Assembly: GCA_016931055.1 (NCBI GenBank)
Contig: JAFGFL010000066.1
Span: 1-52,091, forward strand
Reading direction: 5' to 3'
Length of the DNA: 52,091 nucleotides
From: Candidatus Omnitrophota bacterium
Lineage (GTDB): Bacteria > Omnitrophota > Gorgyraeia > Zapsychrales > Zapsychraceae
Shown here: positions 1-52,091 of the stretch, piece after piece
Numbering within the stretch: position 1 is the first letter of the stretch
Layout of the letters: the number at the start of each line of letters is the position of its first letter
Program-made: the position numbers and the translations under genes
Notes under the pieces: generated by a model
The model's input: the letters and a program-made list of their open reading frames with translations, nothing else
Databases searched by the model: none
What the model was told of the DNA's origin: nothing

Positions 1-87
1 TCTCATGGAATCCCCTCCTTACGGAGGGTATTCTATTAGGACATTCCTATTTTGGCCAATTAGGACATTATCATTTTGGTGTCACAG
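1..87 (-). mobile_element. Terminal end of a probable insertion sequence, truncated by the window edge
   Basis: Read on the minus strand, the stretch begins TGTGACACC, contains two related direct repeats (ATTAGGACATT followed by a TATTTTGG-like block, plus-strand 35-57 and 59-81), and then an AAGGAGG ribosome binding site seven bases before an ATG at 6-4. Only two codons of that gene fall inside the window. Repeated transposase-binding boxes between a TG terminus and a transposase start are typical of IS21 and some ISNCY-type elements. The transposase itself is not visible, so the family is not assigned and the mobile-element call is an inference from layout. Confidence 0.45.
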
Positions 88-138
88 TAGGATTCATCGG
101 ATAATTTTGGAGTATTATTGCATAACAATGACGATATT

Positions 139-1827
139 TTAAGAAAGAGATCTATCCAGGCTGTGTTCAATCAAATACTGCAGGGCTTCCAACTCATCAT
201 GGTCAAACCAGATCATTCCGCATGCAAAACATTTGTCCACCTCAACATGATACGCTTCCGTAAAGAACATGCGCATCATCCGGTTGCGCACATGATTGCA
301 TTTCGGGCATTTCAAAAGCGTTTTGGGATCGCGGTTGATAACCTTAAGTTCCGGCTGCCGCCCTTCGTTCTGGATGCCTTCGGCTATCTTTATGATCCTT
401 TCGTTAAATCCAATTTCCTGACGGATGATAATGCGTTGCATCTCTTTTTCCCTAACCAACGTCCCGCCGCATGCCGGGCATTTATAAACTTCCGTTCCCT
501 CATAAACGACCGTTGTTAGCGGCAAACAACACTTGGGGCACTCGAAAGCCCCGCTTGTTTGCCCATCTTCAGCCTTTGAGACAACGTGTCGTATGTCTTG
601 ATCCTGATAGGCCATCTGCACCTTATTGTCGCCGAGGCGCTGGACCCACGTTTCCGGACGCATCCATCCTAAAGCCGTCATCTGCGCTAAGTTGAAAGGG
701 CCCTGCCAAGCGCCATCTTTATGCGCCACCCATTGGACCGAGGATGTCTCGATTTCCGGAGCAGCTGTTCTCGGCTTCTGGGCCTGCCGTTCGACATCCT
801 TAATGACGGATTCGACATCGCTGTGCGCCATATCCAGCAAAAGAGAGATCCGTCCGTCGATGGGAGGATGGGTTGAGAACATCTCTGACCATAAACCATT
901 ATTCTCATCGATGGCCGAAAAGACGGGATTGACGATAAAAATAGACTGCAATTCCTGTGCTGCCAGCCCCCCGCCACGCCAGCGGTAGGCAATCGCATAA
1001 AGGGCCTCGGCCAGGCTTAACGGATCGCGCGTCAGACGCACCGCAACGGCATCCGCACGGTATTCCCTCTGCCGGGAAAGAAACAACCGCGCCAACTGGC
1101 TTAGCAGTTTTGTTATCGCCAACAAGGCGTAAACCAAAATCAAGAAAATGATCGCAGCGCCTCCGCCCCGCGACTGGACACGCATCGAGGGATAGTTTGA
1201 GCTCCGTCCGCCGCCTTTAAAGATCGATTCAAGCCCGCGCAAGACGCCGTTAAACAATTCGAATAACGATGTCGTGACCGTTGTCGCTAAGCAGTCGCCC
1301 GAGACAACATGCGCCGCCTCATGGCCGACCACGGCTTCGATTTGGGCTCGCGAAAGCCGCGCGAGTACGCCTTCCGTCACGCCGATCACTGCTTGGCCGG
1401 AGAAGTCCGCGACAGCAAAGGCATTCATCGCCATGGTCGGGATCACGACCGCATCGATCTTCTTCCCGCCGGTCGCCACCGAAACCTCATCCACGATATT
1501 CTGCAACATCTGATGGTAGTGGTCCTTGGGATTGAGTCTCTCCGCTCTCAGGACGCGCAGGATCTTTTGAATCAGATCAGATGTCGAGTAGTTCCAGTGG
1601 ATATACCCAATGATCATGGCAAGCCCGAGAATGATCAACGTATGCGAAAATCGCAGGGCGCTTAAATGAATCGAGAATTTTTGGGGATTTGCTTCATATT
1701 GGAAATAATGGACCGTCAAAAGGGCAATCAGCCAGAAAACGAGGAAATAAACAAAAATCAAGAACGAAAAGACAAAACTAATGGTTTTTGATTTGTCTTC
1801 TTCGATTTTGGTGAAGGAATAAGGCAT
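139..1827 (-). CDS. M48 family (HtpX-like) zinc metallopeptidase with C-terminal GYF-like and TFIIB-type zinc-ribbon domains
   Basis: Probable membrane-bound M48 peptidase of the HtpX type, a family used in membrane protein quality control. Two N-terminal membrane segments (about 18-40 and 60-75) precede the active-site HEAAH at 169-173. A further hydrophobic segment near 224-240 is followed by REYRADA, whose Glu255 would be the third zinc ligand. FSTHPPIDGR is the usual downstream HtpX motif. After residue 360 the protein departs from simple HtpX: a GYF_2-like stretch (about 365-400) and two cysteine ribbons (C430, C433, C450, C453 and C507, C510, C533, C536), the second resembling zf-TFIIB. 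At 562 aa it is about twice the length of HtpX. lemA lies directly upstream, a common pairing. The peptidase call is firm; the roles of the added domains are unknown. Confidence 0.9.
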   Translation of the reverse strand: MPYSFTKIEEDKSKTISFVFSFLIFVYFLVFWLIALLTVHYFQYEANPQKFSIHLSALRFSHTLIILGLAMIIGYIHWNYSTSDLIQKILRVLRAERLNPKDHYHQMLQNIVDEVSVATGGKKIDAVVIPTMAMNAFAVADFSGQAVIGVTEGVLARLSRAQIEAVVGHEAAHVVSGDCLATTVTTSLFELFNGVLRGLESIFKGGGRSSNYPSMRVQSRGGGAAIIFLILVYALLAITKLLSQLARLFLSRQREYRADAVAVRLTRDPLSLAEALYAIAYRWRGGGLAAQELQSIFIVNPVFSAIDENNGLWSEMFSTHPPIDGRISLLLDMAHSDVESVIKDVERQAQKPRTAAPEIETSSVQWVAHKDGAWQGPFNLAQMTALGWMRPETWVQRLGDNKVQMAYQDQDIRHVVSKAEDGQTSGAFECPKCCLPLTTVVYEGTEVYKCPACGGTLVREKEMQRIIIRQEIGFNERIIKIAEGIQNEGRQPELKVINRDPKTLLKCPKCNHVRNRMMRMFFTEAYHVEVDKCFACGMIWFDHDELEALQYLIEHSLDRSLS

Positions 1828-1842
1828 CTGGCTTGAATGTCA

Positions 1843-1985
1843 AACTGAAATTTCAATGCCAAATGACAAATGGCAAATGACAAATTACAAATAAATGCCA
1901 AATTCCAAATTGACTAATCGCGCATTTGGCTTTGGTCATTTGGATTTAATTTTGTCATTCGGCATTTTTCATTTGTCATTTAATC
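1843..1985. repeat. Imperfect AT-rich inverted repeat between lemA and the M48 gene
   Basis: The 176-bp gap between two co-directional genes is filled by short words such as CAAATGACAAATGGCAAATGACAAA on the left and GGCATTTTTCATTTGTCATTT on the right. The right half is approximately the reverse complement of the left, so a transcript could form a long imperfect hairpin. No gene, clear promoter or U-tract terminator was seen. It may be a miniature repeat element or an intercistronic hairpin. Confidence 0.6.
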
Positions 1986-2003
1986 TGGATGGCCAACATT
2001 TCG

Positions 2004-2561
2004 TTAAAATTTCACCTGGGGTGCCGCTTTTTCGGAAGCGTCTTCAAGCTCAAAAAAGTCGCGCTTGCCGAAATTGAACATATTGGCAATGACATTGTCC
2101 GGAAAAGATTGGACCGCCGTATTCAGCCGGTTGACCTCATCATTATAGTACTGCCTGGCAAAGGTGATTTTATTTTCCGTTGAGGTCAATTCCTCATGAA
2201 GCAGGCGCATCTGCTGGTCCGCTTTAAGGTTCGGGTAATTTTCACTGACGGCAAAAAGACTGCGCAAGGTACTGCTTAAGAAATTCTCCGCGGCTTGTTT
2301 ATCTTTTAAATTCTTCGCGTCAACCGCCTGCTGACGGGCCTTGATGACATTTTCCAGCGTGCTGCGTTCGTGGGCCATATATCCTTTTGCCGTTTCCACC
2401 AAATTCGGGATCAGATCATGCCGGCGTTTCAACTGGACGTCTATCTGCGACCACCCATTCTTGGTATTTTCCCTCAACTGGACCAATTTGTTATAAATCC
2501 CAACCCCCAAAAGGATAACAACGGCTGCAACAGTAAGAACTACTAATAATATGATTGTCAT
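2004..2561 (-). CDS. lemA: LemA family membrane protein
   Basis: LemA proteins are small membrane-anchored helical-bundle proteins of uncertain function, often encoded beside HtpX or TPM-domain proteins. Residues 1-22 form one hydrophobic anchor. The family signature follows: YNKLVQLREN, then NGWSQIDVQLKRRHDLIPNL and ETAKGYMAHE, with an alanine- and glutamine-rich helical body and a FPDNVIANMFNF-like end. The length of 185 aa is normal. The ATG is preceded by AAGGAGG at good spacing, which fixes the start. The M48 peptidase follows about 176 bp downstream on the same strand, so the two probably act together in envelope maintenance (inference from context). Confidence 0.93.
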   Translation of the reverse strand: MTIILLVVLTVAAVVILLGVGIYNKLVQLRENTKNGWSQIDVQLKRRHDLIPNLVETAKGYMAHERSTLENVIKARQQAVDAKNLKDKQAAENFLSSTLRSLFAVSENYPNLKADQQMRLLHEELTSTENKITFARQYYNDEVNRLNTAVQSFPDNVIANMFNFGKRDFFELEDASEKAAPQVKF

Positions 2562-2625
2562 GAGGCCTCCTTTTAAATTTTTTTATACTGGATTATACCA
2601 TTAAAAAAGCTCGCCCATGCAAAAA

Positions 2626-3426
2626 TTATCGGGAAATCTTCTTAAAATCACCGTCTTTATAATCTTTCATGACCATAGACGTCCGGCCGAAACCGATGGT
2701 GCCATCGATCATGAGCGGAATTTTCTTGTTCCCGCCTTCAAACCATACCTTATATTTTTTGGGGACACTGTTCATGTGATAAGCATGATATTCCTGCCCG
2801 GCGACCTTAAGTGTTTTTTGCTCATCCAGTTGAAACGTGACATCCCGTGTAGGCAGATGCAGGGAACATTCCTCTCCCGCCTTAAATTGTCCTTGTACGC
2901 GGTAGCGGTAAATGAAACCGTAAATATTATCAAACCGCTCCCCTTGCTTAATGACCTGTGAACTATGTTTGCCGTTCGCGGCTTTGATAACCATCACTTC
3001 CCCATGTTGCTTATGGTAAATTTCAACGATTTTTTCCTTTTTGCCGAAAATATCCAGGTCCCGCTTGATCATGTACGGATGAAACGTCACAGGATCAAGG
3101 AAGATCCTTTCCTCATCAAAGAAACGGAATCCCTGGGCAGTGACCGTAATCAGCAAAACCTCCCTTCCTCTGAGATCAACGGTCCCATTGTAAACAATCG
3201 TTGCCTGCCCGACATTCATTTTAAGTTTCTTGATATCATAAGTAATTGTCTCACCGTCTGAAAACGGCAGGTTTGATATCTTATTCACAGCGCTCCCGCT
3301 TGATTGGCACAAAAAAAAGAAAACACATGCCATGACCCCCATCACCGTTCTTGAGCTCAAAAGACGTTTGTTGTCCCCTTTTTTACGGATTCCGGGCAAT
3401 AGGCAATGGATTGCGAAGTTATTCAT
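2626..3426 (-). CDS. DUF3108 domain-containing exported protein
   Basis: Matches the general pattern of DUF3108 proteins: a predicted exported beta-rich protein with a FSDGETITYDI-like opening, an RGREVLLITVTAQ strand and a C-terminal stretch in which a lysine-rich KKYKVWFEGG segment precedes KKIPLMIDG. Function is unknown; the family occurs in the envelopes of Gram-negative bacteria. The track ORF begins further upstream, but I chose the ATG at 3426 (266 aa) because it overlaps the stop of the preceding gene and has a GAAAGGG site before it. A hydrophobic run near residues 29-47 of this version (MGVMACVFFFL) would be the signal peptide, preceded by an unusually long basic N-terminal region. 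A later start at that methionine is possible. Confidence 0.72.
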   Translation of the reverse strand: MNNFAIHCLLPGIRKKGDNKRLLSSRTVMGVMACVFFFLCQSSGSAVNKISNLPFSDGETITYDIKKLKMNVGQATIVYNGTVDLRGREVLLITVTAQGFRFFDEERIFLDPVTFHPYMIKRDLDIFGKKEKIVEIYHKQHGEVMVIKAANGKHSSQVIKQGERFDNIYGFIYRYRVQGQFKAGEECSLHLPTRDVTFQLDEQKTLKVAGQEYHAYHMNSVPKKYKVWFEGGNKKIPLMIDGTIGFGRTSMVMKDYKDGDFKKISR

Positions 3427-3856
3427 CACGATACCCTTTCTTAAAGAAATATTCCCGTTTAAATCCAATTAAAAACCTATACGTAAAGAAATACGATAAT
3501 GGCCTTAGGGGGTTAGCCACTTCATCACATAAAACATGCGTTGTGCACCCTACCGCAATGCCGATCCAGATCACATTAAGTTTGAACAAAAAAATAGTCA
3601 CCCACAGTAATGCTAAAAATTCATAAGAATGAAGGAACAAATAAATCTTTGCTTCGCGCTCTTTTTTACAGAAATGATCCAGCTTCTTGTAGTTAAACGG
3701 GATTTTCTTTTTTGCCAGGTAATAATCCAAATGATGGTCAAGGTCGATGAAAATACCGCTTAAAAAACATGCGCCGATAGCCGTCCATGACCGAACCCAA
3801 ACGGAAAAAATCGCAGTCACCCCTGCGGAAATAAGGACATGATTGATCGGCCTCAT
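3419..3856 (-). CDS. YdjM/DUF457-like membrane protein (predicted metal-dependent hydrolase family)
   Basis: A 145-aa membrane protein with a conserved N-terminal histidine (INHVLISAG), a transmembrane helix, then GIFIDLDHHLDYY, an acidic-histidine cluster typical of the LexA-regulated YdjM/DUF457 family. A second His/Asp group, THVLCDEVANPLRPLSYF, is near residue 115, as in that family. The biochemical role is not established. The stop codon overlaps the start of the DUF3108 gene, so the two are probably co-translated. The M20 peptidase lies upstream across a 123-bp gap in which I see no clear feature. Confidence 0.75.
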   Translation of the reverse strand: MRPINHVLISAGVTAIFSVWVRSWTAIGACFLSGIFIDLDHHLDYYLAKKKIPFNYKKLDHFCKKEREAKIYLFLHSYEFLALLWVTIFLFKLNVIWIGIAVGCTTHVLCDEVANPLRPLSYFFTYRFLIGFKREYFFKKGYRDE

Positions 3857-3979
3857 CGGAAATTTCTTCCTTCTATTTGAATTTGCGTTCTAATAGTGGT
3901 TAAATAAATCATATACATCAAGCCTTATTTGTTCCAGAAAAGAATTTTCCAATAGTCGGGAAAGGTTTTGCTTTTACGA

Positions 3980-5122
3980 CTATAGGCGGTCATACTCCTT
4001 AATAAATTGTTCCAGCATTTGCGTCCCCCGAAATAGCGTCCGTATATGAATATATTCGTCATTGGTATGCGCGGTCCCAGGGGCCCCGAACCCTGTCGCA
4101 AAAGCCGCAATGCCGTATTTCCTGAAAAATGTCATGACGGTCGCCCCTTCGCTGCCTCTGGGCCTGGCCTGGCATCCGCATCCGTTGGCTGTCTTTAAAT
4201 AGGTCCTCACAAAAACGTGCCGTCGGTTTATTTCATAAGGCATTTGCACGTCATCCACCTCAACTCTAAACCGCCCTGTCTCGCTTTTGATGACCGCCCG
4301 GATCTTGTTTAAAATCTTTTTCGGGTCCATCCCAGGGACAAAACGCGCGTCCAAAGCAAACTCGCAAAAATCACTCACGACATTCACTTTTTCGCCGCCA
4401 TGGATCACGCCCACATTCATCGTCGGCGGCCGCAGCAAGGGATGTCTGGCAAATCTCCAGTTATTTGTTTTAAGTTTATTGATGACCCTGGCCGCAATTT
4501 CAATCGCATTGACGCCTTGCCAAACATACGCCCCGTGCGCCTTTTTGCCGAGAATCTGAATGCGCATGTGAATCAGCCCTTTTTGAGCAATGATGGCGTT
4601 AAATTCATCGGAATCCATGACAAGCGCCAATCTCGGCCTAAGGATCCCATGTTCCAATAAGGGGATGATCCCGTAACGGCTTCCGGTCTCCTCATCCACG
4701 GTCGCGGCCATGATCACATCTTTATCTAATTTGACTCCATCTTCGACAAGGCTTCGCATCAGTTCCATGCAACTGGCCAGATTGCCCTTATCATCCGTGG
4801 CCCCGCGGCCGTATAATTTCCCATTGCGGATTTCGCCGCCCAGCGGCTTGTGCTTCCACCCTTTGCCGATCGGCACCGTGTCAACATGGGGCGTCAACAG
4901 GATCGCCTCTTTGGCGGCCTTCGGCCGCGGCCACACGCCTTTCAGCGTCGCGACAACATTCGGCCTTCCTTTGGCATACGTATAGGTCCTGACTGCAAGC
5001 CCTAGGGAACGCATATCTCTTTCGATAAATTTGGCAAGGGCGAGTTCACGGCCCGGCGGGTTTTCGGAATTGACGGAAATGAGCTTTTGGGTCAGTTTGA
5101 TGAGGCGGTGTTTGTTGATCAT
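3980..5122 (-). CDS. M20 family (ArgE/DapE-like) metallopeptidase
   Basis: A cytoplasmic two-zinc amidohydrolase or peptidase of the M20 family. Metal-ligand motifs are in order: TPHVDTVP (H79, D81), GRGATDDKGN (D110, the bridging Asp), VDEETGS (general base and ligand pair near 144-145) and a C-terminal GTAHTNDEYI with the last histidine. Family members hydrolyse N-acyl amino acids, succinyl-diaminopimelate or dipeptides. The exact substrate cannot be read from motifs, so I give no symbol. Length of 380 aa is normal. The start codon overlaps the stop of the upstream zinc-ribbon gene by ATGA, so the two are translationally coupled. Confidence 0.9.
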   Translation of the reverse strand: MINKHRLIKLTQKLISVNSENPPGRELALAKFIERDMRSLGLAVRTYTYAKGRPNVVATLKGVWPRPKAAKEAILLTPHVDTVPIGKGWKHKPLGGEIRNGKLYGRGATDDKGNLASCMELMRSLVEDGVKLDKDVIMAATVDEETGSRYGIIPLLEHGILRPRLALVMDSDEFNAIIAQKGLIHMRIQILGKKAHGAYVWQGVNAIEIAARVINKLKTNNWRFARHPLLRPPTMNVGVIHGGEKVNVVSDFCEFALDARFVPGMDPKKILNKIRAVIKSETGRFRVEVDDVQMPYEINRRHVFVRTYLKTANGCGCQARPRGSEGATVMTFFRKYGIAAFATGFGAPGTAHTNDEYIHIRTLFRGTQMLEQFIKEYDRL

Positions 5123-5421
5123 TTCAAAAAATCCCGCGCCTTTAACTCGCCGATCGACCGCGAATAATCGTCAAAATCAACGAATTGAATACCGGGTTTC
5201 GTTTCATTCATTTTCTGTAACTTCGGCAGATGGTTGCGGACGTTACGGAAGGCGATGTATTTGAATTCCGCTTTGCATTTGGGGCACGCGGCCGTATCCA
5301 ATTTCAGGTCCATCGCCTGGCAGTTGGCGCACTGGGCGGACAGGTCCCCGTAGATCAAAAGGTGCTGTTTGACTTCATTGATATCGAATTTCTTATAGAC
5401 GCGGATGAATTTCTGGTTCAT
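5119..5421 (-). CDS. Small zinc-ribbon protein, function unknown
   Basis: A 100-aa protein I do not recognise as a named family. It has a CANC...CPKC zinc ribbon (C31, C34, C46, C49) in its middle and a C-terminal segment (KPGIQFVDFDDYSRSIGEL) that looks conserved. It overlaps the M20 peptidase by ATGA, which supports it being translated. There is no Shine-Dalgarno sequence before the ATG (GAACCCCT precedes it), and a TGTTATAAT extended -10 ends only eight bases upstream, so the mRNA may be leaderless or nearly so. Confidence 0.7.
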   Translation of the reverse strand: MNQKFIRVYKKFDINEVKQHLLIYGDLSAQCANCQAMDLKLDTAACPKCKAEFKYIAFRNVRNHLPKLQKMNETKPGIQFVDFDDYSRSIGELKARDFLK

Positions 5422-5429
5422 AGGGGTTC

Positions 5430-5438
5430 ATTATAACA
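5430..5438 (-). promoter_or_regulatory. Extended -10 promoter for the zinc-ribbon/M20 pair
   Basis: On the minus strand the sequence reads TGTTATAAT, a TGn plus perfect TATAAT. No good -35 is present at 17 bp, as is common for extended -10 promoters. The -10 ends at 5430 and the ATG begins at 5421, so the predicted start of transcription falls within a base or two of the start codon. Confidence 0.5.
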
Positions 5439-5448
5439 CACAAAAACA

Positions 5449-5502
5449 AAAAGGGGACAGCGCCCTTTTCCCTTTTTTGGGAACGGGTGCTGCCCCCTTT
5501 TC
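5449..5502 (-). terminator. Nested hairpin with T-rich tail after the giant gene
   Basis: On the minus strand AAAAGGGGGCAGCACCC pairs with GGGCGCTGTCCCCTTTT, enclosing a small inner hairpin TTCCC/GGGAA, and is followed by TTTTTGTTTTTG. This fits an intrinsic terminator that closes the transcript of the giant gene before the promoter of the zinc-ribbon gene. The sequence also resembles dispersed AAAAGGGG...CCCCTTTT repeats in some genomes, so a repeat origin is possible. Confidence 0.6.
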
Positions 5503-5555
5503 CTCTACCGTGTTACAGATTTCAGGCGCCTGGGCGGCAATACAACAAATCCTGT

Positions 5556-5579
5556 AGGGGACGCATATATGCGTCCCCT
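5556..5579. repeat. 24-bp perfect palindrome of the GTAGGGG family
   Basis: AGGGGACGCATATATGCGTCCCCT is its own reverse complement and lies 12 bp past the stop of the giant gene. Its flanks extend it to GTAGGGG...CCCCTGC, matching the ends of three other elements in the window. It lacks a U-tract, so it is more likely a REP-like repeat than a terminator. Confidence 0.75.
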
Positions 5580-5590
5580 GCATCATCAGT

Positions 5591-8500
5591 TTATGCCTCT
5601 ATATCCTCCGCTTCCCATTCCCGGACATACGCGGCGATCCGGTTCTTGTTCATGGGATCCAGCCCGCGGTAACTCATGTCACTATCCTCTGTTTCCCCGC
5701 CTAGCATGCCCAGAAGGAGCGGTAAGTTGTTGGCCACGGGCGTAATATTGATAATTACGGGCAAAAACCCTTCAATCTTCATGTTGTAAACCGGCTGCTG
5801 ATTGAGCGGCAGCGGAATGCCGTTTCCGTCCCGCTTGATCTGCAGGTCCAATAACTCCGGATTAAGATCAATACCGCCAGGCTTAACATCCTTAACCGGT
5901 GAAGACTGGATTTCAGCATGAGCCGCTTTTATCAATTCCTGATAAATATTACCCAATCTAGCCAATCCTTCTTTAATCATATCCTCATAATCGCTTAACA
6001 GATAGCGATAGTCTTCATTAACAGACAGTTGCTCTCTTCCTTCTTCAGGGATTTCATCAATCTTTTTTCTTAAATCAGATAACATTTTAATCATGTCTTC
6101 TACATCAGTTACAGAAACTTCTTTATCTTTTCCAATTCCCGTGTCTTTTAAAAAATCATCTATTGTTTTTTCATAAATCTCATAATCATCTTTCAATGTT
6201 ACCATGTCCTCATCTGAAATCGGCGAGGATTGGAATTTAGAAACGACCGCAGCCCGGCCTTTGGCTCTTGATTCCTCCGCCAAGGCCTTCTGGGCGGCGA
6301 TGTCCATCAATCTTTCCATGCCCTCTCCGATGATAATACTCTTTTTCTCCCATGTATTCGTCATTGGCCTTTTGGAATCTATTGTCTCGCGAAGATTCGA
6401 CAAATGATCCAAGGTTTTCTGAACTTGATCCAAGGCAATCTCAGGACGGCCGGCAATTTCTATTAAACTCCCAAGATCGTATTCAAGTGGCTTTTCTGAT
6501 GCCTCTATCCCAACCCCATCCATTACCACACTTTTCAAAATGTCATTCCATTGCACTATGACCGGTGAGGAAGGAGCTGTCACAATATCCAATGCCTTTT
6601 TCGCCTCGGCTTCTGAAATCTCAATTAGGTCTTTTCGGAATGAAACACCTTTTTCCCTCTCCATATCTTCGATGGAACCCAGAGTAAACTTAAAGTTATT
6701 CCTTAATTCCGCTTCCGAAAAAGAAAAATCCTGTGCAATTTGCCGAGCAGTTGGTTCTTTGCCCTGATTCCGTTCTTCATTCAACCAATTCCGGAATAAT
6801 TGAATATCTTCCGCTTTAATTTCCGAACCAGTGGCTATTCTGTTTAATGCATAAGGCAATCCGATTATCCACCCTCTGTATCGGCCATGCGTCCTAATGT
6901 ATTCCTCAACAGAAACCGGCAAAAAGGTCACATCTTTATCCTCTTGACCCGAATAATAGTCTCGGATATTCGTTGAGGAAGTCCCAAATAGATTAATATG
7001 CCCGAGCGGACTTATAAATCCCGTTCGGATTTTTTCTTTCAATTGTTCAACTTCGTTAGGCGTCGGAAGGCTTTCAAATAACTCCCTAAAATTGAATGCC
7101 AAGACCATTTCTATATTGTTCGCCTGTAGATGTTCCGCTAACAATTTTTGTATCTCTTCCATTTTCTTAACCGTACCCGGTCGAAGATTCTGACCATCCT
7201 TTATTGAAAGCTTATACCCCTGTTCATCAACTTCTTTTGACGGGGCATAAACATGCATATGGTCTCCACCAACTGCCGTGTAAACAAATGTTGTTTTTCC
7301 TTTACGCCCACCGTTAATCTCGATAAGTTTACGATATTTCGTCTCGCCATCTGCTTCCGAACCATCTAATACTTTGGCTAGTACAAGCAATCCTTCAAAA
7401 AGATCCACCCATTCTTGAGCCATTTCGTCGCGTTCCAAAAATGTCGGGTTCAACCCTATTCCCTGTTTTCGATAATCAAACGCATGATTCGCAACACCAA
7501 CAACACTAATTTTTAGTTGTGCTATTGCTCGCAAAACCGGTTCAAACTGACCAAAATGAAGCGGATTAAGGGCAGAGGCAAAAAGACCAACCGTAATATC
7601 ACCGGTGTCCGTCTCATTTCCTGTAAATTCAGAATCTTTTTCGCTCCAACGAACACGCTGTAATTGCATCTCCCCGTTCATCATATGTACCCCAATCTCC
7701 CATAAAGACTCTTTGACCTTTCGCGCCCATTCACTGGCAAGCTGCTCGTTCCTGTTTTTGCCTTTCTGCAAACTGTGGTTCACAAGGTTATCGAAAACTT
7801 TTTCAACATCAACATGGATCTCTTTATTAACATTAGGATAAATGGACTTGGCGTAATTATACTCGGCGATCCGGTTTTGCTCGTGCGTACCCTGGTTTAA
7901 TATGTACACAAACGCGCGTTCAAGCATGCTGTAAGGATCCCCTTTTTCTTTAATCATTTGAATAAAACCGCTCTGAACAACGATCTTCTTCACTCCATTT
8001 TCTGTAATAAAGGCCAGGCCATAAGTGACTTCATTGCCGCTAGCTATTTCCTCAACATGGTTTATATCTGCTTGTTTCCCGGTTCGATTTTGAATATAAA
8101 CCTTTGCATTAATAAATTCTTTTGGCCGAACTTCTATTCTCTGCTTACCTGATTGCTCATAAGCTGCTATCTGTTTTGTGATTTCTGCATCTGTCATACG
8201 CGCATTGTAACTATTTCCTGTCATAATTCCATCACGGTAAGGAATCCCGCTTGGATTAATCCCATCTTCCAATTGCACCAAAACATCTTTCCAGTCTCGC
8301 CCTGTTTCATCACCTGCCAGCGCTTCCCTCACCTGTATCGGAGTGATGCCATACCCGGAAAATTCATGCCTTGTTGTTCCTTCACCTTTGGAATAAATGC
8401 TTTTTAATGTGAAAAGATCATCAAAATTCATTTTACGGATTTTTTCCGTTTCTGTTTCAAATATCTCGACACTCTTCACATGGAGAAAGTTTGCAAGCGA

Positions 8501-11500
8501 ATCCTTCCGCAACTTCAGTTCCACCGGCGAGGAGGCAAGTTTGTTGACAATCTGTTTCCCGACTTCGATTAAAGCATCCCCTCTTGCTGCGTCAATGTTA
8601 CTGTCAGATTTACCAACTAGACCAACATAATACTTAATAACGTCCTGTGTTCCCGATGGGCGCAATAGCAGATTATCACCCGATGCAAAAATAAACTTCA
8701 GCCCTCCTTTAACAGGAATCAAATTAGCAACCTTTTGATCTTGTAACGCCTCCAATTCCTTAACAATCGTTACCTCAGCCAGATTGCCCTTGCTTTCAAT
8801 CTCACGCTTAACTTTCTCGGCTCCAGCTTTGAGGGCGGCTTTTTCTTCACTGGTGGCTTGGATATCGGCAACAGTTTTCACAAATTTGAGACCAACGGTT
8901 TTTTCAATTTTTGTCTTATATTCCGATAAACTCATTCCTGATTTCGCTACCAACCACAATGTCATAAGGCCTATCGCGATCCCGTCATCCCACGATCTCA
9001 TAAACGGCCCAACACCCACATGGGCGCTTTCCTCCCCTGCAACGATAAACTGTTTCCCATGTTTTACAACTTGCTCGACTACCCATTTGAAGCCAACATC
9101 GACTTCAACCATCTCAATTTCTTTCTCACCGACAGCACTTCGTTTAGCATTGATATAATTAACAATGGCATTGGAGAAATCGTTGGTGGCTACCGTTTTG
9201 CCAACGGCACCGCCTTCCAGCCTCACCTCTTCAACCAAGAAATAGGTTAACAATCCAATGAGATCATCGGCGCTGACAAAGACTCCGCCGAAGTCTACTG
9301 TTCCAAAACGATCCGCATCTCCGTCTGTGGCGATACCGATAGATTTCGGGGTTTCCATAACTTTCTTAACCAATGGCTCTCGACTGTTCTTATCATCAGG
9401 TTTTGGGCTCCCTTTGACTTCTTTAAATTCCGGATCTTTGTTGTTCATATTAATCATTTCATAAAGACCCCCCTCAGGCCTGCTTTCATCCTCAAGAGCT
9501 AAATAAATAGCTTGGAGATATTTAACAGAAGTTCCTTGCATAGGATCTAGCACTAAGCGAAAATCACGATTTGCTTTGATGTAATCTACAATATCCTTCC
9601 AGGCTCCAATCTTCTTCAGTGTCGGAATAATGTACTCGCGGGTATATTGCCCAACCAACTGATCAGCATCTAACTCCATTATCATACCGGCGTCTTTGGC
9701 CTCTTGATAATCTGTTGTCTTCAATTGTGCCGCTGTGTTAGCTAAACGGCCTATGGCGTTGGTTACGCCCTCATCCGCAGCCCCTCCATGACTTGGAGAA
9801 AACTTAAAACCATTGTCATCTTTCGGATTATGGCTAGCCGTAAAATTGATAACTCCTGCGATATCATCACTGATACTGGCCCAATATGCTAAAACAGGTG
9901 TTGGCGTGGCCTCAGGAACAAGTAAGACTTTAATCCCGTTAGCCGCAAGAATCGAAGCCGTTTCTCTGGCATTTCTCGGATTGTGTTTCCTTGTATCATA
10001 TCCGACAATAACTGTTCTTTGCCTTACGTTCCCTAAGATATAATCAGCTGCGCCTTGTGTAATCCGCCGAATGACAGGCAAATCGAATATTTTTCTGGAA
10101 TCATTCGTATAATCTTCAATCTTTCCTCTGTCACCACTCGTGCCAAACTCAATTTTTCTTGTATTCACTAATTCTTTAGTCTCTATCTTCACCGGCGAGG
10201 AGGGTGTTTCGCCTGCCGGTCTTCTTACAGCTACGCCTTCAGGAACTTCTTTAGTGTTCTCAAGATTCTCAACCAGGTCAGCTGTCACCATGTGGACCTT
10301 TTCATCTTTTAGGTCTGAATAAATACGAACTTGATCAAAAATATATCCTTGATCCTCTTCTGACAATTGCTGCAACAGCGGGGCAATATGTAATTCAAAT
10401 TCAGCTTGAGTTAAATTGTTCACGTTCAATAAAAATTTGAAAAACGCTCCTCGATTCCCCTTAAGAGACTCAAGTTCATCTATCCCAACAGAAGCCAAAG
10501 CCGTGTTCATTCGTTCCCCAAAGAAACCGCCTGAAAAATACTTGCGCGGGATGATTTCCTGCGTTGCCGGGTCATAGTCTTCCCTAATATAGTTGTAGAC
10601 GCCCTTTTGGAAGGCCTCAAGATACTGGTCATAGATCTTCTGTTTGACCTCTTTGTCTTCAACATCGACCCCCTTGATCTTGTTCTTGTCCACATAGACC
10701 TGGCCCAGCAGGCTTTCTTTAAGATTCTGCTTATACCAGGTGGCCAGGATCATGGAATTGTAAATTTGCCGCAGGTTGGCGAAAGTTTTGCCTTCGTTGA
10801 CTTCTTTTTCGATTTCCGGAATCAGCACTTCGCGGACGACTTCCGAGGTAACACCGCTAATTACTTCCGCGTCTTCTTGTACGGGCGACCGGCCGGTCGC
10901 CCCTACATCTTGTTTATTATATTCCGCCATGGCCTTGTAATCTTCTTCCAGCATGACTTTCAAATGGCTGTCTATTACATAGGCACTGGCCTCATGTTCA
11001 AATACAAGAGCTTTTTCAGGGACAATCCATACTTTATTAAAGGTATTCATCGGGATTTCGGTCGTCCCGTAAAGCTCATAGGCCTTTTTATAGACCCTGT
11101 CCCAGAACTTCTTGCCTAATTCATCTTCAGGGTACATTAAGGATGCGGTGAGTTGTTTTAAGAGGTAATCCTGGGCCAGGAGGTCACGGCCCATTTCCGT
11201 CTCGCCAAAAGATTGGGGAATAATACGGTCTTTTTCGTAAGGAGAAAGGTTGACCCACAATTCTTTCTCAGGGACCGTCAGTGAGGCCAGAAAATATTTG
11301 ATCAGTTTCTGTGATTCATCTTCCAGTTGGCTGCCAACAATACCTGAGTCGCCGGTATCGATCGTAAAGTCGAATTCCAGCGGATTTTCGGGATGGATCG
11401 TTACACCCGTAATCAGTGCAGGAATATAGCCGCTTGTAACCGGAAGCATCACCCCCGGCGCCGGCAAATTAAGGATCGTTGCAGGCAAAACTTGGGCATA

Positions 11501-11608
11501 CGTCATCTGCGGCGGAATCACCGTGCCGAAAATAAACGTAAAGGCAACAAAGGCGGAAAAAATCCGATAAGTTAAATTAGTTTGTTTGTGTTTGATGAAG
11601 CTGATCAT
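5591..11608 (-). CDS. Giant exported multidomain protein: N-terminal region, phosphohexomutase, NadD-like nucleotidyltransferase and SSPV-linked tail segments
   Basis: About 2005 aa. A basic, hydrophobic N-terminus (1-40, ending TYAQ) looks like a signal peptide. Numbering from the track start: 41-470 is an unrecognised, mostly helical region. 471-1026 is a complete alpha-D-phosphohexomutase with FGTSGDRG, TASHNPKDDNG (catalytic Ser593), DGDADRFG, GEESAHVG and RPSGTQD. 1027-1680 holds a NadD-like adenylyltransferase core with NPLHFGQ (N1349) and SSTNIR (1545-1550) then VSVEEYIRTHGRY. 1681-1794 and 1795-1902 are small helical segments. 1903-2006 is a GGIDLNP-containing tail. SSPV or SSPI stands at 471, 1027, 1681, 1795 and 1903, exactly at these boundaries. 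The track start is GTG at 11611; I chose the next codon, ATG, eight bases after AGGAGG. Two cytosol-type enzymes in one exported chain is odd. It may be a polyprotein or a misrouted fusion; the function is unknown. Confidence 0.88.
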   Translation of the reverse strand: MISFIKHKQTNLTYRIFSAFVAFTFIFGTVIPPQMTYAQVLPATILNLPAPGVMLPVTSGYIPALITGVTIHPENPLEFDFTIDTGDSGIVGSQLEDESQKLIKYFLASLTVPEKELWVNLSPYEKDRIIPQSFGETEMGRDLLAQDYLLKQLTASLMYPEDELGKKFWDRVYKKAYELYGTTEIPMNTFNKVWIVPEKALVFEHEASAYVIDSHLKVMLEEDYKAMAEYNKQDVGATGRSPVQEDAEVISGVTSEVVREVLIPEIEKEVNEGKTFANLRQIYNSMILATWYKQNLKESLLGQVYVDKNKIKGVDVEDKEVKQKIYDQYLEAFQKGVYNYIREDYDPATQEIIPRKYFSGGFFGERMNTALASVGIDELESLKGNRGAFFKFLLNVNNLTQAEFELHIAPLLQQLSEEDQGYIFDQVRIYSDLKDEKVHMVTADLVENLENTKEVPEGVAVRRPAGETPSSPVKIETKELVNTRKIEFGTSGDRGKIEDYTNDSRKIFDLPVIRRITQGAADYILGNVRQRTVIVGYDTRKHNPRNARETASILAANGIKVLLVPEATPTPVLAYWASISDDIAGVINFTASHNPKDDNGFKFSPSHGGAADEGVTNAIGRLANTAAQLKTTDYQEAKDAGMIMELDADQLVGQYTREYIIPTLKKIGAWKDIVDYIKANRDFRLVLDPMQGTSVKYLQAIYLALEDESRPEGGLYEMINMNNKDPEFKEVKGSPKPDDKNSREPLVKKVMETPKSIGIATDGDADRFGTVDFGGVFVSADDLIGLLTYFLVEEVRLEGGAVGKTVATNDFSNAIVNYINAKRSAVGEKEIEMVEVDVGFKWVVEQVVKHGKQFIVAGEESAHVGVGPFMRSWDDGIAIGLMTLWLVAKSGMSLSEYKTKIEKTVGLKFVKTVADIQATSEEKAALKAGAEKVKREIESKGNLAEVTIVKELEALQDQKVANLIPVKGGLKFIFASGDNLLLRPSGTQDVIKYYVGLVGKSDSNIDAARGDALIEVGKQIVNKLASSPVELKLRKDSLANFLHVKSVEIFETETEKIRKMNFDDLFTLKSIYSKGEGTTRHEFSGYGITPIQVREALAGDETGRDWKDVLVQLEDGINPSGIPYRDGIMTGNSYNARMTDAEITKQIAAYEQSGKQRIEVRPKEFINAKVYIQNRTGKQADINHVEEIASGNEVTYGLAFITENGVKKIVVQSGFIQMIKEKGDPYSMLERAFVYILNQGTHEQNRIAEYNYAKSIYPNVNKEIHVDVEKVFDNLVNHSLQKGKNRNEQLASEWARKVKESLWEIGVHMMNGEMQLQRVRWSEKDSEFTGNETDTGDITVGLFASALNPLHFGQFEPVLRAIAQLKISVVGVANHAFDYRKQGIGLNPTFLERDEMAQEWVDLFEGLLVLAKVLDGSEADGETKYRKLIEINGGRKGKTTFVYTAVGGDHMHVYAPSKEVDEQGYKLSIKDGQNLRPGTVKKMEEIQKLLAEHLQANNIEMVLAFNFRELFESLPTPNEVEQLKEKIRTGFISPLGHINLFGTSSTNIRDYYSGQEDKDVTFLPVSVEEYIRTHGRYRGWIIGLPYALNRIATGSEIKAEDIQLFRNWLNEERNQGKEPTARQIAQDFSFSEAELRNNFKFTLGSIEDMEREKGVSFRKDLIEISEAEAKKALDIVTAPSSPVIVQWNDILKSVVMDGVGIEASEKPLEYDLGSLIEIAGRPEIALDQVQKTLDHLSNLRETIDSKRPMTNTWEKKSIIIGEGMERLMDIAAQKALAEESRAKGRAAVVSKFQSSPISDEDMVTLKDDYEIYEKTIDDFLKDTGIGKDKEVSVTDVEDMIKMLSDLRKKIDEIPEEGREQLSVNEDYRYLLSDYEDMIKEGLARLGNIYQELIKAAHAEIQSSPVKDVKPGGIDLNPELLDLQIKRDGNGIPLPLNQQPVYNMKIEGFLPVIINITPVANNLPLLLGMLGGETEDSDMSYRGLDPMNKNRIAAYVREWEAEDIEA
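10879..10906. repeat. GTAGGGG-family palindrome inserted in frame in the giant ORF
   Basis: GTACGGGCGACCGGCCGGTCGCCCCTAC has a perfect 20-bp palindromic core. It lies inside the coding sequence of the giant protein and is translated as VGATGRSPV without breaking the frame. A nearly identical copy lies between trpC and trpF at 13069-13096. Confidence 0.8.
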
Positions 11609-11611
11609 CAC

Positions 11612-11806
11612 GGAGTCCTCCTGATTGGTTTTATAGGTCTAATTAAGCAATAAGAAACTTGCGAAACTACACGTATAAACCTTTCGATTCCTCCGTGGCG
11701 GGAGAAAAAACCCAAGAATGGAAATGTTTATAACTGCAGCTTGAACTTCGGTATTTGTCCAAATTATGCCATATATATATATAAAAAGCAAATATATTTT
11801 CAGGGT
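11612..11806. other. 195-bp leader between the Cys-cluster gene and the giant gene
   Basis: On the minus strand this holds a short CTCC/GGAG stem (TCTCCCGCCACGGAGGA), an AT-rich stretch and the AGGAGG ribosome binding site of the giant gene. I see no convincing terminator and no consensus promoter, so read-through from the Cys-cluster gene into the giant gene is possible. Confidence 0.4.
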
Positions 11807-12079
11807 TTACTTATAACCGCAGTTCCCATCGCCTGCCCAAAACATCTGCAAGACATCACGGATAGGGACACATTTAAAAGGTTTTCCGCTTATTGTTTTG
11901 TGCATTCCGAAACGGTTCTCGTAAATATCGCAAAAGAATTTCCCTTTATGTACCTCCATAAGGTGTTCACAGGGGTCATTATCATTGATCCCGCAACACG
12001 AGCCGCAGCAATGGCATAGCACTTCCCACTCATTGAGTTGTTTTGCCTGTAACTGTTCGTATCTTTCCGTATAGGTCAT
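11807..12079 (-). CDS. Small cysteine-cluster protein (YkgJ/CxxCxxCC-like)
   Basis: A 90-aa protein with nine cysteines (C22, C24, C25, C28, C29, C37, C50, C70, C87). The arrangement LCHCCGSCCG, then PCEHL, FFCDIYENR and KPFKC resembles the YkgJ-type zinc/iron-chelating Cys-cluster family, in which the cluster binds a metal and the spacing C..CD.YE.RP..C is common. No clear Shine-Dalgarno precedes the ATG. It lies about 70 nt downstream of the riboswitch terminators and about 195 nt upstream of the giant gene, so it may be the first gene controlled by the riboswitch. The function is unknown; a metal-binding or redox role is inferred from the cysteines only. Confidence 0.75.
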   Translation of the reverse strand: MTYTERYEQLQAKQLNEWEVLCHCCGSCCGINDNDPCEHLMEVHKGKFFCDIYENRFGMHKTISGKPFKCVPIRDVLQMFWAGDGNCGYK

Positions 12080-12149
12080 TTTTATTTTGTACTAATACCT
12101 TGATATTTAATGACTTATGCCAGTTTTAGCAGAAAAGACCCATTTCTTC

Positions 12150-12190
12150 AAAAAAAAACTCTTCCTCAAGGAACCTTCCCTAAAGAAGAG
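12150..12190 (-). terminator. Intrinsic terminator following the riboswitch
   Basis: On the minus strand CTCTTC...GAAGAG closes a hairpin with an inner AAGG/CCTT and is followed directly by TTTTTTTTT. It begins where the T-tract after the riboswitch P1 stem ends, so it is the natural expression platform or a backup terminator. Confidence 0.75.
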
Positions 12191-12377
12191 AAAAAATAAG
12201 CCGATAAAGGAGGTTATCTCCCTCATCGCGCTTCGGCAACTCAGCCACCGTATCGCCATCAACCGTTCTTATCGTCTTTGATGCCCAGCTTAACGCTTAG
12301 GGCCTTTTAGGTATCAGACAATTTAGGTCTGTAGTTTTGCGCCCCCAGGTTTCCCTGGGTTTACCTTTATCGGCTTA
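12191..12377 (-). ncRNA. c-di-GMP-I (GEMM-I)-like riboswitch with a long P1 and an enlarged P3 arm
   Basis: Read on the minus strand, a 14-bp perfect stem (TAAGCCGATAAAGG with CCTTTATCGGCTTA) encloses the hallmarks of the c-di-GMP class I aptamer: GGTAAACC, a P2 hairpin CCAGG-GAAA-CCTGG with a GNRA tetraloop, GGGCGCAAAAC, a CCTAAA...GATACGG pair close to the 11-nt tetraloop receptor, and GGCTGAGTTGCCGAA. The family normally has about 90-100 nt; here the P3 arm carries about 75 extra nt with two small hairpins (GCCC/GGGC and CATCAA/TTGATG). The 3' side of P1 runs into TTTTTT and a second terminator. A consensus promoter lies just upstream. The downstream genes are the Cys-cluster protein and the giant protein. 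Ligand identity is inferred from family resemblance. A standalone ncRNA is the alternative. Confidence 0.72.
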
Positions 12378-12382
12378 CTGTA

Positions 12383-12411
12383 AGAATAACACACTTCTTA
12401 TCAATTTTCAA
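12383..12411 (-). promoter_or_regulatory. Sigma70-like promoter of the riboswitch transcript
   Basis: On the minus strand TTGAAA (12411-12406) and TATTCT (12388-12383) are separated by exactly 17 bp. The predicted start of transcription falls at or just before the first base of the riboswitch P1 stem, which supports the RNA having its own transcript rather than being only the tail of the trp operon. Confidence 0.7.
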
Positions 12412-12439
12412 GGGCCTAAAACCATTAAATTTTAAGGAC

Positions 12440-13051
12440 TTACAGAATTATGGCATCAAAAAACTCTCGGATCAAACGCGGGTCCTTTATTCCGGGAGAC
12501 TTTTCTATTCCGCTTGAAACATCTATCGCATAAGGATTTGCAGCGGCTATGGCTTCCTTGACATTTTGGGCCGTCAAACCCCCTGACAAAATGACTGGTT
12601 TTTCAATGTTCTGGCCTTTAAGCACGTTCCAGTTAAATGTTTTCCCTGTGCCTCCCGCGACGCCTTCTACATGCGTATCAAAAAGGTATGCATCCACCTT
12701 GTACTTACTTATATATTCAGCCGGATAATATTCCCTTATCCTGAAAGCCTTAATAATCTTAAAATCCCCGAACCGCTTGCAATACACGGCCTTTTCCTCT
12801 CCATGGAACTGTACTGTCTTTATGCGGGTGAATTGGCATATGTCTTTAACCGCCCTTTCGGATTGATCAACAAATACACCAACCGGCGTCACAAAAGGCG
12901 GCAATGCTTCGATAATCTTCCGTGCCCGGCTTGGCGAAACATACCTGGGGCTTTTTTTGGAAAAAACAAAGCCAATTGCCCATGCCCCATAATGGGCAGC
13001 TTTTAAGGCATCTTCGCTGTTTGTGATCCCGCAAATCTTTACTCTTATCAT
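12440..13051 (-). CDS. trpF: Phosphoribosylanthranilate isomerase
   Basis: Catalyses the Amadori rearrangement of N-(5'-phosphoribosyl)anthranilate in tryptophan biosynthesis. A (beta/alpha)8 barrel of normal length with the N-terminal VKICGIT holding the catalytic cysteine, VGVFVDQ on a later strand, and a C-terminal LSGGL and AIDVSSGIE phosphate-binding end. The track ORF begins at a TTG at 13060; I chose the ATG at 13051, giving MIRVKICG, which matches the usual N-terminus. trpC lies just upstream, separated only by a palindromic repeat. It is the last trp gene of the group; the riboswitch promoter begins about 30 bp past its stop and no separate terminator lies between. Confidence 0.95.
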   Translation of the reverse strand: MIRVKICGITNSEDALKAAHYGAWAIGFVFSKKSPRYVSPSRARKIIEALPPFVTPVGVFVDQSERAVKDICQFTRIKTVQFHGEEKAVYCKRFGDFKIIKAFRIREYYPAEYISKYKVDAYLFDTHVEGVAGGTGKTFNWNVLKGQNIEKPVILSGGLTAQNVKEAIAAANPYAIDVSSGIEKSPGIKDPRLIREFFDAIIL

Positions 13052-13068
13052 AACTTCCAAGTCTTTCC

Positions 13069-13096
13069 GTACGGGCGGCCGGCCGGTCGCCCCTAC
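13069..13096. repeat. GTAGGGG-family palindrome between trpC and trpF
   Basis: GTACGGGCGGCCGGCCGGTCGCCCCTAC differs by one base from the copy inside the giant ORF. It abuts the TAG stop of trpC and ends about 18 bp before the trpF start codon, so it would form a hairpin in the trp mRNA near the trpF ribosome binding region. Confidence 0.8.
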
Positions 13097-13879
13097 CTAC
13101 GTACCATAAAGCACTTCCTTCATTTTCTTGCCAATATCATCTTCCCTCATAAACGTTTCCCCGATCAAGATCGCATGGGCACCAGCATCTTTTAGCGCCT
13201 TGACTTCCGAATATTTTTTAAAGCCGCTTTCTCCGACAATAATTTTGTCTTTTGGGATTTTCGGGATGAGGCGCATACAGACCTGCATATCAATAAAAAA
13301 CGCAAACAGATCCCGGTTGTTCACACCGATAATCTCCGCCCCGGCATTACAAGCCTTCTTGAGCTCATTTTCGTTATGAATCTCTACCAGGCAATCTAGG
13401 CCTAAAAAACGCGCTGCAGCGATCAATTCCTTAAGAACGGCATCTTCCAGTATGGCGGTAATCAGCAGTACCGCATTGGCCCCGTTCGCCTGCGCCTCAT
13501 AAATCTGGCCTTCCTCAATCATGAAATCCTTGTTCAAAATCGGAAGGCTGACAACCTCACGCACCTGCTTGACATATTCAGTCTTTCCGAGAAAATATTT
13601 ATCCTCCGTCACAACAGAAATGGCCGCCGCGTTATTCTGGGCATAGATCTTCGCGATCGCCATCGGATCAAAAGGCTCACGGATAATCCCCTTGGACGGC
13701 GAGGCCTTTTTGATCTCAGCGATCAATTTGATCTGTCCCGGCCCGCTGATCGCGCTCTTGAACGAATGAGGATGCGGGGATTTTGTCGCTTTCCATTTCA
13801 GCGAACGGTAATAATCCTTTTTCTCCCTATTCAGAGTCCGCTTGTATTCCAATATGTTTGTTAGATACGCTTCTGTCAT
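13097..13879 (-). CDS. trpC: Indole-3-glycerol-phosphate synthase
   Basis: Closes the indole ring from CdRP in tryptophan biosynthesis. Family motifs are clear: LIAEIKKASPSKG (catalytic lysines), the YAQNNAAAISVVTE strand, LPILNKDFMIEE, GANAVLLI, LVEIHNENEL, IGVNNRDL, VGESGF and AILIGETFM. The length of 260 aa is standard. trpD lies 11 bp upstream and a palindromic repeat begins directly after the stop. TrpC is separate from TrpF here, not fused as in enterobacteria. Confidence 0.96.
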   Translation of the reverse strand: MTEAYLTNILEYKRTLNREKKDYYRSLKWKATKSPHPHSFKSAISGPGQIKLIAEIKKASPSKGIIREPFDPMAIAKIYAQNNAAAISVVTEDKYFLGKTEYVKQVREVVSLPILNKDFMIEEGQIYEAQANGANAVLLITAILEDAVLKELIAAARFLGLDCLVEIHNENELKKACNAGAEIIGVNNRDLFAFFIDMQVCMRLIPKIPKDKIIVGESGFKKYSEVKALKDAGAHAILIGETFMREDDIGKKMKEVLYGT

Positions 13880-13890
13880 TTTGAAAATTA

Positions 13891-14898
13891 TTAAGCGCGC
13901 GTAAATTGAACCAATTGATCCAGTTTCCTTAATGCCCCTCCTGAATCAATCGTCTTTCTCGCCAAATCCATTCCTTGCGATATATCCTTGACTTTCTGCG
14001 AGACATAAAGGGCATACGCCGCATTTAAAAGAACAATATCTCTTTTGGGCCCTGTTTTTCCCGCAAGAATATCTTTGCAGATACGGACGTTCTTGTTGAG
14101 ATCGCCGCCTTCAAGGTCTTTTGGCTTTGCCTTCGCTATTCCGAGTTCATCAGGCAAAATATCATAAGAAAAGATCTCTTTGCCGTCATACTCACACAGA
14201 AAAGTCTTGTCAGTTGTCGTTATCTCATCCATGCCATCGTTGCCATGAACAACGATAGCACGTTTTAGTCCCAAGTTTTTCAGCACATGGGCCATCGGCT
14301 CAACGAAATCCCGGCTATACACGCCCATAATCTGATGCGTCGCCTTGGCCGGGTTGGTCAAGGGCCCCAAGATGTTAAAAATCGTTTCCACCGCCAACTT
14401 CTTTCGGACAGGAGCCACGTTTTTCATGGCCGGATGGAGTTTTTGCGCGAATAAGAATGCGATCCCCACTTCATCCAGGCATGCACTCAAATGCTCCTGC
14501 TCGACATTCAGATTGACTCCCAAAGCCTCTAAAAGATCCGCACTGCCGCACTGACTGGAGATCGAACGGTTCCCGTGCTTGGCAACGGCAACCCCCGCGC
14601 CGGCGACCACAAGCGCCGTGACCGTCGAAATATTGAATGTATTCTTTTTATCGCCTCCGGTCCCACAAGTATCAAGAATATCTTTGTGCTTGGTCTTGAT
14701 CTCAACTACAAACTTACGCATAATCTTTGCAGCGCCAGTAATTTCATCAACGGTTGGCCCCTTTTCCCGAAGCGCCAGCAAGAACACAGATATATCCTCA
14801 TCTTGCGAATTCCCGGACATAATCTCGTGCATGACCTCTTCGATCTCGCTTTGAGTCAAATTTTCCCTGTTCCGCAATTTTTCAATATAGGCTTTCAT
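13891..14898 (-). CDS. trpD: Anthranilate phosphoribosyltransferase
   Basis: Transfers phosphoribose from PRPP to anthranilate. The signature glycine-rich loop [14 protein letters not shown], then [16 protein letters not shown] and GPLTNPA, identify TrpD rather than a nucleoside phosphorylase. The track ORF is 29 residues too long at its N-terminus. The true start is the ATG at 14898 ([10 protein letters not shown], 335 aa), which overlaps the trpG stop as ATGA and has AAAGGTCG upstream. The ATGA coupling to trpG fits their joint role in the first steps of the pathway. Confidence 0.96.
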
Positions 14899-15470
14899 CT
14901 GCGACCTTTCCAATTGAGAAAATTCTTTAATATCTTCTTTCCCTCCATTGTTAATATGGATTCGGGATGGAACTGCACGCCCCACATCGGATAGTTTTTA
15001 TGCCGCACGGCCATAACTTCGCCGTCATCGGCCGTTGCCGTCACTTCCAGGCATTCTGGCATAGTTTTCTTTTCGATCACCAAAGAATGATAACGCGTCG
15101 CCTCAAACGGATTCTCAACGTCTTTAAAGATCCCTTTACCGTCATGGTGAATCATCGAGGTTTTTCCGTGCATCAGACGCTTTGCCCTTATGATCTTGCC
15201 GCCATAGGCATATCCGATACACTGATGACCTAAACAAACGCCTAATATCGGGATTTTACCGGCAAACGCACGGATAAGAGCCACCGAGATGCCTGCCCCT
15301 TCCGGACGGCCGGGCCCCGGAGAAATGACAATATGCTTCACCGGCATGCGTTTGATCTCTTGAACCGTTAATTCATCGTTACGATAAACCTTCAGATCAG
15401 CCCCCATTTCGCCAAAATACTGCACAAGGTTATAGGTGAAGGAGTCATAATTATCGATCATCAGTATCAT
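14895..15470 (-). CDS. trpG: Anthranilate/aminodeoxychorismate synthase glutamine amidotransferase subunit
   Basis: Class I glutamine amidotransferase that supplies ammonia to TrpE, or to PabB for folate. Motifs: [24 protein letters not shown], the nucleophile elbow GVCLGHQ, and VQFHPESI with the catalytic His-Glu pair. The length of 191 aa is usual. The start overlaps the murA stop as ATGA. No trpE or pabB lies in the window, so the protein may serve both pathways, as seen in other bacteria (inference). Context favours the tryptophan role. Confidence 0.93.
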
Positions 15471-16735
15471 AATGACTCTTGCTCCCGATAGACCTTTGCC
15501 CCAAGCGCCGTGAGTTTTTCATCCAAGGCCTCATAACCGCGCTCTAAATGGTACATGCGATGGATCTCCGTTCTTCCTTTGGCAGCCAAACCGGCAATGA
15601 TCAGGGCTGCCGAAGCGCGAAGGTCCGAAGCCATGACCGGAGCCCCATAAAGCTTTTTTATGCCATTGACGATGGCGTTAGGCCCATCGCGCCGGATGTC
15701 CGCCCCCATGCGGTTTAATTCCGCAATATGCATAAACCTGTCCGGGTAGATCTTGTCTGTTATGACACTGACCCCCTGAGTCAGCGCCATAAGCGCCATA
15801 AACTGCGCCTGCAAGTCCGTCGGGAAACCGGGGTAAGGATGCGTGGTAATTCCGATCGGTTTAATCGTTTTTCGCGGTCTGACTTTAATGAGCCCTTCTT
15901 CTTCTGTGACTTTGACCCCCGCTTGGTCCAGTTTGTCGATCAGTCCCATCAAATGAGCGTAGCAACCGTTTCTTACCGTGATGCAGCTTTTCGTTGCCGC
16001 GGCCATCAAGATATAGGTGCCGGCCTCGATGCGGTCAGGGATGATTTTAAACGATACCCCGCGCAGTTTTTTGACGCCGGTGACCGTTAAACAATGGCTT
16101 CCCTTTCCTTTGATCTTCGCTCCCATCGCAATCAGGAATTGCGTCAAATTCTCGATCTCCGGCTCACAGGCCGCGGACTCGATGATGGTCTGGCTTTTGG
16201 CCAGCGTTGCGGCCATTAATATATTAGCCGTCGCCAGGACCGAGGAGCCGAACATCCCTCCCAAATAAATATGTGACCCGCGAAGATGCCGGGCGTTCGC
16301 TAACACATAACCATTCTCGATCTCAATCTTCGCCCCCAGCGCCTTTAATCCTTTCAGATGCAAATCAACCGGCCGGATCCCGATCACGCATCCGCCGGGC
16401 AAGGAGACCTTCGCTTTTGCCAGTTTGGCAATAAGCGGGCCCAAAACACAAAACGACCCGCGCATCGTAGAGACCAATTTATAATCCGCGACACAATCCA
16501 TCTTGTCTGTTGACGAAATCGTCACCTTGTCCCCATCGACCTGGACGGCCTTTCCCAGAGACTCAAGAAGCGCGATCATGGTCCTTGTGTCGCGCAGCTG
16601 CGGGATGTTACGCAAAACGCACGGCTCATCCGTCAGCAAAGTCGCGGCCATGATCGGCAAAGCGGCATTTTTCGCGCCGCTGATCGTCACTTCACCCTTT
16701 AAGGGCCTTTCGCCTTCAATGATTAATTTTTCCAT
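15467..16735 (-). CDS. murA: UDP-N-acetylglucosamine 1-carboxyvinyltransferase
   Basis: First committed step of peptidoglycan synthesis in the cytoplasm. Recognised by [20 protein letters not shown], the [10 protein letters not shown] substrate loop, the catalytic cysteine in GGCVIGIRP (C116 from the chosen start) and the [11 protein letters not shown] stretch. The cysteine suggests a fosfomycin-sensitive type. The track ORF starts at 16786, but the extra 17 residues are encoded by a palindromic repeat; the ATG at 16735 with GGAAGG upstream gives the family N-terminus and 422 aa. Coupled to trpG by ATGA, an unusual pairing of cell wall and amino acid genes. Confidence 0.96.
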
Positions 16736-16744
16736 ACCTTCCAC

Positions 16745-16823
16745 GTAGGGGCGTAATGTCCGCCAACGGCGAGACCTCGCACCCATCCAGATTTCCGATT
16801 GGGTGCGGGCATTACGCCCCTAC
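16745..16823. repeat. 79-bp GTAGGGG-family element between prmC and murA
   Basis: The ends GTAGGGGCGTAATG and CATTACGCCCCTAC are perfect 14-bp inverted repeats, and the interior has a second stem (CGCACCCA with TGGGTGCG). The right end overlaps the 3' end of prmC and provides its TAA stop. The left end lies upstream of the murA start and creates the false extension of that ORF. Confidence 0.82.
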
Positions 16824-17621
16824 CCTTTTCCGAGCCATAACAACCCGGTCCGTTCCCACATAATCTTTGAAAAATCTGATCTCACGGTATTGCGGATATT
16901 GGGCAAAAATGCCGGCAATATCATCTCGCTGACCATCCCCGATTTCCATGGCAAGAAAACCTTTCTCCTGCAGGATTTGCCAAGCGTATTCAATGATGGC
17001 CCGACAAAACCGCAAGCCATCGTCGCCACCATCCAAAGCAATACGCGGTTCCTGTTGCACGTCAATGGGCAACTTCCCAAGTTGTTGAGTAGGAATATAC
17101 GGGGGATTCGAGACAACCATATCAAATTTTTCACCCTTAACAACCGCCTCTTTCAAATATCTCGCCATATCATCGCATAAAAAGTTGACCCTGCTCTCAA
17201 CGCCATGGTGCTTGGCATTTTGTCTCGCTAGATCCAATGCCTCATCGCTGATATCCAAAGCCGTCATGGTCATATGGGGAAGGTTCTTAAGAAGAGCGGC
17301 CGTCATATTGCCGCTGCCTATACCGAGATCTAAAGCCTTAAGCGTCTCCTTCCTTGGATCTGATTTAACCGTGTGAATGGCCAGGTCAACTAATATTTCG
17401 GTTTCCGGCCGCGGGATAAGCGCGCGACGGTCAACAAAAAGCGTCATTCCATAAAAATCCCATTGGCCGACAATGTACTGTAAAGGTTCCCCATGATTAC
17501 GCCTTGCCTGCATCTGATCATATCGCGCCTGTTGGTCAGGAGTCAGCACTCTCGTATTCACGGCAAGATCTACGCGCCGGCAATCCAGAACAGAGGTCAG
17601 CATGATTTCATTTTCCGTCAT
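16812..17621 (-). CDS. prmC: Peptide chain release factor N5-glutamine methyltransferase
   Basis: Methylates the GGQ glutamine of release factors using SAM. Motifs: an N-terminal helical region, [12 protein letters not shown], the SAM loop [11 protein letters not shown] and the catalytic NPPYIP. Length of 269 aa is close to normal. The start overlaps the end of prfA, its substrate gene, by 14 bp, a conserved pairing; GGAAGGG lies five bases before the ATG. The last residues and the stop are encoded by the terminal part of a palindromic repeat, so the native C-terminus may have been altered slightly. Confidence 0.95.
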
Positions 17622-18681
17622 GGATCCCTTCCTCGGAATCCGCCTTCATCAATGCTTCGGCGATTTCATCCAGGTTCCCGTCGATCACATCCATCAACTG
17701 ATGGGTCGTAAAGCCTATGCGATGGTCCGTGACGCGCCGATCCGGATAATTATAGGTGCGGATCTTTTCGCTGCGGTCCCCGGACCCGATTTTCAGCTTA
17801 CGGTCCTGGGACTCTTTGCTCATCCGTTCGCTTTGGATCTTATCCATCAAACGCGCCCGCAAGACCCGCATGGCCTTGTTCTTGTTTTTTGATTGTGATC
17901 GTTCATCCTGGCAAACGACAACAAGTCCCGTCGGCAAGTGGGTAATGCGGACCGCCGAGTCGGTCGTGTTCACGCTTTGTCCCCCCGGGCCGGAAGACCG
18001 GAAGATATCGATTTTTAGGTCCTTGGGCTCGATCTTCACTTCGACCTCTTCAGGCTCATATAAAACCGCAACGGTCGCCGCAGACGTGTGGATACGTCCC
18101 GAAGCCTCAGTTTCGGGAATGCGCTGAACGCGATGCGCCCCGCTTTCCCATTTTAAATGCTTCTCGGCCCCTTTGCCGCTAATGCTGAAAATAACTTCCT
18201 TGAACCCGCCGGTCTCTGAAGGATTGCTGCTGATCGCTTCAACTTTCCACCCCTTTTGGTCGGCGTATTTGGTGTACATTCTGTACAAATCGGCCGCGAA
18301 AAGGCTGGCTTCCTGCCCGCCGGTCCCAGCCCGGATCTCAATGATCAGATCGCGGTCCTGCTCATGTTTCTTGGGATTTGTCAGATCATTAAGGCGGTCT
18401 AACAGCTCTTGTTTTTTGTCCGTCAGATCATTTAATTCGGCTTTTGCCAGCGATATGAATTCCTCATCGTGTTTCTCATGAAGAAGCGTTTCAGTCTCCC
18501 GGATCTGCCCGTCAATGTCCTTAAACGACCGAAAGGTCGCCACGACCGGTGAAATGACTGAATATTCTTTGGCCAATCGGGCGTACTGAGCCTGATCAGA
18601 AATAACCTTCGGATCAGCCAACAGCCGCTCCAACTCAACAAACCGTTCTTCGATCTTCTCGCACTTCTCGAATGCCATCAT
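17608..18681 (-). CDS. prfA: Peptide chain release factor 1
   Basis: Recognises UAA and UAG and triggers peptide release. The catalytic loop [10 protein letters not shown] and the following DERSQSKNK are intact, and [10 protein letters not shown] occupies the PxT-containing anticodon-like region, where the family has PxT. A second GGQ occurs in domain 2 ([12 protein letters not shown]), where most RF1 proteins have GGD; this is a curiosity and not a second active site. The length of 357 aa is normal. The start shares one base with the rpmE stop, and prmC overlaps its end. Confidence 0.96.
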
Positions 18682-18884
18682 TATTTATTCTCTTTGTATC
18701 GTTTCTTGAAGCGCTCGATACGCCCTGAAATATCAACAAATTTTTTGTCGCCCGTGAAGAAAGGATGGCATTTGGAACAGATCTCCACACGGATATTTTG
18801 CTTTGTTGACCGCGTGTGGATCACTTCTCCGCACGCGCAGGTTATGGTTGCTTCTTTATACTCCGGATGAATCTTTGGTTTCAT
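18681..18884 (-). CDS. rpmE: 50S ribosomal protein L31, zinc-binding type
   Basis: Ribosomal protein of the intersubunit bridge region. The 67-aa protein opens with [12 protein letters not shown] and keeps four cysteines (CACG and CSKCHPF, C16, C18, C37, C40) for zinc, followed by [18 protein letters not shown]. This is the zinc-containing L31 paralogue. The order rho-rpmE-prfA-prmC is conserved in many bacteria. It touches the prfA start. Confidence 0.95.
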
Positions 18885-18933
18885 TTTGACTTACTCCCGT
18901 CATTTTTCCGTATTTCCGTTTAAAGGAAATGAC

Positions 18934-18974
18934 AAGGCCCGCACCCCATCACGTCGTGGGGCGGATGCGGCCTT
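18934..18974. terminator. Strong GC hairpin between rho and rpmE
   Basis: AAGGCCCGCACCCCA pairs with TGGGGCGGATGCGGCCTT, with a bulge. On the minus strand it lies after the rho stop but lacks a long U-tract (it is followed by GTCATTTCC), so it may be a weak terminator, an mRNA end-protecting hairpin or an rpmE leader structure. Confidence 0.45.
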
Positions 18975-20336
18975 TTACATATTATTGAGATTAGCGAGAA
19001 ATTCGGCGTTTGTTTTATACTTACCGATCTTATCAATCAGCAATTCCATGGCTTCGGCTGAATTTAAGTCATGGACCGCTTTTCGCAAAAGCCAGATGCG
19101 CTGAAGGTCGTCCTCTGGGATCAACTTTTCTTCATGCCGCGTGTTCGATCGCTTGATGTCGATCGCCGGATAAATCCTCCTTTGGAACAGGTTGCGGTCC
19201 AATTGCAATTCCATATTCCCCGTTCCCTTGAATTCCTCAAAAATGACCTCATCCATGCGGCTTCCGGTATCAATAAGAGAGGTCGCAATAACGGTGAGGC
19301 TCCCGCCTTCTTCAACAGCGCGCGCCGCCCCAAAAAATCTCTTTGGCTTATGCAGCGCGTTGGAATCCACCCCGCCGGAAAGGATCTTTCCGCTGTGCGG
19401 GACAACGGTATTGTACGCGCGCGCCAGGCGCGTAATGCTGTCCAGGAGGATCACGACATCCCTTTTATGTTCAACAAGCCGCTTGGCCTTTTCCAGCACC
19501 ATTTCGGCAATCTGGACGTGGCGCTCGGCCGGCTCGTCAAACGTGGATGAGATCACCTCTCCCTTGACGCTCCGCTGCATGTCGGTCACTTCTTCGGGCC
19601 GCTCATCAATCAAAAGGACCATCAGGATAACATCCGGCTGGTTCTGCATGATGGAATTCGCGACCTTTTGCATAAGGACCGTCTTGCCGCTATAAGGCGG
19701 GGCCACAATCAACGCCCTTTGCCCTTTTCCTAACGGCGTCAGCAAATCCATGATCCGCATGGAAATCTCTTTCGGTTCGGTTTCCAAGATAATGCGGTCT
19801 TTAGGATAAAGAGGGGTTAAGTTATCAAAGAATATCTTTTCTTTGCAGTTTTCCGGGTTCTCAAAATTCACCGCCTCGACTTTCAGCAAGGCAAAATACT
19901 TTTCGCCTTCCTTCGGAGGCCGGATATGTCCGCCCACACTGTCGCCTGTCTTAAGGTCAAACCTGCGAATTTGCGAAGGCGAGACATAGATATCATCCGG
20001 ACACGGCAGATAATTATAATTCACGCTGCGCAAAAAGCCAAATCCTTCCGAGAGGATCTCCAGGGTCCCTTCCCCGAACATCAGCCCCTGTTTTTCGGCC
20101 TGGGCCTGGAGGATTTTGAAGATCAAATCCTGCTTGCGGATCCCGCTGATGCCGTTGATCTCCATGCCCTTAGCAAATTTCGACAGCTCGGACATTTTCA
20201 TGTCCTTAAGCTTGGTAATATCCATGTAATTTTCATCCGTGACAGGAATATCTTTTTTGGCCGTTGGTTTTTCTTTGATCGGCACGGCCTTTTCCACAGT
20301 CTTTCCGCCCGCCGTCAATTTGTTCTCTTTAGTCAT
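18975..20336 (-). CDS. rho: Transcription termination factor Rho
   Basis: Hexameric RNA-dependent ATPase. N-terminal helical domain ([15 protein letters not shown]), cold-shock RNA-binding domain ([23 protein letters not shown]) and a RecA-type motor with Walker A APPYSGKT and Walker [16 protein letters not shown], then the R-loop/Q-loop region [20 protein letters not shown] chose the ATG at 20336 (MTKENK, 453 aa) because it overlaps the coaE stop as ATGA and has GGGAAAG upstream; the track ORF starts four codons earlier. A short lysine-rich leader of about 35 residues precedes the helical domain. Confidence 0.97.
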
Positions 20337-20920
20337 AGTCTTTCCCATATCTGTTTCACCTGTTTTTTGGTTTGGTTTAACGTTCCGTCATTATCTATGA
20401 TAATATCCGCTAAACGGATTTTTTGCCGCAGAGGCATTTGCGCGTCAATGCGTCTTTTGGCCTCTGCCCTTGTTATGTTCAATGATTTTACCGCCCTTTC
20501 GATTCGCTTTGCATGACTTGCCTTGACAACGATCGAGACATTCACATTACGATCCATCTCCGCCTCAAACAATAGCGGCACATCAACAACAACGACCCTG
20601 TTCCGGTTTTGGCGCTTGATGCGTTTGATCCTCGCTAAGATAATCTTGCGGACTGCCGGATGAATGATCTTTTCTAGTCTGCGTAATTGCTGTTTATCCC
20701 GAAATACCAGTTGTGCGACCGCTTTTCGATCGATCTTCCTTCCCTTTAAAACACCCTTCCCAAAATCTTTAATAATCTGACGAAAACAAACAGTCCCCGG
20801 CCGCAATAATTGATGAGCCACATCATCCGCGCTCAACACCGCCGCGCCAAGGCCCCTGAACATCTTTGCGACCGTTGATTTTCCTGTCCCCAAACCTCCC
20901 GTCAATCCGATGATGCACAT
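20333..20920 (-). CDS. coaE: Dephospho-CoA kinase
   Basis: Last step of coenzyme A synthesis. P-loop [25 protein letters not shown] and the [11 protein letters not shown] lid region identify CoaE. The length of 195 aa is normal. The start ATG has GGAGAG nine bases before it. The stop overlaps the rho start. coaE next to rho and polA recurs in several phyla. Confidence 0.95.
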
Positions 20921-20966
20921 CCCAAAAATCTCTCCGGTTAACTATTTGCCCATTATTGAATTAAGA

Positions 20967-22376
20967 TTACTGCTTTTCGATCGTATGATATATTTCCTGA
21001 TAAATGCGCGCCGATTTCTCCCACGAAAAATCGCATTGGAACGCATTGCCCCTGATATTGTGCAAATCTTTTTCATTTTTAAAAACCTTGATGGCTTTTT
21101 TCATGGCTTTCAAGAACGAAGCGCTCGAATAATCCTTAAAAACAAAACCGTTTCCCTCTTTTCTCACCGAACTAAATTGTTTAACGGTATCCGCCAGCCC
21201 GCCGGTCTTGAAAACCACCGGTATCGTGCCATAGGCCAAACTGATCATCTGGCTTAACCCGCACGGCTCAAATTGAGACGGCATCAAAAACAAATCGCTG
21301 CCGGCATAGATCTGATGCCCCAGAGGCTCGTTAAAATCGGAACAGACCGCGATACGGCCCGGATAAAGATCGGCCGCTTGTTCCAATTTCTCCTGATAGT
21401 GCCTCTCCCCTTTCCCCAAAAACACGATTTGAACATCCATGCTCACCAATGCCTCCAGTGCGTCGATGATAAGATCAATCCCTTTTTGATGTGACAAGCG
21501 CCCGACAAAACCGCATAAAGGGACCTCTTCCCTCACGTCAAAATGAAGCTCTTTCTGCAATTGGCTCTTATTTTTCAGCTTCGCGTCAATAAAATCATCG
21601 GCGGAATACTGGGCCGCAATAAAACGATCTGTCCGCGGATTCCAGATATCATGGTCCAACCCGTTCAGGATCCCGATCACGCCGTCATAACGATCGTTAA
21701 GGACATGATCCAGACCGCAGCCTAATGGTTTTGTTTGGATCTCTTTCGCATATCGCGGGCTGACCGTGGTGACCCTGTCGCCATAGATGACACCGGCCTT
21801 CAGAAGGTTCATTCGGTCATAGAACTCGAGGCTCTGCTCGGCGAATGGGCTTTCAAGGCCGAGTTGAGGATATTGATCCTTCTGGAATACCCCTTGGAAG
21901 GCTATGTTATGAATCGTCATGATCGTTTTGGTCTGGGCATAAAATGGGTCTTGCGCATATCTTTCCTTCACATAAACGGGAATCAAGGCCGTTTGCCAAT
22001 CATGGCAATGGATGATGTCAGGCCGCACATCGATCGTTTTCAGCAATGGAAGGACCTGTTGACAGTAATAACTGAACCGCTCTAAATTATCCGGATAATC
22101 GCCTTTATCATCAACATACAATCCCTTACGGTCAAAATAGGGACCGTGCTCGATAAAATAAACTTGGATATTGTTACCGATCTGAGCCCTTGAGACCTTT
22201 TCCGAGACAGATTTTACCGGGATTCCGGCCTGACTGACGCATCCGTATCCAGGCATGACAATGGTGACCTGTATCCCGATTTTTTCCAACGCCACCGGCA
22301 GCGAACCGCACACATCGCCTAAACCGCCTGTTTTTGCAAATGGGAAGACTTCTGAAGAACAAAAAACAACATTCAT
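20967..22376 (-). CDS. glgA: Glycogen (starch) synthase, ADP-glucose type
   Basis: GT5 glycosyltransferase that elongates alpha-1,4-glucan. The N-terminal KTGGLGDVCGSLP loop binds ADP-glucose, HCHDWQTALIPVY is the conserved mid-domain motif, and the C-terminal domain keeps GRLSHQKGIDLI and EPCGLSQMISLAYGTIP. At 469 aa it is of the usual bacterial size. It overlaps the polA stop as ATGA. No other glg gene is in the window, so the storage pathway cannot be judged. Confidence 0.94.
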   Translation of the reverse strand: MNVVFCSSEVFPFAKTGGLGDVCGSLPVALEKIGIQVTIVMPGYGCVSQAGIPVKSVSEKVSRAQIGNNIQVYFIEHGPYFDRKGLYVDDKGDYPDNLERFSYYCQQVLPLLKTIDVRPDIIHCHDWQTALIPVYVKERYAQDPFYAQTKTIMTIHNIAFQGVFQKDQYPQLGLESPFAEQSLEFYDRMNLLKAGVIYGDRVTTVSPRYAKEIQTKPLGCGLDHVLNDRYDGVIGILNGLDHDIWNPRTDRFIAAQYSADDFIDAKLKNKSQLQKELHFDVREEVPLCGFVGRLSHQKGIDLIIDALEALVSMDVQIVFLGKGERHYQEKLEQAADLYPGRIAVCSDFNEPLGHQIYAGSDLFLMPSQFEPCGLSQMISLAYGTIPVVFKTGGLADTVKQFSSVRKEGNGFVFKDYSSASFLKAMKKAIKVFKNEKDLHNIRGNAFQCDFSWEKSARIYQEIYHTIEKQ

Positions 22377-24952
22377 TTTTGCTTATATTCCTCCATATCC
22401 AGCCAATTTTTCCCAACTTTGACAATGATCTTAACCGGTACGTCCAATTTAACCGCATGTTCCATCTGATAGCGGATGAGTTCCGCCATTTCGGGCACTT
22501 CGCCTTTAGGCGATTCGAAGACCAATTCATCATGGACCGAACTGATCATCTTCGCGTTGAGCCCTCGTTTGTCAAGCTCCTTCTGGATATTGATCATCGC
22601 CAACTTGATCAAATCAGCGGCCGATCCTTGGACAGGCGTATTGATCGCCTGCCGCTGCGCAAACTGTTTCATGGCCCCGTTCTGGCTGTTTATTTCCGGG
22701 ATATACCGCCGGCGGTTCAAGATCGTCAGCACATAACCCTGTTTCTCGCATTTTTTGATCTCTTCATTCATGAATTTCTTCACATTTGGATACCTCATAA
22801 AATACCGGTCGATAAATTCCTGCGCCTCGGACTGCGGAACGTTAAGATCATTGGCCAATCCAAAAGCGCTCATTCCATATATAATCCCGAAATTCACGCG
22901 TTTGGCCGAATTGCGCATTTGTGGCGTTACGTTCTTGGCATCCACTTCGAAAATCAGCGAGGCCGTAAAATTGTGTATATCCTCATCCTTTTGAAACGCG
23001 TTGATCAGATTTTTATCGCCGGAAAGATGCGCGAGAATGCGCAGCTCAATTTGCGAATAATCCGCGGCGATCATGACCAGGTCTTTTTGGGAAGGAATGA
23101 TCGCCCTGCGTATCTGCTTGCCTAATTCCGTGCGGATAGGAATATTTTGAAGGTTGGGCTGGCTTGAACTCAACCGTCCTGTTTCCGTACCGGCCTGATT
23201 GAACTGGGCGTGTAGCCGTCCCGACTTTGGATCTATTAATTTCGGCATGGCATCGATATATGTCGATTTCAATTTTGTCAGCTGCCGGTATTCTAATATC
23301 AACGACGGAAAGGCATGATCTTTCGCAAGGATCGTGAGCACAGATTCATCCGTTGACAATCCTGTTTTTGTCTTCTTGATGACCGGCAGCTTTAATTTCT
23401 CAAACAAGATATGACTTAACTGTTTCGGCGAATTCAAATTAAACTCTTCCCCGGCCATGGCATACAAGGTCGCCGTCAGTTCATCCACCTTTGCGGCGCA
23501 GTCTTTTGAAAGTTTCTTTAAAAGCGTCAAATCCAAATTCACGCCGTTTTCTTCGACTTTATAAAGCACAAAGGCCAACGGCATCTCTATATTTTCAAAT
23601 AGCGGCAAAAGCGATTTCTCTTTGAGCTCTTTCATCAATATCGGATATAAACGCTCAATGATCTGCGCCTGGCCGGCAAGTTTCGGTCCCTCCGGAACCG
23701 AATATTTCAAATAATGCCACGCCATGTTATTCAATTCAAAAAAAGCCTGAGAGGTCCCCAGCAAATAACCGGCCAGCATCACATCAGAGGCCTTTCCCTT
23801 GATCGTAATACCCTTCTTTGAGAGCGCCTTGAGCTTATCCTTGATGTCATAGGTCACTTTTCTGATATTTGAATTCTCAAAGACCATTTTAAGGGCTTTT
23901 ATTGCATCTTTCTTGACATGGTAAACATTCTTATCGTCAGCCGCGACAAAAATAGACTGGCCCTCAAACAATCCCTCTTCTTCGCTTCTGTCAGTGGTAA
24001 ACGCGAACTCCCCCTTGCCTTCAATTGTCGCGACTAAGCCTTTTGCGTCTTTGATGCTTTCAACATCGCGGACGGAAACGCCTTGTTTCTTCTCTTGTGA
24101 GCCGAATTCTTCTGCAAATTTTCGGAATTCAAGTTCTTGGAATATCTCGAACAAACGGTTCGAATCCGGAGGTTGGACTTTAAGCTGCTCTAAATCATAT
24201 TGTATCGGCACATCTGCATCCAAAACAGCCAGATCCTTGCTCAATCGCGCCTTTTCTTGCTGTTCGACAATCAGCTTTTCCTTCACCGTCGGCCTCTCGA
24301 GTTTCGTGACATGCTTTAAGATCTTCTCCAGATCTCCAAACTCATTGATCAATTGCGCAGCGTTGACCTTCCCGATCCCTGTGACGCCTGGAATATTATC
24401 CGAAGCGTCCCCAGCTAGGCCGATAAAATCAATGATCCGCTTTGGGTCAAAGCCTAATTTGCCTCTGATGGCTTCGGCATCAAGGATATCCGCATCTTTG
24501 CTCCCAAAGAATTTCACATGGTTTGCCGCAAGCTGATACATATCCTTATCATCGCTGACGATAACAACCTCCAGGTCCTTTTTCATGCATTTCAAGGTAA
24601 TGGTCGCAATAATATCATCGGCCTCAAAACCAGCAAATTCAAAAACAGGGATCCTAAAGGCCTGAATAATATCCTTGATCACGGGGATCTGGCTTCTTAA
24701 ATCATCCGGCATCGGCGGACGATGGATCTTGTATTCCGCGAACTTTTCTTGCCGGCGGGTTTTTTCCTTCGAATCAAAACACACCGCCATATAATCAGGC
24801 CGATGTTTTTGTAAGATGTTCCGGATGATACGGACACATCCGTAAACCGCATTGGTGGGCTGGCCTTTGCTGGTCGCTAAAGCCTTGATGGCGAAAAAGC
24901 ACCGGTAGCAAAGTGCGTGCCCGTCAATTAAAAACAACTTGCGCTTGGCCAT
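22373..24952 (-). CDS. polA: DNA polymerase I
   Basis: Three-part PolA. Residues 1-290 are the 5' nuclease (FLIDGHALCYRCFFA, EADDIIATI, LAGDASDNIPGV). A proofreading-type fold covers about 300-470, and the A-family polymerase covers about 480-859 with motif A DYSQIELRILAHLSGD, motif B RNSAKRVNFGIIYGMSAFGL and motif C SSVHDELVFE. In the middle domain the usual FDTET is replaced by FAFTTDRS, so the first catalytic Asp and Glu are absent and 3'-5' proofreading is probably lost, as in Bacillus and Thermus enzymes. The length of 859 aa is normal. glgA is coupled to its 3' end. Confidence 0.97.
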   Translation of the reverse strand: MAKRKLFLIDGHALCYRCFFAIKALATSKGQPTNAVYGCVRIIRNILQKHRPDYMAVCFDSKEKTRRQEKFAEYKIHRPPMPDDLRSQIPVIKDIIQAFRIPVFEFAGFEADDIIATITLKCMKKDLEVVIVSDDKDMYQLAANHVKFFGSKDADILDAEAIRGKLGFDPKRIIDFIGLAGDASDNIPGVTGIGKVNAAQLINEFGDLEKILKHVTKLERPTVKEKLIVEQQEKARLSKDLAVLDADVPIQYDLEQLKVQPPDSNRLFEIFQELEFRKFAEEFGSQEKKQGVSVRDVESIKDAKGLVATIEGKGEFAFTTDRSEEEGLFEGQSIFVAADDKNVYHVKKDAIKALKMVFENSNIRKVTYDIKDKLKALSKKGITIKGKASDVMLAGYLLGTSQAFFELNNMAWHYLKYSVPEGPKLAGQAQIIERLYPILMKELKEKSLLPLFENIEMPLAFVLYKVEENGVNLDLTLLKKLSKDCAAKVDELTATLYAMAGEEFNLNSPKQLSHILFEKLKLPVIKKTKTGLSTDESVLTILAKDHAFPSLILEYRQLTKLKSTYIDAMPKLIDPKSGRLHAQFNQAGTETGRLSSSQPNLQNIPIRTELGKQIRRAIIPSQKDLVMIAADYSQIELRILAHLSGDKNLINAFQKDEDIHNFTASLIFEVDAKNVTPQMRNSAKRVNFGIIYGMSAFGLANDLNVPQSEAQEFIDRYFMRYPNVKKFMNEEIKKCEKQGYVLTILNRRRYIPEINSQNGAMKQFAQRQAINTPVQGSAADLIKLAMINIQKELDKRGLNAKMISSVHDELVFESPKGEVPEMAELIRYQMEHAVKLDVPVKIIVKVGKNWLDMEEYKQK

Positions 24953-25089
24953 GTGGGATTTTTACCTATACTTCGGATGAACAGCCATTCTGTGTGCGTG
25001 GTTTGTGTATCAAATCTTCTTGGAAATGTGAGTTTCTATAGTAATCTCAACTTAAAGGTCCGGATTCGTATTATCATTTTTCGGCAAAT

Positions 25090-25947
25090 TTACTGGGCAT
25101 ATTGCGGAGAAATCAAAATGGGTTCTTCTGGAATCGTGGTGAGCATCTTCTGGATCTCGTGTCGTGCGGAGAGGGTATCACCCACCTCTAACCTCATGAT
25201 CGCTTGTTCCGACTGCTCCTTGACATTTTTCTTGGATATTTCCAATCTGGTTTTTTTGTGCGCATCGATGATCTGCGGATTCTTGGGAGACAGGCGCAAC
25301 GCCTGTTCATACTCTTTTAACGCATCTTCGTAATTCCCGTGTTTAAAGAAATCGTTCCCTCTTTGATAGTGTTCCTGCCCTTGCTTGACACGTTGATAAA
25401 ACTCTTCATGGGATTTGGCCTCCAATTGTTTATTCAAGGAATCCGCTTCCAGGGCAACAGCCCAATCCCTGTATTTCGGATCAATGTTGACGAGCTCATC
25501 TTTGGCTTTTTGCGCCCAAGGGTCTTTCGGGTCGCCGCGCTCGAAGCGCATCTTAAAATATTTCGCCGCCTCGCCTTTCTTGCCAAGCCTTTGATAGAGG
25601 TAAGCTAAATTCGTATATGGCGGCAAATAATTTTGATCGCTCTGAATCGAGCCTAGATAGCACTGTTCAGCTTTCCCATAAAAATCGATTTCCTCATAAA
25701 GAACGCCCATATCATTGAGAAGGGCCGCGTTTTCCATCCCCAAGGATATCGCTTTTGTATAATAAGATAAGGCCTCGTTCAGATTGCCTTTTTGCTGTTC
25801 CTCATAACCTAAAGAACGATATTCTTCAGCCGTTTTTTCTTTAATGTCTTCAGAAGCAAATGTTTGAAAGGTAATGCCGGAAATGAAAAAAAGAAGAGCC
25901 AAGATGCTTCGAAATGCCTTTTTTGACCTTTTACCTGGATTAAGCAT
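25090..25947 (-). CDS. Exported TPR-repeat protein
   Basis: About 285 aa with an N-terminal signal sequence (FRSILALLFFISGITFQTFA) and at least four tetratricopeptide repeats: around EEYRSLGYEEQQKGNLNEAL, LLNDMGVLYEE, PPYTNLAYLYQRLGKKGEA and, after a charged linker, HYQRGNDFFKHGNYEDAL. TPRs mediate protein binding; the partner is unknown. The track ORF starts at a TTG at 25971; I chose the ATG at 25947, nine bases after GGGCGGG. It is flanked by gaps of about 137 bp and 90 bp and may be a single-gene unit. Confidence 0.8.
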   Translation of the reverse strand: MLNPGKRSKKAFRSILALLFFISGITFQTFASEDIKEKTAEEYRSLGYEEQQKGNLNEALSYYTKAISLGMENAALLNDMGVLYEEIDFYGKAEQCYLGSIQSDQNYLPPYTNLAYLYQRLGKKGEAAKYFKMRFERGDPKDPWAQKAKDELVNIDPKYRDWAVALEADSLNKQLEAKSHEEFYQRVKQGQEHYQRGNDFFKHGNYEDALKEYEQALRLSPKNPQIIDAHKKTRLEISKKNVKEQSEQAIMRLEVGDTLSARHEIQKMLTTIPEEPILISPQYAQ

Positions 25948-26015
25948 AATATATAACCCGCCCTTTAGCAAGAGAAATCTTCTTGATCCCCTTCCATTTT
26001 ATTATGCTACAGTAT

Positions 26016-26038
26016 AACTTATTGGTTAGCAATAAGTT
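26016..26038 (-). terminator. Perfect 9-bp hairpin at the end of the FAD oxidoreductase gene
   Basis: AACTTATTG and CAATAAGTT are separated by five bases and lie immediately after the stop codon. There is no long U-tract on the minus strand, so its role as a terminator is uncertain. Confidence 0.4.
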
Positions 26039-27271
26039 CTATTGAAACTTTTCGCCGTTCATTTCACTTACGCAACATTCTTTGCCCTCAACGGAATTCA
26101 CGCCTTGCTGTTCTGTTCCCAAATCATAGCAAGATTTCTGCCGGATGTTTTCTAAAAGAACGACCCTTTCCTCCTCTTTATTGACCAAAATAGCTCCAAT
26201 GAGACGATTTTCTTTTAAATACAATCTTTTATATGTTGCTGACGCTCTGTCAAAAATATGGTCTTCTGTAATCCCCTCTTCATCAACATTGCCTAAAACC
26301 GTTAAGACAAGCCCTTCCATCTTTTGGCTCCAAGCGCAGAGAGGCATCGAAAATGCCCTTTCTTGACCATTAATAACGGCCGCGACTATTTCGGCCTGTT
26401 CTTCCAGCACTGAAAGCGGAGTGACCGGCTCAGAACCGCTCAAAGAACATGCCTGGTCAACGGCGAAAACGCCCTCCGCATCCGCCCTAAACTCGTGGTT
26501 AACCTCGATTTTCCGGTTCATAATTCTTATGGATTCTGAAAATAACCGCAAGTCTTCATCCGTCTCCATAAAAACAATGGCTTCGGCAGAAAAAACCTTC
26601 CCGGATTGGAGCCGTACGGCCTTGGCGTCCTTGTCACCCAATATTTCGGTTATCATGTTGCCTGGTATGATCCGCAGGCCTTTTTCCACAAATTTTTCCG
26701 TCAGCCATTGGGCTGCTTCTGCTTCAAAATGCCTGGCGATAAAGTTGTTTGGTGAACAAACCAGGATGACTTCCTTGTCCCGTTTGATAAAACTAAGGGC
26801 GGCTTGAAGCCCGGAAAAACTGTCGGACTGAATGACGACGGTTTTGATGACCGGCAAGGCATTGACAATCTTGTCGATATCTTTAAGCTTCTTATACCCG
26901 TAAACATTCTCTTTATCCGTCCCTTTAATATCAGGATAACGGTTTTCGGGGGTATCCGTCACGACCAGAATGTCATAATCGATCTGCTGCTTCTCTTCCG
27001 TGAAAATCTTCTTGCGCTTAAAATTGATGCGTGCTATTTTCTGGTCGAAAACAATCTTGATATTATGCTGAATATAAAAATCCTTGGGACGGCAAAACAC
27101 GCTTTCAGGGGCAATGTCTTTGGAAATAAAAGACGCGAAGGCATCCCGGTTATAAGGATAATGGCCATCGAACGCGATAATCGTAATCCCGCTTGAAGGA
27201 TCGTGGCGTCGGATCTCTTCGGTCATCTTCACGCCGGCCGCTGACCCGCCTAAAATGACAATCTGTTTCAT
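26039..27271 (-). CDS. FAD-dependent pyridine nucleotide-disulphide oxidoreductase-like protein, degenerate
   Basis: A 410-aa flavoprotein related to the NADH oxidase/NirB/rubredoxin reductase group. The FAD loop is ILGGSAAGVKMTEEIRR, the YPYNRDAF segment matches the conserved YxR region, and a C-terminal domain covers about 300-390. The second nucleotide loop reads QSDSFSGLQAAL, not GGGxxGxE, and the usual GD of the third FAD motif is replaced in GVFAVDQACS. NAD(P)H binding may therefore be weakened. The tail is rich in Cys (KSCYDL, GKECCVSE). Only two bases separate it from folD, so it belongs with the one-carbon genes. The electron donor and acceptor are unknown. Confidence 0.75.
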   Translation of the reverse strand: MKQIVILGGSAAGVKMTEEIRRHDPSSGITIIAFDGHYPYNRDAFASFISKDIAPESVFCRPKDFYIQHNIKIVFDQKIARINFKRKKIFTEEKQQIDYDILVVTDTPENRYPDIKGTDKENVYGYKKLKDIDKIVNALPVIKTVVIQSDSFSGLQAALSFIKRDKEVILVCSPNNFIARHFEAEAAQWLTEKFVEKGLRIIPGNMITEILGDKDAKAVRLQSGKVFSAEAIVFMETDEDLRLFSESIRIMNRKIEVNHEFRADAEGVFAVDQACSLSGSEPVTPLSVLEEQAEIVAAVINGQERAFSMPLCAWSQKMEGLVLTVLGNVDEEGITEDHIFDRASATYKRLYLKENRLIGAILVNKEEERVVLLENIRQKSCYDLGTEQQGVNSVEGKECCVSEMNGEKFQ

Positions 27272-27273
27272 TT

Positions 27274-28149
27274 TTATAATTTACCTTTCTTCCTCATTTG
27301 CGCCTTAAAGGCCTCTACGCCGTTACGCATCAACATGGTCACCGTCACCGGACCAACGCCCCCAGGCACCGGCGTAATAAAAGCCGCGTTCTTACAGGCA
27401 GCTTCAAATTCAACGTCCCCGACGATCTTGTCATTAACTTGATTGATCCCGACATCGATCACAACAGCCCCCTTCTTGATCCAATCCCCTTTGATGACCG
27501 ACGGCTTGCCGACCGCGACAACGACAATATCCGCACGGCGCACGTGTGCTTCCAGTTGCCCGGCCTCGCTGGTCGCGATATGACAAACGGTAACCGTGGC
27601 AAATTGCTCAAGCAAAAGCAGGCTTAATGGCTTGCCCACGATGACACTATGGCCGACAATCACAGCCTCTTTCCCATAAAGGTCGATTCCGGTTGACTTA
27701 ATATGCTCCATCACGGATGCCGGGGTACACGGAATAATCCTTGTCTCGCCAAGTAGCATCTTGCCGATATTCGTTACGTTGATCCCCTCTAAATCCTTAT
27801 CCGTATCGACATATTTGGCTACCGCATGATATTCGATATGCTGCGGTACCGGCTTATGGATCATGATGCCGTTAACGGACTCATCGTCATTTAGCCTCTT
27901 GATACATTGCCTGAAATGTTCCTGCGTCACATCTTCCTGCAGGGCCTCCAGCTCGTACTGAATGCTGATATGTTCCGCCGCTTTTTTCTGGGATTTGGCA
28001 TAAGCACAAGCGCCGTGATGGTCACCGACCATCACGTTCACCAGATGCGGGACACATCCCGTTTCCTTTTTAAGGCTGGCGACTTCCTTCTTTAAGGCAT
28101 TCTCAAGATTTTGAGCAAGCAACTTTCCGTTTAAGATTTTGGCGCTCAC
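27274..28149 (-). CDS. folD: FolD-like methylenetetrahydrofolate dehydrogenase, cyclohydrolase residues replaced
   Basis: FolD normally oxidises 5,10-methylene-THF and hydrolyses the methenyl product. The Rossmann part is present (VGHSVIVGKPLS, IVGDVEF, TPVPGGVGPVTVTML). Aligned by eye to E. coli FolD, YVASKRKA reads YAKSQKKA, QLPLP reads HKPVP and KDVDGFHP reads KDLEGINV, so the catalytic Lys, Gln and Asp become Gln, His and Glu. Cyclohydrolase activity is probably reduced or absent, and the FchA-like protein encoded just upstream could replace it. Start is a GTG overlapping the upstream stop. The symbol follows homology. Confidence 0.85.
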   Translation of the reverse strand: MSAKILNGKLLAQNLENALKKEVASLKKETGCVPHLVNVMVGDHHGACAYAKSQKKAAEHISIQYELEALQEDVTQEHFRQCIKRLNDDESVNGIMIHKPVPQHIEYHAVAKYVDTDKDLEGINVTNIGKMLLGETRIIPCTPASVMEHIKSTGIDLYGKEAVIVGHSVIVGKPLSLLLLEQFATVTVCHIATSEAGQLEAHVRRADIVVVAVGKPSVIKGDWIKKGAVVIDVGINQVNDKIVGDVEFEAACKNAAFITPVPGGVGPVTVTMLMRNGVEAFKAQMRKKGKL

Positions 28150-28631
28150 TGGTTAGCTCCCACATTGACCCGCGCCGAATGAAATGCGGCTAATAAAAGT
28201 TCGGCGGCAACTTCAATGTCGCTGATTAAACGCGGATTGCCTTTTTCCACCAAGTATGGCGTCAATTGAATCGCCCGATAACACAACCGGCAAACCTCAA
28301 GCGGGACTTCCGCAGCTTTTCGCAAGGCCTTCTTCTTCGTCTTTGTCGGCGATTGGCGCGTTTTGACAACACCAAGATAGGCTTGAGCGTCCAGATCGAC
28401 AAGCTCTAATAAACGCCTTCGAATCTGTGCGCTTTGTTTGAGTATGGCACCGATCTTCTTCTGTGACCTGATATTCGAATCTCTGCTTTTTGAGTAATTT
28501 GCCACCATGGAGACCAGCGCGACTGCCATTGCCGCTGTCATTGCCGCCGCCGAACCACCGCCGGGCACCGGAGTTCTTTTTGACAAAACATCCAAATACT
28601 CATCAAGCGTACAGTTTTTGTATTTCTTCAT
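28146..28631 (-). CDS. fchA: FchA-like methenyltetrahydrofolate cyclohydrolase/cyclodeaminase, short form
   Basis: Belongs to the formiminotransferase-cyclodeaminase family, whose bacterial FchA members hydrolyse methenyl-THF to 10-formyl-THF. Motifs: TPVPGGGSAAAMTAAMAVALVSMVA near the N-terminus, LVDLDAQAY, and EVPLEVCRLCYRA with a C-terminal GNPRLISDIEVAAELLLAAFHSARVNV. At 161 aa it is about 40 residues shorter than typical members (about 205 aa), ending just after this last conserved helix. The stop overlaps the folD GTG start. The C-terminal helix may be dispensable. Confidence 0.85.
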   Translation of the reverse strand: MKKYKNCTLDEYLDVLSKRTPVPGGGSAAAMTAAMAVALVSMVANYSKSRDSNIRSQKKIGAILKQSAQIRRRLLELVDLDAQAYLGVVKTRQSPTKTKKKALRKAAEVPLEVCRLCYRAIQLTPYLVEKGNPRLISDIEVAAELLLAAFHSARVNVGANQ

Positions 28632-28764
28632 GAATGATACTGGGATTGTTTATTAAGGAGGCTTGCATCTTCACGATCATCCGACCATGTTCATCATAAC
28701 TCAAACAATATGCCTTTTCAATAACTACCTGCGATTTTTACACGATTACCGCCCGTCGGCCCTG

Positions 28765-29133
28765 TCAGTTGACTTCAAACGCATTCTTAAGGATCGAAAC
28801 CCGCGGAGGTTCTTCATCATTGAGGAATACAGAAACCACATCAAAACGTGCGTTTGCCTCGATCCTTTCCCGCCCTTTAAGATAACTTAAAGCAACATGC
28901 ATGATCTTCCGTTGTTTTGCTTTTGTGATCGATTCGAGCGGCGATCCGAACGCATCCGTCTTGCGGGTCTTGACTTCGATAAAACAAATCGTATCGCCTT
29001 CTTTGGCAATGATGTCGATCTCGCCCAACGGATTGCGAAAGTTCCGTTGAAGAATGTGATAACCTTCGCGTTCAAGAAAAGCAACGGCGGCTTCTTCGCC
29101 CATCTGACCTAATTGGATTTTTTTGTTTGTCAT
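28765..29133 (-). CDS. yraN: YraN family (UPF0102) predicted endonuclease-like protein
   Basis: A 122-aa protein with GQMGEEAAVAFLEREGYHIL, then NPLGEIDIIAKEGDTICFIEVKTRK, the PD-(D/E)XK-type core of the UPF0102 family. Members are Holliday-junction-resolvase-like in fold, but their role is unsettled. The start overlaps the rnhB stop as ATGA. A 133-bp gap separates it from the FchA-like gene. Confidence 0.92.
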   Translation of the reverse strand: MTNKKIQLGQMGEEAAVAFLEREGYHILQRNFRNPLGEIDIIAKEGDTICFIEVKTRKTDAFGSPLESITKAKQRKIMHVALSYLKGRERIEANARFDVVSVFLNDEEPPRVSILKNAFEVN

Positions 29134-29759
29134 CTGGAATGTTTGAAGCTTCTCCGGTGGATCAGGGAAAGCCCGTGAACGCTGATGGCTTCCTTGTGCT
29201 GCAAAGTCGGATAACCTTTGTGTCTTTTAAATCCGTATTGGGGATAAATCGAATCATAGACGGCTAATATGCGGTCCCGGGTAACTTTAGCAACAATCGA
29301 TGCGCACGCAATCGATAAAACGCGATTGTCGCCTTTGACAACGGTGCGATAGGCATACGGCAGGTCTGTCCTGAACCGATTGCCATCGATTAGCAGACAA
29401 ACCTTTCTGAAAAAATCATGGCCGCCGTCTTTTTTGACCGAGCATTGAGCAATCACATCCTCGACCGCGTTAGCCATCGCCAAAAAAGTGGCTTGCAGAA
29501 TGTTGCTTCGGTCAATAACCTGCTCGCTTATGATACCGACCCCAACATAAGCCTTTTCATAAATCTCATAAAACGCCTTCTCACGCTGCCTTGCGGAAAT
29601 GGTTTTGGAGTCACGGATCTTCGATTGGAATTGATCGGTCTTTAAGGCCACCGCTGAAGCAACAACCGGACCGGCCAAAGGCCCCCGGCCGGCTTCATCA
29701 ACACCGATGACCAGATTAAAGCCTGCGGCTTTAATCTTCTTTTCGTAATCTGCATTCAC
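29130..29759 (-). CDS. rnhB: Ribonuclease HII
   Basis: Removes ribonucleotides from DNA and cleaves RNA-DNA hybrids. GVDEAGRGPLAGPVVASAV carries the first Asp-Glu pair, and the later LLIDGN and ACASIVAKVTRD hold the remaining catalytic Asp residues. The C-terminal YGFKRHKGYPT matches the family. The length of 209 aa is normal. It lies between rplS and yraN, the standard order. Confidence 0.96.
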   Translation of the reverse strand: MNADYEKKIKAAGFNLVIGVDEAGRGPLAGPVVASAVALKTDQFQSKIRDSKTISARQREKAFYEIYEKAYVGVGIISEQVIDRSNILQATFLAMANAVEDVIAQCSVKKDGGHDFFRKVCLLIDGNRFRTDLPYAYRTVVKGDNRVLSIACASIVAKVTRDRILAVYDSIYPQYGFKRHKGYPTLQHKEAISVHGLSLIHRRSFKHSR

Positions 29760-29770
29760 GTTAGGCGGGA

Positions 29771-30133
29771 TTAAATCGCTTGATCTTTTTTAACACGAAC
29801 CTCTTTACCGACACGGTCTCGCAAATAGTAAAGTTTGGATCTGCCCAAAGTCCCTTTACTAGTCACTTTCAGGCTTTCAATGACAGGCGAATGCAAGGGG
29901 AAAATCCTTTCGACACCTTCTCCGAAAGAAATTTTGCGCACGGTGAACGTGCTTTTGACGCCTTTCCCCGTCTTGCTGATAATCGTTCCTTCAAAAGGGT
30001 GAAGCCGTACTTTATCGGCCTCCTGGACTTTCACCCTCATTTTAACGGTATCGCCGACATTGAATTCGGGGATGTCTTTGCGGATAAACTTGTTATCAAT
30101 TTCTTTAATTCTCTCACCAATATTTGTTGCCAT
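29771..30133 (-). CDS. rplS: 50S ribosomal protein L19
   Basis: Ribosomal protein at the 30S-50S interface. Motifs: IPEFNVGDTVKMRVKV, FEGTIISKTGKG, FTVRKISFGEGVERIFPLHSPVI and LYYLRDRVGKEVRVK. The length of 120 aa is standard. It follows trmD after a leader that contains a 7-bp hairpin. rpsP and rimM, which often precede trmD, are not in the window. Confidence 0.97.
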   Translation of the reverse strand: MATNIGERIKEIDNKFIRKDIPEFNVGDTVKMRVKVQEADKVRLHPFEGTIISKTGKGVKSTFTVRKISFGEGVERIFPLHSPVIESLKVTSKGTLGRSKLYYLRDRVGKEVRVKKDQAI

Positions 30134-30171
30134 AACCCAACTCCTTTATCACCTCTTAAGAACACAAACCA

Positions 30172-30190
30172 AAAGGCCTTTGGGGCCTTT
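30172..30190 (-). promoter_or_regulatory. Leader hairpin upstream of rplS
   Basis: AAAGGCC and GGCCTTT form a perfect 7-bp stem with a five-base loop in the 76-bp trmD-rplS gap, just ahead of the L19 ribosome binding site (AAAGGAG). On the minus strand it is followed by TTGG and not a pure U-tract, so it could be a weak terminator or an L19 leader element. Confidence 0.4.
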
Positions 30191-30209
30191 CCAGTCTTCG
30201 TCTTGATGA

Positions 30210-30887
30210 TTATTTGATTTGAATAAGATCCGGGCGGTTTTTCTTCGTCCGGATGCGCGATTGCTCAGCTCGCCACTTGTTTATAGCTTCATGGTTTCCA
30301 GATAATAGCACATTTGGTACCGACTTGCCACGAAAATTTGCAGGACGTGTATATTGCGGGTAATCCAGCAGATTGTTTTCAAATGACTCGTTGGAAAGAG
30401 ATTCAGCCGCCCCCAAAACCCCCGGCAGAAGGCGCGTCATACAATCAATCAAGACCATCGCAGGAAGCTCCCCTCCTGTCAGCACGTAATCCCCGATCGA
30501 CAGCCTTTCATCGATGACAAGGTCATTCAGGCGGTCATCCACCCCCTCATAATGCCCGCAGACCAAGATCAAATTTCTTTCTTTGGAATATTTTTTCGCG
30601 ATTTTTTGTTTCAGAGGCATTCCGGTCGGGCATAAAAGGAGGACCTTGGCCTTCCGGCGCACTTTGATTTTATGGACAGCATCATAAATCGGCTGTGCCA
30701 TCATAACCATGCCAGGCCCCCCCCCAAAAGGCCGGTCATCAACCTTCTTGTGTTTATCCTTCGTGTATTTTCGCAGGTCGTGGATATAAATGGACAACTT
30801 TTTTTTATCCTGGGCGCGTTTAATGATCGACTCATTTAGGATCGGGGCAAACATTTCGGGAAATATTGTAATCACATCAATCCGCAC
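30210..30887 (-). CDS. trmD: tRNA (guanine-N1-)-methyltransferase
   Basis: Makes m1G37 in tRNA, which guards the reading frame. SPOUT-fold protein with IDVITIFPEMF, VDDRPFGGGPGMVM, CGHYEGVDDR and SIGDYVLTGGELPAM, which form the knotted SAM site. The length of 225 aa is normal. It lies 12 bp after tgt and upstream of rplS. Confidence 0.97.
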   Translation of the reverse strand: MRIDVITIFPEMFAPILNESIIKRAQDKKKLSIYIHDLRKYTKDKHKKVDDRPFGGGPGMVMMAQPIYDAVHKIKVRRKAKVLLLCPTGMPLKQKIAKKYSKERNLILVCGHYEGVDDRLNDLVIDERLSIGDYVLTGGELPAMVLIDCMTRLLPGVLGAAESLSNESFENNLLDYPQYTRPANFRGKSVPNVLLSGNHEAINKWRAEQSRIRTKKNRPDLIQIK

Positions 30888-30899
30888 TTACCGCTCCTT

Positions 30900-32036
30900 C
30901 TAAGCGATGCTTGGTTCAAGTTCCGATTTGTATTTTTCCAAGAACTTTTTCTGAAATTCCGGGAAACAATTATCGGCTATGGCCGTTCGAATTTGTTTCA
31001 TTAAGTTAACATAAAAATAGACATTGTGATAGGCAATAAGATTGAGCCCCAAGATTTCGTTACAATTGAAGAGGTGGCGGATATAACTTCGCGTGTACTT
31101 CTTGCAAACCCTGCATCCGCATGCGGTATCTATAGGGCCGAAATCCTTGATATAGGCCGCGTTGCGGATCACGATCCGCCCTTCTGAAGTGAATGCCGAA
31201 CCATGCCGGCCATAGCGTGTTGGTATGCACGTATCAAACATGTCAACGCCTTGACCGACCGCTTTGACGATCTGATCCGGCAGGCCGATGCCCATAAAAT
31301 ATCGCGGCTTATGTTCCGGCAAAAGCAGCATGACCCAATCAAGCGTCTCAAACATAACGGGCACGGGTTCACCAACGCTTACGCCCCCAATGGCATATCC
31401 GTCAAAACCGATATCGAGAATTTCCCGCGCCGACTGCTCGCGCAAGTCTTTAAACGTCGCCCCTTGAATAATGCCGAATTGAAACTGCTGAGTTTTTTCT
31501 TCCTGGACCTTCAAGAAATGCTCCCGAGCCTGCCGCGCCCAAACCGTCGTGCGCTTTACGGCCTCTTGCGCCTGCTTTCGCTCGCACGGATAGGGGGCGC
31601 ATTCATCCAAGGCCATCATAATATCAGAGCCGAGAACGCGCTGAATATCAACGACCTTTTCCGGCGTAAAGAACTGCAGGGAACCGTCATAGTGCGATTG
31701 GAACTGGACTCCGCTATCTGTAAGCTTCCGGAGTTTTGCCAGGCTGAAGACTTGGTAACCGCCGCTGTCGGTCAGGATCGGCCCGTCCCAGCTCATGAAC
31801 CGATGCAGGCCTCCGGCCTCGCCAATCACATCCAGCCCCGGGCGAAGAAAAAGATGGTACGCGTTGGAAAGAACGATCTGCGTGTCAAACTCAAGCAGGC
31901 TCTCAAACCACAGCGTTTTGACCGTCGCATTGGTCCCGACAGGCATAAAAAACGGCGACTCAATAATCCCGTGTGCCGTCGTCAATTTCCCAATGCGAGC
32001 TTTGGTATTATTATCTTTTTTTACTAACTGGAACAT
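30900..32036 (-). CDS. tgt: Queuine tRNA-ribosyltransferase (tRNA-guanine transglycosylase)
   Basis: Exchanges guanine-34 for preQ1 in queuosine tRNAs. Active-site and binding motifs: DSGGYQVFSL, GSDIMMALDECAPYP, GYAIGGVSVGEP, and the C-terminal zinc site CGCRVCKKYTRSYIRHL with the later histidine. The length of 378 aa is normal. queA, the next queuosine enzyme, lies about 1.4 kb upstream in the same orientation. Confidence 0.97.
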   Translation of the reverse strand: MFQLVKKDNNTKARIGKLTTAHGIIESPFFMPVGTNATVKTLWFESLLEFDTQIVLSNAYHLFLRPGLDVIGEAGGLHRFMSWDGPILTDSGGYQVFSLAKLRKLTDSGVQFQSHYDGSLQFFTPEKVVDIQRVLGSDIMMALDECAPYPCERKQAQEAVKRTTVWARQAREHFLKVQEEKTQQFQFGIIQGATFKDLREQSAREILDIGFDGYAIGGVSVGEPVPVMFETLDWVMLLLPEHKPRYFMGIGLPDQIVKAVGQGVDMFDTCIPTRYGRHGSAFTSEGRIVIRNAAYIKDFGPIDTACGCRVCKKYTRSYIRHLFNCNEILGLNLIAYHNVYFYVNLMKQIRTAIADNCFPEFQKKFLEKYKSELEPSIA

Positions 32037-32075
32037 CTGCCGTTCGCTAACGCTCGTAAAACACTGTTTTCCGGA

Positions 32076-32282
32076 TTATTCCTTCTTGCATTTGCAGAAT
32101 CGGGATTCCTTTGTCCCGCATAAAACTAAAGCCGCGCCTATGACCACCGCCAATATTTGCTTCCACCCAAAAATGTCGACTTCGCCAAGGCCGATCACAT
32201 CGGCCAATAATCCCAGCGCAAGAATAACGATCCCAAGGATCAAACAACAATTGCATTTTTTCTTTTTATTCTCTTCCGTCAT
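32076..32282 (-). CDS. Small two-helix membrane protein, function unknown
   Basis: The track ORF at 32076..32606 is mostly spurious; the real gene is its last 68 codons. The ATG at 32282 has a strong AGGAGGG site. The protein begins with a lysine- and cysteine-rich patch (KKKKCNCC), followed by two hydrophobic segments (LILGIVILALGLLADVIG and ILAVVIGAALVL) and a C-terminal CKCKKE. Both ends are likely cytoplasmic. I do not recognise a family. Confidence 0.68.
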   Translation of the reverse strand: MTEENKKKKCNCCLILGIVILALGLLADVIGLGEVDIFGWKQILAVVIGAALVLCGTKESRFCKCKKE

Positions 32283-32325
32283 CTTACCCTCCTTTTGATT
32301 AATAACTATCAAACGGCCATTACTC

Positions 32326-32694
32326 TTAAACAGGCTTATGACACACCGCTTCAATATTATGTCCATCCGGGTCAAAAACAAACGCCGCATAATAATTCGG
32401 ATGGTAATGTTTTCGTATGCCGGGAGCCCCATTGTCTTTGCCGCCTGCGGCCATAGCCGCTTTATAAAAGGCATCGACATCTTTTCGATTGCTGGCGGAA
32501 AAAGCAATGTGTGTCGGCTGCTGAACTCCGCGGCCAACGCCAAACCAGAATTCCGGTTTACCGTCTTTTCCAAAGCCCGACCATCCTTGCATTTCCTTAA
32601 CCTCACTGATCCCCAAAGGCGCCAGTGCCTTGATATAAAACTTTTTGCTTTTTGCTTGGTCTGAAACAGCTAATCCAATGTGGTCAATGATCAT
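32326..32694 (-). CDS. VOC family (glyoxalase-type) protein
   Basis: A 122-aa vicinal oxygen chelate protein. DHIGLAVSDQAKSKKFY gives the first metal-ligand histidine, THIAFSA the second and FVFDPDGHNIEAV the last Glu. One betaalphabetabetabeta module pair is present. Substrates in this family vary (methylglyoxal adducts, drugs, dioxygenase substrates) and cannot be told from motifs. A possible transcript-end hairpin lies upstream near 32782-32809. Confidence 0.87.
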   Translation of the reverse strand: MIIDHIGLAVSDQAKSKKFYIKALAPLGISEVKEMQGWSGFGKDGKPEFWFGVGRGVQQPTHIAFSASNRKDVDAFYKAAMAAGGKDNGAPGIRKHYHPNYYAAFVFDPDGHNIEAVCHKPV

Positions 32695-32781
32695 TTCTTC
32701 CTCCTTTTTACCATTAAGAATATATGAGAACGATGTTGATAATAACGGTTGCCTTTTTGTTTTGCATGAGTATCAATAACG

Positions 32782-32809
32782 AATGAGTTCCCGGAAGTCC
32801 GTTCTCATT
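32782..32809 (-). terminator. Hairpin at the end of the PEBP gene
   Basis: AATGAG and CTCATT bracket an inner GC-rich stem just past the PEBP stop codon. No U-tract follows on the minus strand, so it is only a possible terminator. Confidence 0.3.
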
Positions 32810-33384
32810 TATCTGGACTTCTTATATGTGCCCATCAACACAGCTTGCCCGAGAATATGCCCTTGCATAGCTGCCTCAATTTCGGCTTTTGTGAGATTGT
32901 CATCACCCTCTAAAACCGCATCCAACGCGTACAGTTTAAAATAATAACGGTGCCTGCCAATGGGCGGGCACGGGCCCCCATAACCGGTCCTATTCCAATC
33001 ATTAAGACCTTCTTGCGTTCCGTTCGGAAGATCTTCCGATTCTGCCCCCTCCGGCAACCCAATTGCATCCGGTGGAATATTGTACAGGACCCAATGGACC
33101 CATGTCATCCTGGGGGCTGCCGGGTCCGGGGCATCGGGATCATCAACAATGAGAGCCAAACTCGCCGCATCTTCGGGCACGCCTTCCCATGCTAAATCCG
33201 GCGCAATGTCTTTACCCTGGCAGGTATACTTTGAAGGTATTTCCCCTTCGTGAACAAAAGCAGTGGATTTTATGGACAATGACATATTCCCCTCCTTTGC
33301 AGAGCCAAAACGAATGGATAAAATTGTAAAAAAGCCAAGCGTCACTATGACCGCTATCCAAAAGTCGTTTCTTCCGTCTTTCAT
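32809..33384 (-). CDS. YbhB/YbcL family (PEBP, Raf kinase inhibitor-like) protein
   Basis: Phosphatidylethanolamine-binding-like fold with SKYTCQGKDIAPDLAW, VDDPDAPDP, WVHWVLYNIPP and GYGGPCPPIGRHRYYFKLYALD. These proteins bind anions or ligands; the bacterial role is unclear. The 191-aa form begins with a hydrophobic segment (FWIAVIVTLGFFTILSI) that could be a signal or anchor. A second start, the ATG at 33285, has a near-identical AAAGGAGGGG site and would give a 158-aa form without it. Both starts have strong SD sites, so two products are possible. Confidence 0.9.
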   Translation of the reverse strand: MKDGRNDFWIAVIVTLGFFTILSIRFGSAKEGNMSLSIKSTAFVHEGEIPSKYTCQGKDIAPDLAWEGVPEDAASLALIVDDPDAPDPAAPRMTWVHWVLYNIPPDAIGLPEGAESEDLPNGTQEGLNDWNRTGYGGPCPPIGRHRYYFKLYALDAVLEGDDNLTKAEIEAAMQGHILGQAVLMGTYKKSR

Positions 33385-33395
33385 ATTCCCTCCTT

Positions 33396-34421
33396 TTAAA
33401 GAATGAGCATGGCATCACCGTAACTGAAAAACCGGTACTTCTCCTTCACGGCTTCCCTATAAGCGCTTGTCATAAGGTCTTTTGACCCAAAAGCGTACAC
33501 CAACATTAAAAGCGTGCTCAGTGGCAGATGAAAATTCGTTAATAGGATATCCACCATGCGGAATTGGAAACCCGGATAGATGAAAATGTCGGTGCCTCCA
33601 CGCAGTGCGGCGATGCCGACCGCCTCTTTTTTTGCAATGGTTTCAAGGACGCGGCAGCTCGTTGTCCCCACCGCAACTACCTTACGCCCCTCTTCTTTCG
33701 CTCGTTTGATATGGCCCCACGTTTTCTTGGTGAGGGCATAATCCTCAAAATACATTTTGTGCTTCGCAATGTCCCGTTCTTCCACAGGCTTGAACGTCGC
33801 ATAATTAATATGCAATGTCACCTTTTCAAGAGTATGTCCGTCTCCCTGAAGGCATTTCAGCAGCCGGTTCGTGAAATGCAATCCGGCTGTCGGTGAGGCG
33901 ACTGATCCGGGCTTTTGCGCATAAACCGTCTGATAATACTTGCGGTCAAACGAACAATCCGGCCTTTTGATATACGGCGGCAACGGAACATGCCCAATCC
34001 TCTCAAGCTGTTTTGAAATATTCCGTTTGTTGAACCGGACAATCCTGTTTCTCCAATCTTCAACCTTGGCGATGAGATCCCCCCCCTTAAAAACAAGCCG
34101 GTCATGATCCTTAAGACGCCGCAAAGGGCGCAGGAGCGTTTTATAAGAATAGCCATCCGAAAGCCTTTTTAAAAGGAATACTTCAACACGCCCGCCGCCG
34201 CGTTGACGCCGGCCTAAAAGCCGTGCGGGAATAACCTTGCTGTCATTAAGGATGATGCAGGACCGTTGCGGCAAATATTTCCGGATTCTAGAAAAGCGCT
34301 CATGGATAATGCTTCCTTTTTTTCTGTCAACAACCATCAAGCGCGCCTGGTCCCTCCGCCTTAGCGGATACTGGGCGATCAAATGCTCCGGCAAGATATA
34401 ATTGAATTCTTCCAGTTTCAT
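33396..34421 (-). CDS. queA: S-adenosylmethionine:tRNA ribosyltransferase-isomerase
   Basis: Adds the epoxycyclopentane ring to preQ1-tRNA in queuosine synthesis. Motifs: FNYILPEHLIAQYPL, VIPARLLGRR, GSVASPTAGLHFT, VGTTSCRVLE and LLTNFHLPLSTLLMLVYAFGS. The track ORF is over-extended; the ATG at 34421 (MKLEEFNYIL, 341 aa) overlaps the spoIID stop as ATGA and gives the family N-terminus. It clusters with ruvB, DUF2905 and spoIID, a widely conserved order. Confidence 0.96.
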   Translation of the reverse strand: MKLEEFNYILPEHLIAQYPLRRRDQARLMVVDRKKGSIIHERFSRIRKYLPQRSCIILNDSKVIPARLLGRRQRGGGRVEVFLLKRLSDGYSYKTLLRPLRRLKDHDRLVFKGGDLIAKVEDWRNRIVRFNKRNISKQLERIGHVPLPPYIKRPDCSFDRKYYQTVYAQKPGSVASPTAGLHFTNRLLKCLQGDGHTLEKVTLHINYATFKPVEERDIAKHKMYFEDYALTKKTWGHIKRAKEEGRKVVAVGTTSCRVLETIAKKEAVGIAALRGGTDIFIYPGFQFRMVDILLTNFHLPLSTLLMLVYAFGSKDLMTSAYREAVKEKYRFFSYGDAMLIL

Positions 34422-35587
34422 AGTTCCGATATCTTGACGATCTTTGCCCCGGGATAATAATGTTCCAAAATGCTCGCATACTGATAACGGTTTTTCGCCA
34501 TTTGATAAGCGCCCCATTGGCACATCCCGACCCCATGCCCCCAGCCGTGGCCGATCACATCAAAATAATATCCTTTCATTTCAACATCAAACAGGTTGCT
34601 CTTAACTGTATCAGACCCGAGGATCTGCCTGAACTTTGTACCTGTGATTGTTGCGGATTTGCCGTCACGGCCAATTATTTTCAATTTTCTGACCCGGCCG
34701 CTGTTTGTTCGATCGATCACGCTGATTTCTTTGATGGACCCAACGGAATATCCGTTTTTGTTCAACAAATCCTGAACATCCTTGGAACGGAAATTTTTCT
34801 TCCATCGGTAACTAGGCAATCCTTCACAAAAACCGCATGAAACACCTTTTAAGGGCGGCAAATCATGTTTCCATAACTCGGCGGCGTCTTCGGTATGCCC
34901 GCCGCAATTAGAATGAAAATAAGCGGGCAAGACTTTGCCGTTGTACATCAGGACTTCAAAGCGCGTTCGGTCGACCGCAAGATTCGTCCGATGGCGCTCG
35001 GCGCTGCGCCCGCCATAAACTTGAGAATAGACACTGCTCACGACATCGTACAGCTGCCCTTTCCTTTCCTTTGTTTGGTAAAGCGCATAGGTGCGGGTCG
35101 CTACGGCCTGGGCCTTAAGAGCGTTCATCGGCCAACGGTGAGGCACTTCATGATATAAAACGCCTTTAACATAAGATTCTAAATCAAGCATGTTAATGAC
35201 AAGGAGCTTGTTTTCTTTGGTCAGGAGGATATCGATCTGGTCGCGATATTGACGTTTTTTTTCACCTTGATAGATGGCCGTGTCTTTTGGGGTCGTAATC
35301 CGCAAACTGCGAACGCCATATTCATGTTCGCCAATAGCTATGCCACTTTTCTGGACAGTAACGGTACAGCGCGCCAGACGTTTCCCATGATCGATCCATC
35401 CATTGGTCATGGGATCAATAATCTCGTATTTTCCCCGGATGGATAAATCGAAGTTGTTTACATCGGATAGTATGGCCACGCGGACGACGTATTTCTGGCC
35501 AGGCGTTCTTGAAAAGGCAAAGCTGCTTGCGGCAACAATAAATAGGCCCAGCGAAATAAGGAAATATCGGATTATTTTCGGCTCCAT
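34418..35587 (-). CDS. SpoIID/LytB domain protein
   Basis: SpoIID-type peptidoglycan glycosylase-like protein. Signal or anchor segment near the N-terminus (IIRYFLISLGLFIVAASSFAF), then the domain core with YVKGVLYHEVPHRWPMNALKAQAVATRTYAL, SNCGGHTED and GHGWGHGVGMCQWGAYQMA. In sporulating bacteria SpoIID trims denuded glycan during engulfment; homologues in non-sporulating Gram-negative phyla act in division or envelope remodelling. The track start at 35629 is upstream; I chose the ATG at 35587, overlapping the DUF2905 gene by 16 bp. The start is uncertain. Confidence 0.9.
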   Translation of the reverse strand: MEPKIIRYFLISLGLFIVAASSFAFSRTPGQKYVVRVAILSDVNNFDLSIRGKYEIIDPMTNGWIDHGKRLARCTVTVQKSGIAIGEHEYGVRSLRITTPKDTAIYQGEKKRQYRDQIDILLTKENKLLVINMLDLESYVKGVLYHEVPHRWPMNALKAQAVATRTYALYQTKERKGQLYDVVSSVYSQVYGGRSAERHRTNLAVDRTRFEVLMYNGKVLPAYFHSNCGGHTEDAAELWKHDLPPLKGVSCGFCEGLPSYRWKKNFRSKDVQDLLNKNGYSVGSIKEISVIDRTNSGRVRKLKIIGRDGKSATITGTKFRQILGSDTVKSNLFDVEMKGYYFDVIGHGWGHGVGMCQWGAYQMAKNRYQYASILEHYYPGAKIVKISEL

Positions 35588-35787
35588 AAAAAAAACATCA
35601 GACTTAAGACGGCACTGATCAAAAAACACGTTGTAATGGGGACATACAACGTGAAATTTTCCTTCTTTATCAGGATATCACCTGGCAATCTCCCGATGCC
35701 AGGGAACTTTCCCAACATGTGCAGGCATAGACCGCTGATAATCAAAGCAACACCGACAATAATAAGGACTTTCGCTATATCCGTCAT
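35572..35787 (-). CDS. DUF2905 family small membrane protein
   Basis: A 71-aa protein with two hydrophobic helices and the family signature between them (LGKFPGIGRLPGDILIKKENFTLYVPI). It is very often found between ruvB and queA, as here. The function is unknown. Confidence 0.9.
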   Translation of the reverse strand: MTDIAKVLIIVGVALIISGLCLHMLGKFPGIGRLPGDILIKKENFTLYVPITTCFLISAVLSLMFFLWSRK

Positions 35788-35791
35788 GTTA

Positions 35792-36817
35792 TTATATTTT
35801 CTGTGGTAAGTCTTGGCAGGACGCGCTTTTGATGTGCTTGATGGAAATATCCGTGAGTTCTCGTCCGCGAGGCGTTCTTTTTAAAAATCCGATCTTCAAG
35901 AGATACGGTTCAACGACATCTACCAACGTGTCCACTTCTTCATTTAAGGTAGCCGCCAGAGTTTCGATGCCGACCGGCCCTCCGTTGTAACTGTTTTGGA
36001 TTACGTTTAACAATTTCCTGTCCACATCGTCTAACCCAGTTTGATCAATCCGAAGCGTTTGCATGGCTTCCTGGACAATTGCCTTCGTGATTTGCGCATC
36101 AGGCGTCTTGACTTGAGCATAATCCCGTACGCGGCGAAGAAGCCGGTTGGCGATCCGCGGGGTCCCACGCGCTCTCAAGGATATCTCCTGCGCCGAGGAT
36201 TGGTCAATCACAACATTGAGTTTTTTCGCCGAGCGCATCACGATCTCGCTCAATTCCTCAGGATTGTAAAAGTCCAGGTGATGGAAAATCCCGAAGCGGT
36301 CGCGCAAAGGCGAAGACAACAATCCGCTGCGCGTCGTTGCCCCGATCAACGTAAAAGGCTTTAAATTGAAATTGATGGTCTTGGCATACGGCCCCTTATC
36401 TACCGTAAAATCAATCTTAAAACTTTCCATGGCCGGATACAGGAATTCCTCAACGACTTTGGATAATCGGTGAATTTCATCGATAAAAAGGATATCTCCG
36501 GCTTCCAGATTCGTGAGAATCCCGATGAGATCCCCCGCGCGGTCGATGGCTGGTCCGGACGTGACCGTGATCCGGGCGCCCATTTCATGAGCCACGATAT
36601 TCGCCAGGGACGTTTTCCCAAGACCTGGCGGCCCGGAAAAAAGCATATGTTCAATGGGCTCTTTTCGCTGTCTTGCCGCCAAGATGGAAACCCTTAGATT
36701 TTTTACAACATCCTTCTGCCCGACAAATTCGCTCATGGAGGAAGGCCGTAAAGATAAACTGTAAACCTGGTCCTCTTCCGTCTCCTGATTAAATACGATC
36801 TTTCGTTTCTCGTCCAT
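35792..36817 (-). CDS. ruvB: Holliday junction branch migration ATPase RuvB
   Basis: Motor of branch migration. N-terminal SLRPSSMSEFVGQKDVVKNL, Walker A GPPGLGKTSLA, Walker B LFIDEIHRL, sensor and arginine finger GATTRSGLLSSPLRDRFG, then a winged helix with GPVGIETLAATLNE. The length of 341 aa is normal. ruvA and ruvC are not in the window. It shares a base with the scpA stop. Confidence 0.97.
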   Translation of the reverse strand: MDEKRKIVFNQETEEDQVYSLSLRPSSMSEFVGQKDVVKNLRVSILAARQRKEPIEHMLFSGPPGLGKTSLANIVAHEMGARITVTSGPAIDRAGDLIGILTNLEAGDILFIDEIHRLSKVVEEFLYPAMESFKIDFTVDKGPYAKTINFNLKPFTLIGATTRSGLLSSPLRDRFGIFHHLDFYNPEELSEIVMRSAKKLNVVIDQSSAQEISLRARGTPRIANRLLRRVRDYAQVKTPDAQITKAIVQEAMQTLRIDQTGLDDVDRKLLNVIQNSYNGGPVGIETLAATLNEEVDTLVDVVEPYLLKIGFLKRTPRGRELTDISIKHIKSASCQDLPQKI

Positions 36818-37593
36818 TACGGCCCCTCTTGCGATGTTTTGTCATCCTCATGGGCTTCAACCGGCACCATATTGTCCGTATTGCGCATGATCTCGATATC
36901 CTCAAACATGCGCGTCTGTATGGCCTTAATTTCTTTTAACCGGATCAGCTCAAGGATCGCCATGAACATGACAACCATTTCAATCTTGCTGCGTGCGGTC
37001 CCAAACAAACGGTTCAGCGAAATTTTTGTTTCATTAAGCAAGCAATGTAAAATATCATGGATTTTTTGCTCAACCGTGAACTCTTCAGCCACAATCTCAT
37101 GAATGACCTCTTCCGGCACCTTATGAAGAGCCTCCGAAAGCGCATTGATCAAATCAAAAAGGCTTGCTTCAAAATAAACCTCCTTTGCGTCTTCCTTAAG
37201 CTGATTCTTGATTTCTTCGTCAACAGCCCGCGAAAAAAAGTCTTTCCGCCTAAGTTCTTTCTCTTTGAGAGCGTCCGCGATCTCTTTGAATTTCTTGTAT
37301 TCTTGGAGCCGGCGGACCAATTCATCGCGGGGGTCTTCCTCTTCCGCTTCCTCTTGGGTGGGATCCGGAGGAAGAAGCATCTTGGACTTGATCTGCATCA
37401 GGGTCGCCGCCATCACAAGAAAATCCCCGACGATATCCAGGTCCAGCATTTCCATCATCTTGATGTATTCCATATATTGCTCGGTGATCTTGGCAATCGG
37501 GATATCATAAATATCGATATCATTTTTCTTGATCAAGTAAAGCAGGAGGTCCAAAGGCCCTTCGAAGATATCCAATTTCAGTTTATATCCCAT
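36817..37593 (-). CDS. scpA: Segregation and condensation protein A
   Basis: Kleisin partner of SMC in chromosome condensation. Opens with LDIFEGPLDLLLYLIKKNDIDIYDIPI, the SMC-binding N-terminal helix region, then MAATLMQIKSKMLLP, an acidic linker EEAEEEDPRDELVRRL and a C-terminal winged helix (VVMFMAILELIRLKEI). The length of 258 aa is normal. Overlaps the trpS stop at its start. scpB is not in the window. Confidence 0.95.
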   Translation of the reverse strand: MGYKLKLDIFEGPLDLLLYLIKKNDIDIYDIPIAKITEQYMEYIKMMEMLDLDIVGDFLVMAATLMQIKSKMLLPPDPTQEEAEEEDPRDELVRRLQEYKKFKEIADALKEKELRRKDFFSRAVDEEIKNQLKEDAKEVYFEASLFDLINALSEALHKVPEEVIHEIVAEEFTVEQKIHDILHCLLNETKISLNRLFGTARSKIEMVVMFMAILELIRLKEIKAIQTRMFEDIEIMRNTDNMVPVEAHEDDKTSQEGP

Positions 37594-38570
37594 TAGAAAA
37601 TGACCTCTTTGATTTCGGTAATCGTCTTGCGCGCGATTTTTTGTGCTTTCTGACGCCCCTCATCCAGGATGTCCCAGATGCGGTCTTTATCTTTCTCGAG
37701 TTCCGTCCGTTTTTCCCGGATGGGTGCCAGGTAATCAGCCAAAATATCCCCTAAAATCGATTTGCATTCTGTGCACCCTTTTTGAGCCTTTGTGCACCAC
37801 TCATCCACTTCCTTTTTTTTGGCAGGCGCGAATACCTCATAATACATATGGACATTGCATTCATCCGGATGACCGGGATCCGTGAATTTGATTCTTTTCG
37901 GGTCCGTGAACATCTTCTTCACTTTGCTCTTGATCTCTTTCTCGGAATCCCCAAGATTAACCGCATTTTGGTAACTTTTGCTCATTTTGCGGCCGTCAAG
38001 GCCCAAAAGGCGCGGCATCTTAGTTAGGATGGCTTCACAATCATTGAAGAAATTCGTTTTATAGATATGGTTGAACCGGCGGAGGATCTCACGCGCCAAT
38101 TCAATATGGGGCAGCTGATCTTCACCAATCGGGACCGCATTGGCCTTGTATAACAGAATATCCGCGGCCTGGAGGACAGGATACCCGAGAAAACCGTACG
38201 TTTGCAGATCCCTCGATTTGATTTCGCGCAATTGCTCCTTGTAGATCGGATTGCGTTCCAGCCAACCCAGAGGCGTGATGCAGGAGAAAATCATTTGAAG
38301 CTCCAGGTGCTCTGGAACGTGGGATTGGACAAAGACAATGGACTTCGAAACGTCTATCCCGCAGGCGACCCAATCGATCGCCATATCAATGATATTTTCC
38401 TTGATCTCCTTGCTCTGCTCATACTCCCCCATGAGCGCATGCCAATCGACAATCCCGAAAATGCAGTCATATTTATTTTGGAGGTCGATCCAATTATTCA
38501 ACGCCCCGACCAAATGTCCCAAGTGCAATTTCCCGGTCGGGCGCATGCCGCTAAATACTGTTTTTTTCAT
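37593..38570 (-). CDS. trpS: Tryptophan-tRNA ligase
   Basis: Class I aminoacyl-tRNA synthetase. GMRPTGKLHLGHLVGAL contains the HIGH-type motif, YPVLQAADILLY the tryptophan pocket, GEDQLPHIELAREI the dimer region and GRKMSKSYQNAV the KMSKS loop. The length of 325 aa is normal. The start overlaps the infB stop as ATGA. It carries no extra domain. Confidence 0.97.
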   Translation of the reverse strand: MKKTVFSGMRPTGKLHLGHLVGALNNWIDLQNKYDCIFGIVDWHALMGEYEQSKEIKENIIDMAIDWVACGIDVSKSIVFVQSHVPEHLELQMIFSCITPLGWLERNPIYKEQLREIKSRDLQTYGFLGYPVLQAADILLYKANAVPIGEDQLPHIELAREILRRFNHIYKTNFFNDCEAILTKMPRLLGLDGRKMSKSYQNAVNLGDSEKEIKSKVKKMFTDPKRIKFTDPGHPDECNVHMYYEVFAPAKKKEVDEWCTKAQKGCTECKSILGDILADYLAPIREKRTELEKDKDRIWDILDEGRQKAQKIARKTITEIKEVIF

Positions 38571-41014
38571 AATGTCTGAGCGATTGATTCTGTTTCATAA
38601 ACCTCGATAATATCGCCTTGCTGATATTTGTCAAAACCGTTAATCGTGATCCCGCATTCCATGCCTTCCGAGACGTCCCGGACATCATCCTTAAACCGCT
38701 TGAGCGACCCGATGCTTCCCGAAAAGATGATCTCACCATCGCGCACCACATCCAATTTGGCCTTCCGGTTCACCTTCCCTTTCTGGACATAACACCCTGC
38801 CACGGTGCCCTGTTTTGAGAGTTTAAACACTTCCCGGATTTCAACGCGGCTTAAGAAATGCTTCTTGATTTTCGCCTCGAGCAGCCCCTCAAGCGCTTTT
38901 TTCATATCGTTAACGGCATCATAAATAATCCGGTACTCCCGGACATCCACAAATGTTTTTTCAATTTCCTCTTTTGCCCTTGGATCAACACTGACATGAA
39001 ACGCGATAATAATCGCGTTGGACGCGACCGCCAAAAGAACGTCGGAAGCATTGACATCCCCCACCGCCAAATGGATAAATTTCACCTTCACCTTGTCACT
39101 CGGGATTTTCTCCAGAGAATCCTTCAGGGCCTCCAACGACCCTTGAACGTCGGACTTTAAAATAACATTTAATTCTTTAATCGCCCCTTCCTGCAGTTGC
39201 GAATGCAAGTCTTCAAGTGTAATCCTTGGCATGGCCCGCATTTTCTTATTCTTTACCAGATCCTGGCGCCTTTGCGTTATTTCTTTCGCCTGCTTTTCAT
39301 TCTCAACTGTATAAAATAATTCGCCGGCTTCAGGCACGCTGGAAAGTCCCAATATCTCAACTGGCATGGAAGGGCCGGCGCTTTTAATCGGGCGGCCATG
39401 ATCATCAAATACCGCGCGGATCTTACCGTATAAAGGTCCCAAAACGACAATATCCCCTTCATGGAGCGTTCCGCTTTGGATGATCAATGTCGTCACAGCG
39501 CCTTTCCCGTGGCTTAAATGAGCTTCGACAACAATCCCTGATGCCTTTTTTTGGTCATTTGCCTTTAACTCAAGCATTTCCGCTTCCAGCAGAATCATTT
39601 CAAGCAATTGATCAACGCCTTCGCCGGTGACGCCGGATACACCCGCAACAACCGTTTTGCCCCCCCAATCTTCGGCCATTAAATTATGTTCTGACAGTTG
39701 TTTCTTGACACGATCAGGTTCAGCATTCTTCTTGTCAATTTTCGTCAGAGCCACAACAATCGGGACATTGGCCGCACGTGCGTGGTCAATAGCTTCCAAG
39801 GTCTGCGGCATAATTCCCTCATCGGCAGCGACAACCAATACGACAATGTCTGTAATATGCGCCCCGCGGGCACGCATTGCGGTAAACGCCTCATGCCCCG
39901 GCGTATCCAGGAAGGTAATACGCCCTTTTGGGACAAAAACCGAATAGGCCCCTATATGTTGCGTAATACCGCCGTGTTCTTGATCGGCGACTTTACTTTT
40001 GCGTATTTGATCCAGAAGCGTCGTCTTCCCATGATCAACATGCCCCATAAAGGTTACCACAGGGGCCCTTGGCTTCAGCAGGCTCTCATCCTCTTCTTCC
40101 TTCTTATGCGCTTCGATCACCTGCTCCTCTTGGGTCCGGATTTTCGTGAGGTTAAAACCAAAATCCCTGACAATATGACTGACGATATCCGAGTCAAGCG
40201 CCTGATTAATGTGGCATAGAACCCCCATTTTCATCAAGTGCTTAAGAACAATGCTCGGCTTTTCCTGAAGTTTGACACTCAGATCTTTGACCGTGATAGG
40301 CACTTGAACCTCAATATCCGGAAGGGATTCATCGCGTGACACTGCTTTCACTGTTTCAGCAACAGGCGTTATACTCGGCTGCACAAGCTCTTCCATACCT
40401 GCTAAAGGACGCGTTTCTTTCAATTCGTCCTTCTTTTCTATAACAGAAGCCCCCGTTTCACCTTTTGCAGTTGGGACAGGCTTTTTATGTTTTCGAACCA
40501 ATGGTTTAAGCGTAATGACCGGCGCTTTGCTGATTTTTGGGTGGGGTTTGGCCGTTTCTTTGACAGGCGCTTGCTGGATGATGGTTTTCTTTTTTACGGC
40601 CTTTCCCTTCTCAGATGTCCTGACAGGCTTTGAAATAACCTTTTTTGTCCTGGGCGCCACCGCTTTTTCTTTTTCCGCAACCGCTTCTTTCTTGATCTCT
40701 TTTGCTTTTTTGCTTTTTGTTTCGGGAACTACCTCAGTTTTGATGGGCTTTCGTGTTGTTACCGGTTCATTGAATTCCTTTTTCTTCACCACTTTTTGTT
40801 CTGAGCCCTCGGATTTGGCCGCCTTGCGTGCCGCCGTTCCCGATTTAGCTGCAGCCGTTTTCTTTTCTGTTTTTAGTTCGCTTTTAATCACAGAAACAAC
40901 AGCCGCACTCAGTTCCTGTTCACTGTCCTTTGCTTTCAGCTTTAATGACCGTAACGCTTTCAGGACGGCATCGCTGGTTATTTCAAGTTCTTTGGCTAAT
41001 TCTGATACTTTCAT
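38567..41014 (-). CDS. infB: Translation initiation factor IF-2
   Basis: GTPase that brings initiator tRNA to the 30S subunit. An IF2_N module ([24 protein letters not shown]) is followed by a lysine- and alanine-rich linker to about 220, a second IF2_N-like module, then the G domain with [14 protein letters not shown] and [17 protein letters not shown], and domains II-IV. The usual G4 NKID reads TKID and the G5 SAKTGEG reads SGVTGEG, so nucleotide contacts differ slightly from the family. The length of 815 aa is normal. It is six bases downstream of nusA. Confidence 0.97.
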
Positions 41015-41020
41015 AAATCC

Positions 41021-42208
41021 CTATCCCTTAAGCAACGCCTTGGCTTCTTTGATCATCTTTGTTGCTTTGACCTGGCCAATCCCTTTGACTTTGGTTAAAT
41101 CCTCAACACTGGCCTCGGCAATCTTCTCCAACATATCAAATCCGGCCTGAGTTAACTGCTCAATCGCTTTTGCCCCAACCCCGGGAAGATCAGCAATCGA
41201 AACCTCTTCACTTTCTTCTGTCTCGGCCTCTTTCTCCTCTTCTTCCTGTTCTTCTTGGAGCTTCTTCCACTGTTCGAACGAGAATAAATTCAATTCCCAC
41301 TCCACGAGCTGGCTGGCTAAACGCACATTTTGGCCGTGCTTGCCGATGGCCAGAGACAACTGATCATCCGCCACGATAATATTAGCTTTTTTTTCTTCAT
41401 AATCCAGCTGGATTTGGGATATTTCCGCCGGAGAAAGCGCCGCTTGGATATATTCTTTTATATCCGAAGAAAAGCGGACAATGTCAATTTTCTCGCCTTG
41501 AAGTTCCGAAACGATATTTTTGACGCGCGAACCGCGCATCCCAACGCAGGCCCCCACACAATCGACTTTTTCATCTTTTGAATAAACGGCGATCTTTGTC
41601 CTTTCCCCGACATCCCGGGAGATCGCCTTAATTTCGACAATCCCTTCAAAGATCTCCGGAACCTCCAATTGAAACAGGCGCTTAATGAAATTCGGATGCG
41701 CCCTGGATAGAACGATCTGCGGCCCTCTGTTTTCGCGGCGCACATCCAAGACATAAGCCCGGATGCGGTCCCCTTGACGGAATTCTTCCTTGGGAGATTG
41801 TTCTTTCCTTGGAATATATGCTTCTGCCTTGCCCAAATCCACGATAATATTGCCTTTCTCAAACCGATATACCGCACCGTTAACAATCTCGCCTATCCTC
41901 TGCTGATATTCATCAAAAACAACATTCTTTTCCGCTTCGCGGATCCTCTGGATAACAACCTGTTTGGCCGTTTGGGCTGCAATGCGGCCAAATTCACTGG
42001 AGCGGATTTCTTCGCTTCCGGCGTAAGCCGTCAGTTTTCCGGTCTTGACATCTAAGACGACGCGAATTTCTTCATCTTTATCGACCGTCCACAGCTTTTT
42101 AGCAGCTGATGCAACCGCCGCCTCGACAGCTTCAATAAGCACTTCTTTCTTGATGCCCTTATCGCGTTCCAGCTGCTCCAAAATCCCTAATAATTCCATA
42201 CTTTCCAT
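41021..42208 (-). CDS. nusA: Transcription termination/antitermination factor NusA
   Basis: Binds RNA polymerase and nascent RNA. N-terminal domain (GILEQLERDKGIKKEVLIEAVEAA), S1 domain (VNGAVYRFEKGNIIVDLG), KH1 around CVGACVGMRGSRVKNIVSEL, KH2 around QLSLAIGKHGQNVRLASQL, an acidic linker and one HhH domain (LPGVGAKAIEQLTQAGF) at the C-terminus. At 395 aa it is between the short Bacillus type and the longer E. coli type with two AR domains. rimP lies 21 bp upstream and infB downstream, the canonical order. Confidence 0.97.
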   Translation of the reverse strand: MESMELLGILEQLERDKGIKKEVLIEAVEAAVASAAKKLWTVDKDEEIRVVLDVKTGKLTAYAGSEEIRSSEFGRIAAQTAKQVVIQRIREAEKNVVFDEYQQRIGEIVNGAVYRFEKGNIIVDLGKAEAYIPRKEQSPKEEFRQGDRIRAYVLDVRRENRGPQIVLSRAHPNFIKRLFQLEVPEIFEGIVEIKAISRDVGERTKIAVYSKDEKVDCVGACVGMRGSRVKNIVSELQGEKIDIVRFSSDIKEYIQAALSPAEISQIQLDYEEKKANIIVADDQLSLAIGKHGQNVRLASQLVEWELNLFSFEQWKKLQEEQEEEEKEAETEESEEVSIADLPGVGAKAIEQLTQAGFDMLEKIAEASVEDLTKVKGIGQVKATKMIKEAKALLKG

Positions 42209-42229
42209 AACTGCTTCCTTCCTCTGTCT

Positions 42230-42685
42230 CTATTCAATCATTTGTACCGCTGTTGAAATAATCTTTAACGGTATTGAGATGGTTTTGTCCTTCGTTTTGA
42301 TCGAAATTTTGTCCTCTTTAACTTCCATGATATCACCATGATGCTCCACTTTCCCTTCAACTGCTTCCAGAAGATGAATCCTCACCTTTCTGCCAATAAC
42401 GCGAGAGAAATCCTTGGGGGTTTCAAGCGGCCTGTCCAACCCGGGGGATGCCACCTCAACCACATAATCTTCCCCGAACCACTGCCGTTTTTCCAATGCA
42501 CGATCAACTTTTTTATTGACAAACGCACAATCGCCAATGGTAATCCCGTTCGGCCGATCCGCAATAATATCAACGACAACCGTCTTCCCTCTATGCTTGA
42601 GGCGCAGCTCAACGAGTTCCGCGGCAACCTCGTCAATATATGGCATTATAAGAGCTCTGACCTGTTCTGTCAATTTGTCACACAT
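42230..42685 (-). CDS. rimP: Ribosome maturation factor RimP
   Basis: Needed for 30S assembly. RGKTVVVDIIADRPNGITIGDC, then YVVEVASPGLDRPLETPKDFSRVIGRKV, are the RimP signature. The length of 151 aa is normal. The start overlaps the end of proS by 16 bp, so proS-rimP-nusA-infB appears to be one transcript. Confidence 0.95.
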   Translation of the reverse strand: MCDKLTEQVRALIMPYIDEVAAELVELRLKHRGKTVVVDIIADRPNGITIGDCAFVNKKVDRALEKRQWFGEDYVVEVASPGLDRPLETPKDFSRVIGRKVRIHLLEAVEGKVEHHGDIMEVKEDKISIKTKDKTISIPLKIISTAVQMIE

Positions 42686-43950
42686 GCCGCTTTTGTCATT
42701 TCCAAAACTTTTTGGGCTAACTGATCCTTATTTACCAGCACAATCTCATTGGTGCTACGGACTTTGATCTCGACCTTCCCTTCCGCGAGATTACGCCTTC
42801 CGATCGTCACACGTAGCGGAATGCCGATCAGATCAGCATCATTAAACTTCCGTCCCGCCGTTTCTTCCCGGTCATCAACAAGCACCTCAAGCCCTGCCGC
42901 AGTCAAATCCGCGTCACACCGATCCGTAAGATTTCTTATCTCTCGATCTTCCTCGGCTCCTTGAATCGGCAAGATTTCCACATCGAAAGGCGCTACCTGA
43001 GGCGGCCAAATGATCCCCTTGTCATCATTATGTTTTTCAATGATGGCCGCGATCACGCGGCTGACACCGATCCCGTAACATCCCATAATGATCGGCTTCT
43101 GTTTCCCGTCCTCATCAATGAACAGGGCCCCTTGAGCTTGGCTGTACTTTGTCCCTAATTGAAAGATATGGCCCAATTCAATGGCGACCTGTGATGCGAG
43201 TTTCTTTTTCTTACATTTTGGACACGGCTTCTCTTTTGCCTTTTCCTCAGCCGCTCCTTCTTTATAGCCGCACGCTGAACAACTGACAATCAAATCTTCT
43301 CCGATCGAAGCCGGGACCATAAATTCATGGGACACGTCGCCGCCCATCGCACCAGAATCCGCCTCTAAAATGACTGTTTCCAGGCCGCAGCGCTGAAAAA
43401 CATTTTTGTATGCCCCATACATCAGGTCATAGTTCTTCTTAAGGCCTATCTGATCACGGTCAAAACTATAAGCATCCTTCATGATAAACTCGCAGGCCCG
43501 GACAATGCCAAAACGCGTCCTCAATTCATCGCGGAATTTCGTTTGGATCTGATAAAGGACAACCGGAAGCTGCCGATAGGACTGGACATAATCCTTGACT
43601 AAATTCGTGATAACTTCCTCATGAGTCGGGCCCAGACACATCGGCCGCTTGCGCTTATCTAAAAACGTGATCATAACATCGGCTAACACCTTGTCCCGGC
43701 CGGTCTGTTTCCAAAGATCAAGCGGATGGAGACAAGGGAGAAACAATTCATTGGCGCCAACCGCGTTCATCTCTTCGCGGATGATATTCTCGATGCGCCT
43801 TAGGACCCTTAAACCCAGCGGAAGATATGAATAAACGCCCGAAGTAAGCATGTGAACCAATCCTGCCCGCAACGAAAGCTGATGGCTAACGGCTTCTGCC
43901 CCAATCGGCGTTTCTTTTAATGTCGGAATGAAATATTTTGACCACCTCAT
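42670..43950 (-). CDS. proS: Proline-tRNA ligase lacking the INS editing domain
   Basis: Class II synthetase. Motif 1 region, PMCLGPTHEEVITNLVKD (motif 2 neighbourhood), FRDELRTRFGIVRACEFIMKDAYSFD, ELGHIFQLGTKYSQAQ and MGCYGIGVSRVIAA (motif 3) are intact. Where E. coli-type ProRS has an insertion of about 180 aa that edits Ala-tRNA(Pro), this protein has only a short CSACGY...CPKCK zinc ribbon. At about 426 aa it matches the INS-lacking class. I chose the ATG at 43950; the track start is a GTG four codons upstream. The CpaF-type gene lies 12 bp upstream. Confidence 0.95.
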   Translation of the reverse strand: MRWSKYFIPTLKETPIGAEAVSHQLSLRAGLVHMLTSGVYSYLPLGLRVLRRIENIIREEMNAVGANELFLPCLHPLDLWKQTGRDKVLADVMITFLDKRKRPMCLGPTHEEVITNLVKDYVQSYRQLPVVLYQIQTKFRDELRTRFGIVRACEFIMKDAYSFDRDQIGLKKNYDLMYGAYKNVFQRCGLETVILEADSGAMGGDVSHEFMVPASIGEDLIVSCSACGYKEGAAEEKAKEKPCPKCKKKKLASQVAIELGHIFQLGTKYSQAQGALFIDEDGKQKPIIMGCYGIGVSRVIAAIIEKHNDDKGIIWPPQVAPFDVEILPIQGAEEDREIRNLTDRCDADLTAAGLEVLVDDREETAGRKFNDADLIGIPLRVTIGRRNLAEGKVEIKVRSTNEIVLVNKDQLAQKVLEMTKAACVTN

Positions 43951-43962
43951 ATGTCTAGTCAC

Positions 43963-45231
43963 CTATTCGTTAAAAAAACCATCCGGCAGTTTGACCATAT
44001 GTTTATGGAACTTGGCCATGCAGGTTGGCGGCTGTTTATTAAGAACCCATTCTCCAAGCACTTCCCCCTTATCGCTCATTCCCGTTTGCTTAAATTTGAA
44101 AATATCATTCATCACCACTTTGCCCGTTTCATCATTATAATAAATATCGGAGATCGCTGTTACCCGGCGGATTCCATCCATAAATAACTCCACATGAACG
44201 ATCAGGTCAATGGCCTTTGCGATAATCTTTTGTATTTCACTGGTTTCAAGCTGAATTCCCGTCATCAGCATAATGGTCAGCATGCGGTTAAAACAATCTT
44301 CTGTTGTTTCCGAGTGAACGATCGCCAAAGAACCGCTATGCCCGCTGCTGATTGATTGAATCAAATCCAGCAATTCATCACCGCGGATTTCACCGATGAT
44401 AATGCGGTCAGGACGCATCCGCAGAGAATTGATAAAAAGATCCCGCATGGAGATCTCGCCCTTCCCTTCAATATTCGCGGGTTTGGACACCAGGCTGACA
44501 ACATGCTCTTGGACCAGCCGCAACTCAGGAGTATCTTCGATGGTGATAATACGTTCGTGGGAAGGGATATGGCGCGAGAACACATTTAACATCGTTGTTT
44601 TTCCAGCTCCCGTCGAACCGCAAAAAATGACATTGAATTTGGCCTTCATGGCCGCAATCAGGAGAGTCGCGATTTTCTTATCAATCGTTTTTAAATTCAA
44701 CAAATCGTCTACGGTCCCGATCTTATTACTGAACTTTCGGATGGTCATCACCGGCCCCATCAATGAGCACGGCGCAATAATAATATTCACCCGCGAGCCA
44801 TCGGCCAATGAAAAATCGACATACGGCGAAGATTCATCAACGCGTTTATTGGATCCGGAACCGGAAAGGATTTTTTGGACGGTATGAAAAAGCTCATGAT
44901 TGCTTTCAAATTTTATGTCCGATTTATAAATACGGCCATCGCGTTGGATATAAACTTGTTTTGCGCCATTGACCATGATCTCAGATATCGTCGGATCTTC
45001 CATCAGGGGGCGTAAGGGCCCCATACTCCTGACCGCACTGACAAGCGTTCGGATGATTTCTATGCGCGTTTCGTCATCCAAATTAAAATTATGTTGTTGG
45101 CAGACATCTGTGATGGACTGATCGACAAAACTTCTCAATTGGTCTTCAGTCATGGTGTCTTTGACTTTAAGGAATTCCGTCTCCTTAATAAGATGCCGGT
45201 TTATTCTCGCTCTAATGTCATCTTCGCTCAT
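43963..45231 (-). CDS. CpaF/TadA-type secretion ATPase
   Basis: VirB11-like hexameric ATPase of the CpaF family. N-terminal helices, then GPLRPLMEDPTISEIMVNG, SSPYVDFSLADGSRVNIII, Walker A GSTGAGKTTMLN, the Asp box TIEDTPELRL, Walker B RPDRIIIGEIRG and the His box SGHSGSLAIVHS. Related proteins drive Tad pili or type II-like export. No other tad, cpa or pil gene is in the window, and it lies between rseP and proS. Start chosen at 45231 because AAGGTG gives better spacing there; 45237 is the track start. Confidence 0.93.
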   Translation of the reverse strand: MSEDDIRARINRHLIKETEFLKVKDTMTEDQLRSFVDQSITDVCQQHNFNLDDETRIEIIRTLVSAVRSMGPLRPLMEDPTISEIMVNGAKQVYIQRDGRIYKSDIKFESNHELFHTVQKILSGSGSNKRVDESSPYVDFSLADGSRVNIIIAPCSLMGPVMTIRKFSNKIGTVDDLLNLKTIDKKIATLLIAAMKAKFNVIFCGSTGAGKTTMLNVFSRHIPSHERIITIEDTPELRLVQEHVVSLVSKPANIEGKGEISMRDLFINSLRMRPDRIIIGEIRGDELLDLIQSISSGHSGSLAIVHSETTEDCFNRMLTIMLMTGIQLETSEIQKIIAKAIDLIVHVELFMDGIRRVTAISDIYYNDETGKVVMNDIFKFKQTGMSDKGEVLGEWVLNKQPPTCMAKFHKHMVKLPDGFFNE

Positions 45232-45265
45232 TTCCATTTCACCTTGTTAAAGGTTTAATTAAAAT

Positions 45266-46660
45266 TTAATGAAACATCTCTTTCACGCGGCCGAACCAAA
45301 CGCTCATTTGATCAATCCAACCGAAACGGGCAAAATCACTGTAAAACACGAACAATGCTAGCAAAACAATTAAAGTGAATCCGAACCGGGCAATATAATC
45401 TTCAATTTTTAAAGGCAACGCCTTCCCCCTGATTTTCTCAATACCGAACAAAAAGATGTGCCCTCCATCTAATGGAATTAACGGCAACAAATTGAAAATG
45501 GCCAGGCTTGCGCTGATAACACCAAGAATAAAAAGTAAATGCGATATGCCTTCTTCCGCGGCACCCTTAACAATATAAAATATACCGACGGGTCCCGTCA
45601 CGGAATCCTTGGCAGACATCGCCCCTGTGACGATCCGAAACAGCGATTCACAGGTCAATTTCGTAATATAAACAAGTTCTTCGGCCGCATAGCCTAATGA
45701 ACCGACAAATCCAAATTTATATAGATCAAGGGTCTGTTGCGGACCGATACCGATTTTCCGAATTCTGAATTCCTGTCCGTTTTCGTCCGTTTGAACATCA
45801 ATTTCGGGCGTAACAGCCTTAACAAGGGTTTCCCCACTACGTTCCAATTTCAGGACAATTTGCTTGCCCGTTGAATCTATAATGGCATTTTTTAAATCGT
45901 TCCAACTGCCGACCTCCTGATTGTCAACGGCAAGGACCCTGTCGCCTCCTTTCAATCCCACGTCTTGAGCGGGATACCCATCTATAAAACCTCCTATAAT
46001 ATTAGGGAGATTGTCGATGCCAATATCCCGTACCATCCGTTGGCGACCAACTAAATCAGGTTTCACGATGATGTCAGGGATAACCGTCCTTTTCAATTCC
46101 TGCCCCTCGCGCAGGACCGTTATCTCAATCGCGCCAGGTTTATTCCCTTTGAGCCTCTCCTCAAAATTTAGCCATCCATAAATCCTTCGAGCATTAACGG
46201 CAACTATTTTATCTCCCGCTTTCAGACCCGCCGCTTCTGCAGGCCCGCCGTTTGTGATATCCATAATCGTTGTGGATTGCCCCGGATAGCCGATCGTAAA
46301 CACGAGAACGAAGCTGATATAAGCGAGCAAAAAATTAACAACGGGACCATTTAAGACAACGATGGAACGATGCCCAACCGATTTTGAATAAAACTCTCCA
46401 GGAGCGCCCTTACACTCCGCGCGCTCATCCCCTGCCATCTTGACATATCCGCCCAGAGGAATGGCATTGATCATATAGGTCGTTCGATGAAAATCCCTTG
46501 AAAAAAGTGTTGGGCCAAAACCTAACGCAAAGCGATTGACATCAATGCCAAGTCGTTTTGCCGTAATGAAATGTCCCCATTCATGGACAAGGATCAGCAC
46601 GCTTAATACAGCTATAAAGATAGCCGCGCTTTGAAGATTTGTGACAAATTGACCGATCAT
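45266..46660 (-). CDS. rseP: RIP metalloprotease RseP (site-2 protease)
   Basis: Intramembrane zinc protease of regulated proteolysis. HEWGH at 26-30 in the first membrane segment, two PDZ-like domains (about 125-200 and 220-300), and a C-terminal FNLLPLIPLDGGHIFLF holding the third zinc ligand. The length of 464 aa is normal. It follows dxr by four bases in the conserved order uppS-cdsA-dxr-rseP. Confidence 0.96.
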   Translation of the reverse strand: MIGQFVTNLQSAAIFIAVLSVLILVHEWGHFITAKRLGIDVNRFALGFGPTLFSRDFHRTTYMINAIPLGGYVKMAGDERAECKGAPGEFYSKSVGHRSIVVLNGPVVNFLLAYISFVLVFTIGYPGQSTTIMDITNGGPAEAAGLKAGDKIVAVNARRIYGWLNFEERLKGNKPGAIEITVLREGQELKRTVIPDIIVKPDLVGRQRMVRDIGIDNLPNIIGGFIDGYPAQDVGLKGGDRVLAVDNQEVGSWNDLKNAIIDSTGKQIVLKLERSGETLVKAVTPEIDVQTDENGQEFRIRKIGIGPQQTLDLYKFGFVGSLGYAAEELVYITKLTCESLFRIVTGAMSAKDSVTGPVGIFYIVKGAAEEGISHLLFILGVISASLAIFNLLPLIPLDGGHIFLFGIEKIRGKALPLKIEDYIARFGFTLIVLLALFVFYSDFARFGWIDQMSVWFGRVKEMFH

Positions 46661-46664
46661 CGTT

Positions 46665-47819
46665 CTATTGGAGAATTAATTGTTCTGTTTCCCGACGGGC
46701 CCATTGATCCGCCTGCCAGATCTGCCTAAGAAGAGGGTCTTTTACTGCCTTATGCCGATAGACAACCCTCTCCGCAATCCGATAGATATCCGAAAATTTG
46801 ATTCTATGGTTAAGAAAAGCCTCGACCGCTACTTCATCCGCCGCGTTTAAAACACTTGGCAATGTCCCCCCACACCTCCCAGCATAAATGGCCAAAGCTA
46901 ACGACGGAAATTTATTGACGTCCGGTTTCATAAAATGAAACTGTCCCAATTCAATAAAATTAACAGACCGTAATCCAGGTCCTAGCCGTTCAGGATACGT
47001 CAACGCGTATTGTATCGGCAAGCGCATGTCCGTTACGCTCAACTGGGCGATAATCGATCCGTCATTGAATTCCGCCATGGAGTGAATGATCGCTTCGGGA
47101 TGAATAACCACCTGGATCTGATCCATCGAAAGCCGAAACAAGACTTTCGCTTCAATAATTTCAAACCCCTTGTTCATCAATGTTGCCGAATCCACTGTGA
47201 TCTTCTTTCCCATTTTCCAACGCGGGTGATTCAAAATCTGACGAACCGTTAAACAATCGAATCTTGACTTCGACACGTTTAACAATACCCCTCCGGAAGC
47301 CGTCAATATAATCTTGCGCAGATCTATCCGTTTCCTGCCTTCCAAGCATTGGAATATGGCGCTCTGCTCGCTATCAATGGGAATGATCTTGGCCTGATAC
47401 CGTCTCGCTTCCTTAATAATAATATCCCCAGCCATAACAAGGGCTTCTTTATTTGCTGGGGCAATCGTCTTTCCAGCACGCACTGCGCTTAAGAACGGGT
47501 TTAACGCAGCGCTTCCCCTCATGGCAATAACGACAATATCAACGGATTTTAACGTAACAATCCGTTCTAGGCCTTCTTCAACATTTAAGATGCGGGTCCT
47601 AAGCGTTGAGACATGCCTCTTAAGATAGGAAACCCCTTTCGCGCTGACAGCCACATGGGACGGAGAATATTTTCTGATCTGCCGTTCGAGCAACCTAAAA
47701 TTATTATAAGCGGTTAAACCAACAACGTTGAATTTGTCGGGTAAACGCTCAATAACTTTCAAGGTATTGATCCCAATGGACCCCGTTGATCCGAGAATAA
47801 CAACGTTTTTTGGCCTCAT
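46665..47819 (-). CDS. dxr: 1-deoxy-D-xylulose 5-phosphate reductoisomerase
   Basis: Second step of the MEP isoprenoid pathway. NADPH loop VILGSTGSIGINTLKVIE, APANKEALVMAG, PIDSEQSAIFQCLEG with the metal-ligand Asp and Glu, TASGG, KITVDSATLMNKGFEIIEA and HPEAIIHSM. The length of 384 aa is normal. cdsA lies two bases upstream. Confidence 0.97.
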   Translation of the reverse strand: MRPKNVVILGSTGSIGINTLKVIERLPDKFNVVGLTAYNNFRLLERQIRKYSPSHVAVSAKGVSYLKRHVSTLRTRILNVEEGLERIVTLKSVDIVVIAMRGSAALNPFLSAVRAGKTIAPANKEALVMAGDIIIKEARRYQAKIIPIDSEQSAIFQCLEGRKRIDLRKIILTASGGVLLNVSKSRFDCLTVRQILNHPRWKMGKKITVDSATLMNKGFEIIEAKVLFRLSMDQIQVVIHPEAIIHSMAEFNDGSIIAQLSVTDMRLPIQYALTYPERLGPGLRSVNFIELGQFHFMKPDVNKFPSLALAIYAGRCGGTLPSVLNAADEVAVEAFLNHRIKFSDIYRIAERVVYRHKAVKDPLLRQIWQADQWARRETEQLILQ

Positions 47820-47821
47820 AT

Positions 47822-48640
47822 TTATTGCATTAACATCTGTGCCATATAAAAATAAAACGCTGGTGCCGAAAATAAAATACTGTCAATGGCATCCAAGACG
47901 CCGCCCAAAGCCGGCAACAATTTTCCGGAATCTTTTACATTGCAATCACGTTTGATGAGCGACTCGGACATATCGCCCAACTGCCCGATTCCGCCAAAAA
48001 AGAAACCTATCAAAATAATATGGATAAGGGAAAAATGGAGTTCAGCCGGAAGCAAAGATCTCGATGCCACGGCCGCGACCGAGCTGAACACAAAACTTCC
48101 AATGCTGCCTTCGATCGTCTTATTAGGGCTGACCCTGGGCAACAAAGGATGCTTCCCTATTTTACTCCCGACCAGCAATGCTCCCATGTCCCCGCACTTC
48201 GTGACTAAGAGTATAAAACCGAGAAGCTTCACGCCCCCCGCTCCAGGAAGCAAGAATCTGATTTTAATCAAAAAGCTGAAAAACCACGAGACATACAGAA
48301 CGCCGAAAAGTGTTGTCGAAATCCCGATGATCGCATTGGTATTATCTTTCCGGTTAAGCTGCAGTATAAAGATGAGAAGAAGAACAAGAACGATAAAAAG
48401 CAATTCCCACTTTTTTGTCGGTTCAAACTGGAAAAATATGGATAACGGGATTAATATCCCGAAGAGAATTCCCGTATAGCTATAAATCGGAATGCCTTTT
48501 TTCTTGATGAGATAGAAGAACTCATAAAGCCCGCCAACCGTTAAAGCTAAAAGCACAAAAATAAACACCCATTGATTTAACACAGCAAAAAGGCTCAAGA
48601 AGATCATGATGGTTGAACTTATAAAACGGTCTTTAGTCAT
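47822..48640 (-). CDS. cdsA: Phosphatidate cytidylyltransferase
   Basis: Makes CDP-diacylglycerol for phospholipids. About eight hydrophobic segments and the C-terminal signature SLIKRDCNVKDSGKLLPALGGVLDAIDS. The motif keeps the key Lys, Arg and Asp residues but reads ALGG and DAID where E. coli has GHGG and DRID; similar variants occur in other phyla (from memory). The length of 272 aa is normal. It lies one base after uppS. Confidence 0.94.
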   Translation of the reverse strand: MTKDRFISSTIMIFLSLFAVLNQWVFIFVLLALTVGGLYEFFYLIKKKGIPIYSYTGILFGILIPLSIFFQFEPTKKWELLFIVLVLLLIFILQLNRKDNTNAIIGISTTLFGVLYVSWFFSFLIKIRFLLPGAGGVKLLGFILLVTKCGDMGALLVGSKIGKHPLLPRVSPNKTIEGSIGSFVFSSVAAVASRSLLPAELHFSLIHIILIGFFFGGIGQLGDMSESLIKRDCNVKDSGKLLPALGGVLDAIDSILFSAPAFYFYMAQMLMQ

Positions 48641-48641
48641 A

Positions 48642-49376
48642 CTATCGTACCCCTATGCCCAATTTTCCGAAACGTCTTTCCCGCCTTTGGTAATCAAGGA
48701 TCGCTTTTTTAAATTCTTCGGCATTAAAATCCGGCCACATTTTTTTCGTGAAATAAAATTCCGAATAGGACAGTTGCCACAAAAGGAAGTTACTGATCCT
48801 TTGTTCACCTGACGTTCGGATCAGGAGATCCGGATCTGGCAGTCCGCTTGTATAAAGCGATTGATTGACCGTTTCCTCGCCTATATCCTCAATGCCAAGT
48901 CGCCCGGATTGAACAAGTTTCACAATACGCTTAATCGCATCAATCATTTCATTACGCGCGCCGTAATTAAAGGCCAAATTAACAATCAATCCGGTATTAT
49001 TTTTTGTTTCATCAATAACTTTTGTAATGGCTTCAATGAGGGCGTTGGGAACCCTCTCCTTTTGGCCAATCATCCTTAACTGGATATTTTCATTCTTTAG
49101 TTTTTGGAGTTTCTTCTCCAGAACTGTCATCAGAATATTCATGATCAGGGAGACCTCATGTTCCGGGCGTTCCCAATTCTCGGAAGAAAATGTAAACAAT
49201 GTAATGACTTTAATGCCGATTTCCTGGGCCATGTCTATGATTTCTTCAACCCTTCGGACGCCTTCAATATGCCCCTTTGCCCGCGGAAGCGACTGTCCCT
49301 CTGCCCAACGGCCGTTACCATCCATAATGATGGCAACGTGCTTTGGGATTTTTGTTTTATCAATCTGTGACTTCAT
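48642..49376 (-). CDS. uppS: Isoprenyl (undecaprenyl) diphosphate synthase
   Basis: Cis-prenyltransferase that makes the lipid carrier for peptidoglycan. HVAIIMDGNGRWAEGQ carries the catalytic Asp, followed by LTFFSSEN-type FTFSSENWERP, FNYGARNEM and LLIRTSGEQRISNFLLWQLSYSEFYF. The length of 244 aa is normal. It opens the operon with cdsA, dxr and rseP. A terminator hairpin lies upstream. Confidence 0.96.
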   Translation of the reverse strand: MKSQIDKTKIPKHVAIIMDGNGRWAEGQSLPRAKGHIEGVRRVEEIIDMAQEIGIKVITLFTFSSENWERPEHEVSLIMNILMTVLEKKLQKLKNENIQLRMIGQKERVPNALIEAITKVIDETKNNTGLIVNLAFNYGARNEMIDAIKRIVKLVQSGRLGIEDIGEETVNQSLYTSGLPDPDLLIRTSGEQRISNFLLWQLSYSEFYFTKKMWPDFNAEEFKKAILDYQRRERRFGKLGIGVR

Positions 49377-49404
49377 AAGTTTCTAATCTGCATCCATTAA
49401 ATAA

Positions 49405-49429
49405 AATGGGGGATTGCCTATCCCCCATT
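49405..49429 (-). terminator. Intrinsic terminator downstream of the coiled-coil gene
   Basis: AATGGGGGA and TCCCCCATT form a 9-bp stem with a seven-base loop; on the minus strand the sequence continues TTATTT. It separates the purA-ompA-coiled-coil unit from the uppS operon. Confidence 0.7.
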
Positions 49430-49535
49430 CAACATCCGTTCCAAACGATAAATGCGAATCGCTCAATTCATCATTTTTATCCCCTTTTTCCTCAATATCG
49501 AGGATTAGGGCTAGGGCATATCTTGAAACGGCATA

Positions 49536-49880
49536 TTACATCGGCAGCACAAGCCGTTGCAGTTCCTCGATTCTTTTATCTAAATTTAATTTGATTTCGG
49601 CCGCTTTATCTAATCGCACCCTCAGGTCTTCGTTTATTGCCTTGGTCTTCTCAAGAACGCCCTCAACCTGGGCAACTTTTTCCTGAACTTTACTCAACTC
49701 AGCTTTCAATGAATCAACCCGCTCATTCGCTTTCTGCAAATTCTCTTCAGAAACCAACCGCTGGTAACGTTCATTATTGAGCTGTTTTTCTGCATCGCGC
49801 GCTATATAACCGTAACGTATAGCCAACCCGCAACTTAAAATCAGCAAAACAATCACAAACCCAATCAACACGGTTCTCAT
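49536..49880 (-). CDS. Membrane-anchored coiled-coil protein
   Basis: A 114-aa protein with one N-terminal membrane helix (VLIGFVIVLLILSCGLAIRYG) and a long heptad-patterned coiled coil (NERYQRLVSEENLQKANERVDSLKAELS through RLDKAAEIKLNLDKRIEEL). No named family is recognised. It lies 41 bp downstream of the OmpA-type lipoprotein and may act with it in the envelope (inference). Confidence 0.7.
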   Translation of the reverse strand: MRTVLIGFVIVLLILSCGLAIRYGYIARDAEKQLNNERYQRLVSEENLQKANERVDSLKAELSKVQEKVAQVEGVLEKTKAINEDLRVRLDKAAEIKLNLDKRIEELQRLVLPM

Positions 49881-49921
49881 TTTTACCCCACCTCATTCTA
49901 GCCGATTAAACATATAAATGA

Positions 49922-50539
49922 TTATTCTTCCCTGCCCTGAGCCATAGTCTTAGGCAATATCACAATTTCAACACGTCGGTTTTTTTGCTTTCCTTCGTTT
50001 GTTGCGTTTGATGCCACAGGACGAAATTCGCCGTATCCGGTTGCCGATAAACGTGTAGGGTCAATTCCTTCTTTATCCTCCAGATGATGCAAAACGCTTA
50101 ACGCCCTGGCCGTTGACAACTCCCAATTCGATTTCCAACCGGAGACTTTAATCGGCACATTATCCGTATGCCCTTCAATCCCGACATTCAGGTCAGAAAC
50201 AGTCGTTTTCAAGACTGAGGCTACTTTTTGTAATTTGCTTAGCGATTCGGGACGAAGATCAGCTTTTCCGGAAGAAAATAGGACTTCGGAAACAAATGTA
50301 ATGACCAGCCCTCTGTCCAACATATCCACTTTAACTTCTTTATCATCAATTTCAGACTTAAGTCGAGTTTCCAGTTCCGCTTTGGCCCGTTCCAAATCGG
50401 ATAATTGGCTCTTTAATTGAGAAATCTTCTCAACATCCGAACGTCTTCCTTTTTGAAATATCAGCGTGCATCCGCTCAATGCCATGATGATGGTTACAAC
50501 TAAACACATTGAAAGGAACTTTAAAAAATGTTTGTGCAT
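49922..50539 (-). CDS. OmpA/MotB-domain lipoprotein
   Basis: A lipoprotein with signal peptide and lipobox ALSGC (Cys24 from the chosen start), a short coiled coil (KISQLKSQLSDLERAKAELETRL) and an OmpA-like peptidoglycan-binding domain (GIEGHTDNVPI, LSATGYGEFRPVA, NRRVEIVI). The domain binds diaminopimelate-type peptidoglycan. I chose the ATG at 50539, seven bases after AGGAGG; the track ORF starts at a GTG two codons earlier. It resembles Pal-like or MotB-like anchors but is not clearly Pal. Confidence 0.9.
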   Translation of the reverse strand: MHKHFLKFLSMCLVVTIIMALSGCTLIFQKGRRSDVEKISQLKSQLSDLERAKAELETRLKSEIDDKEVKVDMLDRGLVITFVSEVLFSSGKADLRPESLSKLQKVASVLKTTVSDLNVGIEGHTDNVPIKVSGWKSNWELSTARALSVLHHLEDKEGIDPTRLSATGYGEFRPVASNATNEGKQKNRRVEIVILPKTMAQGREE

Positions 50540-50635
50540 ATTCACTCCTCCTTTTAGAATACCTCACAGTATCATAGCCATAATTTAAAGTCAAGATATT
50601 TATACCAACCTAATGCCCCACAATAAGATATGTTC

Positions 50636-51907
50636 CTAACGGACAATGATTTCATCCCGTTTGGTCCCAATTGAGATGTATTTAACCCCAACTTTCAGAA
50701 GCTGTTCAAGACGTTCGATATATTTTCGCGCATTTCGCGGGAGCCGGCGATATGAGCGTATCCCGCTTGTCGGCATCATCCATCCATCCATTTCCTCATA
50801 GACCGGTTCCGCATGACTCAGCACCTCAAAATCCGTTGGGAACTCTTTATAAACTTTTCCACGGTACCGATAGGCCGTGCAAATTTTGATCTTTCTAAGG
50901 TCATCGAGGACATCTAACTTCATGATCGCAAGATCAGAAACACCGTTAACAATGACAGCATACCTGACTAAAACACTGTCAAACCAACCGCATCGACGCG
51001 GCCTTCCTGTCGTTGCGCCAAACTCATTGCCTTTCGTGCGGATCTCTTCCATAAGACGTTTTGAAAATTCTGTAGGAAAAGGCCCTTCCCCAACACGCGT
51101 CGTATAGGCCTTAACACATGCAATCACCTTATCGATCTTTGTCGGCGCGACTCCACTGCCCACGCAGACACCCCCGACCGTAGAATTCGATGATGTGACA
51201 AACGGATACGTCCCGAAATCAATATCCAGAAAAGTTCCTTGAGCCCCTTCAAAAAGAACAGACTTTTTCTGACCGATCGCTTTGTTCAGATATAACATCG
51301 TATCGCAAATATATGACCCCAGTTTTTTTCCATAACCCAGATATTCGTTATAAATACCAATAAAAGAATATGCTTTATGGTGAAAAACCTTATTAAAAAC
51401 TTCGTTTTTTTCATTCAGATTATCCTGCAATTTTTCCTTAAGAACCTTGGGGTTGAGCAGGTCGACCATCCGGATACCACAGCGGGTCACTTTGTCCGCA
51501 TAACAAGGGCCGATTCCCCGTCCCGTCGTCCCGATCTTATTTTTTCGTTTCGTTTCTCGCAATCCGTCCAAAACGCGATGGTACGGCATGACCACATGGC
51601 AGCGGTCGGAGATTTTCAAGCAACGGGGCGTCACATTCAACCCCCTCTTTTTCAGGGCGGCCATTTCTTCAAGCAGAGCGCGCGGATCAACAACCACACC
51701 ATTGCCGATCACACACACCTTTCCCTTATGCAAGATCGCGGACGGAAGCAAATGGAAAATATACTCTTTATTGCTGACCACAACAGTATGGCCGGCATTG
51801 TTCCCCCCTTGATACCTAACCGTTATATCTGCATCTCTGGAAACGATATCAATAAGCTTACCTTTTCCTTCATCGCCCCATTGAGCACCTAAAACAACAA
51901 GGTTCAT
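50636..51907 (-). CDS. purA: Adenylosuccinate synthetase
   Basis: Converts IMP and aspartate to adenylosuccinate using GTP. N-terminal VVLGAQWGDEGKGKLID and RYQGGNNAGHTVV, then GTTGRGIGPCYADK, FEGAQGTFLDIDFGTYPFVTSSN and TGRPRRCGWFD. The length of 423 aa is normal. It is the most upstream gene of the window. Confidence 0.97.
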   Translation of the reverse strand: MNLVVLGAQWGDEGKGKLIDIVSRDADITVRYQGGNNAGHTVVVSNKEYIFHLLPSAILHKGKVCVIGNGVVVDPRALLEEMAALKKRGLNVTPRCLKISDRCHVVMPYHRVLDGLRETKRKNKIGTTGRGIGPCYADKVTRCGIRMVDLLNPKVLKEKLQDNLNEKNEVFNKVFHHKAYSFIGIYNEYLGYGKKLGSYICDTMLYLNKAIGQKKSVLFEGAQGTFLDIDFGTYPFVTSSNSTVGGVCVGSGVAPTKIDKVIACVKAYTTRVGEGPFPTEFSKRLMEEIRTKGNEFGATTGRPRRCGWFDSVLVRYAVIVNGVSDLAIMKLDVLDDLRKIKICTAYRYRGKVYKEFPTDFEVLSHAEPVYEEMDGWMMPTSGIRSYRRLPRNARKYIERLEQLLKVGVKYISIGTKRDEIIVR

Positions 51908-52091
51908 TAAATCCCTCTTTTCCGATGATTCGCCCTAATACGGTTAAGCAAAAAGCGTTTCACAAGCTCCCATAGGTTATATATTATTCGTAACGTTCCC
52001 TAAATAATTGGTTATGACACGGAAATTTGGTTGATAATTAAAAGCCATTACACTGTACTGATTGAATGATTTTAAACTGAAGCTCGATCCA
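51908..52091. other. Region upstream of purA
   Basis: 184 bp with no ORF. On the minus strand it is AT-rich with TATATAA-like words and a TTGTGA about 19 bp before TATTAG, but no promoter with good spacing. The purA ribosome binding site AGAGGGA is visible next to the start. Confidence 0.35.

Follow-up and report, generated by a model that had tools for sequence, protein, structure and literature searches.

We analysed a window of 52,091 nucleotides, i.e. the whole stretch examined, from a Candidatus Omnitrophota bacterium (contig JAFGFL010000066.1). One open reading frame on its minus strand (5591..11611) encodes a predicted exported multi-enzyme polyprotein of 2006 aa, without internal stop and without a single cysteine. 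Its start is a GTG at 11611, directly followed by an ATG at 11608. The chain opens with a predicted signal peptide (aa 1-39, 11495..11611) consisting of a K-rich start, a hydrophobic core and a putative cleavage site between TYA and Q, followed by a conserved N-domain ending with RKYFSGG (aa 40-362, 10526..11494). Five SSP[VI] motifs divide the chain into modules: SSPV at aa 471-474 (10190..10201), 1027-1030 (8522..8533) and 1681-1684 (6560..6571) and SSPI at aa 1795-1798 (6218..6229), as well as the SSPV at aa 1903 that begins the C-terminal tail module SSPV...GGIDLNP... (aa 1903-2006, 5594..5905). A phosphohexomutase (aa 487-996, 8624..10153) lies between the first and second motif, and a module at aa 1027-1680 contains a NadD-like nucleotidyltransferase core (approximately aa 1339-1582, 6866..7597). 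Two short modules separate this NadD-fold module from the GGIDLNP tail.

The presence of a phosphohexomutase with four intact catalytic loops, proposed in the preliminary description, agreed with both a Pfam profile search and the loop motifs. The module has the four-domain architecture (I-IV) of the alpha-D-phosphohexomutase superfamily: PGM_PMM domains I, II and III scored above the cut-off (E-values of 2e-29, 3e-12 and 3e-14), and domain IV was just under it (20.8 versus 23.1 bits). The Ser, metal, sugar and phosphate loops are all present (TASHNP 591, DGDADR 763, GEESAH 859 and RPSGT 984, respectively). The scores were far under the curated NCBIfam cut-offs of the Pgm and GlmM equivalogs (108.7 versus 778 and 116 versus 448 bits), so that the substrate is not assignable.

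The second enzyme was described beforehand as a nucleotidyltransferase with NPLHFGQ and SSTNIR motifs, which we located at aa 1349 and aa 1545; the latter corresponds to the SSTxIR motif of NadD (NaMN adenylyltransferase). The predicted structure of aa 1126-1641 (pLDDT 79, pTM 0.82) confirmed a NadD-type nucleotidyltransferase fold at the level of the model, and its best PDB matches were all NadD (TM-score to target of about 0.75, probability 1.00). The HxGH motif of NadD is absent: this ORF has HFGQ, with HxGQ replacing HxGH, and its relatives have HxGQ or HWPH. The score of 13 bits did not reach the curated NCBIfam cut-off of NadD (187 bits). A 57% identical counterpart was found in a genome from another family of the order and none in the sampled members of its own genus, which indicates that modules move between chains.

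The ORF belongs to a large family within Omnitrophota. The N-domain (57-69% identity) and the GGIDLNP tail are common to four giant ORFs of the same genome, whose cargos are PGM and NadD, PGI (E-value of 3e-189), a starch-synthase-like GT5, and iPGM and PFK. What had been reported as an unrecognised N-terminal region thus contains a conserved domain of approximately 330 aa; a fold search of its model (pLDDT 74) against PDB and BFVD gave no match. In species genomes, a profile of the four N-domains matched at least 492 loci, and the 78 loci that were kept all belonged to Omnitrophota or to apparently mislabelled or unlabelled bins. Of the 285 Omnitrophota genomes sampled, 90 carried the domain, as did 35 of 37 within the same order; scoring of all candidates gave 17, 13, 9 and 7 matches in individual genomes, some of them partial. 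The 88 complete and unique family ORFs had a median length of 1820 aa, 81 of them reached at least 1000 aa and 75 carried the tail signature, which bears out the earlier remark that this tail resembles one of other large Omnitrophota proteins. No sustained transmembrane-like segment was found in the four ORFs of the genome, with one marginal window in P0002; these ORFs therefore lack the multiple transmembrane helices that mark the giant adhesin-type ORFs of Omnitrophota. A c-di-GMP riboswitch was considered as a family trait and rejected, as it was present in the window only and at none of 11 other loci.

A heuristic scan detected the features of Sec export, i.e. a positive n-region, a hydrophobic core and a signal peptidase I-like site, in 100 of 105 distinct family N-termini, in support of the signal peptide noted at first reading. 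The distribution of cysteine offers independent support for export, since it changes abruptly at the predicted cleavage point: family-wide, there were 14.1 cysteines per 1000 residues before this point and 0.67 per 1000 in the mature part. Among the 7024 residues of the four proteins of this genome there is one cysteine (0, 0, 0 and 1 per protein), compared with 12.8 per 1000 for 21 other genes of the window. Among the few cysteines that survive are the catalytic residues of GAPDH, isocitrate lyase and PPDK, which speaks for selection on catalysis. SCTTN was kept four times (two chains with two GAPDH copies each) and CGEHG was kept in the PPDK-type modules of two chains. The only cysteine of the 2819-aa chain L025 is in SCNTT, which we take to be the class II GAPDH motif, and the only one in 3764 aa of L020 is in the KKCGH of isocitrate lyase. 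The signal peptide also argues against cargo of bacterial microcompartments, which involve shell proteins and short encapsulation peptides.

Junctions between modules are marked by one short motif per genome, either SSP[VIL] or DxAM[LVT], in the manner of polyproteins, whose junctions share a common recognition motif. SSP[VIL] occurred 4.8 times per 10,000 residues in cargo versus 0.9 in other ORFs, and DxAM[LVMIT] 9.5 versus 1.0, an enrichment of 5-9 fold that is partly post hoc for DxAM, because the pattern was derived from the same data in which it was counted. This does not explain the exclusivity of the two motifs or their position at junctions. At least two copies of one type were observed in 21 ORFs for SSP[VIL] and 40 ORFs for DxAM, and no ORF had at least two of both; the numbers of SSP and DxAM per genome were, for example, 1 and 32 in G128, 0 and 36 in G132, and 23 and 1 in G136. 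Neither separator was clear in G045 and G077. Since both types occur within one taxonomic family, the motif appears to switch as a whole, and the simplest cause would be a genome-to-genome difference in protease specificity. None of 37 separators fell within a Pfam domain, though such domains cover 33% of the sequence (p of about 4e-7), and separators also delimit the tail and the N-domain. Conservation is confined to 4-6 residues with unconserved flanks. A mobile DNA repeat was ruled out as the origin of SSPV, and likewise of DxAM, by the variation of the codons. We consider it probable, with some reserve, that the chains are cut at these separators.

To characterize the cargo, Pfam scans were carried out for 68 ORFs and then for 31 more from selected genomes, partly overlapping the first set. 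The modules detected included PGI, PFK, FBPase, aldolases I and II, TIM, GAPDH, PGK, iPGM, enolase and PPDK. Histidine-phosphatase-type mutase, PGM, UDPGP, 4-alpha-glucanotransferase (GH77), transketolase and acyl-CoA dehydrogenases were also detected, as were others such as ankyrin, WD40 and kinase domains. One chain of 4340 aa joins isocitrate lyase with malate synthase, and a 2991-aa chain of 'Ca. Zapsychrus' has the order GAPDH-GAPDH-PGK-enolase-aldolase-like. Many modules had no Pfam match, so that central carbon metabolism is a strong theme of the cargo and not its whole content. The iPGM module is circularly permuted, the metalloenzyme C-part being ahead of the iPGM_N part, and the TIM in L070 is probably permuted too: canonical residues 60-252 align and are followed by a GNNK strand resembling the N-terminus, a short match that is not significant alone. 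Tandem copies, as seen for GAPDH and aldolase, are the usual route to permutation.

The possibility that an exported enzyme is the sole copy of its genome was rejected for PGI, PGK, GAPDH, TIM, enolase, PFK and PGM, canonical copies of which were found in G000; those of the last six are separate genes of ordinary size. No canonical iPGM was found in G000 with the query used. A PGI match was present in 31 of 33 genomes, nearly always a divergent form of small size (about 430 aa), and the classic E. coli-type PGI occurred additionally in G000 and G115 only, in both within giant exported ORFs. In 11 genomes, PGK was found in frames longer than 1100 aa, and 10 of these genomes had a normal PGK as well. 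Adenylosuccinate synthetase (PF00709) served as a control: 70 of 74 genomes had it, and none of its frames exceeded 525 aa.

Comparison of codon positions pointed to strong purifying selection on the cargo: for PGI, the NadD-like module and GT5, the differences were 0.19-0.23 at position 2 and 0.57-0.61 at position 3. Catalytic loops are retained in PGM, PGI, TIM, enolase and iPGM, and 10 to 13 of 13 functional residues of PGK are retained in eight exported copies, some of which are only about 25% identical. In the PGK tree, the cytoplasmic copies cluster and the exported ones lie on long branches, whose origin the tree does not reliably place. One exported PGK copy is degenerate (G286), and a broken frame was seen in G110. 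Judging from these sequence features, it is very probable that the chains are exported and catalytically maintained.

It is likely that these proteins are exported precursors of multiple enzymes, which would be released at the separators and act outside the cytoplasm. The Sec-type signal peptide would carry the chain out of the cytoplasm, and the N-domain and the C-terminal GGIDLNP module may serve as carrier and sorting parts. Between them lie exchangeable enzymes of central carbon metabolism, here the phosphohexomutase and the NadD-like adenylyltransferase. One putative protease per genome would recognise the separators (SSP[VIL] here and DxAM[LVT] in relatives) and free the enzymes to act on phosphorylated sugars and related metabolites. 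The most plausible site may be the periplasm or a contact zone with lysed prey or host material, a speculative source of ATP, NAD and CoA; a closed compartment would need cofactor transporters. Several observations count against such precursors. ATP, NAD and CoA are normally absent outside the cytoplasm, and our search identified no protease or secretion system for the chains. ATP/ADP translocase as a cofactor source was found in none of 74 genomes of the order, and control genomes gave nothing either. The degenerate cargo of G286 and G110, the HxGQ replacement, the lack of a clear separator in G045 and G077 and the modules without Pfam match also weigh against this reading.

Different explanations should be considered for these chains. 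As nearly all of the genomes are metagenome-assembled, an assembly chimera, a wrong start or a pseudogene might be suspected. However, this is practically negligible: the frame is unbroken, constraint is visible at the codon level, the signal peptide is conserved, and the identical architecture recurs in dozens of independent assemblies. Artefact and frameshift are thus ruled out, and the single very long ORF of the preliminary description stands, with its layout of N-domain, cargo and tail repeated in three further ORFs of this genome and in dozens from other genomes. That description, which mentioned neither the separators nor the lack of cysteine, proposed a processed polyprotein, an unusual compartment or the use of the folds for another purpose. 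The first is strongly favoured by the modular architecture and by the one short motif that marks the domain junctions of each genome, and the second equally by the conserved signal peptide together with a cysteine purge that starts right after it. The third is disfavoured by the retained catalytic loops, purifying selection and catalytic cysteines among the few left. In its most concrete form, the folds would serve for structure or adhesion at the cell surface and not as enzymes, a parallel to moonlighting glycolytic enzymes. The export, great length and fast evolution of the chains and the degeneration of some modules fit such a role, which is nevertheless improbable given the loops kept in five enzymes, the loss of nearly all cysteines other than catalytic ones, the strong selection and the use of dedicated genes apart from the cytoplasmic copies.

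Two further possibilities accept export and activity. The chains might stay whole as a secreted multi-enzyme scaffold or metabolon, with SSPV and DxAM as hinge or docking motifs. Consecutive pathway steps in one chain (GAPDH-GAPDH-PGK-enolase) agree with this, and tandem duplicates and circular permutation (iPGM and probably TIM) suit modules of a continuous chain. We regard it as unlikely, because a passive linker would need neither a strict motif of 4-6 residues with unconserved flanks and a wholesale switch between genomes nor the same motif around the tail and N-domain. The chains might also serve as effectors in predation or symbiosis: after export, they would be passed into another cell that has cytosolic substrates and cofactors. 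The need for ATP, NAD or CoA and some eukaryote-like cargo (ankyrin, WD40 and kinase domains) are in line with this idea, and Omnitrophota with giant ORFs have been proposed to be predators or symbionts (PMC10066038). However, no delivery system or translocation domain was seen, the loss of cysteines points to a long stay in an oxidising space, and the cargo comprises broad housekeeping enzymes and not toxins, making delivery into other cells rather doubtful.

Central metabolism is regarded as cytoplasmic since this is where its substrates and cofactors are. Extending the preferred reading of released enzymes, we tentatively suggest that a second, extracytoplasmic central-carbon metabolism (glycolysis/gluconeogenesis, glyoxylate shunt and glycogen-type chemistry) might be built from cysteine-purged exported polyproteins and a genome-specific protease acting at SSPV- or DxAM-type sites, a possibility with somewhat less than even chances. 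If true, a whole bacterial order exports dedicated and catalytically maintained glycolytic and glyoxylate enzymes, which would imply an as yet unrecognised compartment, the digestion of metabolites outside the cell or the dispatch of metabolic enzymes into foreign cells. Bacteria would moreover have a polyprotein system whose single cutting motif per genome could guide a search for the protease, and which would naturally provide enzymes that are circularly permuted and free of cysteine.

Exported chains of normally intracellular enzymes of sugar and carbon metabolism appear to be undescribed so far; in the open-access literature, we found no report on polyproteins, fusion proteins or signal peptides of Omnitrophota, or on periplasmic glycolysis. 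Giant ORFs of more than 20 kb are known from this phylum, including a 39,678-aa protein of 'Ca. Velamenicoccus' (Seymour et al., 2023, PMC10066038); they are described as containing numerous transmembrane helices and adhesion domains, with few domains annotated, and the main text mentions neither polyproteins nor signal peptides. The present family is similar in its phylum and in being very long and exported or surface-associated, but differs in being soluble, with a shared N-domain and tail and recognisable central-carbon enzymes. Giant multi-domain Omnitrophota proteins with enzymes have also been reported to carry Skillet-clade lipocone domains, transmembrane segments and toxin-like lipocones (eLife 108061, PMC12419801), whereas glycolytic cargo, cysteine purge and separators are unmentioned in the available part of that article. 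Viral polyproteins likewise consist of enzyme modules split by a short motif that is read by one protease, as we infer here, but the present chains are bacterial and exported, with many paralogous polyproteins per genome and a putative cleavage. Eukaryotic glycosomes and glyoxysomes also keep a second set of glycolytic or glyoxylate enzymes in a place of its own; however, single enzymes are imported there via peroxisomal targeting signals, whereas fused chains would be exported here by a Sec-type signal. Finally, the moonlighting glycolytic enzymes on bacterial surfaces are found outside the cytoplasm as well, but they are ordinary cytoplasmic proteins without signal peptide, in contrast to the dedicated, cysteine-purged genes of Omnitrophota.

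Upstream of the giant ORF, a c-di-GMP-I riboswitch was identified on the minus strand (window 12232-12375; 65 bits), and the order of elements was a promoter-like site, the riboswitch, terminator-like hairpins, a small Cys-rich ORF (window 11807-12079) and the giant ORF itself. The giant ORF may be under c-di-GMP control. Such a riboswitch, present at the window locus, was found at none of the 11 other family loci examined.

In genome G110, a family ORF of 2258 aa ends in a PGK module that was spread across three frames (contig C77, 10843-11966). Either decay or an error in sequencing could account for the split, and G110 yielded no canonical PGK. Short matches to the GGIDLNP tail alone were also observed outside family ORFs, at L014 and L015 (contigs C84 and C5 of G000), and these are possibly remnants or stand-alone tails.

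One open frame of 17,411 aa (L160-L162; G071:C15:1-52234, minus strand) has a start of the exported type and a terminal NadD-like module, but lacks the N-domain of this family. Comparable long frames were present in G323:C30 (10,142 aa) and G286:C56 (8,222 aa).

In the exported chain of L013 (5342-10711, plus strand), a circularly permuted iPGM precedes two PFK modules, the first partial and the second full. The exported chain of L119 (4340 aa; 728-13747, minus strand) combined isocitrate lyase and malate synthase with a domain of the phosphopantetheine type. At L070, a pair of 87-aa repeats (aa 2230-2404 of the plus-strand ORF 1245-9872) was flanked by SSPV separators; although they lack the serine, these repeats are acyl-carrier-protein-like in appearance.
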